DNA of 64,000 nt from Gemmatimonadota bacterium (GCA_003223455.1 QHVE01000020.1:80430-144429); one strand, 5' to 3'. Shown: positions 1-64,000, counted from the stretch's first letter. A program made the numbers and translations. The notes: generated by a model from the sequence alone, not told the origin.

Positions 1-117
1 CATGGCGGCGAGCACGGCCTGCTCGGCGTCCTCCGACCAGGGGGGACGCCGATCGCCGTAGGGGTCACGCCCCAGCGGGGCGGGCGCGATCGAGTATTCG
101 ACGGGCAAGCTGGACAT
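1..117 (-). CDS. dnaB: Replicative DNA helicase DnaB, N-terminal fragment (runs off the window)
   Basis: Only the first 39 codons are present. Reading the minus strand from the ATG at 117 gives a short variable leader followed by RRPPWSEDAEQAVLAAM, the conserved opening of the DnaB N-terminal domain (the PP.s.EAEqaVLgam signature). DnaB is the hexameric ATP-dependent helicase that unwinds the replication fork. The start overlaps the end of the uracil-DNA glycosylase gene by 53 bases in another frame, and GGGAAG sits just before the ATG as a possible ribosome site. It is the last visible gene of the yicC-gmk-rpoZ-coaBC-udg operon. Identification rests on one motif, so it is good but not certain. 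Confidence 0.8.
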   Translation of the reverse strand, partial: MSSLPVEYSIAPAPLGRDPYGDRRPPWSEDAEQAVLAAM

Positions 118-1087
118 CTTCCCAGGTAGGACGCTTCCAGGAGGGATTACGCAGGAGCGCGGCGGGATGGTACGTCACGATCAGCGGCACGCCGTAGTAG
201 CGGTGCACCTGGCCTCGCAGCTTGCCGATCGTGAGCTTGGTCTCGAGGAGAGTTTGGGCCGCGAAGGTGCCGAGCGCCAGTATCACCTTCGGTCGGACGA
301 GCTCGATCTGGCGAACCAGATAGGGCGAGCACGCGATGACCTCGTCCGGCATCGGATTCCGGTTACCGGGAGGACGATGCTTGAGGACATTCGCAATGAA
401 GACGTCCTCACGCTTCAGGTCGATGGCCGCGAGAATCTTGTTGAGCAACTGGCCGGCCTGACCGACGAATGGCTCTCCCTGCGCATCCTCGTTCGCGCCG
501 GGCGCCTCGCCGACGCACATGAAGTCGGCGTTCGGGTCTCCGACCCCAGGGACCGGGTTCAGCGCGGTGGCGTACAGCGGGCATCGGCGGCATGAGGCGA
601 CGACGTTGGCGATCTCCTCGAGCGTGTTCAGCTTCGCCGCCGGATCGTCGAACAACGCGCGGCTGGCCCCGCCGACGACGAGTCCGGCGGGAACATCCCC
701 GAGCGGCGATTCGGCGCCGGCGCCGGCCTGGGTTGTCGGGACGTGCTCGGCCTCGGACGGCGTCACGGGCGCCGTCGGCGGCTTGTCGACTCGTCGTGGC
801 ATTGGCTCCTCTCGCTCTGCGGCCTTCGGTCGCGGCGTGCTTTCCGGCGCGCCCCCCGCGGCCCGAATCGCCTCCCGCCAGTCGGCGGTGACCGGCGGCT
901 CGGCGCGTGGGCTTGCTGGCCGCTCCGGCCGATCTGGCCGCGAGCTCACGGGCGACTCGGGTGATCCCGCCTTCGCGCCGAGCAGGGCGAGTGCGTCGTC
1001 GACGCTCATCGAGTCGAGCACCAGCTCCGTCTCACCCAGGTCGCGTCGCTGTTCGAGGTAGCGACGCAACAACTCCCTAGCGTCCAC
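65..1087 (-). CDS. Uracil-DNA glycosylase, family 4 (iron-sulfur type)
   Basis: Removes uracil from DNA in base-excision repair. The C-terminal 200 residues are a typical family 4 UDG: CRRC (Cys166, Cys169, cluster ligands), the GEAPG uracil-binding motif, VFIANVLKHRPPGNR, and the late TYHPAALLRN motif with the catalytic-loop histidine. The first 140 residues are a Pro/Ala/Glu-rich, probably disordered extension often seen in this family as a DNA polymerase-related fusion in phage and high-GC bacteria. I chose the GTG at 1087 because it overlaps the coaBC stop by 11 bases and begins VDARELLRRYLEQRRDLGE, a plausible helix; the open frame continues upstream only as coaBC shadow. Neighbours are coaBC upstream and dnaB downstream. 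Confidence 0.9.
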   Translation of the reverse strand: MDARELLRRYLEQRRDLGETELVLDSMSVDDALALLGAKAGSPESPVSSRPDRPERPASPRAEPPVTADWREAIRAAGGAPESTPRPKAAEREEPMPRRVDKPPTAPVTPSEAEHVPTTQAGAGAESPLGDVPAGLVVGGASRALFDDPAAKLNTLEEIANVVASCRRCPLYATALNPVPGVGDPNADFMCVGEAPGANEDAQGEPFVGQAGQLLNKILAAIDLKREDVFIANVLKHRPPGNRNPMPDEVIACSPYLVRQIELVRPKVILALGTFAAQTLLETKLTIGKLRGQVHRYYGVPLIVTYHPAALLRNPSWKRPTWEDVQLARRILDRARPAGA

Positions 1088-2327
1088 GAAGCACTGCCTC
1101 CACTCGATCCAGGATCGCGTCCGCGACCTCGTGCTTGGTGAGCAGCGGCAGCCGCTCCGGCTCGTCGGTGCCGCGCGTGAAGATCGTGACGCGATTCGTG
1201 TCGACGGCGAAGCCAGCGCCGGCTTCGTTCGCATCGTTCAGCACGATGAGGTCGAGCGCCTTCGCATCGAGCTTGCGACGCGCATTGGCCACGACGTCGT
1301 CCGTCTCGAGCGCGAAGCCGACGACCACCGCGCCATTTCGCCGCGCAGATCGCGTGCTCGCGAGGATGTCGGGGTTCTCCGTCAGCGCGATCGAGCGCGC
1401 CGCACCGGTCTTCTTCAACTTGCTGGCGGAGACGTCGGCTGGGCGATAGTCGGCGGGCGCGGCGGCCATGACGAGCGCGTCCGACGCCGGGAGCTCACGT
1501 TCGATCGCGGCCTGCATCTCCGACGTGGATTCGACGGGCAGGTGACGCACACCGACGGGGATGGCCACGGCGAGCGGGCCAGCGACGAGCGTGACCTCGG
1601 CGCCGCGTCGCCACGCCGCCGCGGCGATCGCGGTGCCCATCCGTCCGGAGCTGTGGTTGGAGAGGAAGCGCACCGGGTCGATCGCCTCGCGCGTCGGCCC
1701 CGCCGTCACGAGCACATGACGGCCCGCGAGCGCGGAGCCGCGATCCTCCAGCAGGCGTCCGACGTGTGCGAGGATGGTCTCCGGCTCCGGCATGCGGCCC
1801 GGGCCACTGCCTTCGCCCGCGGCGAGCATTCCCTCGTCGGGATCGAGCAGGCGATACCCGAGCTGACGCAGGTGCACCGCGTTCGCCTGCGTCTGCTTGT
1901 GCGCCCACATGCGGTCGTTCATCGCGGGGACGAGCAGCACGGGCGCCTGGGTCGCGAGCAGGCACGCCGTGAGCAGGTCGTCCGCCTGTCCCGCAGCCGC
2001 GCGGGCCATGAAGTCCGCCGTCGCCGGCGCGACCACGACGGCGTGCGCGGCGCGCGCGAGTTGGATGTGGTCGAGCGCGCGGCCCGGATCGAACAGTCCG
2101 GTGTGAACGGGCCGCCCCGTGAGAGCCTCGAAGGTCACCGCGCCGACGAACTCGGTCGCGGCCCGCGTCATCACGACGTCCACTTCGGCTCCTGCTTTCG
2201 ACAAGAGCCGTGCGAGCCACGCGGTCTTGTAGCTCGCGATCCCTCCCGCGACGCCGAGCAGCACGCGCCGAGTGGCGAACGGGCGGAGCGGAGGCTCGGT
2301 CACGCGCGTGGAGGCGACGAGCCGCAC
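1077..2327 (-). CDS. coaBC: Bifunctional phosphopantothenoylcysteine decarboxylase / phosphopantothenate-cysteine ligase
   Basis: Two consecutive steps of coenzyme A synthesis. The N-terminal flavoprotein (CoaC) half shows VLLGVAGGIASYK, the HIQLARAA active-site histidine segment, and PAMNDRMW, the family PXMNXXMW motif; the C-terminal CoaB half begins near LAGRHVLVTAGPTREAIDPVRFLSNHSSGRMG and includes KLKKTG with the ligase lysine. Length (416 aa) is usual. The first possible start is GTG 2327; a second GTG at 2303 directly before TEPPLRPFATRRVLLGV is equally plausible. It follows rpoZ by 22 bases, and a perfect hairpin lies over the first start. Cytoplasmic. Confidence 0.95.
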   Translation of the reverse strand: MRLVASTRVTEPPLRPFATRRVLLGVAGGIASYKTAWLARLLSKAGAEVDVVMTRAATEFVGAVTFEALTGRPVHTGLFDPGRALDHIQLARAAHAVVVAPATADFMARAAAGQADDLLTACLLATQAPVLLVPAMNDRMWAHKQTQANAVHLRQLGYRLLDPDEGMLAAGEGSGPGRMPEPETILAHVGRLLEDRGSALAGRHVLVTAGPTREAIDPVRFLSNHSSGRMGTAIAAAAWRRGAEVTLVAGPLAVAIPVGVRHLPVESTSEMQAAIERELPASDALVMAAAPADYRPADVSASKLKKTGAARSIALTENPDILASTRSARRNGAVVVGFALETDDVVANARRKLDAKALDLIVLNDANEAGAGFAVDTNRVTIFTRGTDEPERLPLLTKHEVADAILDRVEAVLRGR

Positions 2328-2341
2328 CGATGCGGTGCGGC
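2321..2341 (-). promoter_or_regulatory. Perfect 9-bp hairpin over the coaBC translation start
   Basis: GCCGCACCG and CGGTGCGGC form a perfect inverted repeat around a 3-base loop. It begins nine bases after the rpoZ stop and covers the GTG at 2327. There is no T-run after it, so it is not a convincing terminator; it could instead limit translation from the first coaBC start or stabilise the rpoZ end. Function is inference. Confidence 0.45.
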
Positions 2342-2349
2342 TCGCGACG

Positions 2350-2559
2350 TCACTCTGAGGTGCGACGACGCGGAACGACGCGATAGTCGATGTCGCCCTT
2401 GGCGAGCTCCTCGAGCGAACGCGTCGTCAGCTTCTTGTCGCGCGACGCCGAGCCGCCAGGGAATTCGTTCAGGGCACGTGCATACTTCGCGGCCACGAGG
2501 ACGCCAAGGTACTTGTTTGCCGAATGCTCGGCGATCTCGACCGGTGTGAAGACTCGCAT
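2350..2559 (-). CDS. rpoZ: DNA-directed RNA polymerase omega subunit
   Basis: Small RNA polymerase subunit that helps fold and assemble beta-prime. The 69-residue protein has the omega pattern: NKYLGVLVAAKYARALNE, then the turn and KKLTTRSLEELAKGDIDYRVV at the C-terminus. Length is within the usual 60-90 range. It lies between gmk (10 bases upstream) and coaBC, the gmk-rpoZ-coaBC order seen across many bacterial phyla, which strengthens the call. Transcribed from the yicC promoter. Confidence 0.93.
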   Translation of the reverse strand: MRVFTPVEIAEHSANKYLGVLVAAKYARALNEFPGGSASRDKKLTTRSLEELAKGDIDYRVVPRRRTSE

Positions 2560-2569
2560 GACTCGTTGA

Positions 2570-3211
2570 TCAGGGTGAGGAGTTCTCGATCTCTTGCTCG
2601 AGCCGCTCGATGAGCAGCCCGACCTGCTGTCGGAGATTCTTCAGTCGCTCTCGACTCACGACTTCGGCGTCGATGATCGACTCGACGCTCGACACGGCGC
2701 GTTCGAGCTCGTCGTTCATGACCACGTACTCGTACTCGTCCACCTGCTGAAGTTCCTGCAGTGCCGATTGGAGCCGTGCCGCGAGCTGCGCCGGACTCTC
2801 CGTCATGCGCCCCCGCAACCGCTCCAGCAGCACCTCCGCCGACGGTGGAAGGATGAAGATGGTCACGGAGAGGGGAAAGGCACGAATGAACTGCACCGCG
2901 CCCTGCACGTCGATGTCCATCACGACATGGCGCCCTTCGCGCATCACCTGCTCTACCTCGTCCCGCAGCGTCCCGTAGAGGTTCCCGTGCACCTCGGCGG
3001 ATTCCGCGAACGCCCCCTGCTCCCGCTTGGCGATGAACTCGGCGCGGCTGATGAAATAGTAATCACGCCCCGCCACTTCGCCCGGTCGGGGCGCCCGCGT
3101 CGTGCACGACACGGAATAGCCGAGGTCCGGCCTCCGCGCGAGCAGCATGCGGGCGATGGTCGTCTTGCCACCGCCGCTGGGTGCACTGAGGATCACCGGA
3201 AACGGACTCAC
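2570..3211 (-). CDS. gmk: Guanylate kinase
   Basis: Converts GMP and ATP to GDP and ADP. The 213-residue sequence has the P-loop APSGGGKTT at residues 10-18, SVSCTTRAPRPGEVAGRDYYF (GMP-binding region) and the VVMDIDVQGA Walker-B-like strand. The start is GTG 3211, overlapping the yicC stop as GTGA, so translation is probably coupled. Sits between yicC and rpoZ, a classic arrangement. The acidic/hydrophobic C-terminal helix (LIERLEQEIE) is slightly longer than average. Cytoplasmic. Confidence 0.96.
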   Translation of the reverse strand: MSPFPVILSAPSGGGKTTIARMLLARRPDLGYSVSCTTRAPRPGEVAGRDYYFISRAEFIAKREQGAFAESAEVHGNLYGTLRDEVEQVMREGRHVVMDIDVQGAVQFIRAFPLSVTIFILPPSAEVLLERLRGRMTESPAQLAARLQSALQELQQVDEYEYVVMNDELERAVSSVESIIDAEVVSRERLKNLRQQVGLLIERLEQEIENSSP

Positions 3212-4089
3212 TCGAGGTTTTCCACCTGCTCGCGGATTCGCTCGAGCTCCTCCTTGATCAGCAGCACGTCGGCGACGATCGCCCCGTCGTTCCCCTTGCT
3301 TCCCGTCGTATTCGCCTCGCGCAGCATCTCCTGGAGGAGAAACCCGAGTCGCTTGCCGACACCGTCAGGCTGAGGGGCGCCGAGCGCGCCGCGGAATGCC
3401 GTGATGTGCCCGCGGAAGCGTGACAGCTCCTCGGCCACGTCGAGCCGGTCGGCGAGCAGGGCGATCTCCTGGGCCAGCCGATGCTCGTCCACGTCGACGC
3501 CGGCAGCGAGGTCGCGCACGGCCAGCCGCAGCCGTTCGCGCTGCTCGACCACGCGCTGCGGCGCGCGTGCAGCGATGCGATCCAGCGCCTCCTCGATGAT
3601 GTGGAGTCGCTCGTCGAGATAGGTGGCGAGTCGCAATCCTTCCTCGCCACGCATCTGGAGAAGCGCATCGACGGCGCGGTCGACGATCCCCAGCAGTGCG
3701 GGTCCGGCCTCCGCCGGGAGCTCCTCGCGGGCGGTGCCCGAGAATACGTCGTGCAGCCGGAGCACCGTGCCGACGTCGAGCGTGCGATCCAGATCGTAGC
3801 GCTCCTGAAGCGCTCGAAGCTGGGTCACGTAGGCGGCGAAGCGTGCCTCGTCGATCGGGCTCGCCTGGTCTTCCCCTTCCCGATCGAAGCGTGCGCCGAC
3901 GGTGACGTGTCCTCGGCTGACCTTGCGTCTCAGCGCCTCTCGCACGTCCGATTCCCATCGTGAGAGCACGTTGGGCAGCTTGATGGACGGGCTGAAGAAG
4001 CGATGGTTCACCGAGCGGATCTCGACGCTCACGCGTCCTCCGCCGACCACGCCGTCGGCTGCGCCGAACCCCGTCATGCTCCGTATCAT
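3208..4089 (-). CDS. yicC: YicC-family endoribonuclease
   Basis: YicC proteins are divalent-metal-dependent endoribonucleases implicated in small-RNA turnover in E. coli. The protein starts with the invariant MIRSMTGFG, has SVEIRSVNHRFF and the C-terminal DUF1732 block (KRLGFLLQEMLREANTTGSKGNDGAIVADVLLIKEELERIREQVENLE, here described by its ends only). Length 293 aa is normal. First gene of the housekeeping operon: a strong promoter lies 13-41 bases upstream of the start codon, so the mRNA leader would be only about 6 nt. Identification is firm; the exact biological substrate in this organism is unknown. Confidence 0.94.
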   Translation of the reverse strand: MIRSMTGFGAADGVVGGGRVSVEIRSVNHRFFSPSIKLPNVLSRWESDVREALRRKVSRGHVTVGARFDREGEDQASPIDEARFAAYVTQLRALQERYDLDRTLDVGTVLRLHDVFSGTAREELPAEAGPALLGIVDRAVDALLQMRGEEGLRLATYLDERLHIIEEALDRIAARAPQRVVEQRERLRLAVRDLAAGVDVDEHRLAQEIALLADRLDVAEELSRFRGHITAFRGALGAPQPDGVGKRLGFLLQEMLREANTTGSKGNDGAIVADVLLIKEELERIREQVENLE

Positions 4090-4101
4090 ATCGAGCCGCG
4101 T

Positions 4102-4130
4102 AAGTTACGGCGTGACAACGAGATTGTCAA
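4102..4130 (-). promoter_or_regulatory. Sigma70-type promoter for yicC-gmk-rpoZ-coaBC-udg-dnaB
   Basis: On the minus strand TTGACA (4130-4125), a 17-bp spacer, then TAACTT (4107-4102). The -35 overlaps the stop codon of the preceding TonB-plug gene. The expected +1 near 4095 is only about six bases before the yicC ATG, so the transcript would be almost leaderless. Confidence 0.75.
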
Positions 4131-6193
4131 TTCCAGAATTCCCATCGCACGCCGTAGAACTGGGTCTGGCGCGGCATCTGGAAGCCCGGCACCAGCTCGT
4201 AGCGCTGTTGAAGGAGGTTCCGGAACTGATACGAGATGACCGCGGTCTGGATGCGGATCTCGAGCTTGAAGGCGACCGTTCGGATGTCGCCCGTCGTGCG
4301 CACGGAGTCTTCGCCCAGGGGGAATCGCACGCTCGAGCGGTATTCGTGAGCGAGCGACGTCAACAGGCCGAAGTTACCCCTCGGGAAGCGATCGAGCAGG
4401 TTCGTCTGGATGAACAGCTCGGCGCGCGATTGGTACCTGGGGCGGTAGAAGCCCGTGGTGTCACCCCAGTCGATCCCCCAGGCGTCGGCGTAGAGCGCTT
4501 TCCAGAGCCTTCCGCGCACGGCGACGGTTCGCGCCGTGGCTTCGTCCTCGATCCGCACCGACGTGCCGACGAGGGTATCCCGGATGATCTCTCCCGGCGG
4601 AATGAGTGTCGTCGCGCCGCGGCGAATCACGCCACCGCTGATCCAGACATCTCCCAGTCGGATCCCCGCCTCGGCGCGGAGGTTCGAGCTCGCGGCGAGG
4701 GCGTAGCGAGCGACTTCGAGGCTGTCGAAGCCCTTGTAGAAGTAGACGGGACCTGGCAGGTACGCGCCCGACTCGTCGATCGTGCGGCCACCGATCGTGT
4801 CCCCGAGCACACGTTCGAAGGTTCCGCTGCCGGTGCGCGACGTGCTCGCGAGCAACGCGATGCGCGACAGCGGCGTGAAGCGCGCAGTGGCCTCGAAGCG
4901 TGATGGACTGAGTGGACTGCTCGCTTCCCCGAACAGTGATACGGCGACCAGCGGCAGTTCGGCAGACGCACGAGCGAAGGGGCTCGACGACGCCCTCCCA
5001 CGCTGGACGCGAAGTCGTTCCGCGGCGCTCACGCGGAAGGGGCCGCGCGTCACACCGGCCGCGGCGATGTATTGCCCGACGTATGTGGTGGAGTCGGGCA
5101 CCGACGTCGTATCGGCAGCGCCGAGCGTCGAGGCGAAGTCGTTGGACTCGCGGGGCGACAACCGGAAGCTGTTCGACGTCGCCATGAGCTGTACCCAGCG
5201 ACCACGTTCGGGATCGCCGTTACCCACCCGCGCGTACGCCGTGGTCCGCTGCGCTTCCAGATCGGCAATGGTATCGACCGTCTGGTCCCTGTTTCCGAAG
5301 CCGACCCATGGTGCGCGATTGCGGCCGCTGCGTTGGGCGAACAGATCGACGCTCCACGGTCCATGTGTCGTTCCGGCCCGCAGCATGAGATTCAACACGT
5401 CCGACGACGGAAGCGCGCGAATCGGCTGCGTGCTGAACTGCTCGGCCGCGAGCTGAAACACTTCGCCATGAGCGAACCGTCGTCCGAAGAATGCGCGATA
5501 GAGATTCGTGTTCTGATCGCCCGTGGCGACGTCGGCGCGCGTGTACGGCGTCGTGCGATCGACCCGCCACGTTCGCGCGTACACCCGTACTTCGTCTGCC
5601 GCACGCTCGATGCGCAGCTCCTCGAGTGACAGCAGCGGAAGATCATTCGGCGACGGGGCGCCGCGCTGTCGCGGATCGAGCGGATCGAGCTCCACGCCAT
5701 CGAGAAACAGCCGGAATCGTCGAACGCTGCCGAGCACGGCGACTGCTGCGGGCGCGCCGACCCATCCCGCGGTGAACTCGGTGAGCCCAGGCACCCGCCC
5801 GAGCAAGTCACTGATCGTGAGCGCGCCTGTCGCGAACAGGGCGGCTCGATCGTAGATGCGCGCGGGACCGATCTCGATGATCGGCGCCAGCGGCGCGCGC
5901 GTGAGCGGAGGCTTTATCGTATCGGTGGAAGCCTTCGCCTTCACGGCGCGTGTCGTGTCGCCACGGGGAATCGAATCGGCGCGCGGCGGCAGAGGGATAC
6001 GGAGCGTATCGCGACCAACGGGCCGTCTCGGCACGCGCGTGGTGTCGACACGTGTCGGCAGCGTGTCGCGCCGACCGGCGACCGTGTCGCGCTTCACTGG
6101 AACTTGCGCCCGGCTCGATGCTGGAAAAACGGCCCCGGCGCACGCGCCGAGGCCAACGATGAGGAGGGTCCGCCGGACGAGGCCTGGCGTCAC
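4127..6193 (-). CDS. TonB-dependent receptor plug-domain outer-membrane protein
   Basis: Predicted outer-membrane barrel with a plug domain. A signal peptide (VRRTLLIVGLGACAGAVFP, ending SSRAQ) is followed by a 70-residue linker rich in Arg-Asp-Thr repeats and proline, then a plug-like domain at about residues 100-200 (ISDLLGRVPGLTEF, FRLFLDGVELDPLDPR, LLSLEELRIERAADEVRVY). The rest is aromatic/polar alternating strands of a barrel ending in a terminal aromatic-rich strand (YGVRWEFWN). At 688 aa it is on the short side for a full transporter. The GTG at 6193 forms a GTGA overlap with pepA, with GAGGGG upstream. Substrate unknown; it may be a porin-like plug protein rather than an importer. 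Confidence 0.75.
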   Translation of the reverse strand: MTPGLVRRTLLIVGLGACAGAVFPASSRAQVPVKRDTVAGRRDTLPTRVDTTRVPRRPVGRDTLRIPLPPRADSIPRGDTTRAVKAKASTDTIKPPLTRAPLAPIIEIGPARIYDRAALFATGALTISDLLGRVPGLTEFTAGWVGAPAAVAVLGSVRRFRLFLDGVELDPLDPRQRGAPSPNDLPLLSLEELRIERAADEVRVYARTWRVDRTTPYTRADVATGDQNTNLYRAFFGRRFAHGEVFQLAAEQFSTQPIRALPSSDVLNLMLRAGTTHGPWSVDLFAQRSGRNRAPWVGFGNRDQTVDTIADLEAQRTTAYARVGNGDPERGRWVQLMATSNSFRLSPRESNDFASTLGAADTTSVPDSTTYVGQYIAAAGVTRGPFRVSAAERLRVQRGRASSSPFARASAELPLVAVSLFGEASSPLSPSRFEATARFTPLSRIALLASTSRTGSGTFERVLGDTIGGRTIDESGAYLPGPVYFYKGFDSLEVARYALAASSNLRAEAGIRLGDVWISGGVIRRGATTLIPPGEIIRDTLVGTSVRIEDEATARTVAVRGRLWKALYADAWGIDWGDTTGFYRPRYQSRAELFIQTNLLDRFPRGNFGLLTSLAHEYRSSVRFPLGEDSVRTTGDIRTVAFKLEIRIQTAVISYQFRNLLQQRYELVPGFQMPRQTQFYGVRWEFWN

Positions 6194-7656
6194 CCAGCTC
6201 GTCCCCTCACGAACTCGACGAACGTGCCGACGGGCACGCCAGTCGGTCCGCGCGGAACCGTTCCGAGATCGGCTTCCGTATATGCCGTGCCGGCGATGTC
6301 GAGATGCACCCAGGGATAGCCGTCGGCGAACTCCTTGAGGAAGAGCGCGGCGGTGATCGTTCCCGCAGGGCGTCCGCCCGAGTTCTTGATGTCGGCGACG
6401 TCCGACTTGATCAGCTCCTTGAAGTCGTCCCACATGGGAAGCTCCCACCCCGGCTCCCCTGCGCGTGTCCCCGCAGCGAGCACTTCGCGAACGACCCCCG
6501 CATCGTTCCCCATGATGCCGGAGGCGGTGTGGCCCAGCGCGATGACGCAGGCGCCGGTGAGCGTCGCGGCATCGAGCACCGCGGCCGGCTCGTAGCGAGC
6601 GGCGTACGACAGCACGTCGGCGAGTACGAGGCGTCCCTCGGCGTCGGTGTTGATGATCTCGATGAACTTTCCCGACATGCTGCGAACGACGTCGCCCGGC
6701 TTCACCGCGGTGCCGGAGGGCATGTTCGTGGTGGATCCGACGAGACCGACGACGTTGATCGGCAGTCGCAGCCGCGCGATCGCTTCCATCGCTCCGAGCA
6801 CGCCGGCCGCACCGCACATGTCGAACTTCATCCACTCCATCCCCTGTGCGGGCTTGATGGAGATGCCCCCGCTGTCGAAGCAGAGTCCCTTCCCCACGAG
6901 CGCCACGGGCTTCGTGCCAGCGGCGCCCCCGTTGTACTCGAGGACGATGAGCTTCGGGTCCTGCGGCGTCCCCTGTGCGACGCAGAGGAAGCTGCCCATC
7001 CCCTCGCGCTCCATCTCCGCGCGGCCGAGCACCGTGACGCCGAGCCCGTGGCGGGCGGCGATGTCGCGCGCCGTCTCGGCGAGGAAGTCCGGAGTGCAGA
7101 GATTTCCCGGCATCATTCCGAGCGTTCGCGCGAGCGCGTGCCCTTCGGCGATCGCACGGCCGTTCTCGAGCCCTCGCTCGTCCGCGGCGACGATGACCGC
7201 TTCGGTGAGGGGCGCACGGCGCTCCTCTTCAGGTGGCGGCGTCTTCGTGTCCGTGTAGTCCCACGCGCCCGCGGCCAGGCCGACGGCGACGGCTTCCGTC
7301 TCGTCGCGACTCAGTGTGCCCGCATAAAAGGCGAGCCGACCGACACCCATGCGGCCGGCCTGTCGCGCCGCAAGCGCGCCGGCGCGTCGCAGCGCGGAGG
7401 CGCGCTCGGTGATCTTGCCCAGTCCGACGAGCAGCACGCGCGCCGGGCCGGCGCTTCCCCCGCCAAGATGCAGTGTCTCGTCGCGGGCGGCGCGAAAGTC
7501 ACGACGGTTGAGGAATCGCGTCAGCGCACCCCCGAGCACGCCGTCGAGCGCCGTGAGTCGCTCGTCCGGGGCCTCCCCCGATGCGAGCGCGACGACCAGC
7601 AAAGGCGCGTCGAGCGCGGCAAGCTCGGCCCGCCCCGCGGAAAGACTCAGCGTCAT
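6190..7656 (-). CDS. pepA: Leucyl aminopeptidase (M17 family)
   Basis: Two-metal cytosolic aminopeptidase that removes N-terminal residues from peptides. The C-terminal catalytic half shows [16 protein letters not shown] (metal and catalytic Lys region), [12 protein letters not shown], and the family signature NTDAEGRL, followed by [17 protein letters not shown]. The N-terminal macrodomain-like half (about residues 1-170) is typical. Length 488 aa is standard. It starts 34 bases after the end of icd and is coupled by GTGA overlap to the TonB-plug gene, suggesting the two are co-transcribed; whether peptide use links them functionally is inference. Confidence 0.95.
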
Positions 7657-7690
7657 GGTACCTGGTGGAAGCGGTGGCGGGTCGGGCGCG

Positions 7691-8903
7691 TCAGGCGCCC
7701 ATTCCTTTGATGATCTGGTCGCCGAACGCCGAGGTGCTCACCTCGGTGGCGCCGGGCATCTGGCGCGCGAGATCGTACGTGACGCGCTTGCTCTTGATCG
7801 CGTTCTCGAGGCCCGATACGATCAGCTTTCCGACTTCCTTCCAGCCCATGTACTCGAACATCATCACCCCCGAGAGGATGACGCTCCCCGGGTTGATCTT
7901 GTCGAGGTTCGCGTACTTGGGCGCGGTGCCGTGCGTCGCCTCGAACACGGCCGAGCCCGCCGGTCAGCGCCGCGGCGGCGTCGGAGATGTAGTCGCCGTT
8001 GAGGTTCGGCGTCGCGATCACGTCGTACTCGTCGGGACGCAGCAAGAGCTGCTGGAACATCGCGTCGGCGATGCGGTCCTTCACGATCAGGCAGTCGGCG
8101 CGCGACGAACCGCCCGCCTTCGAGAAGTCCGCCTCGGTCACCGTTTGCCCCGGGAACGCCTTGGCGGCTTCGTCGTAGCCCCAATCGCGAAAGGCGCCCT
8201 CGGTGAACTTCATGATGTTGCCCTTGTGCACGAGCGTCAGCGATTTGCGGTCGTTCTCCAGCGCGTAACGCGCGGCCATGTTCACGAGGCGGCGCGAGCC
8301 GAACTCCGACATCGGTTTGATGCCGAGCGCCGAGTGCGCGCGGATGTCCTTGCCGAACTTCGTGTGAATGAACTCGATGAGCGCATCGGCCTCGGGCGAC
8401 CCCGCCTTCCACTCGATGCCGGCGTAGACGTCCTCCGTGTTCTCGCGGAAGATGACGACGTTGAGCTTCTCGGGCTCCTTCATCGGGTTGCCGACGCCCT
8501 CGAAATAGCGCACCGGCCGGATGCAGGCGTAGAGATCGAGGACCTGCCGCAGCGTGACATTGAGCGATCGGATGCCCCCGCCGACCGGCGTCGAGAGCGG
8601 ACCCTTGATCGAGACACGGAATTCCTTGAACGCCTCCAGGGTCTCGTCGGGCAGCCACTCACCCGTCTTCGCGTGGGACTCCTCGCCCGCGTACACCTTC
8701 ATCCACGATACTTTGCGCTCGCCGCCATACGCCTTCTCGATGGCGGCGTCGAAGACGCGAACGGAGGCGCGCCAGATGTCGGGGCCGGTGCCGTCGCCTT
8801 CGACGAAGGGGATGACCGGGTTAGTGGGGACGCTGAGGGCGTTCTGCTCGAACGCGATCGCCTCGCCCTCGGACGGGCGCGACGCGAAGCGGTAGCTGGC
8901 CAT
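7691..8903 (-). pseudogene. icd: NADP-dependent isocitrate dehydrogenase, disrupted by an internal deletion and frameshift
   Basis: TCA-cycle enzyme making 2-oxoglutarate. The first 317 codons (from ATG 8903) match a prokaryotic Icd: [36 protein letters not shown] (isocitrate-binding Ser/Arg), [34 protein letters not shown]. The frame then breaks near 7950; the remaining protein, [23 protein letters not shown] through the end at 7691, continues in another frame. Between GLG and AVFEATHG the usual cofactor-loop residues (approximately APGANIG and a few more) are absent, about 12 codons by family comparison, so a deletion of 35 or 38 nt fits rather than a single-base slip. Could be genuine inactivation or an assembly error in an otherwise essential gene. 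Confidence 0.85.
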
Positions 8904-8944
8904 TCGATTCTGCGGTGTCTGTGTGGGGTGCGTGGAGCCCGGGA

Positions 8945-8974
8945 AAGCTACCCGCCGCGGCAGAGCGCACGCAA
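8945..8974 (-). promoter_or_regulatory. Probable icd promoter
   Basis: Minus strand TTGCGT (8974-8969), 18-bp spacer, TAGCTT (8950-8945). Expected +1 is about 35 bases upstream of the icd ATG. The -10 matches the TAGCTT form seen upstream of truA and the B12-binding mutase subunit in this window. Confidence 0.55.
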
Positions 8975-9008
8975 GCGAACGAGCGTGCCTCGCAGCTCGT
9001 GCAGCAGG

Positions 9009-9356
9009 CTACCGACGGACGCTCGAATCGACGCGAAGCGCGACGAGGGGCATCAGCAGGTTGACGATGCTCGCCGTCGCGAGGCCGGTCGCCGCGGACG
9101 CACCCGTCACTCGGCAGAACAGCGCGACGAGCAAGGCGTACGGGTTCGCGAGCGCGTGTGGCGCGTCGACGACGAGGAGCGGATGCCGTGGGTGGAGGGG
9201 ATGCGTGGCCAGCTCGCGCACCACTGCGCTGTGCTCCCAGAAGTCGCCGATCCAGTGTCCGCGAGCCGCGTGAGCCGCGACGAGGGCGACGACGAACACG
9301 GCCAGCGCCGGAAAGCGGAGTCGGTAGAGCGTTCCTCCCGCCTCGTCGTCTGTCAC
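9009..9356 (-). pseudogene. N-terminal fragment of a multi-pass membrane protein (possibly a glycosyltransferase-like family)
   Basis: The 115-residue frame from GTG 9356 has a transmembrane helix (FPALAVFVVALVAAHAA), a loop with GHWIGDFWEHSAVVREL and HPLHPRHPLL, then two more hydrophobic stretches (ALLVALFCRVTG, TASIVNLLMPLVAL) and stops abruptly. The acidic Asp-Phe-Trp-Glu-His loop after the first helix resembles the first periplasmic loop of polytopic GT-C-like proteins, which are usually 450-600 aa, so this looks like a truncated remnant. A short alternative frame after it reads as a plausible C-terminus, compatible with an internal deletion. It lies between tRNA-Leu and icd. Function unknown; the start is uncertain. 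Confidence 0.45.
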
Positions 9357-9479
9357 GTGCGATAGCGGGCGTCCATCGAACCTCGAGTGCTGCGATCTCT
9401 GCAGCGGCCGGGATGGGCGCACTGGTGGGGGACGCGAGACCTCGCGGGCGAGACGCGCTGCAGTGTAACGAGCTCTGAA

Positions 9480-9563
9480 TACCCGGGACGAGACTCGAAC
9501 TCGTATATCCCGAAGGATGGGGGATTTTGAGTCCCCTGCGTCTACCGATTCCGCCACCCGGGC
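9480..9563 (-). tRNA. tRNA-Leu (anticodon CAA)
   Basis: A complete 84-nt class II tRNA: acceptor GCCCGGG pairing with CCCGGGT, D-arm GGCGGAATCGGTAGACGC, anticodon stem GGGGA/TCCCC around CTCAAAA (anticodon CAA, reading UUG), a long variable arm (CATCCTTCGGGAT) and T-arm with TTCGAGT. CCA is not encoded. Confidence 0.95.
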
Positions 9564-9574
9564 GTGCGTCTCGC

Positions 9575-9603
9575 AATCTATCGCCCGAGGGCGGAGCGCG
9601 CAG
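9575..9603 (-). promoter_or_regulatory. Possible tRNA-Leu promoter
   Basis: Minus strand CTGCGC (9603-9598), 17-bp spacer, TAGATT (9580-9575), placing +1 a few bases before the tRNA 5' end. The -35 is weak, so this is tentative. Confidence 0.35.
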
Positions 9604-9638
9604 CCGGCGCGCACGGTGGCAGGCGAGCTCGCGACGCC

Positions 9639-10169
9639 TCAGCGCAGTGTGTCGAGCGCGCCACCACCCTGAGACCCGGCGCGCTGGGCCCGCAGCTTCT
9701 CGGCGCGGCGACGGAGCTGCTCCTGGAGCGCCGCATACTTGGCACGCTGGAGTGGCGTCATGAACGCGCCGAGCGCACGCTGCTCGTCGATCTGAAGCTG
9801 GATACGCCGTCGCTGCAGCTCGAGCACCTGATCGAGGGACGTCGCGATACGCTGCTGATCGGCCGTCGGCCCGGCGAGAATCTCTCGCCGAAGCGCGAGC
9901 CGCTGCTCGCGTTCCTGTACGGCGAGCTGGCGACGCTGCGCGTCGAACGGGCGGCTCGCCTCCGCCAGCCTCGTCATCTGCTCGTCGGTCAGCCCGACGC
10001 GATTCTTCGTGATGCGCCACAGGCCCTGGCGCAACCGGGCTTCGAGCTGCTGCCGACGCGGCGCGACCTCGCCCGCACGCGGCCCCTGGCCCAGGCGACG
10101 TTGCTGTGCGGGCAGCTCACCCGCTGCCACCAGCATGATGAAGACGAGCAGCGGAAGAACGCGCCGCAT
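9639..10169 (-). CDS. Spy/CpxP-like periplasmic protein with LTxxQ motifs
   Basis: A 176-residue exported protein: signal peptide (MRRVLPLLVFIMLVAAGELPAQ), then an almost entirely helical, Arg/Gln/Leu-rich body with VGLTDEQMTRLAEA near the middle and MTPLQRAKYAALQEQLRRR near the end. Two LTxxQ-type motifs in a helical periplasmic protein define the Spy/CpxP family, chaperones and stress sensors of the envelope. The start overlaps the anti-sigma stop (TGATG), so it is the third gene of the ECF operon. By analogy it could be a regulon member or a modulator of the anti-sigma factor; that role is inferred. Confidence 0.7.
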   Translation of the reverse strand: MRRVLPLLVFIMLVAAGELPAQQRRLGQGPRAGEVAPRRQQLEARLRQGLWRITKNRVGLTDEQMTRLAEASRPFDAQRRQLAVQEREQRLALRREILAGPTADQQRIATSLDQVLELQRRRIQLQIDEQRALGAFMTPLQRAKYAALQEQLRRRAEKLRAQRAGSQGGGALDTLR

Positions 10170-10792
10170 CACTGGCCCTCCGAAGTCGGGCTGGACACGG
10201 GCTCGGTGCCTTCCACCTCCGTCGAGGGCAGACCGTCGAGCGACTCGATCCCCTCGACGAGTGCGGACAGCTCGCGGTCGCTCAAGTCCCCGATGGCGCC
10301 ACCCGCCATCGCCAGCTCGCGAGTCGGAACTACGGAAGCGCGCTCGCGCACGACTCGCGGTTGCGTTGGAGTGGTCGCCACCTCGGCGCGCCGCGCGACG
10401 GCAGCGGGCGCCGTGTCGCTCGGGGTCGCCGGCGCTGCGGCGACTCGCGGCCGCATGCGCTCCGTCGCGGCGGGGCTGCGACCGCGAAGCAGCGTGATCG
10501 ACGTCCCGCCGATGGCGATTGCAACGATAGCGGCCGCGATGCCCCAGCTCCTCGGCCACGCGCGGCGAATGGGCGCGCTGTAGGCAGGGATCGCGGCGAC
10601 GATCGCTTCCACGTCGACGCTGGGTGCGCGATGCATCGTCACGCGCATGGCGCGCAGCAGGGAGAGCTCCTCCCGACACGTCGCGCAACGTTCGAGGTGC
10701 GATTCGATCTCGCGTCGACGCGTCGCGCCGAGGCGGTCGTTGAGATAATCGGGCAGTGCGTCGCGCACGTCGCCGTTCGGACAATCAGTCAT
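10169..10792 (-). CDS. Zinc-type membrane anti-sigma factor
   Basis: Expected to hold the upstream ECF sigma factor at the membrane. The cytoplasmic N-terminus has the ZAS motif HLERCATC (H-x3-C-x2-C) within a DALPDYLNDRLGATRRREIESHLERC helix, followed by one transmembrane helix near residues 82-100 (WGIAAAIVAIAIGGTSITLL) and a Pro/Ala/Arg-rich periplasmic tail of about 100 residues. I start at ATG 10792, which overlaps the sigma gene by 8 bases, rather than at the upstream non-ATG codon. Gene order sigma/anti-sigma/Spy-like strongly supports the role; the inducing signal is not visible. Confidence 0.85.
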   Translation of the reverse strand: MTDCPNGDVRDALPDYLNDRLGATRRREIESHLERCATCREELSLLRAMRVTMHRAPSVDVEAIVAAIPAYSAPIRRAWPRSWGIAAAIVAIAIGGTSITLLRGRSPAATERMRPRVAAAPATPSDTAPAAVARRAEVATTPTQPRVVRERASVVPTRELAMAGGAIGDLSDRELSALVEGIESLDGLPSTEVEGTEPVSSPTSEGQ

Positions 10793-11339
10793 CGAGAAAC
10801 TCCTTGATCGCGCGCATCGCATTGTGATAGTGGACGCGAGCGGCCCCCTCCGTCGTGTCGACCGCCTCGGCGATCTCGCGGTACGACAACCCTTCGCTCA
10901 CCCGCAGCACGAACACCTCGCGCTGGGTCGGCGTCAACGCGGCCATCGCTTCGCGCAGTCGCACCTGTGTCTCGTCCGCGACGACGCCGTCCAGCGCATC
11001 GTATTCCGTCGCGGCGTCTCCCTCCTGTACTTCCACGTGCTCGCCTCTGCGTCGCGCTGCGCGGCTCCGATCCAGCACGAGCCGTCGCGCGATCGTGAAC
11101 AGCCAGGTGCGCAGCGAGCTGTCGCCCCGAAAGCCCTCGATCGACGCGAAGGCCCGCACGAACGTGTCCTGGATCACCTCGTCGACGTCGGCCCGCGCAC
11201 CGAGGCTCGCCACGAAGCGCGAGACTGCAGCAGCGTGCCGCTCGACCAGCAGCGTCGCCGCCCGCTGCTCTCCCGCCTTCCACCTTTCCACAAGGTCGAG
11301 GTCGGTCCGCTCATCGGTAGTGGGGGCGACGTCTGTCAT
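10785..11339 (-). CDS. ECF-family RNA polymerase sigma factor
   Basis: Sigma70 region 2 (VSRFVASLGARADVDEVIQDTFVRAFASIEGFRG then LRTWLFTIARRLVLDRSRAARRR) and region 4 (AALTPTQREVFVLRVSEGLSYREIAEAVDTTEGAARVHYHNA; described here by its helix-turn-helix) without regions 1.1 or 3, the ECF layout. Length 184 aa from ATG 11339; a TTG nine bases upstream is possible but less likely. It is the first gene of an operon with the zinc anti-sigma factor and a Spy-like protein. The linker between domains is acidic. A palindrome lies right in front of the start. Likely envelope-stress response, by neighbour content. Confidence 0.92.
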   Translation of the reverse strand: MTDVAPTTDERTDLDLVERWKAGEQRAATLLVERHAAAVSRFVASLGARADVDEVIQDTFVRAFASIEGFRGDSSLRTWLFTIARRLVLDRSRAARRRGEHVEVQEGDAATEYDALDGVVADETQVRLREAMAALTPTQREVFVLRVSEGLSYREIAEAVDTTEGAARVHYHNAMRAIKEFLDD

Positions 11340-11342
11340 GCG

Positions 11343-11358
11343 GTCCAACTCGTTGGAC
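11343..11358. promoter_or_regulatory. Inverted repeat in front of the ECF sigma gene
   Basis: GTCCAA-CTCG-TTGGAC, a 6-bp perfect inverted repeat, begins four bases upstream of the sigma ATG. It could be an operator in the divergent sigma/ugpQ region or an mRNA hairpin at the start. No regulator is identified. Confidence 0.3.
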
Positions 11359-11387
11359 GCCGGACGCGAGACGGCGTTAAGGGCGGG

Positions 11388-11416
11388 ATGACCGCAGCGG
11401 GGACGGCGGGTAAGAT
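11388..11416 (+). promoter_or_regulatory. Probable ugpQ promoter
   Basis: ATGACC (11388-11393), 17-bp spacer, TAAGAT (11411-11416), with +1 expected about 38 bases before the ugpQ ATG. Spacing and -10 are good, the -35 is one base from TTGACC. Confidence 0.45.
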
Positions 11417-11460
11417 AGCATGGCCATCGGTTCTCCCCTGATTCGGTCCATCTGCGCGCA

Positions 11461-12126
11461 ATGCCCGTCGGTCCGCTACGAATCGCTCACCGCGGCATGC
11501 CGCGCCGCGAGCGCGAGAACACCCTGCCCTCGTTCGCCGCGGCGCTCGCCGCTGGCGCCGACGGGATCGAGCTGGACGTCCACTGCACCGCGGACGGCGT
11601 CGTGGTCGTGCACCATGACGCATTCGTGGGTGGCGGGACGGAGATCGCCAAGACTGCGTCGGGCGACCTGCAGCGTGCCGCGTCCTCCCGCGGAGTGGAG
11701 GTGCCAACCCTCGCCGCCGTATGCGATCTGGTACAGGATCGCGCCGAGCTGTTCGTGGAGATCAAGGGCGCGAGCATCGAACGACAGGTGGTGACGGTGC
11801 TGCAACGCTATCCCGGTCGAAGTGCGCTGCACAGCTTCGACCATCCGACGATCGCGCGCGTGTCGCGGCTGGATCGGCGGCTGCGCCTCGGTCTCCTGTT
11901 CGAAGAGCGAGTGCCGGATGTGAGCGCGCTATTGACCGCGCACGGGGCGCTGGACGCGTGGCCGCGGTACGAGCTAGTAGACGTCCCTCTGCTGGAGGGC
12001 GTGCATGCAGCCGGGGGACGTGTCATCGCCTGGACGGTGAACGAGCCGCGCGACATCGCGCGCCTGGCGGCGCTCGACGTCGACGGGATCTGCACGGACG
12101 ACGTGACGCTCGTGGCGCCGCGGTGA
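11461..12126 (+). CDS. ugpQ: Glycerophosphodiester phosphodiesterase
   Basis: Hydrolyses deacylated phospholipid head groups to glycerol-3-phosphate and an alcohol. The short (221 aa) TIM-barrel form has all core motifs: IAHRGMPRRERENTLPSF (His and Glu of the active site), GADGIELDVHCTADG (metal-binding Glu/Asp), VVVHHDAF, FVEIKG, LHSFDH and the C-terminal VIAWTVNEPRDIARLAALDVDGICTDD segment. No signal peptide, so cytoplasmic. It stands alone on the plus strand between two minus-strand units and ends 22 bases from the convergent small gene at 12149. Confidence 0.9.
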   Translation: MPVGPLRIAHRGMPRRERENTLPSFAAALAAGADGIELDVHCTADGVVVVHHDAFVGGGTEIAKTASGDLQRAASSRGVEVPTLAAVCDLVQDRAELFVEIKGASIERQVVTVLQRYPGRSALHSFDHPTIARVSRLDRRLRLGLLFEERVPDVSALLTAHGALDAWPRYELVDVPLLEGVHAAGGRVIAWTVNEPRDIARLAALDVDGICTDDVTLVAPR

Positions 12127-12148
12127 TCGGCTGGCGGCGGGGGCGCGG

Positions 12149-12445
12149 CTAGACGGGCGGGGTGTCGGAGGCGGGCTGGCCCTTCGAGGCGATCTCGCGC
12201 TCGAGCCGCGCCACTTCCGCCTCGGCGCTCGCCAGGTTGGCCGCAAGCACGGAGTACCGCTCCGTCTCGAGCTCCCCGCCGCCGACGCGGGCGCGGTACA
12301 CAGCGTAGCCGAGTGAGGCGGCGGCCGCTTCCGCGCGCTGTTTCGCGCGGTGCTGCTCGAGACGCAGCTTTCCCTCGTCGAGCGCGCTCTGGGCGGCGCG
12401 GCCAGCCTTGTCGAGCTCTCCCTTCAGCGTGCTCCAGATAGCCAT
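12149..12445 (-). CDS. Small coiled-coil protein of unknown function
   Basis: Not recognised with confidence. The 98-residue protein begins MAIWSTLKGELDKAGRAAQSALDEGKLRLEQHRAKQRAEAA, continues as a charged helix, and ends with a second heptad-rich helix (LASAEAEVARLEREIASKG) and a Pro/Thr tail. No signal peptide or membrane segment. The start ATG 12445 has GGAGG eight bases upstream, which decides it over upstream in-frame codons. It may be a cytosolic or membrane-associated coiled coil; similar short proteins in this phylum are only called hypothetical. A possible promoter overlaps the rpmA terminator tail. Confidence 0.6.
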   Translation of the reverse strand: MAIWSTLKGELDKAGRAAQSALDEGKLRLEQHRAKQRAEAAAASLGYAVYRARVGGGELETERYSVLAANLASAEAEVARLEREIASKGQPASDTPPV

Positions 12446-12492
12446 CGGTGCCTCCGTCGGGTGCGGAATTTCGTACGAGTTCGCCACGATGA

Positions 12493-12520
12493 AAGTTGCG
12501 CGCCGTTCCGCCGACCGCAA
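12493..12520 (-). promoter_or_regulatory. Possible promoter of the small coiled-coil gene
   Basis: Minus strand TTGCGG (12520-12515), 16-bp spacer, CAACTT (12498-12493), about 40 bases before the ATG at 12445. The -35 overlaps the T-run of the rpmA terminator. Confidence 0.35.
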
Positions 12521-12554
12521 AACGAAGAGAGCCCTCCGCGGTCGGAGGGCTCTC
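12519..12554 (-). terminator. Rho-independent terminator of rplU-rpmA
   Basis: A 12-bp perfect stem (GAGAGCCCTCCG / CGGAGGGCTCTC) with a 4-base loop, followed on the minus strand by TTCGTTTT. It begins 30 bases after the rpmA stop. Confidence 0.85.
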
Positions 12555-12583
12555 GAATGATCGCTACCGCGACCGAGTGCGGC

Positions 12584-12859
12584 TCAGGCCGCCGTCGTTC
12601 CAGCCGTGTCGGGATAGACGCTGACCTTGAGGCGGGTCTTGCTCTGGTGCTCGAACTTCACGACGCCGTCGATCAAGGAGTAGATCGTGTAGTCGGTGCC
12701 GAGGCCCACATTCTTGCCCGGGTGCCACTTGGTGCCGCACTGCCGGACGATGATGTTGCCCGCGATGACGCGCTCGCCGCCGAACTTCTTGATGCCCCGA
12801 TACTTCGGGTTGCTGTCGCGGCCGTTGCGAGACGAGCCGACGCCCTTTTTATGTGCCAT
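12584..12859 (-). CDS. rpmA: Large ribosomal subunit protein bL27
   Basis: bL27 reaches into the peptidyl-transferase centre. Starts [29 protein letters not shown], the canonical N-terminus of mature-type L27 (no cleavable extension), with [20 protein letters not shown] in the core. Length 91 aa is slightly long because of a short Thr/Ala tail. It follows rplU by 12 bases, the standard L21-L27 pair, and is followed by a strong terminator. Confidence 0.98.
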
Positions 12860-12871
12860 GAGATCCTCGCG

Positions 12872-13189
12872 TCAGCCGAGAGTGATGTCGTTGATCTTCA
12901 CTTCCGTGAAGCCCTGCCGGTGTCCCTGCTTCTTCGCGTAGTTCTTCCGGCGCTTCATCTTGAAGACGATGATCTTGTCGCCCAGGCCGTGCTTGACGAT
13001 CTCACCGGTGACCTTCGCGCCAGAGAGCGTGGGAACGCCGGTCTTGACGTTCTGCCCGTCGCTGCCAAGGAGGACGTCGTTGAACTCGATCGATCCGCCG
13101 GCCTCGCCCACGAGTGTGGGGAAGCGATACTTCTTGCCCGGCTCGACGCGAAACTGCTTGCCGCCGGTGCGAATGATTGCGTAAGACAT
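12872..13189 (-). CDS. rplU: Large ribosomal subunit protein bL21
   Basis: Binds 23S rRNA in the large subunit. [24 protein letters not shown] at the start and [26 protein letters not shown] near the end are diagnostic; 105 aa is the normal length. First gene of the rplU-rpmA operon, with a near-consensus promoter about 40-65 bases upstream. Confidence 0.98.
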
Positions 13190-13225
13190 GTGTAAGGCTC
13201 GTGAGCGTGTGGCGTAGAGCCTAAA

Positions 13226-13254
13226 AAGTTAAGGGACGCGGGGTTACGTGTCAA
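13226..13254 (-). promoter_or_regulatory. Sigma70-type promoter for rplU-rpmA
   Basis: Minus strand TTGACA (13254-13249), 17-bp spacer, TAACTT (13231-13226): identical hexamers and spacing to the yicC promoter. The leader of about 30 nt contains a weak GGCTC/GAGCC pairing that could be an autoregulatory L21 leader, though this is not demonstrated. Confidence 0.8.
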
Positions 13255-13407
13255 CGACGACCCACTGAAGGCTCGGAAGGAGGCGGGTGGGGCGCTCATC
13301 GTCCAGTCGGCGTCCTGGTGACGTGTTGGCCTCTGGCTCGGTTAGGGAGGGTAGAAGGCAGACGTGCCGGCCCCGACCGGCGCGTGTCCGTGTTCTGCTC
13401 CTGAGCC

Positions 13408-14022
13408 ATGTCCAAGCCTCGCCCCCTGCAGCTCGTCAAGCCGGCCCCACTCTCCGACGCGCCGGATCCCGGCAGCGGCGCAGCGCGCAGCCTGCTCGTC
13501 AAGGCCGCGCAGCGTGGGGATGTTCGTGCCTTCGCCGAGCTCGTCGACGCGTACTATGCGCGCTGCCTGCGCTTCGCGATGCACATGCTGGCCAATCGGG
13601 GCGACGCGGAGGAGGCCGTCCAGGATACCTTCGTCCGTGTGTATCGCGCGCTTCCCGGCTATGAGGAGCGGGAGTCGTTCGAGCCGTGGCTCTTCCGGAT
13701 CCTCGCGAACCGGTGTCGCAGCGCAGGCGCGCGCGAGCGACGCCGCTCGGAGTTCGTGGAGTTCGGCGAGGTCCCGGAGCGCGTGACCGGTCACCGCCAC
13801 GACGAGACGTTCGCCTGGCGAGAAGAGATCTCGCGCGCGCTGCTGGCGCTCCCGGCGGAGCAACGTGAGGCGTTTCTGATGCGGCACGTGGAAGACCTGA
13901 CGTACGACGACATGGCGATCGCCACGGGCGCGGGCATCTCCGCGCTGAAGATGCGCGTGAAGCGAGCCTGCGACGCGTTGAAGATCCGGCTCACGGAGGA
14001 TCGGGGTGCACGACGAGACTGA
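13408..14022 (+). CDS. ECF-family RNA polymerase sigma factor (glycan-fold operon)
   Basis: Region 2 (AFAELVDAYYARCLRFAMHMLANRGDAEEAVQDTFVRVYRALPGY, then SFEPWLFRILANRCR) and region 4 (ALLALPAEQREAFLMRHVEDLTYDDMAIATG followed by ISALKMRVKRACDALKIRL) make this a clear ECF sigma; 204 aa including a proline-rich N-terminal extension of about 27 residues. First gene of a four-gene plus-strand operon: the next gene starts inside its last 17 bases. The partner lacks a zinc anti-sigma motif, so the regulatory mechanism is not a standard ZAS one. I see no convincing sigma70 promoter in the 150 bases upstream; autoregulation is possible. Confidence 0.92.
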   Translation: MSKPRPLQLVKPAPLSDAPDPGSGAARSLLVKAAQRGDVRAFAELVDAYYARCLRFAMHMLANRGDAEEAVQDTFVRVYRALPGYEERESFEPWLFRILANRCRSAGARERRRSEFVEFGEVPERVTGHRHDETFAWREEISRALLALPAEQREAFLMRHVEDLTYDDMAIATGAGISALKMRVKRACDALKIRLTEDRGARRD

Positions 14023-14614
14023 CGAGACGATCATCCGCATCGCCGCGGCGCTGCGCCCGCTGCCGGAGGTGGATCCAGCGCAGAAGGCACGCGTGCTGGT
14101 CGCGGTGGCGGCCGAGCGCGAGCGAGCGCGAGAGCGACGTCGACGCGTCGTGCAGATCTGGCGCGTCGCCGGTGGGGCGACGCTTCTCGCCGCGGCCGGC
14201 CTCGTCGTCGCAGTGTCGCTCCGCCTGCCGCCGGCGCGCGAAGGAGGTAAGGCGAGCACGCCAACGGTCGTCGCACCTGCCGCCGGTGCGCGCGCACCGG
14301 CGACCCTCGGCGCAACACTGGCGGGCGAAGCGCGGACGGCGGGATTCAAGACCGTGCAGGTCGTCTTCCGCGCTCCGGCCGCACGCCGGGTGAGCGTCGT
14401 CGGCGACTTCAATGCATGGGACACCGGCTCGGATGCAATGTCGCAGGATCCCGTGACCGGACTGTGGAGTCACACCCTCGTGGTCCGTCCTGGGCGACAC
14501 GTGTACGCATTCGTCGTCGACGACAGTCTGTGGATGCGCGATCCCCGCAGCCCAGCGGCTCCGGACGCGGATTTCGGCCGCCCGGGTTCGGTCCTTCTCG
14601 TCGGACAGCCGTGA
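14006..14614 (+). CDS. Membrane protein with C-terminal glycogen-binding (CBM48/E-set) domain; candidate anti-sigma factor
   Basis: A 202-residue type II membrane protein. The cytoplasmic N-terminus (about 50 residues, HDETDETIIRIAAALRPLPEVDPAQKARVLVAVAAERERARE) is short and helical and has no H-x3-C-x2-C; one transmembrane helix follows (VAGGATLLAAAGLVVAVSL, about residues 53-71). The periplasmic part ends in an 85-residue E-set domain: VQVVFRAPAARRVSVVGDFNAWD, GLWSHTLVVRPGRHVYAFVVD, WMRDPRSP, the pattern of AMPK-beta/isoamylase early-set glycan-binding domains. GTG 14006 overlaps the sigma gene by 17 bases. Position and topology suggest it restrains the sigma factor; glycan sensing is inference from the fold. 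Confidence 0.75.
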   Translation: MHDETDETIIRIAAALRPLPEVDPAQKARVLVAVAAERERARERRRRVVQIWRVAGGATLLAAAGLVVAVSLRLPPAREGGKASTPTVVAPAAGARAPATLGATLAGEARTAGFKTVQVVFRAPAARRVSVVGDFNAWDTGSDAMSQDPVTGLWSHTLVVRPGRHVYAFVVDDSLWMRDPRSPAAPDADFGRPGSVLLVGQP

Positions 14615-15327
14615 GCAGTCGACGCTGGAGCGTCTCGACCGCGCTCGTGCCGATGATCGTCGGGTTCGTGACGCCGATGGCGCTCGAGGCGCAGCAGGTC
14701 GCGTACGCGGCGACGGCGGTCTCCGCACTGGACAGTGTCACGCAGGCCGCGGTCGCTCGGGAGCTCGTCCGGGCGCGCACGCGTGGTCTACCGGTTCAAC
14801 CGCTCATGGCCAAGGTGCGCGAGGGGCAGATCAAGCGCGCCGCGCCGGAGCGAATCCGGATCGCGGTCGCCGCGCTGTCGGTCCGGCTCGACTCGGCGCG
14901 GTCGGCGCTGGGGCCGACCTCCACCGCCGCAGAACTCGTCGCGGGGGCGGACGCGATCGCGGCCGGCGTCGATCAGGAATCGCTGCGCACCGTGCGAACC
15001 GCGAGTGGCGCGCGCGATCTCGCTGCACCACTGGGCGCGCTCGCGCAGCTCGTCGCGAGTGGCGTCGAGGCTCGGCGCGCGACGCGCATGATCGTCGAGC
15101 TCCTGAAGAAGGACGCCGGTCCGCGCGAGCTGCTCGCATTCGGCATGGCGGTGGAGACGGATGTCGGCGCCGGGGTGCCGGCCGAGGAATCGGCGGTGTT
15201 CCGGCTGCGTGCGATCGAGACGCAAGGCGTCGGCAGCGAGCGTGTCACGGTCGCGGGTGCTCCGGACATTCCGCTCGGGCAAACGACCACGGGCAGGCCC
15301 TCCGGTGGGACGAAACGAAAGCCCTAG
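14611..15327 (+). CDS. Exported helical protein of unknown function in the glycan-fold ECF operon
   Basis: Not recognised. The GTG at 14611 overlaps the preceding stop (GTGA). Signal peptide VSSRRWSVSTALVPMIVGFVTPMALEAQQ, then about 210 residues of mostly helical sequence with three similar Ala/Arg-rich segments: LDSVTQAAVARELVRARTRGLPVQPL, ALVAGADAI-like region and LAQLVASGVEARRATRMIVELL. The repeated pattern of a helix, GLPV/GVE turn and second helix suggests internal repeats of a small helical bundle. Ends Pro/Gly/Lys rich. No cysteine or metal motif. Likely periplasmic and co-produced with the flanking CBM48-bearing proteins. Confidence 0.65.
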   Translation: MSSRRWSVSTALVPMIVGFVTPMALEAQQVAYAATAVSALDSVTQAAVARELVRARTRGLPVQPLMAKVREGQIKRAAPERIRIAVAALSVRLDSARSALGPTSTAAELVAGADAIAAGVDQESLRTVRTASGARDLAAPLGALAQLVASGVEARRATRMIVELLKKDAGPRELLAFGMAVETDVGAGVPAEESAVFRLRAIETQGVGSERVTVAGAPDIPLGQTTTGRPSGGTKRKP

Positions 15328-16461
15328 GTGAGGCGCGCGATCGCCTCCAGCATCGGCGGCCTGCTCGTCCTCACGGGGATGGGCAGGCCGCTCGGCGCTC
15401 AGCACCACGCTGCACTGGACGTCGGCGTGTCGGTGGTGCGTTTCCTCGACGAGAGCACGACGGTGGCCGGCCCCTCGCTCGGCCTGACGTCGTCGGCCGA
15501 CGGCCGGCGACTGTTCGGGCGAGTGAACCTCGGCGGTGTCGGAACGATCGGCGCCGCCTCCGGTTCCGCAACGGTCGTCGGCGGCGCGCGTGCGCCGGTC
15601 GGCGGGCGCTGGATCCTGGAAGGCTCAGGGGAGCTGTTCGGCGTTGCCGGCACGTCGGTGCACAGCGCCGTGGCCGCGACGGGCGCGGGTCGCGCGATCC
15701 GATTGCTCGGCGACGGCGGAATCTGGGCACGCGCCGCCGCATCGATGGCGCATCGCGAAGCCGGCGCAATGCCCGCGCAGGCGCTCGAGGCCGGGACGTG
15801 GTGGAGCTGGTCGCGGGTACGAGTGAGCGCGCTGGTGCTGGATCAGCACGCACAGGGGCAACTGTTCACCGGACCCCGGCGCGATCTCCTCGTCGGCACA
15901 GTGCCCGTGCACTATCAGGAAGGGACCGTGGATGCGCGGATCGAGAGCGACGCCTTCTCGCTCGATCTCGCGGCGGGCGTGCGACGCGATCCCGATGCGG
16001 CGTCGGTGTACGAGCCGACCGTCGAGCTCACGGCGGCGTTCTGGCAGTCGGCCTCGCGCGCGTGGACGATCTCGGTGTCGCGCCAGCCCCCCGATTGGGT
16101 ACGTGGTGCCGATGCCGCGGCATGGGTCTCCACGGGGATGCGATTCTACGAACCGCGGCCGGCGATGGCGCGCGCGGCGCGCATCCGGCCCGTCGTAGTG
16201 GTGGACTCGGGAGATGGGCCGCGCCGCGTCCGCGTGCTCGCACCGGGTGCACACACGGTCGAGCTGATGGCCGACTTCACGGACTGGACACCGGTGACAC
16301 TCACCCCCGGACGCGACGCGTTCGAAGGTACGATACCTCTCTCGCCCGGGACGCATCGCCTGGTCGTGCGCCTCGACGGCGGAGCGTGGCGACCGGCAGC
16401 GAACACGCCCGCCGTGGACGATGACCTCGGCGGGCGTGTGGGACTGCTGGTGGTGCCGTGA
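15328..16461 (+). CDS. Outer-membrane-type protein with C-terminal glycogen-binding (CBM48/E-set) domain
   Basis: Starts GTG immediately after the previous stop (15325-15327). Signal peptide (RRAIASSIGGLLVLTGMGRPLGAQ), then about 260 residues of alternating polar/hydrophobic strands rich in Gly, Ser and aromatic residues (WWSWSRVRVSALVLDQ, YEPTVELTAAFWQSASRAWTISVS, WVSTGMRFYE), typical of an outer-membrane beta-barrel. The last 90 residues form a second E-set domain: RRVRVLAPGAHTVELMADFTDWTPVTL, GTIPLSPGTHRLVVRLDGGAW. The GDFNAWD/ADFTDW correspondence with the gene two places upstream is striking. Function unknown; could bind a glycan at the barrel's periplasmic or surface face. Confidence 0.7.
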   Translation: MRRAIASSIGGLLVLTGMGRPLGAQHHAALDVGVSVVRFLDESTTVAGPSLGLTSSADGRRLFGRVNLGGVGTIGAASGSATVVGGARAPVGGRWILEGSGELFGVAGTSVHSAVAATGAGRAIRLLGDGGIWARAAASMAHREAGAMPAQALEAGTWWSWSRVRVSALVLDQHAQGQLFTGPRRDLLVGTVPVHYQEGTVDARIESDAFSLDLAAGVRRDPDAASVYEPTVELTAAFWQSASRAWTISVSRQPPDWVRGADAAAWVSTGMRFYEPRPAMARAARIRPVVVVDSGDGPRRVRVLAPGAHTVELMADFTDWTPVTLTPGRDAFEGTIPLSPGTHRLVVRLDGGAWRPAANTPAVDDDLGGRVGLLVVP

Positions 16462-16470
16462 GCGTAGTTC

Positions 16471-18027
16471 TCAGGCGACGGCGTACTGGTGCGTCACGTC
16501 GCGTCCGGCGCTCTTGACGACCAGCTTGAACTCGTCGGGGCGAAGCAGCGGATCGTCGCGCAATTCGAGTGAGAACCCGACGGACTTCTCGAGCTTCCGG
16601 ATGAGATCGGACTCGTTCTCCATCGCGAACATCGCGACGTCGGGGTGCAGCTTCACGAGCAGCGGATCCCGTTTGCCTTCGACGCCCATGCGCTTGACGC
16701 TGCGCTCCATCCGGCGAAGGATCGTCTCCGCCGTGAACACGCGGCCCGTGCCGGCGCAGGTGGGACACGACTCCGTCATGCTCTGGAGATGACTCTGTCG
16801 CACCCGCTGTCGCGTCATCTCGATCAGACCGAGGTCGGAGACGGCGAACGCCTTCGTGCGTGCCCGGTCGCGGCCGAGATGGGTGCGAAGCTCCTGGAGC
16901 ACCTTCTCGCGATTCGACCGCGTATCCATGTCGATGAAGTCGCAGACGATGATTCCGCCGACGTCACGCAGCCGCAGCTGCCGGACGACCTCTTCCGCGG
17001 CCTCGAGGTTGTTCATGGTGACGGTCTCTTCGAGGTTGCCGCCCTTGCCGATGAACTTCCCGGTGTTGACGTCGATCACGTCGATCGAGACCAGGGCCTC
17101 GGTCGGCTCGATGATCAGGTAGCCTCCCGACGGTAGATCGCACCGCCGCTTGAAGAGGTCGCGGATCTCGGGCTCGATCTCCTCCTTGTCGAAGAGGGGC
17201 GTCGTGTCCTCGTAGAGGATGATCCGCTCCATCAGCTCCGGCGCGATCCCCTTCAAGTACTCGAGGATCTCGTTGTAGACCTGCTTCGAATCGACCGTGA
17301 TGCGCTCGACCTTGTCGCTGAAGATGTCGCGAATGAGGCCGCGCGTGAGCGAGGTCTCGCGGTGCACGAGCGCGGGCGGGCGCACGAAGTGGGTCTTCTT
17401 CTTGATGCGCTTCCACGTGTTCATCAGCGTGGTGAGCTCGCGCTCGATCGTCTCGGGAGTGACGTCCTCTCCGACCGTTCGCACGATCACGCCGCCGGAG
17501 TCGTCGGGGAGCATCCCTTCGACGAGCGCACGAAGGCGCTTGCGCTCCTCGCGGTCGCCGATCTTGCGGCTCACCCCGACGCGCGAGGCGAACGGCATGT
17601 AGACGAGGAAGCGTCCCGCCATGGAGACCTGCGCGGTGACACGCGGGCCCTTCGTGGAGATCGGCTCCTTGCTCACCTGAACGAGGAGCTCCTGGCCGCG
17701 CTTCAGCACGTCCTGGATCGGCGGCGCATCTCGCTCGTCGCGCTCGAGCTCGCGAAAGGTCTCTTCGCCGTCGTCGTCGTCGTCGTCACCACCGCTATCC
17801 GGGTAGACGAGGTCGGACGCGTGAAGGAACGCGCTCTTCTCGGTGCCGATGTCGACGAACGCGGCCTGAAGGCCGGGAAGGACTGCGTCTACCTTGCCGA
17901 GGTAGATGTCGCCCACCATGCGGCGGGCATCAGGGCGATCGACGAGGAGCTCGACGAGCTCGTCGTCCTCGAGGATGGCGACCCGCGTCTCGCGCGGGGT
18001 CGCGTTGATCAGGATCTCTCGTTTCAT
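16471..18027 (-). CDS. rng: Ribonuclease E/G
   Basis: Endoribonuclease for rRNA processing and mRNA decay. The S1 domain (YLGKVDAVLPGLQAAFVDIGTEKSAFLHASD) is interrupted by an acidic loop with six Asp; then the RNase H-like and catalytic region (IIVCDFIDM, EPTEALVSID), the zinc-link CPTCAGTG, and the C-terminal small domain. No long scaffold tail, so RNase G-like in length (518 aa). ATG 18027 is preferred over GTG 18039. Odd: the catalytic D-x-N motif reads SIDVIDVNTG instead of SIDVNTG, due to a 9-bp tandem repeat. A promoter lies about 400 bases upstream, giving a very long leader. Next gene is convergent. Confidence 0.93.
   Translation of the reverse strand: MKREILINATPRETRVAILEDDELVELLVDRPDARRMVGDIYLGKVDAVLPGLQAAFVDIGTEKSAFLHASDLVYPDSGGDDDDDDGEETFRELERDERDAPPIQDVLKRGQELLVQVSKEPISTKGPRVTAQVSMAGRFLVYMPFASRVGVSRKIGDREERKRLRALVEGMLPDDSGGVIVRTVGEDVTPETIERELTTLMNTWKRIKKKTHFVRPPALVHRETSLTRGLIRDIFSDKVERITVDSKQVYNEILEYLKGIAPELMERIILYEDTTPLFDKEEIEPEIRDLFKRRCDLPSGGYLIIEPTEALVSIDVIDVNTGKFIGKGGNLEETVTMNNLEAAEEVVRQLRLRDVGGIIVCDFIDMDTRSNREKVLQELRTHLGRDRARTKAFAVSDLGLIEMTRQRVRQSHLQSMTESCPTCAGTGRVFTAETILRRMERSVKRMGVEGKRDPLLVKLHPDVAMFAMENESDLIRKLEKSVGFSLELRDDPLLRPDEFKLVVKSAGRDVTHQYAVA
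17069..17086. repeat. 9-bp tandem duplication in the RNase E/G catalytic motif
   Basis: ACGTCGATC occurs twice in a row (plus-strand orientation). In the minus-strand gene it duplicates Ile-Asp-Val just before the Asn of the D-x-N metal-binding motif. Confidence 0.9.
17770..17787. repeat. (GTC)6 trinucleotide repeat in the RNase E/G S1-domain loop
   Basis: Six uninterrupted GTC units encode six consecutive Asp on the minus strand. Such runs can slip during replication but remain in frame. Confidence 0.85.
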
Positions 18028-18428
18028 CAGGGACCGCACCGGTGGGGGCGTTCGGCGACTCGTCGGCCGCGGCGCGGTGAGTGTGAGGATGGGTGGTGCG
18101 GTCGCGTCGCACGGGACGCGGCCGAACCGAAGCGGGATGGGCCGTCACGACGCGCTGCGTGATCGAAGACGGTGCGTCCGGGCGGGCCGCGCCGGACCGT
18201 CGAACCAGGCGCCGGAAGGGCGCAAGGACGAAGGCGACGAGAACCGCCAGTAGCCGGAGCAACGAACGATCGGCCGGCCGGGGCCGGGGTGCCGCAGCGG
18301 ATGCGACGAGCGCGTCGATGCGACCGATGACTGCTTCGGCCGCGCCAACGCGCACAAAGTCCCGACGGACGCGCGAGTCGCCGCGCGGCATCGGAAGCGG
18401 AAGTACCAGGGATGCTGACACTAGTAAA
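18028..18428 (-). other. Long 5' leader of the RNase E/G gene, no gene seen
   Basis: About 400 GC-rich bases between the promoter and the start codon with many short inverted repeats (for example CCGGCCGGCCGGGGCCGG near 18270-18290). A minus-strand open frame from 18457 exists but begins at TTG, runs into the RNase gene in another frame and looks non-coding. E. coli rne also has a long structured leader used for autoregulation; the same role here is inference. Confidence 0.5.
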
Positions 18429-18457
18429 TAGCTAACGATCACGTAACAGACTCGCAA
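18429..18457 (-). promoter_or_regulatory. Probable promoter of the RNase E/G gene
   Basis: Minus strand TTGCGA (18457-18452), 17-bp spacer, TAGCTA (18434-18429), in the only AT-rich patch of the intergenic region. Expected +1 near 18422. Confidence 0.6.
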
Positions 18458-18478
18458 CGCGGCAGAGTCCGCCGCACA

Positions 18479-19696
18479 TCAATCGGCGAGCTCGCGCAGG
18501 ATGTGCCGCGAGATCACGATGCGCTGGATCTCGGACGTGCCCTCGCCGATCTCGCAGATCTTGGCGTCACGCATCATGCGCTCGACCGGATAGTCCTTCG
18601 TGTACCCGTAGCCGCCGTGCACCTGCACCGCCTTGATGGTGGCGCGCATGGCGAGCTCCGAGCAGAACAGCTTCGCCATCGCGGCCTGCTTGCCAAAGGG
18701 CTTGCCCTGCTGGGCGAGCCACGCGGCGTGATAGGTCAGGTGTCGTCCTGCCTCGATCTCGGTCGCCATGTCGGCGAGCTGAAAGGCGATTCCCTGAAAG
18801 CTCGCAATCGGCTGACCGAACTGCTTCCGGACGCTCGCATACTTGACCGCTTCCTCGTACGCGCCCGTCGCGATGCCGAGCGACAGCGCGGCGATGCCGA
18901 CGCGACCGGAGTCGAGCGTCTTCATGAAGTTGACGAACCCGTCGCCGGCGCGGCCGAGCATGTTCTCGGCCGGCACCTCGACGTCCTCGAGGATGAGCTC
19001 CGCGGTGTCCGATGCACGCCAGCCGAGCTTGTCCTCCTTCTTGCCGGCGCGGAAGCCGCGCATCGCCTCGAGCGACGGCTCGTGGCCGATTCCCAGATCG
19101 CGCACCTTCTCGAGATCGGACGTCGGCTTCGTCATGATGAACGAGCTGATCCCTCTCGTGCCGAGCGATGGATCGGTGACTGCGGTGACGACGAAGATCT
19201 CGCCGACGCTGCCGTGCGTGATGAAGCGTTTCGTGCCGTTGAGGACGTAGCAGTCGCCACGACGCACCGCCGTCGTCTGCGTTCCGCCGGCATCCGAGCC
19301 GGCGTTCGGTTCGGTGAGGCCAAATCCGCCGAGCACGGTGCCGCTGGCGAGCAGTGGCACGTAGCGCGCCCGCTGGGCGTCGGTGCCGAAGTTCACGATC
19401 GGCGAGGTACCGAGCGTCGTGTGCGCGGAGATCGTCAGGCCCGTGGACGCGTCGACGCGCGCGAGCTCCTCGATGGTCATCACGTAGCTCAGAAGATCCA
19501 GCCCTGCTCCGCCGAGCGATTCGGGCCACGGCACGCCGAGCAGCCCGAGCTCGCTCATCTTCTTGACCGTCTCCCACGGAAACGAGCCGTCGGCGTCGTG
19601 GCGCGCGGCGACCGGCGCGACCTCGTCGCGGGCGAACTGGCGAACCATCTCTCGCACGGCGAGGTGCTGCTCGGAGAAGTAGAGTTGATCGTCCAT
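18479..19696 (-). CDS. Acyl-CoA dehydrogenase
   Basis: FAD enzyme catalysing the first oxidation of acyl-CoA beta-oxidation. N-terminal helical domain (FSEQHLAVREMVRQFARDEVAP), beta-domain FAD-binding segment FGLTEPNAGSDAGG and YVLNGTKRFITHG, and the C-terminal domain with ASVRKQFGQPIASFQG, QVHGGYGYTKDYPVERMMRDAK and the catalytic Glu in CEIGEGTSEIQRIVI. The 405 aa length is a little above the usual 380 because of about 12 extra residues (GHEPSLEAMRG) before GKKEDKLGWRASDT. Most similar by motif to short/medium-chain types. It follows recQ by 4 bases; no metabolic link with recQ is evident. Confidence 0.93.
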   Translation of the reverse strand: MDDQLYFSEQHLAVREMVRQFARDEVAPVAARHDADGSFPWETVKKMSELGLLGVPWPESLGGAGLDLLSYVMTIEELARVDASTGLTISAHTTLGTSPIVNFGTDAQRARYVPLLASGTVLGGFGLTEPNAGSDAGGTQTTAVRRGDCYVLNGTKRFITHGSVGEIFVVTAVTDPSLGTRGISSFIMTKPTSDLEKVRDLGIGHEPSLEAMRGFRAGKKEDKLGWRASDTAELILEDVEVPAENMLGRAGDGFVNFMKTLDSGRVGIAALSLGIATGAYEEAVKYASVRKQFGQPIASFQGIAFQLADMATEIEAGRHLTYHAAWLAQQGKPFGKQAAMAKLFCSELAMRATIKAVQVHGGYGYTKDYPVERMMRDAKICEIGEGTSEIQRIVISRHILRELAD

Positions 19697-19700
19697 GTCG

Positions 19701-21785
19701 TCAGGCCGCTTCCGTTTCGTCGGAGGTTCGCACGAGCTCGAGGAATCGCTCGCCGTATTTGTCTATCTTCGTCGGTCCCACGCCGCGGATCTCACCGAGA
19801 GCGAACGGCGACTTCGGGCGTCGCACGGCGATCTCCAGGAGCGTCCGGTCGGCGAACACCACGTAGGCAGGCACGTGCTCCTCGCGCGCGATGCTCGTGC
19901 GCAGCGCACGCAGTCGCTCGAGCAGGCGCGCGTCCGCTGGACTCGCCACGAGCTCGGAGGGCTCGGGTTTGGCTGGGCGACGCTCGCCGCGCACTCGACG
20001 CTTTTCCCCGGGCTTGGGGGTGGTCGCCGTCTTCTGACGCCGCGTCGCATCGTGGGTGCCGAGGCAGTTGTCGCAGCCGCCGCAGTCCTTCCCTGCCGCG
20101 GGATCGCCGAAGTAGCGCAGCACGAAGCCGCGCCGGCATCCCGTCGCATAGGCGTACTGCTGCATGGCGTCGAGCTTCGAGAGATCGTTCTTGCGACGGC
20201 GCTCGATGGCTGCCCAGTCGAGTGGATAGGCCGAGAGCGGTCGTCGCGGGTCGGTGACGTGATCGCCGCCGCCGAGCCGATGCCATTCGAGGAACTGGCC
20301 GCGCTCGAGCTCCGCGAGGAGCGGCATCGCGCCGACCGGGCCGCCGAAGCCCGGAGGAAGTCCGCCAAGATCGACGGGAACGCCGTCGTAGAGCGCGTCA
20401 CCGCCGACGCGCCACAGCGCGCGCAGGAGTCCGAGCTCGAGTGCGCGGTCGGCGCCCACCTCGCGCTTGATGCGGTCCGCCGTCGCGAGGAGTCGCACGA
20501 AGACGCGGCTTCCGCTCTCCGGGTCGGAGCGAAGTGCGCCAACCTGAATGAGGAGGCGCAGCGCGGACTCCACCTCGCGGTCACTCACCTTCCCTGGAAG
20601 CGCGGCCGCGATCGCGCCCGGCTCGAGTGATACCGCGCCCGTGCGATCGGCCATCTTGCGCGCGCGGTCGTACACCTTCTCGACCAGGGCGCGCTCGGGA
20701 TGGGTGCCCTTGATGAAGAACTCGTGCGTGAATCGATCGGGAAAGGCGTGTAGCAGGTACACCTCGGCGGGTTGGCCGTCGCGCCCCGCGCGCCCCGCCT
20801 CCTGGTAGTACGCCTCGAGTGTCCCCGGCATGGCGTGATGCACCACGACGCGCACGTTCGCCTTGTCGATGCCCATGCCGAACGCGTTGGTCGCCACGAT
20901 GGCGCGGACTCGCCCAGACATGAATGCGTCCTGCACCTCGTGGCGGTGTGCGTCGTCGAGTCCGGCGTGATACGCCGCGGCGGCGATCCCCGCGTCCTCG
21001 AGCGTGCGAGCGATCTTCTCGACGTTTCGCCGCGTCGCGGCGTAGACGATCGCGACGCCTTCCTGGTGATCGCGCAGAATCCCGGCGAGCGCGGCGTCCT
21101 TCTCCGCGTCGGAGCGCGTCGGCACGACATGATAGCGAAGGTTCTGCCGATCGAACCCCGTGATGATGGTCTCGGGATTCTCGAGCCGGAGCTGCCGCGC
21201 GATGTCCTGGCGCACGTGCGGCGTGGCCGTGGCGGTGAGCGCCACCGTCTGCGGCCAGCCGAGTCGCTCGCGCACCTGTGCGATGCGCAAATAGCTGGGC
21301 CGGAAATCATGGCCCCACTCACTGATGCAGTGCGCCTCGTCGATCGCGAGCAGGGACACGCCCACCTCGCGGAGCCGCTCCGCGACGGACCCGACGTCGA
21401 ACCGTTCGGGTGCAACGTACAGCAGCTTCACCTCGCGGCGCATCACGCGCATCATGAGCTCGTCGACTTCGCCGCTGGTGAGCGTGCTGTTGACGAAGGT
21501 GGCCGGGATGCCACGCGTGGTGGGGCTCACGACGACGGTGAGACCCGGCAGCACCATCGCCGGCACCTGGTAGCAGATCGACTTGCCGCCGCCCGTGGGG
21601 AGGACGACGAGCGTGTCGCGGCCGGCGAGCACCGAGGTGACGGCGCGCTCCTGACCCGGTCGGAACTCCGGAAATCCGAAGCGCGCGCGAAGGAGCGCCC
21701 GTGCCTCGTCGAGGGTGGGTCGTGGTGTGGTCATCGCGAGAGCGTGCCTCTCGTCCGTGGCGCGAGCGTCATCGGACGGCCGCAT
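19701..21785 (-). CDS. recQ: ATP-dependent DNA helicase RecQ with a deletion in motif Ia
   Basis: 3'-5' helicase in recombination and replication repair. Motif 0 (FGFPEFRPGQE), Walker A VLPTGGGKS, DEAH box IDEAHCISEWGHDFRPSY, SAT-like LTATATP, motifs IV-VI through QEAGRAGRDGQPAEVYLL, the RQC zinc cysteines (CRRGFVLRYF...CGGCDNC) and a C-terminal HRDC domain. After VVVSP the family's LI(S/A)LMxDQVxAL segment (motif Ia, about 12 residues) is absent and the sequence jumps to TTRGIPATFVNSTL, in frame. Start ATG 21785 lies 9 bases after the U32 gene stop; ATG 21734 is an alternative. Function may be impaired if the deletion is real. Confidence 0.9.
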   Translation of the reverse strand: MRPSDDARATDERHALAMTTPRPTLDEARALLRARFGFPEFRPGQERAVTSVLAGRDTLVVLPTGGGKSICYQVPAMVLPGLTVVVSPTTRGIPATFVNSTLTSGEVDELMMRVMRREVKLLYVAPERFDVGSVAERLREVGVSLLAIDEAHCISEWGHDFRPSYLRIAQVRERLGWPQTVALTATATPHVRQDIARQLRLENPETIITGFDRQNLRYHVVPTRSDAEKDAALAGILRDHQEGVAIVYAATRRNVEKIARTLEDAGIAAAAYHAGLDDAHRHEVQDAFMSGRVRAIVATNAFGMGIDKANVRVVVHHAMPGTLEAYYQEAGRAGRDGQPAEVYLLHAFPDRFTHEFFIKGTHPERALVEKVYDRARKMADRTGAVSLEPGAIAAALPGKVSDREVESALRLLIQVGALRSDPESGSRVFVRLLATADRIKREVGADRALELGLLRALWRVGGDALYDGVPVDLGGLPPGFGGPVGAMPLLAELERGQFLEWHRLGGGDHVTDPRRPLSAYPLDWAAIERRRKNDLSKLDAMQQYAYATGCRRGFVLRYFGDPAAGKDCGGCDNCLGTHDATRRQKTATTPKPGEKRRVRGERRPAKPEPSELVASPADARLLERLRALRTSIAREEHVPAYVVFADRTLLEIAVRRPKSPFALGEIRGVGPTKIDKYGERFLELVRTSDETEAA

Positions 21786-21794
21786 CCCGTCGCG

Positions 21795-24279
21795 CTAGAC
21801 CGCACGTACGAAGTGTCCGCGTGTGAAGGCGTCGTGCACGGCCGGCCGCGCCAGGTTCACGATCTGCCGCTGGCCGACGGCCAGTTGCTCGAGCATGGCG
21901 CGATAGCCGGAGACGACCTGGGCGATCGGATCGCCGGCCACGTTGAACACCAGGTGGAAGTTGCGCAGGCCGCCACGCCACAGCCGTGGCAGAAACTCGC
22001 CGCCCTCGATGGGCCGAGAGTGCAGCAGTCGATTGCGACACGCGGCGTCGGTGGCGACGGAGAAGCTGTAGCCTGCCGGATCGGTGAGCTGGACGTTCGT
22101 GTGTTTCTGAACGCACAGGTCACGGCAGGTCGTCGGCACGCGGTCGAAGGCAGCGGAGAGCACGCAGTGCTCGATCGTCATCCCCTCCGGACGTCCATAG
22201 AGCAGCACGTCGAAGCCATCGCCTTCCCACGGCGCGGCAACGGCGAGCAACTCGTCGGTGGTGAGCTCCACCGAGAGGGCGATCCGTCGGGCACCGAGCC
22301 TGAACAGCTCGGCCGCCGTGTGCTGATTGAAGCAGTTGACCGCGTAATCCGCGATCACGTCGCGGCCGGCGCGGGAGAGCTCGGCGACGAGGCCGAGGTG
22401 GCCGCTGAGAAGCGGGAATCCGAGGTCGAGCCACTTCTGCACGACGCGGCGCTCCTCGGGCCGGACGATCGTCGGCGTGCGCAGGCGCAGCATCACCCCC
22501 TGCGCAGCCAGTTCATCGGCGAGTGCGCGCACGCGCGTGACGGGTGGCGTCGGGTGGCGCAGGAACACGTCGAGCACGATGGTGGTCGCACCGGCCGCGG
22601 CGGCGACCCTGGCGTCGTCGAGAGTGAACACGGACGCGACGAGATCGAACCTGGCGGAACTTCCGGTCGGCACACCGTCCGGTGCGCCGTGCGTCGACGG
22701 AGAGAGCTTCAACGCCGCGTCGATCGTCGCGCGGCGCTCGGCCAGTGCGGCTTCACGCGCCCAGTCGCGGCGCTGCAGCAGCTCGTCGACCGCCTGCTGA
22801 CGCAGGTGGTTGATCTCGCTGATCGGAAGGAAGAGTCCCGGTGACAGCCCGGACAGCTCGAGCGCCGCGAGCGAGAACGGCGTCTCGCCGAGACGACCGA
22901 GATGCTCGCGCAACGCCGGCTCGTCGAGTGCGCGCTTGGACGCGGGCGCGAGGTTGAGCTCGGAGCGGACGGTGACCGTCTCGCCGTCGGCGGAGAAGAC
23001 CGCCTTGAGCTGTCCGCCCGCCGAACCGAACACGCGCACGTCGAGGCGCGTCTTCCGCTGACGGAGCTCGGCGGGGAGCGCGGTGTAGCTTGCGCGTGCA
23101 CGCTCGAGCAGTGCGGCCTCCGACGATCGCACGACGCGCCAGCCCTCGCCGACCGAGATTCGCGGCGGCGCGACGAGCGCCTGCCGATATGCTGCGCCCG
23201 AGGAGAGCGTGCGCACTTCGCTGACCGTGAAGCCGCGACTCGAACCCCACGCCGTCCCCGACGTGCAGCGGCGCACTCACCTCGACGACGAGGTCTCGCC
23301 CCTGACGGCCGACGACGGTGCCGAGCTCGCGGCCGCGATTGTCGGGATGCTCTCGCGTGACGTACCCGCGGCCCTCGCGGCCGCCGTACATGCCGCCGGT
23401 GAAGCCGCGGCTGTAGATCTGCACGAGCGGCTCGACGTCGGACGGTGAAGGTGCGGTGCGATCGCCGGCGGCGAGCCGGTCGAGGAAAGTGCGATAGCCG
23501 TTCGTGACGGTGGCGACGTACTCGGGCCGCTTCTTCCGCCCTTCGACCTTCAGGCAGCCGATTCCCGCGTCGGCGATCTCGGCGAGGTGATCGGTCGCCG
23601 CCAGGTCCTTGGCGGAGATGAGGTAGCCGCGGTCGAGCTCCGCGCCGGAGTCGAGGTCGGTGAGCAGGTAGTCTTTACGACACGACTGCGCGCACGAGCC
23701 GCGGTTCGCGCTGCGCTCGGAGATCATCCCCGACATGTAGCACTGGCCGCTGTACGAGATGCACAGCGCGCCGTGGACGAAGCTCTCGAGTCCGAGCTCG
23801 GGGACGGCGGCGCGGATAGCCCGGATGTCGTCGAGCGTGTTCTCGCGCGCGAGCACGACGCGGTCGATCCCGAGGTCCGCCATGACGCGTGCGCCGCTCT
23901 CGTCGTGCACGGTCATCTGCGTCGAGCCGTGAATCTCGAATCCGGGATAGACATGCTGGATGAGCCGCACGAGCCCGACGTCCTGCACGATGGCGGCGTC
24001 GACGCCGCGGTCGATCGCCTCGCCGAGGAAGAGGAGCGCGTCGGCGAGCTCGGCCGGCTTGGTCAGGATGTTGAGCGTGAGGTAGATGCGGCGTCCGCGC
24101 TCGTGGGCGAGGCGGCAGGCCTCCGCGAGCTCGTCGAGCGTGAGCTGCGCGCCTTCGTCGCGAGCGTTGAACCGCTCGGCCCCCAGATAGACCGCGTCCG
24201 CGCCGTTCGCCAGCGCCGCGCGGACGGCGTCGAGCGAACCGGCCGGCGCGAGAAGCTCGGGAATGACAAGGCGCGTCAT
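21795..24279 (-). pseudogene. Peptidase U32 family protein (DUF3656-containing type), split by a frameshift
   Basis: U32-family proteins of this type act in 23S or tRNA hydroxylation (RlhA-like) rather than clear proteolysis. The first 345 codons from ATG 24279 carry LLAPAGSLDAVRAALANGADAVYLG, GSTQMTVHD, FVHGALCISYSGQCYMS and SCRKDYLL with the iron-sulfur cysteines. The frame breaks near 23238 at GVGFE; coding resumes in another frame as GFTVSEVRTLSSG, through the second U32-like half (CVLSAAF, CRDLCVQKHTNVQLTDPAG) to the stop at 21795. A small deletion (length 2 mod 3) fits. Total length, about 828 codons, is near that of intact homologues, so the gap is short. Real inactivation or sequence error cannot be told apart. 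Confidence 0.82.
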
Positions 24280-24288
24280 AAGTGGTGA

Positions 24289-24316
24289 AATATAATGCTT
24301 TACAGCGCCGAACTGC
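24289..24316 (-). promoter_or_regulatory. Possible promoter of the U32-recQ-acyl-CoA dehydrogenase unit
   Basis: A good -10 TATATT (24294-24289) sits nine bases before the ATG at 24279; the -35 region (TGCAGT) is poor. If used, the transcript is almost leaderless. Confidence 0.35.
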
Positions 24317-24354
24317 AGTCGTCTGACAGGCTCGTCGGCCGAGCCGACTCGCCG

Positions 24355-24525
24355 CTACTGCGGCTTGTCGTCGAACCAGCGTCGGGCGAACCGCATGAGC
24401 AGCGCGACGGCGATGATGCCCATGCCCGCGTACATGAACCGCGGCTCGGAGGTCGCGTTGCCATACCCCCATACGAGGACACCGATCCCGGTGAGCACCA
24501 GCCGGGCGAGGAGAAGCCGCGTCAT
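24355..24525 (-). CDS. Small two-helix membrane protein
   Basis: 56 residues: a first hydrophobic helix (LLLARLVLTGIGVLVWGYG) and a second (FMYAGMGIIAVALLMRFA), ending in RRWFDDKPQ. The ATG at 24525 overlaps the enoyl-CoA hydratase stop as ATGA, which supports real translation. No family recognised; probably an inner-membrane protein that is the last gene of the acyl-CoA operon. Role unknown. Confidence 0.6.
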   Translation of the reverse strand: MTRLLLARLVLTGIGVLVWGYGNATSEPRFMYAGMGIIAVALLMRFARRWFDDKPQ

Positions 24526-25292
24526 TCCGGCCGGCTTCGCCGCTCCGTGAAGCGGCGCACACCTTTCTTGAAATCGTCCGTCGAGCGCGCCTCGACGTTG
24601 GTGACGACGCCGGCGGCGATGCCGTCGTCGAACGAGAGGGAGTCGAGCTTGTAGAACAGCCACTTGGTGAGCGCGAGCGCCGTGGTCGGCGCGCGGCTGA
24701 CCTGCTGCAGCGTCGCGTCGATCTCCTCGTCGTACGTGGCCGCAGGGACGACGCGACTCACGAGGCCGATGCGCTCGGCCTCTTCGGCATTGATGACGCG
24801 TCCGGTGAGCACGAGGTCGGCGGCGTGCTTCTCGCCGACCGCGCGGCGCAGCATCGTCATCACCATCGCGGGCACGAAGCCGACGCGCACCTCGGGGTAG
24901 CCGAACTCGGCGCCTTCGTGGGCGAGCACGATGTCACAGGCCGTGGCGAGGCCGGCGCCGCCGGCGAGGGCGCGGCCGCGCACGGAGCAGATGACGGGCT
25001 TCATCAGCGCGCGGATCGCGAGGAAGACTCGGCCGAGGGCCTCGGCGTCCTGGCGATGGACGTCGCTCCCCGCCTCGAGCGTGCGCTCCAGTGCCTCGAG
25101 ATCCGCGCCGGCGCAGAAGTCGTCGCCGTCGGCGCAGAGATGGATCGTTCGGATGGTGGCGTCCCCCTCGAGCTGGGCGAACGCGGCGAAGAGCTCGTCG
25201 GCGGCCTGTCGATCGAGCGCGTTCTTCTTCTCGGGACGCGCCAGCACCACGCGTCCGATCGCGCCGTCGCGGAGCAGGCGGATGCGTGTCAC
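24522..25292 (-). CDS. Enoyl-CoA hydratase/isomerase family protein
   Basis: Crotonase fold, hydrating or isomerising enoyl-CoA thioesters. RPEKKNALDRQAADEL, the oxyanion-hole loop DGDDFCAGADLEAL and the second active-site region VRGRALAGGAGLATACDIVLAHEGAEFGYPEVRVGFVPAM are clear. Glu residues of the catalytic pair appear in the usual places in GAEFGYPEVRVG only in part, so hydratase versus 3-methylglutaconyl-type specificity is open. GTG 25292 overlaps the AtuA-C gene (GTGA). Genomic context with an acyl-CoA carboxylase beta and AtuA suggests leucine or acyclic-terpene breakdown. Confidence 0.9.
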   Translation of the reverse strand: MTRIRLLRDGAIGRVVLARPEKKNALDRQAADELFAAFAQLEGDATIRTIHLCADGDDFCAGADLEALERTLEAGSDVHRQDAEALGRVFLAIRALMKPVICSVRGRALAGGAGLATACDIVLAHEGAEFGYPEVRVGFVPAMVMTMLRRAVGEKHAADLVLTGRVINAEEAERIGLVSRVVPAATYDEEIDATLQQVSRAPTTALALTKWLFYKLDSLSFDDGIAAGVVTNVEARSTDDFKKGVRRFTERRSRPE

Positions 25293-25645
25293 GCGGGCGC
25301 CGCAGGGAGTGCGAGCGTGCGTGCGCGGGCGTCGTCGACGTCGAGCACCATGCGCAGCATCGCGGTGGAGAACACCTTGCCCTGCGCGTCGGTCTTGAGC
25401 GAGAGCGTACCGCCGCCGTCGAGCGCGCCGTGAAGCAGGAAGTTCAACGCGTTGAGGTTCGGCAGCTCGAACCGTTCCACGCCGCCGTCGATGACGCCGG
25501 CGAAGTGCGCCGCGACGCGATCGAGCGTGAGCGATTCAGCAATGATTCCGTACCACTCGGGACGGAGCGCGATGACGCCGACGTTGGCGGTGTCGCCCTT
25601 GTCGCCCGAGCGCGCGTGCGCGATGTCGACCAGGCGGACCTTCAT
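25289..25645 (-). CDS. AtuA-like C-terminal ferredoxin-fold protein
   Basis: 118 residues beginning [32 protein letters not shown], the signature of the small AtuA-like domain (DUF4387/AtuA C-terminal family) that is often a separate gene next to the large AtuA subunit. Ends in a helix/strand pair and an Ala/Pro tail. The ATG at 25645 overlaps the AtuA stop (ATGA). Probable partner of the large subunit; its biochemical role is not established. Confidence 0.82.
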
Positions 25646-27021
25646 CCGAGGATCTCCACGTCGGTACGCACGACGGACTTGTCGACGAGCGCCGGCCAGT
25701 ACGCGACGATCTCCTCGACCTTGGGCCGGCCGCCGGCGAAGCCCGTCACGGTGGGAGGGCCGTTGAGCACGAGTGGCGCGATCTCGCGCGTGAAGCGCTC
25801 GACCGCCTTTCGATCGGAGGATCGCACGCCGATCCGCCACTGCACTTCCGGTGCCTCACCCGAGGAGATGGCGAGCGGGCCATGCGCGGCGGAGACGCCG
25901 ACGAACTCGGTGAGCAGCTGATCGAAGCGGAGTCCCATCGCATCCAGGCGCTCGCGCAGCACACGGTCGGCCGCTTTCGCCTTCTCGAGTGCGTCAGGCC
26001 ATGCGTACACGAGCGAACCCACGGCCTTGAACCCTGCGCGGTAGGCGATCGACACCTTCAGCTTGTCCGTCGCCGGCCGTCCCGTGATGCCGAACACGCG
26101 CACGCGGTCCTCGCCGTCGGGCGCCAGGCGGATCGATGTGAAGTCGGCGACGACGTCGGGCGTGATGTAGCTCCGAGGGTCGCCCATCTCGTACACGAGC
26201 TGCTCGGTCACCGACGGCACACTGATCCGTCCCCCCGTGCCGGGGTGCTTCGCGACGACGAACGTGCCGTCGGCGCGCGCCTCGACGATTGGATAGCCGA
26301 CGTTCGCGAGATCGGGGATGTTGCGCCAGTCGTAGAGGCAGTTGCCACCCGAGCACTGCGCGCCGCACTCGATGATGTGGCCAGCGATGATCCCCGCCGC
26401 CAGGCGATCCCAGTCGTCGGAGGCCCACCCGAACTCGTGGCGCAGCGGGGCCATCGTCAGCGCGGTGTCGGTGGAGCGTCCCGTGACGACGACGTTCGCG
26501 CCGCGGGCGAGCGCCTCGACGATCGGCGTCGAGCCGATGTACGCATTGGCCGACAGCACGCGATCGCGCACGACGTCGAGAGGCTCCCCGGTCTCCATGT
26601 TCGCCAGCGGATGCCCGCCGGCGATAAGTTCGTCGAGGCGCGGCAGCAAGTCGTCGCCCGTGACGACACCGACCTTGAGCTTGCCGGCGGCGCCGCGCTG
26701 ACGCGCCACCTCGAGTACGGCCTGCGCACACGCGGTCGGGTTCACGCCGCCGGCGTTCGCCACGACTCGCACCCCGCGCTCGACGACGGCTGGCAACACC
26801 GACTCCATCGCGCCGATGAAGTCCCTCGCATATCCCATCGCCGGATCGCGCTCCTTCTGCTTCTGCAGAATGGACATCGTGACCTCGGCAAGGTAGTCGA
26901 GCATGAGGTAGTCGACGGGGCCGCCTTCGACCTGCCGGCGTGGCGCGTCGAGCCAGTCGCCCCAGAAGCCCTGTCCGGATGCAACACGAACGATCCGATT
27001 GCTCGCTGCGGTGCCGCTCAT
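25642..27021 (-). CDS. atuA: Acyclic terpene utilization AtuA family protein
   Basis: 459 residues of the AtuA/DUF1446 family: [13 protein letters not shown] near the start (here [13 protein letters not shown]), [62 protein letters not shown] and [12 protein letters not shown]. AtuA is needed for citronellol/geraniol and leucine-type catabolism in Pseudomonas; its activity is unknown. Overlaps the carboxylase stop (ATGA) and the small AtuA-like gene. Order carboxylase-AtuA-AtuA-C-enoyl-CoA hydratase matches an acyl-CoA degradation operon. Confidence 0.88.
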
Positions 27022-28631
27022 GCGTCGGGGATCGGTGGAAGGACGAAGGGTCCCAGATGCGGGCCCGGGTTCGATCTCGCGGCACGGAGGGCCAGCGTCA
27101 GTACCTGGCGCGTGTCCTCGGGATACACGATCGCGTCGACGAAACCGCGGGCCGCGGCGTAGCGCGCGTCGAGCTGGTGCTCGTAGTCGGCGCGCATCTC
27201 TTCGATCGCGCGAGCGGTTTCCTCATCGAGCGGTGTGCCGCGCTGCTTGGCTTTCTCGATCGTCGGACCATGCACGGCCTGCACCGCGCTCTCGCCTTCC
27301 ATCACGGCCATGCGGCCGGTGGGCCAGGAGAAGATGAAGTCGGGATCGAACCCCTGGGCTGCCATCGCGTAGTAGCCCGCACCCGACGCGTGGTTGACCG
27401 TGAGGACGATCTTCGGCACGCGCGCCGTGGCCATCGCCTCGACGAACCGCGCGCCGGCGCGGATGATCCCCTCGTGCTCGGCGTCGGGCCCGACCATGAA
27501 CCCCGAGACGTCCTGCACGAACAGCAGCGGAATGCCCTGGCGATCGCAGCGATCGATGAAGAATGCCACCTTCTCGGCGCTCTCCGCGTACACGATGCCG
27601 CCAAAGCGGGGCTTCTCGCCCGGGCGTGTCTTGATCAGCCCGCGCTGGTTGGCGATCACGCCGACGGCGAAGCCGCCGATGCGCGCGTCGCCGCAGATCA
27701 TCTCGCGCGCGAGATGCTCCTGGAACTCGACGATTTCACCCTCGTCGACGATGGCGCGGAGGATGGCATGCATGTCGTACGACATGCGGTGGTCCGCCGG
27801 CAGGAGGTCGTAGAGCGCGTCGGCGTCGCTGCCGTCGCTCGGGCCGGATGTCGACTCGATGCCGCGGCGCTCGGGCGGAAGCTGCGCCACGAGGTCGCGC
27901 AGCAGTCCGAGGCATGCCTCGTCGTCGTCCACCGCGTAGTGCGCGACGCCGCTGACCTCGGTGTGCGTGACGGCGCCGCCGAGCGTCTCGCCGTCGATCG
28001 TCTGACCGGTGGCGCCCTTCACGAGGTTGGGGCCGCCCAGTCCCATGAACGACGTGCCCTTCACCATCACGATCAGGTCGGAGAGCGCCGGCAGGTACGC
28101 GCCACCCGCGATGCACGGGCCCATCACCGCGGCGAGCTGCGGGACGCGCAGGTACCGCCGCATGATCGAGTTGTAATAAAAGAGGCGACTCGCGCCATAC
28201 TGCCCAGGGAACACGCCGCCCTGATACGGCAGGTTCACGCCCGCGGAATCGACGAGATAGACGATCGGAATGCGGCAGCGCATCGCCACCTCCTGCGCGC
28301 GCAGCATCTTGGTGATCGTCTCCGGCCACCACGATCCGGCCTTCACCGTCGCGTCGTTGGCGACGATCACCACGGGCCGGCCATGGACGATCCCGATCCC
28401 GGTGATCACGCCCGCGGCGGGCGCCTGGCCATCATATCGGTCGTGCGCCACGAGCAGGCCGATCTCGACGAAGCGCGCCTCGTCGTCGCACAGACGAGCC
28501 ACGCGCTCGCGCGCGGTGAGCTTGCCCTGCGTGTGCTGGCGCTCGACCTTCTCGGGGCCGCCGCCCTGGCGCAGCCGCTCCTCGAGGGCGCGGAGCTCGG
28601 TGCTGAGCTCCCGCAGTCGACTCGTGCTCAC
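27018..28631 (-). CDS. Acyl-CoA carboxylase, beta (carboxyltransferase) subunit
   Basis: Transfers the carboxyl group from biotin to an acyl-CoA. Both crotonase-like halves are present: N-terminal [72 protein letters not shown], and C-terminal GLIANQRG-type ([30 protein letters not shown]), [23 protein letters not shown]. This pattern is closer to methylcrotonoyl/geranyl-CoA carboxylase than to AccD or PccB. No biotin carboxylase alpha subunit is in the window. Starts at GTG 28631, seven bases after the mutase subunit. Confidence 0.9.
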
Positions 28632-28638
28632 GATGCGC

Positions 28639-29049
28639 TCACGCTTCCTGTGCCGAGCGCTCGGTGAACCACGCCTTGATGTAGTCGACGAGGTCGGAGG
28701 TCGGCGTTCCCGGGCCGAACAGCTTGCCCGTGCCCATCGCGTGCAACGCCTCCATGTCCTCGCGCGGGATGATCCCTCCTCCGGTGACGAGGATGTCGCC
28801 GCGACCCTCGGCGCGCAGCAGCTCGAGCACGCGCGGGAAGAGCGTCATGTGCGCGCCGCTGAGGATCGACAGCCCCACGACGTCGACGTCTTCCTGCACT
28901 GCCGCCGTCGCGATCATCTCGGGGGTCTGGTGCAGTCCGGTGTAGATCACTTCCATCCCCGCATCGCGCAGCGCGGCCGCCACGACCTTCGCTCCTCGGT
29001 CGTGCCCGTCGAGACCGGGCTTGGCTACCAGAACACGGATCGGACGCAT
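28639..29049 (-). CDS. Methylmalonyl-CoA mutase, B12-binding (C-terminal) subunit
   Basis: The B12 domain alone as a separate 136-residue protein: [41 protein letters not shown] (DGHDRG with the cobalt-ligand His), [23 protein letters not shown] and [10 protein letters not shown]-type ([19 protein letters not shown]). It pairs with the catalytic subunit at 29910-31604. Such split mutases occur in several phyla. First gene of the acyl-CoA carboxylase operon, with its own promoter about 75 bases upstream. Confidence 0.95.
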
Positions 29050-29121
29050 GAATGCCGGAGAAAGGACTGCTGCGCGATCGCTCGCGGTCGACGTCGCGAC
29101 GACGGCGCTCGGCAGGGCGGA

Positions 29122-29151
29122 AAGCTAGCCGCCGCGTCGTCGGCGCGGCAA
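29122..29151 (-). promoter_or_regulatory. Probable promoter of the B12-subunit/carboxylase/AtuA operon
   Basis: Minus strand TTGCCG (29151-29146), 18-bp spacer, TAGCTT (29127-29122). It overlaps the 3' end of the methyltransferase gene; the leader would be about 65 nt. Confidence 0.5.
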
Positions 29152-29913
29152 CTCACGTTTGCGCGCCACGAGCACCATCTCGGTGGAGCGGCGACGCAGC
29201 GGGCGATCGCGCCACCCGTCATACGCCTCCTCGACGACGAGCCCTGCATCGAGGCAGAGCTCGGCCAGGCGCGACGCGGTGTAGAGGCGGATGCGGTGCT
29301 GGCGCGTGCCTCGACCAGAGGGACCTTCCCACTCGGTGTCGATCGTGAGCAACCCGGAGAGCGGATCGAAGTGCCGGCGATGCCCGATCATCGTACCATC
29401 GTCGGACTTCCACCAATCGCGCGAGAGGAAGCGCGCCATCACGCCGTCGCGGCTGCCGCCGTGCCACACCAGCGCACCGCCGGGCTTGAGCACGCGCGCG
29501 AACTCGGCGATCACGCGCGCGTCGTCACGTGGCGCGGCGAAGAATCCGAACGACGTGAAGAGGTTCAGCACGGCGTCGAACCGTGCGGTCCAGCGCGCCG
29601 GCAAGCGGCGCATGTCGCCCCGGGTGTAGTGAAGCGTCGGTCCCGTGCCGCGCTCCTTCGCCTTGGCGATCAGGTGCGCCGAGTAGTCCAGGCCATCCAC
29701 CCGGAACCCGGTCTCGGCGAGCAGGTGCGCATGACGTCCCTGGCCGCACGGGACGTCGAGCACCCGAGAGCCGGACGGCAGCGCGAGGATCTCCATCAAT
29801 CGGCGCACTTCGCGCCGATCACGCGCGAGATCGAAGATGGGCTCGTACTCGAGCAGATAGTGGGCGTCGAAGTACGACTCCCACCACTCGCTCGTGGGGC
29901 GCGCGGGGCTCAG
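29125..29913 (-). CDS. Class I SAM-dependent methyltransferase
   Basis: Rossmann-type methyltransferase: motif [21 protein letters not shown], then [18 protein letters not shown], motif [23 protein letters not shown] and [14 protein letters not shown]. The body starts with [18 protein letters not shown], usual just after the start in this family, but no ATG, GTG or TTG lies in front of it. The best initiation codon is CTG 29913, overlapping the mutase stop as CTGA; the first methionine is at MEILALP, far too late. Substrate unknown. Last gene of the aspS-to-mcmA1 unit. Confidence 0.82.
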
Positions 29914-31604
29914 AAGAAGACGGGCTCGCGGTAGGCGCCGAACACGTCCTCGAGTGCGCGGCGTATCTCGAACAGCGTGCAGTACGCCCGGGCACAATCG
30001 AGAATGTGCGGAAACACATTCTCCGTGCCGCGCGCCGCGTCGCGCAGCCTGGCGAGCCGTGAGTCGCAGAGGGCCTGGTCGCGCTCGGCGCGCACGCGCG
30101 CGAGCCGCTCGCGCTGCTCGCGATCGACCTGCTCGCCGATTCTGAGAAGGGGAATATTCAGGGCGTCGCCTTCGGTCACGAACTCGTTCACCCCGACGAT
30201 CACGCGGCGATGCTGCTCGATCTCCCACTGCTGGCGCGCGGCGGACTGGGCGATCTTGCGCTGGAACCAGCCGTCCTCGAGTCCGCGCACCACCCCGCCG
30301 ATGCCTTCAATTTCGGCGAACAGCGCCTCGGCCTCGGCCTCGAGCTGATCGGTGAGCGCTTCGACGTAATAGGAGCCGCCGAGAGGATCGAGCACGTTCG
30401 GTACACCGCTCTCGAAGGCGAGCACCTGTTGCGTGCGGAGCGCCACCTGCACCGCGTGCTCGGTCGGCAGCGCGAGGGTCTCGTCCATCGAGTTGGTGTG
30501 CAGCGACTGCGTGCCGCCCAACACCGCGGCGAGCGCCTGATAGGCCACGCGCACGACGTTGTTCATCGGCTGCTGCGCCGTGAGGGTGACGCCCGCCGTC
30601 TGGGAATGGAAGCGCATGAGCCACGATCGCGGCTGCTTCGCGCCGTACCGTTCCTTCATGTGCCGCGCCCAGATGCGGCGCGCCGCACGTAGCTTGGCGA
30701 TCTCCTCGAAGAAGTCGTTGTGGATGTCCCAGAAGAACGACAGACGCGGCGCGAAATCATCCACGTCGAGACCGCGCGCGATGCCGCGCTCCACGTAGGT
30801 GAACCCGTCGGCGAGGGTGAACGCGAGCTCCTGGGCGGCGGTGGATCCTGCTTCGCGGATGTGGTAGCCGGAGATGGAGACCGTGTTCCACAGCGGCGCG
30901 TGCGTCGCGCCCCACTCGAAGCAGTCGACGATGAGGCGCAGCGCCGGCTCGATGGGGAAGCACCAGGCGTGCTGCGCCATGTACTCCTTCAGGATGTCGT
31001 TCTGGATCGTCCCGCGGAGCCTGGTGCTGTCGACACCCTGGCGCTCCGCGGCCGCGATGTAGAACGCCCAGATGATGATCGCCGGCCCGTTGATCGTCAT
31101 CGACGTCGACACCTCGTCGAGCGGAATCCCGTCGAACAGCACTTCCATATCGGCGAGGCTCGAGATCGCGACGCCGGTCTTGCCGACCTCACCCTCCGAC
31201 CGTGGATGGTCGGAGTCGTAGCCCATCAGCGTCGGGAAGTCGAACGCCGTCGACAGCCCGGTCTGGCCGTGCCCGAGCAGGAACTTGAACCGCTCGTTCG
31301 TGTCGCTCGCGCTGCCGAATCCCGCGAACTGGCGCATCGTCCAGAGCTTGCCGCGGTAGCCGGTCGGGTGGATGCCACGCGTGTACGGGAACACGCCAGG
31401 CACGCCGAGCCGCGACTCGTCCGCGTCGGCGACGTCGAGCGCGGTGTACAGCGGCTCGACCTCGCGCGCCGAGTTGGTGAAGGCGATCTCGCGCTTCGCG
31501 CCCGCCTCGTACGCACGACGCCAGGCCGTGACCTCGGTCCGCAGCCGTTCCAGTTCGGCCCGCAGGTCGGCGTCGTGCTCGGTGAGCTCACGCATCGACG
31601 TCAT
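29910..31604 (-). CDS. Methylmalonyl-CoA mutase, catalytic (N-terminal) subunit
   Basis: TIM-barrel subunit that rearranges methylmalonyl-CoA to succinyl-CoA (or a related acyl-CoA isomerase). [39 protein letters not shown] (the barrel entrance), [107 protein letters not shown] and [21 protein letters not shown] are present in order. 564 aa, no B12 domain. Overlaps meaB stop (ATGA). Confidence 0.95.
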
Positions 31605-32659
31605 GTGCTCCTCCCACTCAACAGGTCGGCGCTGCGCGCCAGCAGCGCATCGGCGATCTCGAACGGCGTCGCCGCTCCCGTCTCCAACTGCGGGAGGCGT
31701 GCCTCGAGCCAGGCCGTCGTTCCGACGTCAGCCCACAGCCGCTGCCGCGTCTTCTCCTCGACGACGTCCACCACGCGCTCGCGCAGCCGCGTGCGCCGCC
31801 GGGCTCGCAGCTGTCCGCTCGTCTCAAGATATTCGAAGTGGCGGTCCAGCGCCTCGGCCAGCTCCGTGATCCCCTGCTCCTCCGTGCCGATCGTGCGCAG
31901 CACGGGAGGCGTCCATCGCGCTTCGTCGCGCTGCGCCGCTTCGCGCACCTGACGCGCGAGGTTGTTCCGCGACAGGTCGACGCCATGATGCCCAGCCGAC
32001 GGCGCCGCCGCGGCGCCAGGCCGCATGCCGAGCATCAACTCGATCTCCGTGCGCAGCCGGTCCGCGCCCGGACGGTCCGCCTTGTTCACCGCGAAGACGT
32101 CGGCGATCTCCATGAGCCCTGCCTTCAGCGTCTGGATCGAGTCGCCCGATTCCGGCACGAGGATCACGAGACTGGAATCGGCCGTGCGAGCCACATCGAG
32201 CTCGCTCTGTCCCACTCCGACGGTCTCGATCAGCACGCGATCGGTACCGAATGCGTCGAGGACGTCGCACACCTCGCGCGTGGCCGTCGACAGCCCGCCG
32301 AGCGAGCCGCGTGTGGCGAGCGACCGGATGTAGACGCCCGGGTCGAGGGCGACGTCCTCCATTCGAATGCGGTCTCCGAGCAGCGCGCCGCCGGTGAATG
32401 GAGACGTCGGATCGACGCAGACGATGCCCACGGTGAGCCCCTGCCGGCGATAGTGCCGCGTGAGGCACGTCGTGATCGTGCTCTTGCCCGCACCCGGCGG
32501 GCCAGTGAGGCCGATGCGACGGGCGCGGCCCAGCGCGGGGTGCATCGCGCCGAGCAGCACGTCGAACCCCGCGCGGTGGTTCTCGACGACGCTGATCGCC
32601 CGGGCCAGTGCCGCCTTTCTGCCGGCTCGGAAGTCCGCGAGGAGGGCGTCGTGCGCCAC
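31601..32659 (-). CDS. meaB: Methylmalonyl-CoA mutase-associated GTPase MeaB
   Basis: G-protein chaperone that protects and gates B12 loading of methylmalonyl-CoA mutase. P-loop [64 protein letters not shown] and [10 protein letters not shown] are all diagnostic. GTG 32659 begins directly after the CBS-protein stop. Partnership with the split mutase is explicit: it overlaps the catalytic-subunit start. Length 352 aa, with a C-terminal dimerisation arm. Confidence 0.94.
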
Positions 32660-33631
32660 TCAGCCCTCGGCGCGCGGCGCTGGCTCGTCGTGCTCGTCGC
32701 GGATGTCGCCGACGAGCTCCTCGAGCAGATCCTCCAGCGTCACGAGGCCGACGGTGCGCTGCTGCGCGTCCTGGACCAGTGCGAGGTGCTGGCTTCGGCG
32801 AAGCATGCGGAACAGCAGCTCGCTGCAGGGCGTCGCATCCTGCGCGATGGCGACCGGCCGCAGCGCGGCGTGACGCTCGCCTCCCGTCTTCAACACATCG
32901 AATGCGTGCACCATCCCGACGACATGATCGAGTGTGCCCTCGTACACCGGGACACGGCTGAAGGCGGAGGTCGCGAACTCCTCGGCCACCTCGCGCGCGC
33001 TGGCCGAGCGATCGATCGCGAAAATCTCCGCCCGCGGGATCATGACGTCGCGCACGAGCTTCTCGCCGAACGACATCACGCCGGTGATGATCTCCATCTC
33101 CTCGCGCTCGCCGACCCCCTCGAGCTCGCCCTCGCGCAGCAGGTCCTGGATCGTGTCGCGGTCCGGGTCGTCGCTGCGCTCGACCTTTCGGTCAAACGGG
33201 CGGCTCGCCCAGCGTCCTGCGGCGACGATCGGGCTCGTCACGATCGCCGCCGCCTCGAGCAGCGGTGACAGAAGCGCGGCAACCCCCGGGGCGAACCGGC
33301 GCGCGATAGCGCGGGGCAGCAGCTGCCCGAGCACGACGGCCGCCGCGGCGAAGAGCGCCAGCGCACCGGCCAGTCGCAGCGGCTGGTACGCGTAATCCGT
33401 CGCGATCAGACTGCCGCTGAGCACCAGCAGCAGCGCCACGGTGGCGCTCGCGGCGATGATCAATCGCTGCGGACGCTCGAGATAGGCAAGCGCGGCGCGG
33501 GAGCCGCGAAGCTGCTGCTCGACCCAGTGCCGGAGCCAGATGCGGCTCACCGACCGCATCGCCATCCCGCCGGCCGTGAGCACCGCGACGGCGAGAATGC
33601 AGAGCGCGAGCAGGACGAGTTGCGGCCTCAT
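32660..33631 (-). CDS. CBS-pair CorC/hemolysin-family protein (first of two)
   Basis: 323 residues: N-terminal membrane part (LLALCILAVAVLTAGGM, LIIAASATVALLLVLSGSLI, LAGALALFAAAAVVLGQLLPRAI) resembling a shortened CNNM/DUF21 domain, then a CBS pair (FGEKLVRDVMIPRAEIFAIDRSASAREVAEEFATSAFSRVPVYEGTLDHVVGMVHAFDVLK and HLALVQDAQQRTVGLVTLEDLLEELVGDIRDEHDE). Members modulate Mg/Co efflux or membrane-bound regulators. Start ATG 33631 overlaps the next CBS gene (ATGA). No CorC_HlyC transporter-associated C-terminal domain; its neighbour has it. Confidence 0.82.
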   Translation of the reverse strand: MRPQLVLLALCILAVAVLTAGGMAMRSVSRIWLRHWVEQQLRGSRAALAYLERPQRLIIAASATVALLLVLSGSLIATDYAYQPLRLAGALALFAAAAVVLGQLLPRAIARRFAPGVAALLSPLLEAAAIVTSPIVAAGRWASRPFDRKVERSDDPDRDTIQDLLREGELEGVGEREEMEIITGVMSFGEKLVRDVMIPRAEIFAIDRSASAREVAEEFATSAFSRVPVYEGTLDHVVGMVHAFDVLKTGGERHAALRPVAIAQDATPCSELLFRMLRRSQHLALVQDAQQRTVGLVTLEDLLEELVGDIRDEHDEPAPRAEG

Positions 33632-34875
33632 GTCGCCGACGTTCCCATCGCCGGCTGCAGACGCTCGAAGTACACGCGCTCGATTCGCCGGCGGCGGACG
33701 CGCTCGACGACGAGCTTGTACGCCCCGATGGTCACCGACTCGCCCGGTCCGGGGACGCGCCCGAACGCTTCGTAGACGAGCCCGCCCACCGTGGCCACGT
33801 CGTGCTGCGAGAAGTCCTGGCCGAGCAGCTCGGAGAGCTCGTCGAGCGTGAGGCGGCCCGACACCCAGAAGCGCCGACCCTCCTCCTGCTCGACTTCCGG
33901 CTCCTCGTCGTCGTACTCGTCGTGAATCTCGCCGACGATCTCCTCGAGGATGTCCTCGATCGTCACGAGGCCGGCCGTTCCCCCGTACTCGTCGCTGACG
34001 ATCGCGATGTGCGTGCGGCTCGACTTGAAATCGCGGAGCTGGAGGTCGATCGGCTTGGAGATCGGGATGAACGATGCCGGACGCACGAGGGTCTGCCAGC
34101 CGAGCATCGGCTCGTCGTCGTCGATCACGAACGGCAGGAGGTCCTTCGCGTACAGAATGCCGGTGATGTTGTCGAGCGTGTCGTCGAACACCGGGAAGCG
34201 CGCATGCTCGGAGCTGCGCACGCGGTCGACCACCTCGCTCCACGGTGTGGAGAGATCGATGCCGACGATGTCGACGCGCGGCACCATGATGTCGCGCACC
34301 ATCGTGTCGCCGAGGGAGAACACGCCGTGGAGCAGCGCCTGCTCGTCGCGCGAGACGTCCGCTTCCGCGGCGACGACCTGGCGGAACTGCTCGGCCGCCT
34401 CCTCGAGCTGCTCGGCGCGCTGGGCCTGCGTGGGCGGCGGCAGGAACCGCTCGAACACGGTGTCCAGCGCGATGCCCGCTCGCAGGACGGGGGCGAGCAC
34501 GATCTCGAGCACCCGGACCAGTGGCGCGAGCTGGACGGCGAAGCGCGGAGCCGTCGCGAAGCCGAGCGACCGCGCGATGCCTTCGACGAGCATGACGGTG
34601 ACCAGCGCCGCGGCCAGCATCACGAGGACGCCACGGACTCCATCCGCCGGAGTGAGCTGGAACCCACGCGCCAGCGCCGCTCCCGCGGCCAGGTGCGCCA
34701 GCACGCGAGTCAGCGCGAGCGCCCGGTGCGCGAGCTCGCGGCGGCGGAGATCGCCGACGACCGGTGGGGATGGCTCGGGGTCGGGGTCGCCCCCGAGCAA
34801 CGCCCCGTCCGCCGCGGCCGCGAGGGCGGCCAGCAGAACGGCGCCGACCGCCACGAACAGTGCCGGCGCGCTCAT
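33628..34875 (-). CDS. CBS-pair CorC/hemolysin-family protein with CorC_HlyC domain (second of two)
   Basis: 415 residues with the full layout: membrane-spanning part (ALFVAVGAVLLAALAAAADG, VLVMLAAALVTVMLVEGIAR), CBS pair (LGDTMVRDIMVPRVDIVGIDLSTPWSEVVDRVRSSEHARFPVFDDTLDNITGILYAKDLLPF; HIAIVSDEYGGTAGLVTIEDILEEIVGEIHDEYDDEE) and C-terminal CorC_HlyC domain (RRFWVSGRLTLDELSELLGQDF, VATVGGLVYEAFGRVPGPGESVTIGAYKLVVERVRRRRIERV). Start ATG 34875 overlaps the ybeY stop (ATGA). Probable divalent-metal homeostasis or repair-coupled factor, as its homologues sit beside ybeY in many bacteria. Confidence 0.88.
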   Translation of the reverse strand: MSAPALFVAVGAVLLAALAAAADGALLGGDPDPEPSPPVVGDLRRRELAHRALALTRVLAHLAAGAALARGFQLTPADGVRGVLVMLAAALVTVMLVEGIARSLGFATAPRFAVQLAPLVRVLEIVLAPVLRAGIALDTVFERFLPPPTQAQRAEQLEEAAEQFRQVVAAEADVSRDEQALLHGVFSLGDTMVRDIMVPRVDIVGIDLSTPWSEVVDRVRSSEHARFPVFDDTLDNITGILYAKDLLPFVIDDDEPMLGWQTLVRPASFIPISKPIDLQLRDFKSSRTHIAIVSDEYGGTAGLVTIEDILEEIVGEIHDEYDDEEPEVEQEEGRRFWVSGRLTLDELSELLGQDFSQHDVATVGGLVYEAFGRVPGPGESVTIGAYKLVVERVRRRRIERVYFERLQPAMGTSAT

Positions 34876-35312
34876 GCGGCTCCCAACGAACGCAGGAGCC
34901 GCTCCTGTCGCCGCCACATCGGCGAAGCGTAGCGGGCCTCGTCCTCCGGGTGCTCGTATCCGAGCACGTGCAGCACGCCGTGCACGACGAGCCGCATCAG
35001 CTCCTCGCGTACGCCGCGACCGTGATCGCGCGCGTTGCGGCGTGCCACCTCGGGCGCGATGTACACGTCGCCCACGACGACGCGCGACGCATCGGCGGGA
35101 GCGAACCCGAAGGAGATCACGTCGGTGGCTCCCGCATGGCCGAGATGATCGCGGTTGAGCGTGGCGATGCGGCGATCGGTCACGAAGGCGATCGACAGCA
35201 GGGCGTTGCGCACGCCCTCGCGGCGCAGCACGCCCTCGGCCAGCGCGGCGACGCGCGTCCGCGAGATCGGGATGCGCACGCCATCCGTCGAGACGTCGAC
35301 CGCGAGGCTCAT
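34872..35312 (-). CDS. ybeY: Endoribonuclease YbeY (rRNA maturation)
   Basis: Zinc-dependent endoribonuclease in 16S rRNA 3' maturation and ribosome quality control. HLGHAGATDVISFGF and the zinc motif LVVHGVLHVLGYEHPEDE (H-x3-H-x5-H) are diagnostic; 146 aa is normal. ATG 35312 overlaps the HD-phosphohydrolase stop (ATGA). It lies between phoH/HD protein and CBS genes, the conserved phoH-HD-ybeY-CorC order. Confidence 0.96.
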   Translation of the reverse strand: MSLAVDVSTDGVRIPISRTRVAALAEGVLRREGVRNALLSIAFVTDRRIATLNRDHLGHAGATDVISFGFAPADASRVVVGDVYIAPEVARRNARDHGRGVREELMRLVVHGVLHVLGYEHPEDEARYASPMWRRQERLLRSLGAA

Positions 35313-36772
35313 ACCGTCGCCGGCTGATTGCGCGTCGGCGTCTTGGGATACTCGACGCGGGCGTGGTACATCCCGCCCAGCACACGGGCGAACTCGCGCT
35401 TCACGATCGAGAGCTGGCGCATCGTGATCGGCGCCTCGCGCAGCTGTCCCTGATCCAGTCGCTGCTGCACCACCCGGTCGATCACCTCGCGAATGCGCTC
35501 GGGCGTCGGGTCGGCCAGCGTGCGCGCGATCGCCTCGACGCCATCGGCAAGCATCACGACGGCCGTCTCGGCGCTTTGCGGAATCGGACCCGGATACACG
35601 AACTCGGCGGCGTTGGGTACCGTGCCGTCGGGCTGCCGGGCGCGCTCCATGAAATACGCGATCGTGCTCGTGCCGTGGTGCTCGCTGATGAACGCCTTGA
35701 TGGCCGCGGGAAGCCGGACTTCGCTCGCCAGCTCGACCCCCGCCAGGACGTGGCTTCGGATGATCGAGGCGCTCGTGCCTGGCTTGAGCTGGTCGTGCGG
35801 GTTGTGGCCGCGTGGCTGGTTCTCGGCGAAATACTGCGGCTTCGAGAGCTTCCCGATGTCGTGGTAGTAGGCACCGACGCGGGCGAGCAGCGCGTTCGCG
35901 CCGATGGCGCGACACGCCGCGTCGGCGAGGTTGGCGAGCGCGATCGTATGGGCGTAGGTGCCAGGCGCTTCGAGGCTGAGTCGCTGGAGCAGCGGATGGT
36001 GGAGGTCGCCCCACTCGAGCAGCGTGAGATGGGTCTCGCGTCCCGTGAGGCGTTCGGCGAACGGCACGAACAACATGGCCGAGATGACGCTCACGACCGA
36101 CGTCGCCGCCGCGCGGATCACCCCAGCGAGCAGGGCCCACGTCGGCTCTCCCGCTGCGACGCCCGTCGCCGTCACGGCGACGCCCGACACGGCCGCGATG
36201 ATGAGGATCCACAGATACGATTGATCGCGGCGCAAACTCGATCGCACGGCGAGCGCCGCGCTGGCGCCGGAGGCGATCATGACGGGGAGCGCGGCGGCCG
36301 AGTGGTAGTCGGGTTGCGAGGCGATGAGCACGGCGAGCAGCACGACCGTGAGCAGGCTCACGCGCCGGTCGAACAGCGTGCTGATGACGACGCCGGCGAA
36401 CGCGATCGGCACGAGCTCGGGCGAGGCCGGGCGCACACGGACCGCCAGGAACGCGAGCGCGACCTGGAAGGCGACGAGCCCGCCGAGCAGCGCGAGCGCG
36501 CGCCCGCTGTCGTGGATCGTCGGTCGAACGACGCGCAGCGCCATGACCATCATCGTGATCAACAGCAGATTGACGACGAACGAGCCGACGATCGAATCGG
36601 GCGCGCGCGACAGCAGCGGGCCGCCGAGCGCGAGCGTCGTCAGCACCGCGCACGCGACGAGCAGCAGCAGACGCATCATGAATGCACCCGCGGTGCTCAC
36701 GCGCGTCGCCGGCATGGACCCGGTGTTACGATCGATCTCGTCGGGGGGAGATGTCACGAGCTCAGTCCCCAT
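35309..36772 (-). CDS. HDIG-type membrane phosphohydrolase (PgpH-like, shortened)
   Basis: PgpH-type proteins hydrolyse cyclic di-AMP at the membrane. The 487 aa protein has an N-terminal multi-helix membrane region (LLLVACAVLTTLALGG, VVNLLLITMMVMALRV, ALLGGLVAFQVALAFLAV and others, about seven helices) and a C-terminal HD domain: HPLLQRLSLEAPGTYAHTIALANLADAAC, ARVGAYYHDIGKLSKPQYF, AFISEHHG, MLADGVEAIAR. The extracytoplasmic 7TMR-HDED domain that normally precedes the helices is missing, so it is about 200 residues shorter than PgpH. Start ATG 36772 overlaps phoH by 11 bases. Activity inferred from the HD motif. Confidence 0.88.
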   Translation of the reverse strand: MGTELVTSPPDEIDRNTGSMPATRVSTAGAFMMRLLLLVACAVLTTLALGGPLLSRAPDSIVGSFVVNLLLITMMVMALRVVRPTIHDSGRALALLGGLVAFQVALAFLAVRVRPASPELVPIAFAGVVISTLFDRRVSLLTVVLLAVLIASQPDYHSAAALPVMIASGASAALAVRSSLRRDQSYLWILIIAAVSGVAVTATGVAAGEPTWALLAGVIRAAATSVVSVISAMLFVPFAERLTGRETHLTLLEWGDLHHPLLQRLSLEAPGTYAHTIALANLADAACRAIGANALLARVGAYYHDIGKLSKPQYFAENQPRGHNPHDQLKPGTSASIIRSHVLAGVELASEVRLPAAIKAFISEHHGTSTIAYFMERARQPDGTVPNAAEFVYPGPIPQSAETAVVMLADGVEAIARTLADPTPERIREVIDRVVQQRLDQGQLREAPITMRQLSIVKREFARVLGGMYHARVEYPKTPTRNQPATV

Positions 36773-37715
36773 CCTCCGCGTACGCCTTGATGATGTCGCG
36801 TACGAGCCGGTGACGGACGACGTCGACGTCCGTGAAGTAGTGGAACGCGATGCCCTCGATCCCGGGCAGGATTCGCTCGACCTGCATCAGCCCCGACTCC
36901 TCCCGCTTCGGAAGGTCGATCTGCGTCTTGTCGCCGGTGATGACGATCTGCGAGTTCACCCCCAACCGCGTGAGAAACATCTTCATCTGCATCGCCGTCG
37001 CGTTCTGCGCCTCGTCGAGGATGACGAACGCGTCGCTCAGCGTGCGCCCGCGCATGAACGCGAGCGGGGCGATCTCGATGATCCGGGTTTCGAGCGCCTT
37101 CTGGACGCGCTCCTGCGGCATCATCTCGTCGAGTGCGTCGTAGAGCGGTCGGAGATAGGGATCGACCTTCGCCTGCATGTCCCCGGGGAGGAAGCCGAGA
37201 CTCTCCCCAGCCTCCACGGCCGGCCTGGCGAGCACGATGCGCCGGACACGCTTGCGCGTCAGCGCGTCCACCGCCGCCGCGACGGCGAGATAGGTCTTCC
37301 CCGTCCCCGCTGGTCCGATGCCGACGACGATGTCGTGCTCGGCGATCTTCGCCAGATACTCCGCCTGGCCGGCCGTCTTCGCCTGGATCAGTCGCCGCAT
37401 GCCCGGCAGCGCGATCCGGCCTTCGCCGACCGCCCCGTCGCCGTCGCGGGTCGCATCGTCCTCGCTCAAACGCAAGACGTCGTCCGGCGTGAGCTCCATG
37501 CGCTGGCGCGCGCGGTCGATCATGCGGCGTGCGATGTCACTGGCCCGCGACACGAGCTCGGCGGGACCGGAGATCGACATCGTGTCGCCGCGCAGTGCCA
37601 CCTTCACGCCACCGAGCCTGGAGAGCTCGACGAGATTCCCGTCGTTCACTCCGGCGAGGGTGAGCATGTCCGCCCCCTCGGTGGAGAGCTTTTGTATGAT
37701 CGAACCGTCGCTCAC
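36762..37715 (-). CDS. phoH: PhoH-family P-loop ATPase
   Basis: PhoH/YbeZ family ATPase, usually beside ybeY. Walker A GIGPAGTGKTYLAVA, Walker B AFVILDEAQNATAMQMKMFLTRLG, QIVITGDKTQIDLPK and RHRLVRDIIKAYAE are diagnostic. GTG 37715 overlaps the aspS stop (GTGA); upstream in-frame sequence is shadow of aspS. Length 317 aa is usual. Likely assists YbeY in RNA processing; that link is from family knowledge. Confidence 0.95.
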   Translation of the reverse strand: MSDGSIIQKLSTEGADMLTLAGVNDGNLVELSRLGGVKVALRGDTMSISGPAELVSRASDIARRMIDRARQRMELTPDDVLRLSEDDATRDGDGAVGEGRIALPGMRRLIQAKTAGQAEYLAKIAEHDIVVGIGPAGTGKTYLAVAAAVDALTRKRVRRIVLARPAVEAGESLGFLPGDMQAKVDPYLRPLYDALDEMMPQERVQKALETRIIEIAPLAFMRGRTLSDAFVILDEAQNATAMQMKMFLTRLGVNSQIVITGDKTQIDLPKREESGLMQVERILPGIEGIAFHYFTDVDVVRHRLVRDIIKAYAEDGD

Positions 37716-39499
37716 GCGTGCTCCGACTCCACTCTGATGTGCAGCTCGGCGATGTCCGACGCCGGCACCGCGCTCGGCGCGCCCTCGAACAGTGCGCGAG
37801 CGGCGGTCGTCTTCGGAAATGCGATGACGTCCCGCAATGATGTGGCGCCGGCGAGCATCATCACGATGCGGTCGAACCCGAACGCGATGCCACCGTGCGG
37901 CGGCGCGCCGGCGCGCAACGCCTCGAGCAGAAAACCGAACCGCGACTGCGCGCTTGCCTCGTCGATCCCCAGCAGTCGGAAGATCCGCGACTGCACGCGC
38001 GGATCGTTGATCCGGATGCTGCCACCGCCCAGCTCGGTGCCGTTGAGCACCAGATCGTACGCCTGGGCCCGGGCACGCCAAGGCTCGCTCTCCAACAGGT
38101 CGAGATCGGACGGGTTCGGTGCAGTGAACGGATGATGCACGGCCGCGAGCGCCCCCGTGGCCGGGTCGCGCTCGAACATTGGAAAGTCCGTAACCCAGAC
38201 GAAGGCGTTCACGTCACTGGGCACGAGTTGCATTCGCTGCGCCACCTCCTGCCGAACCCGGTCCAGTGCCGGGCTCGAGATGTGGTCCGGACCGGCCACG
38301 TACAGGCCCAGATCGCCGTCCGACAGACCGAGGCGATCCCCCGCGCCTTCGGCGAGGAATTTCGCCGCCGGGCCGTCCAGCGCGCCGTTCTGCCGCTTGA
38401 TCCGCAGCAGTCCGAGCGCGCCGGCGCCCTTCGCCACGGTCTCCAGCTCGTCCACCTGCTTGCGCGAGAGCGTGGCACCACCAGGAATGCGAATCCCGCG
38501 CACGCGTCCGCCACCGTCGAGCGCCTTTTTCGTCACGACGAACTCGCTGCCGCGAAACACGTCGCTGAGGTCGGCGATCTCGAGGCCGTAGCGCAGGTCC
38601 GGGCGGTCGATGCCGTAGCGCTCGAGCGCTTCGGCGTAGCCCATTCGCCGGATCGTCGTCGGCACCTCGCTGCCCGCCTCCCGCCAGAGCGCACGCGTCA
38701 ATCCCTCGGCGATGCGCATGACGTCGTCCTCACTGACGAACGACGCCTCCACGTCGATCTGCGTGAACTCGGGTTGCCGGTCGGCCCGCAGATCCTCGTC
38801 GCGAAAGCACCGCGCGATCTGGAAGTAGCGGTCGTAGCCCGCGACCATGAGCAACTGCTTGTAGATCTGCGGCGATTGCGGGAGCGCGTAGAACTCCCCC
38901 GGATGGACCCGGCTCGGCACGAGGTAGTCGCGCGCACCTTCCGGCGTCGGTTTCGTCAGCATCGGCGTCTCGATCTCGAAGAAGCCCGCCTCGGTGAGAA
39001 AGCCCCGCGTCGTCTGCATCAGGCGATGCCGCAGCACGAGATTCCGCTGCAGCTCGTCACGTCGAAGATCCAGATAGCGATGTCGGAGGCGGAGCTCCTC
39101 CGCGGCAAGCTGCTCGCCCTTGCCGCGCGCGACGGGGATCACCGGTGTCTCGGCCGGCCCCAGCACGCGGAGCCCCGTCGCCTTCACCTCGATCGTGCCC
39201 GTGCTCAGCTCCGCGTTTCGCATCGCCTCGGGGCGCTGCGCCACGGTGCCTTCCACGAGCACCACGGTCTCGGCGCCCAGCGACGACGCGACGGCGGCGA
39301 CTTCCGGCGTCGCCCGCGAGAGGTCGACCGACACCTGAACGAGGCCGGCGCGATCGCGCAGATCGAAGAAGACGAGTCCGCCCAGATCGCGCGCACGATG
39401 CACCCATCCTCCGAGCCGGACCGAGGCGCCGACGTGTTCGTCCCGGAGCGATCCACAGAGATGCGTGCGAAACGTCGTCGCGAGTGCGGTGTCAGACAT
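37712..39499 (-). CDS. aspS: Aspartate-tRNA ligase, bacterial type
   Basis: Charges tRNA-Asp (and perhaps tRNA-Asn). N-terminal OB fold (VRLGGWVHRARDLGGLVFFDLRDR), class II motif 2 (QIARCFRDEDLRADRQPEFTQIDVEASF), the GAD insertion (about residues 290-420) and motif 3 AFGFDRIVMML. 595 aa is standard for the GAD-containing bacterial form. First gene of a nine-gene coupled run; its own promoter was not found clearly, though the preceding 310 bases contain one strong hairpin. Discriminating versus non-discriminating type cannot be told by eye. Confidence 0.96.
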   Translation of the reverse strand: MSDTALATTFRTHLCGSLRDEHVGASVRLGGWVHRARDLGGLVFFDLRDRAGLVQVSVDLSRATPEVAAVASSLGAETVVLVEGTVAQRPEAMRNAELSTGTIEVKATGLRVLGPAETPVIPVARGKGEQLAAEELRLRHRYLDLRRDELQRNLVLRHRLMQTTRGFLTEAGFFEIETPMLTKPTPEGARDYLVPSRVHPGEFYALPQSPQIYKQLLMVAGYDRYFQIARCFRDEDLRADRQPEFTQIDVEASFVSEDDVMRIAEGLTRALWREAGSEVPTTIRRMGYAEALERYGIDRPDLRYGLEIADLSDVFRGSEFVVTKKALDGGGRVRGIRIPGGATLSRKQVDELETVAKGAGALGLLRIKRQNGALDGPAAKFLAEGAGDRLGLSDGDLGLYVAGPDHISSPALDRVRQEVAQRMQLVPSDVNAFVWVTDFPMFERDPATGALAAVHHPFTAPNPSDLDLLESEPWRARAQAYDLVLNGTELGGGSIRINDPRVQSRIFRLLGIDEASAQSRFGFLLEALRAGAPPHGGIAFGFDRIVMMLAGATSLRDVIAFPKTTAARALFEGAPSAVPASDIAELHIRVESEHA

Positions 39500-39607
39500 T
39501 CAGTGCATGGAGTGGGGTGCGGCGCGACACGCTCGGCGCGTCGGGCGACATCGCGACGCCTAGCCGCGCGCCGGTCGCGCGACGGTCCGCTGTGGCACGC
39601 GGCAAGA

Positions 39608-39636
39608 GACGCCGCCCCGAGTGTCGAGGCGGCGTC
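39608..39636. promoter_or_regulatory. Strong inverted repeat in the aspS/rlmN intergenic region
   Basis: GACGCCGCC and GGCGGCGTC pair perfectly around an 11-base centre in which CGA/TCG can extend the stem with one mismatch. No T-run on either side, so probably an RNA or DNA regulatory structure in the aspS leader, not a terminator. Confidence 0.4.
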
Positions 39637-39725
39637 GGCGGTTGCTCAGTCATTCACGCGTGCGCAGGGTTCGCATTCAACGACCGTAAGGTACTGCGCC
39701 ATCGGGTGGTCGGGTAGCACCGCCG

Positions 39726-39754
39726 TTGCGAGACCGTCGGCGGCGGACTAACCT
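39726..39754 (+). promoter_or_regulatory. Probable rlmN promoter
   Basis: TTGCGA (39726-39731), 17-bp spacer, TAACCT (39749-39754). Leader of about 50 nt before the rlmN ATG. Confidence 0.55.
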
Positions 39755-39810
39755 CAACTTCATGTGGCGCATGACGTTCGCCGCCGCTCAGTCACCCGGA
39801 TCGACCGCGC

Positions 39811-40893
39811 ATGACCGACCGTATCAACCTGCTGAATCTCACTCCCGTCGACGCAGAGGCGCAGCTCGCTTCGGCGATGGCCGAGCTTGGCGAGCCGGGG
39901 TACCGCGTCGGACAGGTGCTGCGGCGGCTCTGGGTGAATCCGGCGGCGTCGTTCGAGGGGATGACCGAGCTCTCGACGCCGTTGCGCGCCGCCCTGGCGG
40001 AGCGGTTCGAGCTGCCGCGGCTCGTACTGCTGACGGAGCAGCTGTCGACCGACGGGACGCGGAAGTTCCTCTTCCGGCTGTCGGACGGCGAGGCGGTCGA
40101 AGCCGTGGCGATTCCCGAAGGGAGTCGCGTGACGCTGTGCATCTCTTCGCAGGCGGGGTGCGCGCTACGGTGTGCCTTCTGCGCCACCGGCGCGATGGGA
40201 TTCTCGCGCAACCTCGACGTGTTCGAGATCGCCGGCCAGGCGCGCGAGATGCGCCTCCTGGAGCAGCCGATCGACGTGACGAACATCGTCTTCATGGGGA
40301 TGGGCGAACCGCTCATGAACTGGAAGGCGGTGTCCCCGACGCTCACGATCCTGAACGACCCGCGCGGCCTCGGAATCGGGGCTCGGCACATCACCGTGAG
40401 CACCGTCGGGATTCTTCCCGGCATCGTCGCACTGGGTGAGCGCCCGGAGCAGTTCCGACTCGCCATCTCGATTCACGCGCCGTCCGACGAGCTGCGCCGA
40501 GAGCTGATGCCGATCAACACCAAGTATCCGCTGCGCGACGTCATCGAGGCGGCGAAGGTGTTCGATCGGCGAGTGACGTTCGAGTACGTGATGCTGGGCG
40601 GCGTGAACGACCAGCCGGAGCACGCACGACAACTCGCCGTGCTGGCGCGCGAGTGCCGGGCGTTCGTGAATCTCATCCCGCTGCACCCCGGCGGGTCGCA
40701 GGGCTTTTCGCCGACGTCGGCCACGGAGATCGCGCGCTTCGCTCGACTGCTTCGGGACCGTGGCGTCGAGGTGGCGATTCGGAAAAGCCGCGGGATGGAC
40801 ATCGCCGCAGCCTGCGGGCAGCTACGGGTGGAGCGGCTCGGCCGGCGGACGCCACGAGCTGCCGATCAACACGGCGACGTCCAGGTAGCGTGA
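39811..40893 (+). CDS. rlmN: Dual-specificity rRNA/tRNA adenine-C2 methyltransferase RlmN
   Basis: Radical-SAM enzyme methylating A2503 of 23S rRNA and A37 of some tRNAs. The cluster motif CALRCAFC gives Cys117, Cys121 and Cys124; also GYRVGQVLRRLW, NIVFMGMGEP, RHITVSTVGI, LAISIHAP and FEYVMLGGVND. The catalytic pair of cysteines appears as Cys110-region ISSQAGC and the late AACGQLR (Cys of the methyl-carrying site). 360 aa is normal. Its last 72 bases overlap the convergent LytR_C gene. Confidence 0.95.
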   Translation: MTDRINLLNLTPVDAEAQLASAMAELGEPGYRVGQVLRRLWVNPAASFEGMTELSTPLRAALAERFELPRLVLLTEQLSTDGTRKFLFRLSDGEAVEAVAIPEGSRVTLCISSQAGCALRCAFCATGAMGFSRNLDVFEIAGQAREMRLLEQPIDVTNIVFMGMGEPLMNWKAVSPTLTILNDPRGLGIGARHITVSTVGILPGIVALGERPEQFRLAISIHAPSDELRRELMPINTKYPLRDVIEAAKVFDRRVTFEYVMLGGVNDQPEHARQLAVLARECRAFVNLIPLHPGGSQGFSPTSATEIARFARLLRDRGVEVAIRKSRGMDIAAACGQLRVERLGRRTPRAADQHGDVQVA

Positions 40894-41253
40894 GCTGTCC
40901 ACCCGCGCGCGGACGCGCGCGGGAACCATGACCTTGGCCGCGGCATCCGCCCAGGCCGGGTGGCCCGAGAGGTCGAGCACGATCGTGGTGTCGATCGTCG
41001 GGCCGATCGTGCCGACTTCCACGACGTCGAAGCCGCGGTCGCGCAGCAGCCGCGTGGCACGTCGAGCGAGACCGCGCGTCCTCGTCGTGTTCAGCACCTG
41101 CACGCGGATTCGCACACCGTCCGGCGCGCGCGGTTTGTCGGCGAGCGCCGTGAGCAACGGCGCGGGCGCGCGGCGGGCGTGCATGACGACAGCGCTCGCG
41201 CTCAGCACGAGAACAAACAGCGCGAGCGCCGCACCGATGAGCACTTTTCTCAT
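40822..41253 (-). CDS. LytR C-terminal (LytR_C) domain protein
   Basis: 143 residues: N-terminal membrane anchor (VLIGAALALFVLVLSASAVVM) and an extracytoplasmic LytR_C domain (VRIRVQVLNTTRTRGLARRATRLLRDRGFDVVEVGTIGP, then TTIVLDLSGHPAWADAAAKVM, YLDVAVLIGSSWRPP). LytR_C domains accompany cell-wall polymer ligases or stand alone with unknown ligand. ATG 41253 overlaps yqeK (ATGA). Unusually its 3' end overlaps rlmN on the other strand by 72 bases. Confidence 0.8.
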   Translation of the reverse strand: MRKVLIGAALALFVLVLSASAVVMHARRAPAPLLTALADKPRAPDGVRIRVQVLNTTRTRGLARRATRLLRDRGFDVVEVGTIGPTIDTTIVLDLSGHPAWADAAAKVMVPARVRARVDSSRYLDVAVLIGSSWRPPAEPLHP

Positions 41254-41804
41254 CGAACGCTGTTCCACAGCATCACCGCCTCCGGGTAGAGCCGCATCCC
41301 TTCGCGAAGCGACCACTCCAGCCGTGCACGCACGACCTGTCTGAACGTCGCATCGAAGTCGTGCGGGGCTTGCGAGGCCAGATAGGCGCGATCGGTTCGC
41401 GAGAACTTTCGGCCGGGATCCAGGTAGTCGGCCATGTACAACGCGCGTCCCAGCCTTCCCCATTGCGCGGAGCCCACCGTGTGATGACGCACGGCGTCGA
41501 GCAGCTCGGTACGGCGCTCGCCGTCGCGACGGAGCTGCTCCGCCGCCGCGGGACCGTGCAGCATCTCGGTGGCGTAGTCGGGCGAGTCGCCGGCGAGCTG
41601 GCGCAGCAGCGGCTCGGGCGCGTCGCGGAGCGCATCGTGGAGCCGGCCCGCATCGTGCCACGCCCGCGCCTCGTCCGGCGGCAGCGCGAGCTTCTGCGCC
41701 CACTCGTCGAGCAGCGCGGTGACGCGCTGGATGTGCGCCATGCGCTTGTCGGACACGCACGCCCATGCGGGCAGCTCGAGCCCCGTCGTCGTCACGCTGC
41801 TCAT
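41250..41804 (-). CDS. yqeK: YqeK-like HD-domain hydrolase
   Basis: YqeK proteins are symmetrical Ap4A hydrolases. The 184 aa protein has an HD pattern: HIQRVTALLDEWAQKLALP with the first His, WHDAGRLHDALRD (HD pair), MLHGPAAAEQL, VRHHTVG and YMADYLDPGRKFSRTD, each in the expected order. Often next to nadD or LytR_C; here it is between folK and LytR_C with ATGA overlaps on both sides. The Gly-Arg-Leu before HD is mildly divergent. Confidence 0.82.
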   Translation of the reverse strand: MSSVTTTGLELPAWACVSDKRMAHIQRVTALLDEWAQKLALPPDEARAWHDAGRLHDALRDAPEPLLRQLAGDSPDYATEMLHGPAAAEQLRRDGERRTELLDAVRHHTVGSAQWGRLGRALYMADYLDPGRKFSRTDRAYLASQAPHDFDATFRQVVRARLEWSLREGMRLYPEAVMLWNSVR

Positions 41805-42223
41805 GCCGCTGCGTCGAGCGCACGTGCGAGCTCGGCCAGCTCGCGTTGCCAGAACGCGCGAGTGGCGAGGCCCGGGTGCGGCAGCGTGAGCGACCTCGTG
41901 TGAATGCGGCGATCGCCGTAGCGCACGAGGTCGAGATCGATCGTCCGCGCTCCCCACCGGACGCCGCGCACCCGACCCTGCGTCCGCTCGATGACGTGCA
42001 GCGCAGCGAGCAGCGACTCCGGCGCCATCGTCGTATCCAGCACGACCATCTGATTGAGGTAGGGCGGCTGCGTCATCGCACCGAGCGGCGCCGTCTCCTC
42101 GACCGACGACACGGCGATCAATCGTGTCGACGGCAGCAGCGTCAGCGCGATGCGGGCCGCGTGCAGATACGCTCGTCGATCGCCAAGGTTCGATCCGAGC
42201 GCCACGAATGCGCGCTCAGCCAC
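41801..42223 (-). CDS. folK: 2-amino-4-hydroxy-6-hydroxymethyldihydropteridine pyrophosphokinase
   Basis: Pyrophosphorylates hydroxymethyl-dihydropterin in folate synthesis. VALGSNLGDRRAYL, YLNQMVV, LLAALHVIERTQGR, RWGARTIDLDLVRYGD and the LTLPHPGLATRAF motif are diagnostic. GTG 42223 overlaps the folB stop by 8 bases; upstream in-frame codons are folB shadow. 140 aa is slightly short but complete. Confidence 0.93.
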   Translation of the reverse strand: MAERAFVALGSNLGDRRAYLHAARIALTLLPSTRLIAVSSVEETAPLGAMTQPPYLNQMVVLDTTMAPESLLAALHVIERTQGRVRGVRWGARTIDLDLVRYGDRRIHTRSLTLPHPGLATRAFWQRELAELARALDAAA

Positions 42224-42551
42224 GCGTGCGCTCCACGACGATCTCGGCGTAGTCGAGGGGGCCGTCGAGCATGACGTGCGGCTTGCGCACCGCGACGCGT
42301 GCGTGCGCCACACCGTGCAGCGCGACCGCCGCGTCGGCGATCGCGGACGCGATCTCCTCGAGGTAGTCGAGCGGGTCACGGTGCGCGCAGTCCGCGGTCA
42401 GCGCGTAGAGCGCTCGATAGTCGAGGACGTCGGTGGCGTCGGCCGAGCGCGTCACCGACAGATCGATCTCCAGCGGCTGTGCGTGGTCGCGCTCGTGCGG
42501 CAGGATGCCGACGCGCACGTGAAATCGCATGCCGACGAGCGAGATCACCAC
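42216..42551 (-). CDS. folB: Dihydroneopterin aldolase
   Basis: Converts dihydroneopterin to hydroxymethyl-dihydropterin. GMRFHVRVGILPHERDHAQPLEIDLSVTR near the start, DVLDYRALYAL, FLEEIA-type (YLEEIASAIADA) and VRKPHVMLDGPLDYAEIVVER at the end match FolB; the GILPHER segment has the catalytic Glu. First gene of the folB-folK-yqeK-LytR_C unit, with a promoter overlapping the preceding chemoreceptor stop. Starts at GTG 42551 or the next codon, also GTG. Confidence 0.9.
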   Translation of the reverse strand: MVISLVGMRFHVRVGILPHERDHAQPLEIDLSVTRSADATDVLDYRALYALTADCAHRDPLDYLEEIASAIADAAVALHGVAHARVAVRKPHVMLDGPLDYAEIVVERTRG

Positions 42552-42604
42552 GATGAGAGCGGAGGACGGCTGGTGGGAGTGAGGCCACGACGAATGCGAC
42601 GCGC

Positions 42605-42633
42605 AACCTAGAACGGGCGCGACGGCGGGTCAA
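42605..42633 (-). promoter_or_regulatory. Probable folB-folK-yqeK promoter
   Basis: Minus strand TTGACC (42633-42628), 17-bp spacer, TAGGTT (42610-42605); the -35 abuts the stop of the chemoreceptor gene. Confidence 0.6.
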
Positions 42634-44712
42634 TCAGCGCACGCTGGTGATGCGGCGGGTGAGATCTTCGAGATAGGTCGTGACCTCGCGCAGCTCCTGA
42701 GTGGCGCCCTCGAGGCCGCGGAGCGCGGTGGCCTGGTCGCGGGCGCTCGCCGTGACCTGCTCTGCACCGTCGCGATTGCGCCAGGAGATCTGCGCGATTC
42801 GCCGCACACGATCGCTGAGCTTGGAGAACTCGAGCTCCTGCTCGCGTGAGGTCATGGCGATGCGCTGTGCCCCCGTCGCGGCGCTGGCCGTCGCCTCGAC
42901 GATCATGTCGAGCGCGCCTCGCGCCTGCTCCGACAGGGATTCGACGTCCTGCACCACGGCCTCGCCACGCGACATCTGGAGTGCGACACGTCGCATCTGC
43001 TCCTCGAACGCCAGCACGATGTCGCCGGCCTCGTCGGACGCCAGCGCGCTCTGCTCGGCCAGCGTGCGCACCTCCTCGGCCACGACCGCGAAGCCCTGGC
43101 CCTGCTCGCCAGCGCGCGCCGCCTCGATGGCCGCGTTCAGCGCGAGGAGGTTCGTCTGGTCGGCGAGCTCGCGGATGACGGCGATGAACTCCGTGATGCG
43201 TCGAACGCTCTTGGCGAGCTCCTGGATCTGCGCGCCGCTTTCACCAACGAACACCTTGGCGCCGACGAGGCGCTCGATCGCCGTGGCGATCGTACGCCGA
43301 TGCTCGGTGGCGATCTCCGTGGCGCGCTGGCTCGCTGCAGCCGCGGAGGAACCGTCGTGCACGACACCCTGCGTCGCCGTGAACAGCGACTGCGTCGCCT
43401 CCAGCGAGCGGCCGACCTGCTCGCCCTGCTCGGCGATCCCCCGGCTGATGTCGCCGATCGTGCGCGCCACCGATTCGCCGCCCCCACGCAGCGCGCGGGC
43501 GGAGTCCGTGAGCGTGTCGAGCTGCTGGCTCACGCGGTGCATCGCTTCGAGCAGCGGACGGCGGAGATCGTAGATGTGGAGCGTCGTCGCGAGCTGGTTG
43601 GCGAAGCGGCGGATGAGCGCCATCTCCTTCGAGGTGTACGCCTCCGCCTTGTGGTGCTCCAGTTCCAGTATCCCGACGGTCCGCTCGCCGAATCGCAGGG
43701 GGATGACGACGATGCTGCGCGCCTTCGAGCGGCCGGCCAGAATGCGCGGGTCGCGCAGCGTGTCGGACACGACGATGATGTCGCCGGCGTGGAGCGCTTC
43801 GCGGCGTAGCGTCGCGAGCTGCGCGTCGGGCGTCAGGGGAGGATCGAGATAGCCTTTCGTCCCCTCCCACACGTGCAGAATCTCCCCGTCCTCCAGTCGG
43901 CCGATGCGGAACGACTGCCAATCGACGAGCCGGTGCGCCAACTGCTGGATCCGCCGGAACGCGTCCGCGATGTCGACGTCCGACGACACGACCTGCTCCA
44001 TGGCGAGAATCTTGTTCAACTCCTCGGCGGCGATCGACTCCTCGAGGATGCGCTTCAACAGCAGCCCGGCCAGGGCCAGCACGATCGCCACCATGATCCA
44101 GCCAATCGGCTTGAGACTCGTAACGCTGACGAGCACGATCATGACGCCGATCGTTCCGGCGCCGAACGCCACGACCTCGTAGCGCAGGATGAGCGACTTC
44201 TCCTCGTCGACCAGCTTGTCGCGGACGAGCAGCGTGAAGTAGAGCAGCAGCCGGCTCGTCACGAAGTAGGCGAACACGAAGAGCAGGAGCGGTGGCAGCG
44301 TCTCCGCCGACAGCCCCGTCGTTCCGGCGGACATCGACACCGACGCCCACGCGTACGCACCGAACGCCGACGTGAGCGCGAGGACCTCGCGTCCGGCGTT
44401 GATCCAGGCGATGGTCGCCGATCTCCGCAGGAACGCCACGTCGGCGAACGCAATGCCGACGTACAGCGCCAGTGCCGTGGCCGGAGCGCCGAGGATGAGC
44501 GCCCCCGAGACGACCGGCAGCGCGAGCAGATTCAGCGCGCCGTACTTGGTGAGCGGGATCTGGCGCGCACGAAGGAAGACGATCGTCGCGAGCATCGCCG
44601 CGATCCCCCACGTCTGGCCCATCCACCGCGTATCGAGAAACAGGACCGCGACCAGCAGCGCGAGCCCGATTCCCCCGACGATCCGGGCGTACGCCGTGAG
44701 GAACGTGCGCAT
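42634..44712 (-). CDS. Multi-pass membrane methyl-accepting chemotaxis-type protein with GAF domain
   Basis: 692 residues. N-terminal 230 residues have about seven transmembrane helices ([110 protein letters not shown]) with no large periplasmic domain and no HAMP. A GAF-like domain follows ([43 protein letters not shown]). The C-terminus is a chemoreceptor signalling coiled coil with the tip [42 protein letters not shown]. It is two bases from trpA, ends at the folB promoter. Signal unknown. Confidence 0.85.
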
Positions 44713-44713
44713 C

Positions 44714-45499
44714 CTACTCGCCGTCGATCCCGCGTCGCAGCGCCGTCGCCAGCGATACGGCTGCTTCCACGCTCTCGTCCGCGGCGCGCACGATGGCGCT
44801 GCCGACCACGACGCCATCGGCCAGCCGTCCCACCGCGCGCGCTTGCTCGGGCCGCGAGATCCCGAAGCCGACGCACAGCGGCAACGTCGTCGCCGCGCGT
44901 ACGCGCGCGACCGTCTCGGGCAGGTCCGGTGGCAGCTCGTCGCGCACGCCCGTGACACCGAGTCGGCTGACCAGATAGACGAACCCGCTCCCCGTCTTCG
45001 CGATGGCGCGCATGCGCTCCTGCGGCGTCGTCGGCGCGACGAGTCTGATGAAGGCCAGCGGTCCGTCGCCGAACCAGGCTTCCCGCTCGGGATCGGCGCC
45101 CAGCGGGAGGTCGATGACGAGAACGCCGTGCGCGCCCGCGTCGGCGGCCCGCTGCAGCGCATCGGCGCCGCCGCGCAGCAGCGGGTTCAGGTAGCTGAAC
45201 AGCACGACGGGAATCGCGAGCGAGGCACGCGAGATGATCTCGAGCACCTGATCGAACCGCACGCCCTGCTCCAGCGCCTTTTGCGAGCTCGCCTGAATCA
45301 CGGCGCCATCCGCCATCGGATCGGAGAACGGCACGCCCACTTCGACCACGTCCGCGCCCGCGGACTCGAGACCCTGGAGCAGTGCGACGCTGCGCGCGAC
45401 GTCCGGGTGCCCGGCCGTCACATACGGTACGAACGCCCGGCGATTCGCCCGCCGGAGCTCGGCGAAGCGCTGCGCGATGCGGTCAGAGGAAATAGTCAC
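44714..45499 (-). CDS. trpA: Tryptophan synthase alpha chain
   Basis: Cleaves indole-glycerol phosphate to indole and passes it to Trp[12 protein letters not shown] (catalytic Glu region), [28 protein letters not shown] with the catalytic Asp, [48 protein letters not shown] are all clear. GTG 45499 overlaps the HD-GYP stop by 17 bases; the in-frame ATG at 45514 is possible too. Separated from trpB by two signalling genes. 261 aa is normal. Confidence 0.95.
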
Positions 45500-46988
45500 C
45501 GACCCGGACGCCATAGCGATCGGGGTTCTCCGTCTTGATGATGGTTCGCAGGTACATGCCATCCTCGAGCTGCTCGGCGAGGTCCACGAGCGTCCCGGGA
45601 TGCAGCAGGTTGCCCTGCGTGTCACTGATGACGCGCACGATCGGCCGGGACAACATTTCCGGGATCGGATTGACCGCGTGCACGATCCCCAGCTCGAACG
45701 TGTCGAGCACGACGAGCGTGCCCACCGGGTAGATCCCGGTCAGGTTGATGAATGCCTTCACCACGACGGGATCCATGCCGCGCCGCGGGTTGTCCCGCAT
45801 CTCCTGCATCACCTGCGCGGGGTTGAGCGGCGTCGTCTGATACGACCGGCGCGACGTCGCCGCGTCGAAGCCGTCGGCGACCGCGACGATCTTGCTGAAC
45901 ATGCTCAGCGCTCGCGAGCGGATCGGCCGCGGATAGCCGGTCATGTCGAGCTTCATGTGATGCTCGTGGGCCACGACCATCGCGCGGTAGGGGAGCTCCT
46001 GCTGGCCGCGGAGCTGGAAGAGCGCGAGCACGCCCATCCACGGATGCGCGGCGATCAGCCGCCACTCGTCCTCGTTCAGTCCGTCGGATTTGTTGATGAC
46101 CTCCGACGGGACGCGCGACTTGCCGATGTCGTGAAAGAGCGCCGCCATCCCCAGATCGTAGAGCTGCAGCTTGTTGAAGCCAAGGCGCTTCCCGAGGGCA
46201 ACGGCGAAGATGCAGACGTTGACGCTGTGGGTGAACGTGTACTCGTCGTAGTCCCGGATCGTCGTCAGGCCGATCAGCGACGTCTCTTCGTTGAGGATCT
46301 GGTCGACGATCCCCTGCACGACGCGCTTGACCTTCTTGATGTTCGGGCTGCGACCCATCCGCACCGACGTCATCAGGTCCTTCGTCACCGCGACCGACTG
46401 CGAGTACGTCTTCTTGGCGATCTCCTTCGACTTCGCGCGCTCGTCGTCGTCGGCCGAGTCGTGCGGCTCGCCCAGCTGGAAGATGGTGAGGCCCTGCTGC
46501 TCCAGCCGGCCCACGAGCTGGTGGAAGCGCGTCGCCGGCGGATCCTGCGACGGAACGAGCACGAGCGCGAGGAACCGCTGCCACTCCTTGATCTGCGGCC
46601 GCGACTGCAGGTAGAACGAGCCGATCCCCGACGACCGGAAGAGCGAGAGCAGTTGGCTGAAGCTGGCGTAGTTGTCGAGATCGAGCCGCAGACGCACCGT
46701 GTTGATGAACACGAACTCACCCGAGACTCGAATCTCGAGCTCGTGCTCGTGCTCGATCAGCGCGCCCGCCACGTCGGCCAGATCCTCCACCGCGTTCTCC
46801 ACCGCGGCATTCTCCAGCGGATACAGCCTGATCGCGCGGAGCGCGGCGTAGAGGGAGATGATCAGCCCTCGACCGGAGCGGCGGATGTAGGCGTCGCCAC
46901 CGGGGTCGGAAAACGTCGACGACGCGCGCATCGCGGAACGGTCGTGCGTCGCGGCAGTCGCGCCGTTCTCGCGGTCCGGCGCGGTCAC
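45483..46988 (-). CDS. HD-GYP-type phosphodiesterase domain protein
   Basis: 501 residues: an N-terminal region (about residues 40-190) of unclear fold (RSGRGLIISLYAALRAIRLYPLENAAVENAV), then an HD-GYP domain: DYDEYTFTHSVNVCIFAVALGKRLGF, MAALFHDIGKSRVPSEVINKSDGLNEDEW, HEHHMKLDMTGYP (GYP motif), IVAVADGFDAATSRRSYQ. HD-GYP enzymes degrade c-di-GMP. The N-terminus resembles that of the upstream HEAT protein. ATG 46988 overlaps the HEAT gene (ATGA); its stop overlaps trpA. Activity inferred. Confidence 0.88.
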   Translation of the reverse strand: MTAPDRENGATAATHDRSAMRASSTFSDPGGDAYIRRSGRGLIISLYAALRAIRLYPLENAAVENAVEDLADVAGALIEHEHELEIRVSGEFVFINTVRLRLDLDNYASFSQLLSLFRSSGIGSFYLQSRPQIKEWQRFLALVLVPSQDPPATRFHQLVGRLEQQGLTIFQLGEPHDSADDDERAKSKEIAKKTYSQSVAVTKDLMTSVRMGRSPNIKKVKRVVQGIVDQILNEETSLIGLTTIRDYDEYTFTHSVNVCIFAVALGKRLGFNKLQLYDLGMAALFHDIGKSRVPSEVINKSDGLNEDEWRLIAAHPWMGVLALFQLRGQQELPYRAMVVAHEHHMKLDMTGYPRPIRSRALSMFSKIVAVADGFDAATSRRSYQTTPLNPAQVMQEMRDNPRRGMDPVVVKAFINLTGIYPVGTLVVLDTFELGIVHAVNPIPEMLSRPIVRVISDTQGNLLHPGTLVDLAEQLEDGMYLRTIIKTENPDRYGVRVGDYFL

Positions 46989-48682
46989 GCGGTGCCTCCA
47001 CGGAGCGCGCGGTTGACGGCATTCCGAACGATCACGTCCTTCTCGCTCGATGCGCGCCGCAGCACGTCCTGCGCTCGGGGCGTGTTCACCCGACCGAGGG
47101 CGACCGCGGCGCAGGCGCGCAACTCGGAGTCCTCACGCCGGCCGAACATCGACTTGCCGTTGAGCATCGCGTCCAGTGTCGCGACCCCTTCGTCCCCACA
47201 CAGGCCGCCATACGCCTCGAACACCGCCATCTTCTCCGTCAGGTTCGCGTCGCGCAAAGCCCTGCCCTTCACGATCGCGTCGAGCTTGGACAGTACCGGA
47301 CGATAGCTCCGCGCCGCGAGCCCGCGGATCGCCGCCACTCGCACGTCGCGCTCGGCGTCGTCCAGTCCCCGCTCGAGCGACTGCAATGCGCCGGGCGACC
47401 CGATCTCTCCCAGCGCCTGCACCGCCGCGATCCGCAGGGGGACGTCGCCCTCGGCGAGCGACTTGGTCAGCGGACCGACGGCGGCCGGCGTCTTGAGCGC
47501 GCCAGCCCGCCGAGCTGCCTCGAGCGCCACACCGGGGACCGGTGAGCCGATCAGCTTCACGAGCTCCGCCGTGTTCTGCGATGCGAGTCGTGCCGCGGCC
47601 TGCTCGAGAAGCGGACGCACCTTCACGTTCTGCAGTCGGGAAAGCCACTCCAGCACCGTCGACAGCGCCGGGCCACGCAGCTGCTCGAAGAGCTGCAGCA
47701 GATCAGCGGCCGGTGGCAGCGATTCGGCCTCGTCCATCGACTGCAGCAGCTGCGCGACGGCCTCGGGTGCGCTGATCCGCGACGGGATCTGCGTCAGGCG
47801 CGCGGCGTGCGCGGGCGTGAGCTCCGGCGCGCGCGTGGCCGAGAGCTGCGATTCGCGGATCAGACACGCCACGTTCTGGAATTGCCCAGCCGACAGCATG
47901 TGGACCATCAGCACGTCGAGCAGCTCGATCACCTCGTCGCGCACCGCGGTGGCCGATTGCTGCTCGAAGATGTCGAGCAGGATCGCGATGACGTTCTGTC
48001 GCAGGTCCGCGCCGTACTCGCGGTCGACCTCGCTCTGCAGATACTCGATCTCGCGCTCGTCGAGAAAGTAGAGCGTGCCATCGAAGTCCGACATGTTGAT
48101 GACGCCGGCGCGCGTCGGCGGCTCCTCGTCGGGCTCCGCCTGCGTCGCGTCCTCGTCGTCGCTCCGGATCCGTTCCCCCTCGGCGAGCACCGGCGCCGTT
48201 TCCAGCGTCAGGTCGACGTACCGGTAGCGCAGGAAGACGAAGTCTCCTTCCCACAGCAGCGTGAGGAGGTCGTCCTCGTCCGGCGACGCCTTGCGCACTC
48301 GCTGCATGATCCCGAGCAGCTTGTCGAGCTCCTCGGACTCGAACCCGCGCAGGAGCCGCAGCTCGCGCAGTCCATCCTTGTAGAAGAGCCACGGCAGGCT
48401 GTCGCTTCCGCGCGAGACTTCCGACAGCACCGTTCGCCCTTCCCACCGAACCTCGTTCTCCGTGAACGCGAGCACGAGCTCGTCGGTCTCCTCCCAGAGG
48501 GGGACGAAACCGGCGCGAAGCGCATCGTGCGCGCTCTTGTAGATCGGATTGTTGGGGAGGTACAGCTGGTGGGCGCGGGCAGCTTTGCCGAAGAGTCGAA
48601 GCAGCTCCTCGACGAGTGCGGGCTCGTAGGGCGGCGGGCGATCCAGCTCTCCCGCCGGGGGCGCGGTGATCGGGATCGTCAC
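46985..48682 (-). CDS. HEAT-repeat protein
   Basis: 565 residues. Two signalling-like halves: residues 20-170 share with the following HD-GYP protein an alpha/beta pattern ([57 protein letters not shown]), and residues 290-560 are HEAT repeats ([46 protein letters not shown]). No signal peptide or membrane segment. GTG 48682 overlaps trpB stop (GTGA). Probably a cytosolic scaffold of the HD-GYP protein; inference. Confidence 0.8.
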
Positions 48683-49866
48683 GTGTCCAGGATACCCATG
48701 TCCATCACCTGCGCGACGTCCTTGTCTCCGCGGCCGCTGATGCAGAGCAGCACGACGTCGTCGGGGGTCCAGCGCGCGTGCTCGCGCGCCACCCAGGCCA
48801 CGGCGTGGGCCGTTTCGAGCGCAGGGATGATCCCTTCGAGTCTGCTCAGGAGCTGGAATCCTTCCATGGCTTCATCGTCGCGCACCGCCACGTAGCTCGC
48901 GCGACCGCTGTCCTTGAGGAATGAGTGCTCCGGTCCGACCCCCGGGTAGTCGAGGCCCGCGGAGATGGAATGTGCGGGATGCACCTGGCCGGTCTCGTCC
49001 TGTAACAGATAGCTCAACGCTCCGTGCAGCACGCCGGGCGCTCCGCGTGTGAGCGACGCGGAGTGCCGATCGCTCTCGAGTCCTTCGCCCGCTGCCTCGA
49101 CCCCGATCAGCTCCACGTCGGCGTCCGGCACGAAAGCGTGGAACACCCCCATCGCGTTCGAACCGCCCCCCACGCAAGCGACCACCGACCGGGGCAATCG
49201 GCCGGTGCGCTCCAACACCTGCGCACGGGCCTCGACGCCTATGATTGCCTGGAAGTCACGCACCATCCGAGGGTACGGCGCAGGGCCCACGACGGATCCG
49301 ATGATGTAGTGTGTATCGGTGACGGTGGTCACCCAGTCGCGAATGGCTTCCGTGGTCGCGTCCTTCAACGTCCGCGTTCCGCTTCGCACCGGCACGACCT
49401 CCGCCCCCATGAGACGCATCCGGAAGACGTTGAGCGCCTGGCGGCGCATGTCTTCCTCACCCATGTACACGACGCATTGCAGCCCGTATCGGGCACAAAC
49501 GGTCGCGGTCGCGACGCCATGCTGGCCAGCCCCCGTCTCGGCGATGATCCGGCGCTTTCCCATACGTCGCGCCAGGAGCACCTGTCCCACCGTGTTGTTG
49601 ATCTTGTGCGCGCCCGTATGGTTGAGGTCCTCCCGCTTGAGGAAGACCTGCGCGCCGACGCGCTCCGAGAGCCGCGGCGCGTCGCTCAACGGCGACGGTC
49701 GGCCGACGTACGTGGAGAGCATCGTCGAGAGCTCGCGGCGAAAGCTCTCGTCCTGCTGTGCCGCGGCGTATTCCGCTTCCAGCTGGTCGAGCGCGGGGAT
49801 GAGCGTCTCGGGTACGTAGCGCCCGCCGAAGGCACCGAATCGGTCGGTCGGCTGCGTGCTGGTCAT
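48679..49866 (-). CDS. trpB: Tryptophan synthase beta chain
   Basis: PLP enzyme making tryptophan from serine and indole. [13 protein letters not shown] at the start, the PLP lysine at Lys88 in [36 protein letters not shown] (PLP phosphate), [15 protein letters not shown]. 395 aa, no insertions. ATG 49866 overlaps trpF (ATGA). No trpB2-type features. Confidence 0.97.
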
Positions 49867-50510
49867 TCCTTGACTCCGGCTGAGCGCACCGCTGCCACGA
49901 AGGCGCGAATGCGTGCGTGATCCTTGATTCCCGGCGACGACTCGACTCCCGACGACACGTCCACGACGTTCGGCGCCACCAGGTCGATCGCCTCCGCCAC
50001 GTTCTCGGGAGTGAGTCCGCCGGCGAGGATGATCCTTGGATGATAGTCGAGCGCGTCCAGCGATTCCCCCAGCCGGTCCCACGGGACCTGCACCCCCGAG
50101 CCGCCGAGCCGACCGGGAACGTGCGCGTCGATCAGCAACGCGTCCGCCGTCTCGCACAGCTCGTCGACGTCGTCGGGCAAGGTGCCATCGGCCGTGCGGA
50201 CGACCGCCCACACCTCCGTGCCCGTGGCCGCGCGCACGCGTTCCACCCGCTCGGCATCCGCGCCGCCGTGCAACTGGATCACCTGGAGGCCGACCGTCTC
50301 CACCAGCTCGCCGATGGCCTCGTCTTCTTGATCGGCGATGACCCCGACCTTCCTCGCGCGACGCCCCGCCAACGTGTCGCGGGCGTGCGCCGGCGTCCGC
50401 TCTCGCGGGCCTCCCGCGAAGATCACCCCGAGATATTCCACTCCCGCGGCGTCGGCGTACTCGGCATCCACGGACCGCGTGAGACCGCAGATCTTGATGT
50501 CAGTCGCCAC
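49863..50510 (-). CDS. trpF: Phosphoribosylanthranilate isomerase
   Basis: [32 protein letters not shown] holds the catalytic Cys; [30 protein letters not shown] and [15 protein letters not shown] follow. GTG 50510 overlaps trpC by 11 bases. 215 aa is normal. One step before trpC in tryptophan synthesis. Confidence 0.94.
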
Positions 50511-51321
50511 GCGAGCGCCTCGACACCCCGGCGAGCGCGCGCGTCGCCTCGACGGGATCCGCAGCGGCCGAGATGCTCGATCCGACCAGCACCGCATCGG
50601 CGCCCGAGGCCGCATAGCGTTCCACGTCTTGTCGAACGCTCACCCCGCTCTCGGCGATGGCCAGCAGGCCGGCGGGGATTCGCGGGATGAGCCGTTCCGC
50701 CGTCGATGGATCGATGACGAGGGTCTCGAGATCGCGATTGTTGACCCCGATCATCGTCGCGCCGCACTCGAGCGCGCGGTCGAGCTCCGCCTCGTCGCGC
50801 ACTTCGACCAGCACTTCGAGGTCCAGACGTCGCGCCGCATCGATCATCTCATGGAGTCGGTCGGGAGCCAGCGCTCGCGCGATGAGTAGCGCGGCCGACG
50901 CGCCGAGCGCGCGCGCTTCCACGAGCTGGATCGGACGGACGTGGAAGTCCTTCTTGAGGGCGGGTACGGCGACGACCGCCCGCACGGCCCGAAGATCTTC
51001 TGGGCTGCCGCCGAAGTGCGCCGGCTCGGTGAGCACGCTGATCGCCGCGGCACCGCCCGCTACGTACGCCGACGCCTGCGTCGCCGCATCCAGCGCCGGC
51101 GCGATCGCTCCCTTCGACGGCGACCGACGCTTCACCTCGGCAATGAGCCGGACGTCGGATGCGCGGAGCGCTGCGTCCAGCGATGGGGCCGCGGGAGCGC
51201 TCGCTGCCTCCGCTTCGAGCTGGGCCGCGTGTGCGTCGAGTCGCGCGGCGCGTGCCTCCGCCTCCCGGCAAATCGTCCCTAGCGTGCCCCCCGGTGGGGT
51301 CCAGCGAAGAAATGCTTGCAC
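50500..51321 (-). CDS. trpC: Indole-3-glycerol-phosphate synthase
   Basis: TIM-barrel closing the indole ring. LIAEVKRRSPSKG (catalytic Glu-Lys), VAGGAAAISVLTEPAHFGGSPEDL, VPALKKDFHVRPIQLVEARALGASAALLI, IGVNNRDLETL and ESGVSVRQDVERY are diagnostic. First gene of the trpC-F-B... unit. GTG 51321 lies inside the lexA promoter region on the other strand. The first ~40 residues are longer than minimal; a downstream start is possible. Confidence 0.95.
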   Translation of the reverse strand: MQAFLRWTPPGGTLGTICREAEARAARLDAHAAQLEAEAASAPAAPSLDAALRASDVRLIAEVKRRSPSKGAIAPALDAATQASAYVAGGAAAISVLTEPAHFGGSPEDLRAVRAVVAVPALKKDFHVRPIQLVEARALGASAALLIARALAPDRLHEMIDAARRLDLEVLVEVRDEAELDRALECGATMIGVNNRDLETLVIDPSTAERLIPRIPAGLLAIAESGVSVRQDVERYAASGADAVLVGSSISAAADPVEATRALAGVSRRSRGD

Positions 51322-51361
51322 TTCGGGACCTCTTCGGATATCCTTTTCGGGAGTTGTTCGG
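51316..51361 (+). promoter_or_regulatory. lexA promoter with two direct-repeat operator-like boxes
   Basis: TTGCAC (51316-51321), 17-bp spacer, TATCCT (51339-51344). CTTC-N7-CTTC (51321-51335) lies in the spacer and TTTC-N7-GTTC (51345-51359) just after the -10; both carry TTCGGGA and begin 24 bases apart. They resemble the alphaproteobacterial GTTC-N7-GTTC LexA box, suggesting autoregulation. Confidence 0.5.
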
Positions 51362-51422
51362 GGCGGCGAGACAGCCGCCCGCCGCGCGAGCGGTCGCGAA
51401 TCACACCTTCGCAGGAGCCGCC

Positions 51423-52031
51423 ATGCCGCTGACCAAGCGCCAACGCGAGATTCTAAACTATCTGACGCTCTACTCCGAACAGAAGGGCTACGCCCCGAGC
51501 TTCGAGGAGATCGCCGACAACTTCAATTACAACTCGCTGGCGACGGTGCACGAGCACCTGAGCAATCTCGAGCGGAAGGGCTACATCAAGCGGTCGTACA
51601 ACGAGAGCCGCGCGATCGAGATCCTGCCGAACGAGATGGTGGCGCGCGCCATCGAGCTTCCCCTCCTCGGCGCGGTTGCCGCAGGTGTGCCGATCGAGGC
51701 GATCGCGCACCAGGAGACGCTCGCGGTGCCGGACTCGTTCGTGCAGCGCGGCGGAAATCACTACGTGCTCAAGGTCCGCGGCAACTCCATGATCGAGGAG
51801 CACATCCGCGACGGGGACTTCGTGATCGTGAACGAGCGCCAGCGCGCCGACAATGGCGAGATGGTCATCGCGATGCTCCACGGCAACTCGGCCACGGTGA
51901 AGAAGTTCTTCCGCGAGCGTGACGGCCGCATTCGGCTCCAGCCCGCGAACGAGACCATGGCGCCGATGTACGTTCACGAGAACGACATCACCATACAGGG
52001 CATCGTCGTCGGCGTGATGCGACGCTACTAG
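51423..52031 (+). CDS. lexA: SOS repressor LexA
   Basis: Represses DNA-damage genes and self-cleaves with RecA. N-terminal winged helix (LTKRQREILNYLTLYSEQKGYAPSFEEIADNF), cleavage site Ala87-Gly88 in GAVAAGVP, catalytic Ser122 (VRGNSMIEEHIRDGD) and Lys160 (GNSATVKKF). 202 aa. The recognition helix differs from E. coli (NYNSLATVHEHLSNLERKG), so another operator sequence is expected, in line with the direct repeats upstream. Has its own promoter and a terminator; divergent from trpC. AGGAG precedes the ATG. Confidence 0.96.
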   Translation: MPLTKRQREILNYLTLYSEQKGYAPSFEEIADNFNYNSLATVHEHLSNLERKGYIKRSYNESRAIEILPNEMVARAIELPLLGAVAAGVPIEAIAHQETLAVPDSFVQRGGNHYVLKVRGNSMIEEHIRDGDFVIVNERQRADNGEMVIAMLHGNSATVKKFFRERDGRIRLQPANETMAPMYVHENDITIQGIVVGVMRRY

Positions 52032-52054
52032 GCGATGCCGATGCGATAGCGGAG

Positions 52055-52078
52055 AGGCGCCCGATCGGGCGCCTTTTT
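52055..52078 (+). terminator. lexA rho-independent terminator
   Basis: Palindrome AGGCGCCCGATCGGGCGCCT (52055-52074), stem of 7-8 bp, directly followed by TTTTT, 24 bases after the lexA stop. Confidence 0.88.
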
Positions 52079-52096
52079 CGTGTCCGCGCCGCCCCT

Positions 52097-53146
52097 TCAG
52101 CGCGTGGTGGGGGCGAATGCGCGGCGCAATCGCTCGAGCGCCGCGAGGCCTGCGCCCGCGTCCAACGCCGAGCGCGCCATCTCGACCGCGTCCTCGAAGC
52201 TCCCGGTCCCGCTGGTCGAGACGAACAGCGCGGCGGCGGCATTCAGCAGCACGGCGGCCGTCGCCGTCGGGGGCGCATTTCCCGCGAGCACGGCGCGCAC
52301 CGCGGCAGCGTTGTCGGCTGGCGGTCCACCGGCGAGCTCTTCGGCGCGACCGGTGCCGAGGCCGAATTGGGCCGGCTCGATCGACCACTCCCGCATTCGG
52401 CCATCGCGGATCTCGATGACCTGCGTCGGTCCGAGCGGCGAGATCTCGTCCATTCCCGGCTCCCCGTGCACGACGAGGGCGTGCTCCGTGCCGAGGGCCA
52501 GCAGCGCGCCGGCGATCAGCGGGACCCGGCGGGCATCGGCGACGCCCACCACCTGGCGTCCGGCGCGGGCCGGATTGGCGAGTGGACCGACGATGTTCAT
52601 GACGGTCGGGATGCCAAGCTCTCGCCGCACCGGGCCGACGTGACGCATCGCCGGATGCATCAACGGAGCGAACATGAAGACGATCCCGGCGTCGCGGAGC
52701 GCTCGCTCCATCACGTCGATCGACACCTCGATCGGCACGCCCAGCGCCTCGAGCACATCGGCGCTTCCGCACTGCGACGTGAACGACCGGTTGCCGTGCT
52801 TGGCGACACGTACGCCCGCGCCGGCGGCGAGGAGCGCTGCCGCCGTCGAGATGTTGAACGTGCCGATCGCTCCACCGCCCGTACCACACGTATCGACGAG
52901 CTCCTCGGGGCGCTCGGCGGGCAGCTGGACCATCGCGCCGCGAAGCGCGGCGGCCGCTCCGGCGACTTCCTCGGCGGTCTCGCCCTTCACGCGCAGTCCG
53001 ACGAGCAGTGAAGCGATCTGCGCGACGGTGGCCTCGCCGGACATCACGGCGTCGAATGCGGAGCGCGATTCCTCCGCGGAGAGCGATGCCCCCGCAGCGA
53101 GGCGTCGTATCGCGTGCTGAAGCGGCGGCGCCGGGTTAGCCGACAC
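52097..53146 (-). CDS. trpD: Anthranilate phosphoribosyltransferase
   Basis: Transfers phosphoribose to anthranilate. VDTCGTGGGAIGTFNISTAAALL (phosphoribose-phosphate loop), KHGNRSFTSQCGSADVLEALG, FMFAPLMHPAMRHVGPVRRELGIPTVMNIVGPLANP and VHGEPGMDE are diagnostic. 349 aa. Starts GTG 53146 and overlaps the GAF gene by 11 bases. It is separate from the other trp genes, next to the lexA terminator. Confidence 0.96.
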   Translation of the reverse strand: MSANPAPPLQHAIRRLAAGASLSAEESRSAFDAVMSGEATVAQIASLLVGLRVKGETAEEVAGAAAALRGAMVQLPAERPEELVDTCGTGGGAIGTFNISTAAALLAAGAGVRVAKHGNRSFTSQCGSADVLEALGVPIEVSIDVMERALRDAGIVFMFAPLMHPAMRHVGPVRRELGIPTVMNIVGPLANPARAGRQVVGVADARRVPLIAGALLALGTEHALVVHGEPGMDEISPLGPTQVIEIRDGRMREWSIEPAQFGLGTGRAEELAGGPPADNAAAVRAVLAGNAPPTATAAVLLNAAAALFVSTSGTGSFEDAVEMARSALDAGAGLAALERLRRAFAPTTR

Positions 53147-54440
53147 TCAGCGACTCGAGCATGCGCTCCGCGAGCCGCGACTGCGTCGCGACGAGCCCGA
53201 TCACCAGGGCGAGGAGCCGCACGCGCTCGACGTCTTCCTCCACGAAGATTCCCTGCATCGTGCGGTTCGTGAGGTTCACGACGCCGACGAGTGAGCCATG
53301 GTAGACGAGCGGGAAGCTGATGAACGAGCCCGTCGTGAAGTACTCGTCACGCAGGAGCGGATGCGATTTGGCCTCGGCGACGTCCTGCACGAGGAGTGGC
53401 TGTCGCGTCGCCGCGACCTTTCCCGCGACCCCTTCGCCGAACTGGATGCGGTATCCCGGCGGCACGTTTGGCGCGATGCCCCGCGCTGCGGCGAGATACA
53501 GCGCATGTTCCTCCGGCGCGTGCAGCAGGAGCGAGCACCGCTGGGCCCCCATGTCGTCGCCGACGAGGGTGAGAAGTCCGCTCACCATCTCGCGCGGATC
53601 GTCCGTCGTGGCGTCGAGCGACAGCACGCGATCGATCAGATAGAGCGTGCGCGTCTTCTGCCGCAGCGACTCGCTCCGCCGATGCAGCTCGATGTGTGCC
53701 TTCTCGAGCTGTTCGACGGCGGCCGTCACCTGGGCCTCGACCGCCGCGGCGCGGCGGCCGGCCTGGCGCGCATCCTCCATCGCGCGGGCCGCCTCGCGCT
53801 CGAGCGCGACGAGCCGCTCGGGATCGGCGTGCGTCAGCTGCGGGCCGCTCGCTTTGAGCAGCTGCTGCTCGAGCGTCGCGAGCTTCCGATCGTACTCGCC
53901 GTGCACTCGCTGCGTGACGTCTTCCAGCGTGCGCACCGCCTCCTCTCGCGCCTCGCGCTCGAGGAATCGCAGGTAGGCGAGCTCGAAGAGCGCGACCGCA
54001 GGGGCGAGCCGCTCCGACGTGCGCGTCCCGAAGAATTTGCGCGTCTCGTAGAGCACGATCACGCCGGACAACTGACCCTCGAACCGCAGTCCCCGGAGCG
54101 CGAGCCAGCCGACGTCGTTGTACCGCTTGAGCGCGAACAGCGGGGCGAACTCGTCCGAGTGGTCAGCGAAGTCCACGAAGGTGCTGCCGGCCGACACGGC
54201 GATGCGCTCGCGCGTCGGGAGATGATCGAACGTCGTCTCGAGGCGCTGGCGCACGACCACGTCGCCGCTGGGCGTGAGCCGGTCCACGAGCATCTCGCGT
54301 CGGGCGTCGTAGCGCACGAGCGCGATCTGCGCGAAGCGGTCGACCTCGGCCAGCGCGTCGGCGAGCGCGAGGAGCGCCGCGTCCACGTCGGGCGCGACGC
54401 TGAGCGCGTGGGCGAGCGTGGCGAGTGTGCGAGGAGGCAT
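53136..54440 (-). CDS. Two-GAF-domain coiled-coil sensor protein
   Basis: 434 residues: an N-terminal GAF-like domain (about 1-150; VDAALLALADALAEVDRFAQIALVRYDARREML, GWLALRGLRFEGQLSGVIVLYETRKFF), a long coiled coil (LEDVTQRVHGEYDRKLATLEQQLL ... EREAARAMEDARQAGRRAAAVEAQVTAAVEQLEKAH), and a C-terminal GAF domain (GAQRCSLLLHAPEEHALYLAAARGI, GEGVAGKVAATRQPLLVQDVAEAKSHPLL, FISFPLVYHGSLVGVVNLTNR). No output domain is seen. ATG 54440 is preferred. Co-transcribed with trpD; ligand unknown. Confidence 0.8.
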   Translation of the reverse strand: MPPRTLATLAHALSVAPDVDAALLALADALAEVDRFAQIALVRYDARREMLVDRLTPSGDVVVRQRLETTFDHLPTRERIAVSAGSTFVDFADHSDEFAPLFALKRYNDVGWLALRGLRFEGQLSGVIVLYETRKFFGTRTSERLAPAVALFELAYLRFLEREAREEAVRTLEDVTQRVHGEYDRKLATLEQQLLKASGPQLTHADPERLVALEREAARAMEDARQAGRRAAAVEAQVTAAVEQLEKAHIELHRRSESLRQKTRTLYLIDRVLSLDATTDDPREMVSGLLTLVGDDMGAQRCSLLLHAPEEHALYLAAARGIAPNVPPGYRIQFGEGVAGKVAATRQPLLVQDVAEAKSHPLLRDEYFTTGSFISFPLVYHGSLVGVVNLTNRTMQGIFVEEDVERVRLLALVIGLVATQSRLAERMLESLSVG

Positions 54441-54481
54441 CCAGCGGGGAGAGGCGTGGCGGCGGGCCGCGGCGGGGCGGA

Positions 54482-54511
54482 AAGTTGTCCGCTGCGCGCC
54501 GCCAAAGTCAA
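54482..54511 (-). promoter_or_regulatory. Probable GAF-trpD promoter
   Basis: Minus strand TTGACT (54511-54506), 18-bp spacer, CAACTT (54487-54482), about 40 bases before the ATG. Confidence 0.5.
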
Positions 54512-54578
54512 TCACACGCACAATGATCGTCTCGATGTACGCGCGTCTGTACGCGTGCGCCGCCGCGCCGCGATTTGC

Positions 54579-54606
54579 TTGACACTCCCCCCCCATCTGG
54601 TAGCTT
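54579..54606 (+). promoter_or_regulatory. Sigma70-type promoter for truA and the downstream genes
   Basis: TTGACA (54579-54584), 16-bp C-rich spacer, TAGCTT (54601-54606). The expected +1 near 54613 is only a couple of bases before the truA ATG, suggesting a leaderless mRNA; the next in-frame ATG at 54627 would allow a short leader. Confidence 0.65.
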
Positions 54607-54614
54607 TCGGATCG

Positions 54615-55370
54615 ATGCCGACTCGTATGCTGCTGCTCGTGTTGCACTATGACGGCACGAACTTCAGCGGATGGCAGCGACAACCCGATCGTCGTACCGT
54701 GCAAGGAGTGCTCGAGGCCGCGCTCAGCAGACTCTGCGCGCAGCCGATCTCGGCACTCGGATCCGGCCGGACCGACGCCGGCGTCCATGCGCGAGGCCAG
54801 GCGGTCGGGGTGCGCGTGCCGGCGAAGTGGGCACCGCCTGCGCTGCGACGCGCGCTGAACGCGCTCCTCCCGGACGATCTCTGGGTGGCAGATGCGCATG
54901 CGATGCGAGACGAGTTCCACGCGCGATACAGCGCCACGGCGAGAGCGTACAGCTACTACGTGGGCACGGACGATGAGGCCGCGTCACCATTTCGCCGTCG
55001 TACGGAGTGGGTCGTGTCCCGTCCGCTCGACGCGTCCGCGCTCGCACACGGCGCCGCCGCGATCGTCGGCGATCACTGCTTCCGCGGCTTCGCCGTCCGC
55101 GGCACGGCGCCAGACGACGATGACCATCGTTGCTCCATTCGGCGCGCCGAATGGATCGGTCGTCCCGGCGCCAACCGATTCCTCCATCACATGGTGCGCT
55201 TTCTCGTGGGCACGATGATCGACGCGGCACTCGCACGCCGACCCGCGGACGACATGGACGCCCTGCTCCGCGCCGAGGACAACTCCGAGGTGTCCCCGCC
55301 AGCGCCACCGCACGCGCTCTTCCTCGATCGCGTGACCTATCCCGCCGATCTCTATCTCTCCGAGCCATGA
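54615..55370 (+). CDS. truA: tRNA pseudouridine(38-40) synthase TruA, with a short gap
   Basis: Makes pseudouridine in tRNA anticodon arms. YDGTNFSGWQRQP, catalytic Asp54 in SGRTDAGVHA, FHARYSATARAYSYYV, FRGFA, NRFLHHMVRFLVGTMID. 251 aa. Between the RRAEWIGRPG strand and ANRFLHHM the usual 7-8-residue strand (L.F.I.a) is missing, in frame. Start ATG 54615; ATG 54627 is an alternative. Its stop overlaps the next gene (ATGA). Confidence 0.92.
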   Translation: MPTRMLLLVLHYDGTNFSGWQRQPDRRTVQGVLEAALSRLCAQPISALGSGRTDAGVHARGQAVGVRVPAKWAPPALRRALNALLPDDLWVADAHAMRDEFHARYSATARAYSYYVGTDDEAASPFRRRTEWVVSRPLDASALAHGAAAIVGDHCFRGFAVRGTAPDDDDHRCSIRRAEWIGRPGANRFLHHMVRFLVGTMIDAALARRPADDMDALLRAEDNSEVSPPAPPHALFLDRVTYPADLYLSEP

Positions 55371-56029
55371 AGCTCTACCTGGCCACGGCCAGCACGGATG
55401 ACGTCGCGTGGGGCGCAGCACATGGCATGCTCGACGGAGTGATCACGACCCCGGGGCTGCTCGTGGACGAAGCGGACAGTGATGCGCGCTCTCACCTGTC
55501 GGAGCTGTGTCGGCTCGTGCATGGGCCGATCTTCGCCGCGGTGTACGCCGTCGACGCCGCGGGCGCCTATCGCGACGGAAAGGAGCTCGCCAAGCTTTCC
55601 GATCAGATCGTCGTCCAGCTGCCGCTCCTGGAGGAGACCCTCGGCGCGATGCGGCGCCTGCAGGCGGACGGCATCCGCGTCTCGGCGACACACGTCTACA
55701 ACAGCGCGCAGGGGCTGATCGCCGCGCGGGCCGGCGCCTCGAGCGTCGTCACGGCGGTGGACCGGCTCGACGCCGCCGGACACGACGGCGTCGCGATGAT
55801 CGCCGAGCTGCATGCCGCGTTCGACGCCTCCGACGCCGAATGCGATGTGATCGCCCTCAACGCGGCGACGCCGGCGAGATTCGGCGCATGCGCCCTCGCC
55901 GGCGCGGACGCCGTCGCTCTGTCGGCCGATCTGTGCCGCGCATTGCTCGTTCACCCTCTCACCGATCGCGGCATCGACGAGTTTCTCGGCGACGTCGCGC
56001 GACTCCGCCGCGCATGGCCAAGCTCCTGA
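55367..56029 (+). CDS. Transaldolase/fructose-6-phosphate aldolase-family protein lacking the Schiff-base lysine
   Basis: 220 residues aligning to the FSA/TalC family end to end: MKLYLATASTDDVAWGAAHGMLDGVITTPGLL, THVYNSAQGLIAARAGASSVVTAVDRLDAAGHDG, and HPLTDRGIDEFLGDVARL. But the family's active-site Asp6 is Ala6 (YLATA versus FIDTA), the N28 position is Thr (ITTP versus TTNP), and Lys85 is Gln84 (VVQLP versus VVKIP). So it probably cannot form the Schiff base and may be a pseudoenzyme or use another chemistry. ATG 55367 overlaps the truA stop. In the truA-HtrA-pur operon. Confidence 0.85.
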   Translation: MKLYLATASTDDVAWGAAHGMLDGVITTPGLLVDEADSDARSHLSELCRLVHGPIFAAVYAVDAAGAYRDGKELAKLSDQIVVQLPLLEETLGAMRRLQADGIRVSATHVYNSAQGLIAARAGASSVVTAVDRLDAAGHDGVAMIAELHAAFDASDAECDVIALNAATPARFGACALAGADAVALSADLCRALLVHPLTDRGIDEFLGDVARLRRAWPSS

Positions 56030-57426
56030 TGCGCACCGGCACGTTCGTCATCTTGTCCGCCGTGGTTGTCGCCTGCTCCGACGCGCGCCAGACATCGGCG
56101 GCGCAGGTGACCCGCACTGCGGACGAGGCGCGAACCACGGTTCCCGCATCGCGGCGCACCGCGATCACGGAGGCGGTCGCCCGCGTGGCGCCCTCCGTCG
56201 TCACCGTCCAGACCGAGGTCGTGCAGCGTATCGCCGCCGACCCGTTCGAATCGATGTTCGGCGGTCGCTCGGGCACGCAGACCTCGGCGGGACTCGGCAC
56301 GGGGTTCATCGTGCGAGCCGATGGCGTGATCGTCACGAATGCACACGTCATCGCCGGAGCGACGCGGATCTCCGTGATGCTTCGCGACGGGACGACCTAT
56401 CCCGCCACCGCGATCGGTACCGATGAGACGAACGATCTCGCGGTGTTGAAAGTCAAAGCGGCGAATCTGCCCGTCGCACCGCTCGGCGACAGCGACAACC
56501 TGCTCGTCGGTGAGTGGGCGATCGCGATCGGCAATCCGTATGGCTTCATGCTCGGCAACTCCGAGCCGAGTGTGACCGCGGGCGTCATCAGCGGTGTGGG
56601 ACGCAATCTCGTGGCGCGCGGCGAAGGACCGTCGGCGTACTTCGACATGGTGCAGACGGATGCCTCGATCAACCCCGGCAACTCGGGCGGGCCACTCGTG
56701 AGCGCCACGGGTGAGGTGATCGGGGTCAACTCATCCATCTATTCGACCAGCGGCGGAGGCTCGATTGGCCTCGGCTTCGCCATCCCGATCAATCGCGCGC
56801 GCCGCGTGGCGGACGATCTGCTCGCGCACGGACGTGTGCGCCGGCCATGGATCGGTGTGCGACTCGACGAAGCACGCACCGACAACCCGCGCGAGCTGAT
56901 CGCGCGCGGCGCGACGATCGCTTCCGTCACTCCGGGCTCGCCCGCCGAACGCGCGGGATTGCGTCGCGGCGATGTGATCACCCGCGTCCGGACGCGCACG
57001 GTCCACAACCGGTTCGATTGGGATGCGGCGCTGCTCGATCTTCGCGTCGGCGAGCAGGTGCCGCTCGTCGTCCGGCGTGGGGGAGCGGACGTGAACGTCA
57101 CGGTCACGATCGCCGACCTCCCCGAGGTCACGGCGCCGAAGGTCGCCGTCCTGCGCGAGATGGAGCTCGTGACCCTCACACCCGCGATCCGGGCTGAGCG
57201 CGGCATCCGCTCCCCGAGCGGGGCACTCGTCTACCGCGCGAGCGAGCGCGTGACGGAGGAGCTGGGCATGTCGCCCGGCGACGTCATCGTGCAGATCAAC
57301 AGGACGCCGGTGACCACGGCGGAGGACGTCTCCCGCGCGCTCGATTACTATGCGGGGAGAGGGGCGATTCGCGTCTTTTTCGAGCACGAGGGCAGCATCT
57401 ACCCGACGGACTTCTTCATTCGATGA
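56014..57426 (+). CDS. HtrA/DegP-like serine protease, lipoprotein, two PDZ domains
   Basis: Envelope protease-chaperone. Signal with lipobox VVVAC (Cys21), trypsin-like domain with the triad His111 (IVTNAHVI), Asp141 (NDLAVLKV), Ser224 (NPGNSGGPL), then PDZ1 (IGVRLDEARTDNPRELIARGATIASVTPGSPAERAGLRRGDVI) and PDZ2 (LGMSPGDVIVQINRTPVTTAEDVSRALD). 470 aa. Start ATG 56014 gives a positive N-region (MAKLLMRTG); ATG 56029, which overlaps the previous stop (TGATG), is the alternative. Coupled to purB (ATGA). Anchored by acyl lipid, probably facing the periplasm. Confidence 0.92.
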   Translation: MAKLLMRTGTFVILSAVVVACSDARQTSAAQVTRTADEARTTVPASRRTAITEAVARVAPSVVTVQTEVVQRIAADPFESMFGGRSGTQTSAGLGTGFIVRADGVIVTNAHVIAGATRISVMLRDGTTYPATAIGTDETNDLAVLKVKAANLPVAPLGDSDNLLVGEWAIAIGNPYGFMLGNSEPSVTAGVISGVGRNLVARGEGPSAYFDMVQTDASINPGNSGGPLVSATGEVIGVNSSIYSTSGGGSIGLGFAIPINRARRVADDLLAHGRVRRPWIGVRLDEARTDNPRELIARGATIASVTPGSPAERAGLRRGDVITRVRTRTVHNRFDWDAALLDLRVGEQVPLVVRRGGADVNVTVTIADLPEVTAPKVAVLREMELVTLTPAIRAERGIRSPSGALVYRASERVTEELGMSPGDVIVQINRTPVTTAEDVSRALDYYAGRGAIRVFFEHEGSIYPTDFFIR

Positions 57427-58859
57427 CGGCGCACGATCGGTACTCGTCCCCGCTCGCCGAACGGTACGCCTCCAGGGCGATGCTCGAGCTGTGGTCGCCC
57501 CAGGTGCGCCACGGGCTGTGGCGGCGTCTCTGGCTCGCGCTCGCCGAGGCCGAGCAGGCGCTCGGTGTGCCGATTCCGGACGAGGCGCTGACTCAGATGC
57601 GCGCCCACCTCGACGACATCGACTTCGAGAAGGTCGCCACCTACGAGCGCCGATTCCGACACGACGTGATGGCGCATGTGCACGCATTCGGGGATGCCGC
57701 GCCCGCGGCGAAGAAGTTCATCCACCTCGGCGCGACGAGCGCCTTCGTGACGGACAACGCCGACCTGATCCTCATGCGCCGCGGCCTCGTCCTGCTGCGG
57801 GGTCGCGTGCAGCGCGTACTGCGCGCCCTCGCGGCGTTCGCCCGCGAATGGCGCGCCGAGCCGACGCTGGGGTACACGCATCTGCAGCCCGCGCAGCCGA
57901 CCACCGTGGGCAAGCGCGCGACCCTGTGGATGCAGGATCTCGTGCTCGACCTCGTCGACGTCGACCATCGCGTCGCCACGATGCCGTGCCGCGGCGTGAA
58001 GGGGACGACTGGCACCCAGGCCAGCTTCCTCGAGCTGTTCGAGGGTGACCACGGACGTGTGCGCGAGCTCGATCGCCGCGTCACGGCGGCCATCGAGTTT
58101 CCATCCTCGATCCCCGTGAGCGGTCAGACGTACACCCGGAAGCTCGATGCGCAGGTGCTGAACCTGGTGAGCGGCATCGCCGCCAGCGCGGCGAAGTTCA
58201 GCGCCGACATTCGCATGCTGCAGGCGTTCGGCGAGATCGAGGAGCCCTTCGAGCAGGATCAGATTGGATCCTCGGCGATGGCCTACAAGCGAAACCCGAT
58301 GCGCTGCGAGCGCATCGCGTCGCTGGCGCGGTTCGTCGGCACGCTCGAGCCGAATGCCAACCAGACGCACGCCGTCCAGTTCTTCGAGCGCACGCTCGAT
58401 GACAGCGCGAACCGGCGGCTCGCGATCCCGGAGTCGTTCCTCGCCACGGATGCCATCCTCGGCCTGATGGAGAACGTGGCGTCCGGCCTGGAGGTCCACC
58501 CAGCCCGTATTCGCCGCCGGCTGATGGACGAGCTGCCGTTCATGGCCACGGAAGAGCTGATCGTGCGCGCAGTGCGGGCGGGGGGCGACCGACAGGAGGC
58601 ACACGAGCGCATTCGCGGCTACAGCATCGCCGCCGCGCGGGCGATCAAGGACGGCGCGGCCAAGAACGATCTGCTCGATCGCATCGCCGGCGACCATACG
58701 TTCGGGATCACGCGCGACGAGCTGGATCGCGCGATGGATCCGCTTCGGTTCGTCGGACGCGCACCGCAGCAGGTCGACGAGTTTCTCGCCGAAGTCGTCG
58801 AGCCACTGCTCGCGGGCAGCGCCGCGGAGCTTCCGACGCTCGAGGAGGTTCGCGTATGA
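57423..58859 (+). CDS. purB: Adenylosuccinate lyase
   Basis: Two elimination steps of purine synthesis. [56 protein letters not shown], the catalytic-loop region [25 protein letters not shown] and the superfamily signature GSxxMxxKxNP. 478 aa, as expected. ATG 57423 overlaps HtrA stop; ATGA into purC. Confidence 0.96.
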
Positions 58860-59782
58860 ACGTGCGCGCCGCGGCGTCGTCGATCCCGCTGCCGCTGCTC
58901 CGCCGCGGCAAGGTGCGTGACGTGTATGTCGTCGACGAGGCACGGCTCCTGCTCGTCGCGAGCGACCGCGTGAGCGCGTTCGACGTCGTGATGCACGAGC
59001 GCGTTCCGCACAAGGGTGCAGTGCTCACCCAGCTCACGGCGTGGTGGCTGCGCGCGTTCGGTGCACTCGTGCCGCATCACATGCTGAGCGCCGACGCCGA
59101 CGAGATCGTTGCCGCGGTGCCGGCGCTTGCCGGGTGTCAGCGCGCGCTGGCGGGACGCGCGATGCTCTGCATTCGGACCGAGGTATTTCCGATCGAGTGC
59201 GTCGTGCGCGGCTATCTGTCGGGCAGCGCGTGGAAGGAATACGCGGCGTCCGGCACGCTCGCCGGCGAGGCGTTGCCGGCGGGACTGGTGGAGAGCGATC
59301 GCTTCGATCCTCCACGCTTCTCACCGGCGACGAAAGCGGAGACGGGACACGACGAGAACATTCCCCTCGCCGAGGTGCGTCGCCGGCTGGGTGACGACGC
59401 CGCCAACGCGCTGGAGACGCTGAGCCGCCTCGTCTACGCGCGCGGACGGGACCTCGCCGCGTCGCGCGGGATCATCATCGCCGACACCAAGTTCGAGTTC
59501 GGCCGCGACGGCGCGGGGACGATTCGGCTCATCGACGAAGTGCTGACACCCGACAGCTCGCGCTTCTGGCCGGCCGAGAGCTACACGCCCGGCCGGTCGC
59601 AGCCGAGCTTCGACAAGCAGCCCCTGCGCGACTACCTCGAGGGTGAGCGCCGCGCGGGCCGATGGAATGGCGAAGCGCCGCCGCCGCCGCTGCCCGCCGC
59701 AGTGGTCGAGGCGACCAGCCGACGGTATCGCGACGCATTCGAGCGCATCACCGGGGCGCCGTTGGCCCTGACGGACTCCTGA
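58856..59782 (+). CDS. purC: Phosphoribosylaminoimidazole-succinocarboxamide synthase
   Basis: SAICAR synthetase. [78 protein letters not shown] and [22 protein letters not shown] are diagnostic. 308 aa, the longer eukaryote/actinobacteria-like form. ATG 58856 overlaps purB stop. Followed 10 bases later by psd. Confidence 0.95.
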
Positions 59783-59792
59783 CCAGACTCTC

Positions 59793-60446
59793 GTGAGCTT
59801 CGCACGCGAAGGACTCGTCTTCATCGCCATCGCGGCGCTCATCGCCGCTGGCACCTATGCCACTGCGCTCAACCGGCGGTCGTGGCCGCTCTGGCTGCTC
59901 GCGTTCGCGCTGACGATCGTCGCGCTCTGGGTCGCGTACTTCTTCCGCGATCCGGAGCGTACGGGCCCGCGGGGCGAGCAGGTCGTCATCGCCCCCGCCG
60001 ACGGGAAGGTGGTGCTCATCAGCGACGTCGACGAGCCGGCGTTCATGGGAGGGCGCGCGCGTCGCGTCTCGATCTTCATGAACGTGTTCAACGTCCACGT
60101 CAATCGATATCCCGTCACCGGTACGGTGAAGTACGTGCATTACAACCCGGGCAAGTTCCTGAACGCTTCGGTCGAGAAGTCGAGTCTCGAGAACGAGCAG
60201 ATGTCGGTCGGCATCGAGACGCGGCGCGGACGAGTCCTCGTTCGACAGATCGCCGGCTTGATCGCCCGCCGCATCGTGACGTACAGCAAGGAGGGCGAGC
60301 AGGTCGAGCAGGGTCAGCGCATGGGCCTCATCCGCTTCGGATCGCGCGTGGACGTGTTCATGCCGCTCGACGTGCACCTGCGCGTGAAGGTCGGTGACAT
60401 GACGCTTGCCGGCTCGACGCCGATTGCGGAGCTGGGCGGACGATGA
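59793..60446 (+). CDS. psd: Phosphatidylserine decarboxylase, short (Psd-A-like) proenzyme
   Basis: Makes phosphatidylethanolamine; self-cleaves to form a pyruvoyl group. N-terminal two hydrophobic helices (GLVFIAIAALIAAGTYATAL, WLLAFALTIVALWVAYFF), then FRDPERTGPRGEQVVIAPADGKVV, SIFMNVFNVHVNRYPVTGTV, and the cleavage region IRFGSRVDVFMPLD where Gly-Ser is the expected self-cleavage pair. 217 aa. Start GTG 59793. ATGA into pssA, its pathway partner. Confidence 0.92.
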   Translation: MSFAREGLVFIAIAALIAAGTYATALNRRSWPLWLLAFALTIVALWVAYFFRDPERTGPRGEQVVIAPADGKVVLISDVDEPAFMGGRARRVSIFMNVFNVHVNRYPVTGTVKYVHYNPGKFLNASVEKSSLENEQMSVGIETRRGRVLVRQIAGLIARRIVTYSKEGEQVEQGQRMGLIRFGSRVDVFMPLDVHLRVKVGDMTLAGSTPIAELGGR

Positions 60447-62047
60447 AACCCACCCGCCGCCAGCTCCGGCGTCCCGACATGCGGCGCGCCGTGATCCTGT
60501 TCCCGAGCGGACTCACGCTCGGCAACCTCTTCTTCGGCATCTTCGCGATCATCGCCGCCTCGCGGCAGCAGTTCGTCGAGGCAGGCGTGTACGTGCTGCT
60601 CGGCGGGGCGTGCGATGCGCTCGACGGCCAGGTGGCGCGCGCGACCAACGCCGGCACGCAGTTCGGCGAGGAGCTCGACTCGCTCGTCGACGCGATCACG
60701 TTCGGGCTCGCGCCCGGGCTGATCATGTACTTCGCCGTGTTCAATCAGGCGAGCTGGGACTGGTTGTCCGTGTTCCTGTTCTCCGCCTGCGCGGTGATGC
60801 GCCTCGCGCGGTTCAACATCGAGCAGGCTGGTACGGCGAAGACCTACTTCCAGGGGTTGCCGAGTCCCGCCGCCGGCATCACGCTGGCGTCGTACTACTG
60901 GTTCAGCCAGTCGTGGCTGTACAACTACGGCGCGATCGCCAACCTGAAGTGGCACGTCCTGCTCCGCTTCCTCATGGCGGCGCTGGCGTTCCTCATGATC
61001 AGCAACATCCCGTATCCGGTGTTCCCACGCACCGGGTTCCGGAGCCTGCGCGCCATCGGCGCCACGCTGTTGCTCCTCGGATCGATGACGCTTCTGGCGA
61101 CGCGCCGACTCGAGTTCTTCTTCCCCGCGGCGTTGTGCTACGTCGCGTGGGGCCCGATCCGCTGGGTCTTCTCCGGTCTCTTCGAACGTCGGCAGCCGAC
61201 GATCCCGTACGATCTCTCCGAGGGCGAGGACGACGAGGACGAAGAGGACGCCTTCGGTCCGATGGACTCGCAGGTCCACGCGACGAGGCAGTCCGAGCGC
61301 ACGATGCGTCCCGCCCCCGTCGAGCGCGAGCGGCCGCGCCGCGAGCGAGCCGAGCGCGGTGAGCGTCCCGCCGCGGTCGCACATACGGAACGTTCCTCTC
61401 GAAGCGAAACGCCTCGCCCCCCGCGCTCCGAGCGTCCCGAGAGCGTCGAGCGTGGTGCGAATGCCGAGCGTCCTGCCCGCAGCGAACGGTCGGAGGCCGA
61501 CCGTGCCGCGCGTCGCGAGAAGCGCGACAAGCGGGAGAAGCGTCGCGAGCGGGAGCCCCGCGCTGCGACTCCGCCCGTGGAGCATCCGGAGTCCGGCGTG
61601 GGTGCGATCACGCTCGGTGCACCGGAGAGCGAGGTGACTTCCGCCGCACCCGTGCTGAGCGTCGTCCGTGCGGAGGGAGACGCGGTGGCATCCGGCGACA
61701 CGGTGGACCAGGCGGGCGGTGACGTCGGCCCCGCACGCAAGCGCAAGCGCCGCCGCCGTCGCGGCCAACGGGATCGCAACGCGACGGACACGGCCGACGC
61801 GAACGAAGCGTCAGACGGTGCGGACGCCGACGACGGCGAGAGCTTCGTCGACGATACCGAGCCGGCGAGGGCTAACGGCAGCGTCGTGACCGAGCCGCCT
61901 CCGACCGAGCCTCGTCCCGTGCCCCGCGAGGCGCACGTCGCATCGCCGCCGGAGCTTCCTCCGGCACCACCGACGCCGAGCGATGCGCCGCCGACCTCTC
62001 CCGTCGCGTCGCCGACACCGACACCATCCACGGACCAGAACGAATGA
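60443..62047 (+). CDS. pssA: CDP-diacylglycerol-serine O-phosphatidyltransferase with a long charged C-terminal tail
   Basis: Makes phosphatidylserine. The membrane half (residues 1-245) has several helices (LGNLFFGIFAIIAASR, LIMYFAVFNQASWDWLSVFLF) and the CDP-alcohol phosphotransferase motif DG-x2-AR-x8-G-x3-D-x3-D at residues 61-83 (DGQVARATNAGTQFGEELDSLVD). A further ~285 residues are unrelated: acidic EGEDDEDEEDAFG, Arg/Glu-rich RERPRRERAERGE, basic KRKRRRRRGQRDR and a Pro-rich end. The tail resembles RNase E-type scaffold tails. Usual PssA is about 250 aa. Overlaps psd and purS (ATGA). Confidence 0.88.
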   Translation: MKPTRRQLRRPDMRRAVILFPSGLTLGNLFFGIFAIIAASRQQFVEAGVYVLLGGACDALDGQVARATNAGTQFGEELDSLVDAITFGLAPGLIMYFAVFNQASWDWLSVFLFSACAVMRLARFNIEQAGTAKTYFQGLPSPAAGITLASYYWFSQSWLYNYGAIANLKWHVLLRFLMAALAFLMISNIPYPVFPRTGFRSLRAIGATLLLLGSMTLLATRRLEFFFPAALCYVAWGPIRWVFSGLFERRQPTIPYDLSEGEDDEDEEDAFGPMDSQVHATRQSERTMRPAPVERERPRRERAERGERPAAVAHTERSSRSETPRPPRSERPESVERGANAERPARSERSEADRAARREKRDKREKRREREPRAATPPVEHPESGVGAITLGAPESEVTSAAPVLSVVRAEGDAVASGDTVDQAGGDVGPARKRKRRRRRGQRDRNATDTADANEASDGADADDGESFVDDTEPARANGSVVTEPPPTEPRPVPREAHVASPPELPPAPPTPSDAPPTSPVASPTPTPSTDQNE

Positions 62048-62301
62048 GCCGCTATCGCGTCGCAGTCCAGGTCGTCCCGCGCCGCGGGCTACTCGATCCT
62101 CAGGGCAAGGCCGTCGCCGATGCGTTGCATACGCTCGGCTTCGGCGGCGTGGCCGCGGTGCACGTCGGCCGGCATCTCGTGCTCGACGTGGACGCGGCGG
62201 ACGAGGCCACGGCTCGGCGTCTGACGCGCGAGATGTGCGAGCGACTGCTCGCCAATCCCGTCACCGAAGATTTCGAGATCGCGGAGGTCGCGTCGTCATG
62301 A
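62044..62301 (+). CDS. purS: Phosphoribosylformylglycinamidine synthase subunit PurS
   Basis: Small subunit of the FGAM synthase complex PurS-PurQ-PurL. YRVAVQVVPRRGLLDPQGKAVADALHTLGF and VGRHLVLDVDAADEATARRLTREMCERLLANPV are typical. 85 aa, start ATG 62044. ATGA overlap with pssA upstream and purQ downstream. Confidence 0.94.
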   Translation: MSRYRVAVQVVPRRGLLDPQGKAVADALHTLGFGGVAAVHVGRHLVLDVDAADEATARRLTREMCERLLANPVTEDFEIAEVASS

Positions 62302-62990
62302 AGTTCGGTATCGTCACCTTTCCCGGCTCGAACTGCGACTACGACACCTTCCAGGCCGTCGTCGAGACGCTGGAAGAAGACGCCGTGATGCTCTGGCACA
62401 AGGATCACGACCTGCAGGGCAGCGACGTCGTCATCCTCCCGGGCGGCTTCAGCTATGGCGACTACCTCCGTCCCGGCGCGATCGCCCGCTTCAGCCCGAT
62501 CATGCGCGAGGTCGTCCAGCACGCCGATCGCGGTGGGCCCGTCATCGGCATCTGCAACGGATTCCAGATCGCGTGCGAGGCAGGTTTGCTTCCGGGCGCG
62601 CTGCTGCGCAACGAGTCGCTCAAGTTCGTCTGCGCGCCGATCCATTTGACGGTCGAGTCGTCCGATACGCTCTTCACGTCTCGCTACGAGCGCGGACAAC
62701 AGATCGTGCTCCCCATCGCCCACGGCGACGGGCGCTACAGCGCCGACGAGGAGACGCTCGATCGGCTCGAGGGCGAGGGCCAGGTCGTCTTCCGCTACGC
62801 ACCGAGTGCCCTCGAGGCAGTGGAGGCGTACAACCCCAACGGCTCAATGCGCGACATTGCGGGTATCGTCAATGGGGCCGGCAACGTGCTCGGCTTGATG
62901 CCACACCCGGAGCGCGCCGTGGATGTCCTGCTCGGCTCGGCCGACGGGCTGCCCCTATTCGAGTCGATCCTCCAACGCGTCGCCGTCTGA
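62298..62990 (+). CDS. purQ: Phosphoribosylformylglycinamidine synthase subunit PurQ (glutaminase)
   Basis: Class I glutaminase: KFGIVTFPGSNCDYD, VILPGGFSYGDYLRPG, nucleophile Cys86 in IGICNGFQI, and MPHPERA at the end. 230 aa. ATG 62298 overlaps purS (ATGA). Delivers ammonia to PurL. Confidence 0.96.
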   Translation: MKFGIVTFPGSNCDYDTFQAVVETLEEDAVMLWHKDHDLQGSDVVILPGGFSYGDYLRPGAIARFSPIMREVVQHADRGGPVIGICNGFQIACEAGLLPGALLRNESLKFVCAPIHLTVESSDTLFTSRYERGQQIVLPIAHGDGRYSADEETLDRLEGEGQVVFRYAPSALEAVEAYNPNGSMRDIAGIVNGAGNVLGLMPHPERAVDVLLGSADGLPLFESILQRVAV

Positions 62991-63000
62991 CGAGGAGCAC

Positions 63001-63468
63001 ATGATGCGCCTGCTGATCACGCTTGCCCTGCTCGCACATGCTGCGGTCGCGTCCGCGCAGAGTGCCCGCACCATCTCGCCCGGGATGTCGCGCGCGAAGG
63101 TCGTCGCGGCACTCGGTGCACCGACGACGGAGCGAACCGTGGCCGAATTCCGCTACCTTTTCTATCAGAACTCCTGCGGCAAAGCCTGCGGGATGAATGA
63201 TCTCGTCATCCTGAGGAACGATGCCGTCGTCGACGCGATCTTCCGCTCGCCTTCGCGGCATTACACCGGCACGAGCAGCTCGCCGGCGGCGGTATCGGCG
63301 AAGGACGCGGCCGAGCGCGCGCCCGATGCCGGCGCGACGAAGTCGACGTCCGGAACCATCCGCATGAAGCCTCCCGCGGAGGCGAACGACGTGCACCCCT
63401 CGATCCCCAAGAATCCTCCAACGGTCGGCCCCGCCCCCACTTCAAAGCCCACAACCAAGACTCCGTGA
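63001..63468 (+). CDS. BamE/SmpA-like exported protein
   Basis: 155 residues: signal peptide ([20 protein letters not shown]), then a BamE-like core ([57 protein letters not shown]) with the family's G-M-x(4)-V-x(3)-G-x-P turn, and a Pro/Ser/Thr-rich tail ([10 protein letters not shown] ... TKTP). Two cysteines could form a disulfide. It sits between purQ and purL, overlapping purL by GTGA; GAGGAG precedes its ATG. Its relation to purine synthesis is unclear. Confidence 0.75.
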
Positions 63469-64000
63469 CCGTCACCGCTCGCCCAGGCGATCCACAGATC
63501 ACCGCCGCACTCGTCGCTGAGCATGGCTTGACCCGTGACGAGTACACGCGCCTCGTCGACATGCTCGGACGCGAGCCGACCTTCACCGAGCTCGGGATCG
63601 TCAGCGCACTGTGGAGCGAGCACTGCTCGTACAAGCACTCCCGGCCACTGCTCCGCACGCTGCCGACGAAGGCGCCATACGTGCTCCAGGGCCCCGGCGA
63701 GAATGCGGGAGTGATCTCGATCGGCGACGGAATGGCGGTCGCGTTCAAGATCGAGTCGCACAACCATCCGTCGGCAGTGGAGCCCTATCAGGGCGCCGCG
63801 ACGGGGGTGGGCGGCATCCTGCGTGACGTGTTCACCATGGGCGCGCGGCCGATCGCCCTCCTCAACTCGCTGCGATTCGGATCGCTCGACTCCGCGCGAG
63901 TGCGCTACCTGTTCGCCGGCGTGGTGAAGGGCATCGGCGACTACGGCAACTGCGTCGGCATTCCGACCGTCGCCGGGGAAGTCGTGTTCGACCCCGCCTA
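63465..64000 (+). CDS. purL: Phosphoribosylformylglycinamidine synthase subunit PurL, N-terminal part
   Basis: Partial, open at the window end; 178 codons visible from GTG 63465. [93 protein letters not shown] and [14 protein letters not shown] are diagnostic of PurL. Overlaps the BamE-like gene as GTGA. Confidence 0.96.

Follow-up and report, generated by a model that had tools for sequence, protein, structure and literature searches.

A conserved four-gene ECF sigma factor operon in which a candidate anti-sigma factor and an outer-membrane barrel protein both carry AMPK-type E-set domains

Bacteria monitor their own surface to a large extent through ECF sigma factors, one of the main routes for doing so. 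To our knowledge, the path that the signal takes is unknown for most of them. In human cells, glycogen is sensed by the AMPK/CBM48 fold. The locus considered here, from a window of 64,000 nt (the whole stretch of DNA that was analysed), brings these two subjects together, and several described systems resemble it in part. One of them is sigma-I/RsgI of Clostridium thermocellum, in which the anti-sigma factor bears a carbohydrate-binding module (PMC4711584). The shared features are a one-TM anti-sigma factor, an extracytoplasmic module of carbohydrate-binding type, an adjoining sigma gene and autoregulation, which is putative in the window system. However, sigma-I/RsgI is Gram-positive, relies on an RsgI N-terminal domain and CBM3, PA14 or GH10 modules, and has neither an outer-membrane barrel nor a helical partner. 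A Pfam scan of 57 members of the anti-sigma family described below found no RsgI N-terminal domain. The ECF52 proteins, such as SCO4117, also connect an ECF sigma factor with a carbohydrate-binding domain beyond the membrane, but they do so in a single polypeptide, with a zinc finger, and only in Actinobacteria (PMC5826349).

Other comparisons concern the architecture of the signalling path. FecI-FecR-FecA likewise combines an ECF sigma factor, an inner-membrane anti-sigma factor and an outer-membrane protein. In place of a TonB-dependent transducer, however, the window operon encodes a predicted 14-strand barrel with a C-terminal E-set, and it adds a helical protein that is probably periplasmic. 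The sigmaE-RseA-RseB and AlgU-MucA systems have a zinc-free class I anti-sigma domain, as do remote homologues of the window's membrane protein, and a periplasmic partner protein. They differ from the window system in its E-set periplasmic domain, its operon-encoded barrel and its shortened N-terminal segment. Finally, the glycogen-binding domain of AMPK beta (CBM48) shares the fold and two stacking tryptophans, whereas the window's proteins have lost the equivalent of K126 and appear to hold the domain in a periplasmic, membrane-tethered context.

A carbohydrate-binding module on an anti-sigma factor is therefore already known as a principle; it is this combination of parts that is new in the literature searched. 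The first-pass annotation knew of no described ECF system with this layout, and none was found in that literature, which did not include the 2021 ECF re-classification, where the group may be listed. The operon is apparently undescribed so far.

The operon and its relatives

Four co-directional genes occupy positions 13408-16461 on the plus strand. All of the ORFs are present where the first-pass annotation had placed them, and the tight packing agrees with its view that they form an operon: the first two junctions overlap by 17 nt and 4 nt, and at the third the genes abut (0 nt). On one side lies a divergent rplU-rpmA pair and on the other a convergent ribonuclease G gene, names that are our own reading of the sequence. 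The first gene (13408..14022, +) encodes an ECF sigma factor of 204 aa, an assignment that the HMM search bears out with Pfam matches to Sigma70_r2 (5.9e-16) and Sigma70_r4_2 (3.1e-12). It is followed by the genes for the membrane protein (14006..14614, +; 202 aa), an exported, all-helical protein (14611..15327, +; 238 aa) and the barrel protein (15328..16461, +; 377 aa).

The membrane protein or a relative of it is encoded by 170 of the 256 good genomes of the window's phylum. To follow its neighbours, 173 sigma/E-set pairs were sampled. Pairs entered the sample on the strength of the membrane protein and of a sigma gene immediately before it, so that the coupling of these two genes, direct in all 173, is a selection criterion of the sample. 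The helical gene was not selected for, and it follows in 167 of the pairs. The barrel gene is directly downstream in 122, and just upstream of the sigma gene in four further loci. Within the window's genus the operon stays beside rplU-rpmA and the ribonuclease gene. One sub-class of paralogues, which adjoins fatty-acid oxidation genes, has no barrel gene nearby, and so the barrel is not obligatory; two paralogous pairs (L031 and L068) are without both the barrel and the helical gene.

The set is also found in a second phylum. In the phylum to which a Balneolaceae genome belongs, a search yielded seven loci where all four families recur (matches to the helical gene at E about 1e-16 to 6e-7), in the permuted order sigma, anti-sigma, barrel, helical. 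Finding the same set in a different order points to function rather than inertia. Homology gives strong support for regarding the four genes as one co-inherited operon. The first-pass annotation had named a lack of joint conservation in related genomes as grounds for refutation, and the 173 systems and two phyla clearly speak against such a lack.

A candidate anti-sigma factor without a zinc motif

The membrane protein is predicted to consist of a cytoplasmic two-helix segment of about 50 aa, one TM helix, a linker and a periplasmic E-set (approximately residues 115-200). The TM segment starts after about 54 residues according to hydropathy. The first-pass annotation had remarked that this partner lacks the zinc anti-sigma motif, and H-x3-C-x2-C is indeed absent from the window protein and found in 0 of the 173 homologues. 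Zinc is reported to be optional in the anti-sigma domain (Casas-Pastor et al.; PMC7406223). Searches of Pfam and NCBIfam gave no match to an anti-sigma domain in the window protein.

One clue comes from the second phylum, where the homologues have a longer N-terminus. A profile built from these seven proteins was compared with the PDB over this region, and it matches RsiW (E 0.0011), MucA (E 0.52) and RseA (E 0.69), with no match to any chain that is not an anti-sigma factor. In addition, the RseA_N family matches one second-phylum member (E 0.009). Because this N-terminus resembles anti-sigma domains of known structure (RsiW, E=0.001), an anti-sigma role for the membrane protein is strongly supported at the level of homology. 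The homologues with a recognisable domain of this kind also lend support to the zinc-free ECF/anti-sigma pairing that had been suggested for the window.

The segment in the window's own branch, at about 50 residues and two predicted helices, falls far short of the complete four-helix domain of class I. Its two helices may be the equivalents of class I helix 1 and helix 4, which are the sigma4- and sigma2-binding elements (Casas-Pastor et al.; PMC7406223). In mean-field DCA between sigma and anti-sigma, under-powered at 173 pairs (Meff 128), the top couplings showed no enrichment in the cytoplasmic segment over permuted pairings.

Two E-set domains and the envelope partners

Both of the E-set domains that the first-pass annotation had proposed for the two envelope proteins are recovered by Pfam matches, by profile matches to the PDB and by the barrel model. 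In the membrane protein, the matches to CBM_48 (1.8e-6) and AMPK1_CBM (2e-6) are both above the Pfam gathering scores. In the barrel protein, the AMPK1_CBM match (E 4e-5) falls just under the Pfam cut-off, a doubt removed by the family scan, in which AMPK1_CBM matches 33 of 38 barrel members as well as all 57 anti-sigma members. Compared with the PDB, the anti-sigma family profile finds the carbohydrate domain of AMPK beta-1 (1z0m/1z0n) at E ~1e-12, and the barrel family profile finds Sip2 (E 1e-5) and AMPK beta-1 (E about 1e-4). The whole genome has four AMPK1_CBM matches, all of them within systems of this kind.

Is the glucan site of AMPK present? In AMPK, beta-cyclodextrin is contacted by W100, K126, W133, L146 and T148; mutations of these residues reduced glycogen binding, and W100 and W133 are the essential tryptophans (PMC2642990). 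In the profile alignment of the anti-sigma family, the W100 equivalent (W138) is 100% conserved and the W133 equivalent (W176) is W in 65%. At the K126 position, 73% have alanine, including the window protein, and the T148 position is variable. The barrel family has its tryptophans at W320 (100%) and W354 (94%), and mostly Asn at the lysine position, which is Val in the window protein. Several barrel E-sets of the second phylum retain the K126- and N150-position residues as well. One alignment with a wrong-frame row (L180) was left out of the counts. The complete set of five contacts was not found in the window's proteins. Since the tryptophans are kept and the K126 and T148 equivalents are changed, the alignments indicate a partial alpha-glucan site, with its aromatic platform retained and its polar contacts altered.

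A tree of the E-sets, its resolution limited by 95 columns, unites the two phyla's barrel E-sets in a single clade (98/94 support), with the anti-sigma E-sets clustering separately. This grouping across phyla indicates two ancient, separate lineages that have been kept together, not a recent duplication.

The remainder of the barrel protein was described by the first-pass annotation as barrel-like, and the AlphaFold model agrees. Built on a 38-sequence alignment (mean pLDDT 89.6), it shows 14 long strands (27-274) and, at the C-terminus, a distinct all-beta domain (289-376). The best Foldseek matches are the 14-stranded OmpG and CymA (E 4e-8 and 1e-7), at about 10% identity, and the modelled likeness is one of fold, not of membership by sequence. 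A TonB-dependent transducer was considered as the identity of this protein and is rejected on the 14-strand model and the Foldseek matches; no TonB-receptor Pfam match was found in it or in the family members scanned. The even number of strands would put the two ends of the barrel on one side of the membrane, and, with one helix in the membrane protein, this makes it likely that both E-sets are periplasmic.

The helical protein, also anticipated by the earlier annotation as exported and helical, is conserved and is modelled by AlphaFold as all-alpha (pLDDT 86, about 97 in the core). It matches no Pfam family, RseB included. Nothing among PDB folds matches at E<=0.001, and only designed helical repeats appear at E>0.05. 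An A-Q junction ending the signal peptide is conserved in both exported proteins, helical and barrel.

A promoter motif, a proposed signal path and its alternatives

Neither the promoter motif nor the DUF4382 partner described in this section was noticed in the first-pass annotation. When the leaders of sigma genes homologous to the window's were searched de novo, a motif emerged, GTGAC-N16/17-GG(G/T)TA, which is present in its strict form in 17 of 81 leaders, compared with a mean of 0.0 and a maximum of 1 in dinucleotide-shuffled leaders. GTGAC alone is present in 72 of the 81, versus 29 when shuffled. In an enlarged set the strict motif precedes 31 of 172 sigma genes, and thus a minority, with 0 of 171 helical-gene and 0 of 122 barrel-gene leaders having it. 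Where the barrel gene comes first in the operon, it is the barrel gene that the motif precedes, in three of four loci (L064, L077 and L086; the spacer is relaxed in two). The motif accompanies whichever gene heads the operon, and its position suggests that it is the sigma factor's own promoter. The putative promoter of the window, GTGAC-N17-GGTTA, lies at 13318..13344 (+), with its -35-like element at 13318-13322 and its -10-like element at 13340-13344.

A wider regulon in this genome was looked for with the strict motif and rejected. There are four strict matches against seven for a reversed control, one is inside aspS, and of the four only the window copy could be placed ahead of a gene start. 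Because the matches elsewhere are at chance level, we propose no wider regulon. Among relatives, 11 loci have a reverse-strand motif before the sigma gene that leads to a divergent DUF4382 lipoprotein gene, where the same motif lies 35-47 nt upstream of the domain start. DUF4382 genes are likewise neighbours of the second-phylum operon. The window genome's own DUF4382 gene (L278) has no strict motif upstream. The lipoprotein is a probable fifth component in relatives.

With slightly better than even confidence, we regard the operon as an autoregulated trans-envelope ECF sigma/anti-sigma module whose function would resemble that of FecI-FecR-FecA or sigmaE-RseA. Its gene set, folds, conservation and promoter motif are computational results; its binding, topology, signal and release mechanism we infer. 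The membrane protein would hold the sigma factor through its short, zinc-free N-terminal segment (the helix 1 and helix 4 equivalents), and its single TM helix would lead to the periplasmic E-set. The outer-membrane barrel would hang its own E-set into the periplasm, with the helical secreted protein as a possible go-between. An event at the outer membrane, perhaps altered assembly of the barrel or the arrival there of a ligand or surface glycan, would alter the periplasmic contacts on the anti-sigma E-set and free the sigma factor, probably by proteolysis. The freed sigma factor would then transcribe its own operon from GTGAC-N16/17-GG(G/T)TA and, in relatives, the DUF4382 lipoprotein gene. 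A narrower version, in which a relay between the two E-sets, direct or through a common ligand or the helical linker, controls the ECF sigma factor in at least two phyla via the shortened two-helix segment, is tentative and rather doubtful.

Three other accounts have to be weighed. One is that a polysaccharide, alpha-glucan-like or from the cell surface, is bound by one or both E-sets and that occupancy sets the state of the anti-sigma factor, as the CBMs of RsgI do (PMC4711584). The homology to the AMPK beta carbohydrate domain (E 1e-12), the retention of both glycogen-binding tryptophan equivalents in each protein, the second-phylum barrel E-sets with K126- and N150-position residues and the precedent of CBM-bearing anti-sigma factors all fit. 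However, the tryptophans may be structural, the window's proteins have lost the K126 equivalent, conservation is lacking at the T148 position, and the recurring neighbours that were checked included no recognisable carbohydrate-active genes. We hold this account to be unlikely. What if the barrel is instead mainly the client or reporter of a sensor for outer-membrane assembly or homeostasis? In this scenario an unassembled barrel or free E-set would engage or expose the anti-sigma factor, giving feedback on barrel production, much as RseA, RseB and DegS sense unfolded outer-membrane proteins. Homologous anti-sigma domains do resemble those of RseA and MucA, a role like that of RseB is conceivable for the helical protein, and the barrel is in the same putatively autoregulated operon, with the motif preceding it when it is the first gene. 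Yet the helical protein has no RseB similarity in Pfam or in fold, the barrel has no aromatic signal at the protein end because the E-set follows it, and the conservation of E-sets in both proteins would go unexplained. We consider this quite unlikely.

The E-sets might also be passive structural modules, in which case the operon would be an ECF/anti-sigma pair of the ordinary kind, followed by two envelope targets unrelated to it. As accessory domains E-sets are common, and the paralogous pairs without the barrel, or without both downstream genes, would be expected on this account. It is nevertheless improbable, given that the same four families occur together in two phyla in different orders and that the barrel-type and anti-sigma-type E-sets are each kept as a lineage of their own. 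The trans-envelope module and these three accounts are not mutually exclusive.

As a trans-envelope module, the operon offers a complete candidate signal path, from the outer membrane through the periplasm and inner membrane to a promoter. The phylum has been little studied, and its genomes have multiple paralogues each. The conserved promoter and the fifth gene make the regulon directly testable. The prediction is that a glycogen-sensor fold of eukaryotic type may be used here for envelope signalling.

The DUF4382 lipoprotein gene

A DUF4382 lipoprotein is a probable member of the sigma operon's regulon. Its gene adjoins the operon in 11 of the loci collected by homology (L061, L065, L218, L233, L238, L243, L254, L256, L264, L265, and L272), and in each of these it carries GTGAC-N-GGGTA, the same motif that is found at the sigma operon. 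The gene likewise adjoins the operon in three loci (L178, L183, and L184) of a second phylum, that of a Balneolaceae genome.

A zinc-type neighbour

Close to the E-set sigma operon lies a second ECF operon (9639-11348, - strand), which is of the conventional zinc type. It encodes an ECF sigma factor (10785-11348, - strand), a zf-HC2 zinc anti-sigma (10169-10822, - strand; E 3e-8) and an exported helical, Spy/CpxP-like protein.

Other E-set arrangements

One paralogue class has the sigma, E-set anti-sigma and helical genes without the barrel gene (L032, L048, L050, L053, L059, L063, L067, L070, and L072-L074), and it always lies immediately 3' of genes for the oxidation of fatty acids, encoding thiolase and 3-hydroxyacyl-CoA dehydrogenase. 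A further paralogous pair (L031, L068) consists of sigma and E-set anti-sigma, with both the helical and barrel genes absent; the next gene encodes a TMEM260-like protein O-mannosyltransferase. Bacteroidota proteins in L163, L167, and L174 carry two to four E-set domains in tandem.

The sigma/E-set pairing may extend further, because in an Anaerolineales genome (L140, the region of L096; 1507-2851) a gene for a sigma-70 region 2 protein lies directly 5' of one encoding a 115-aa E-set protein.
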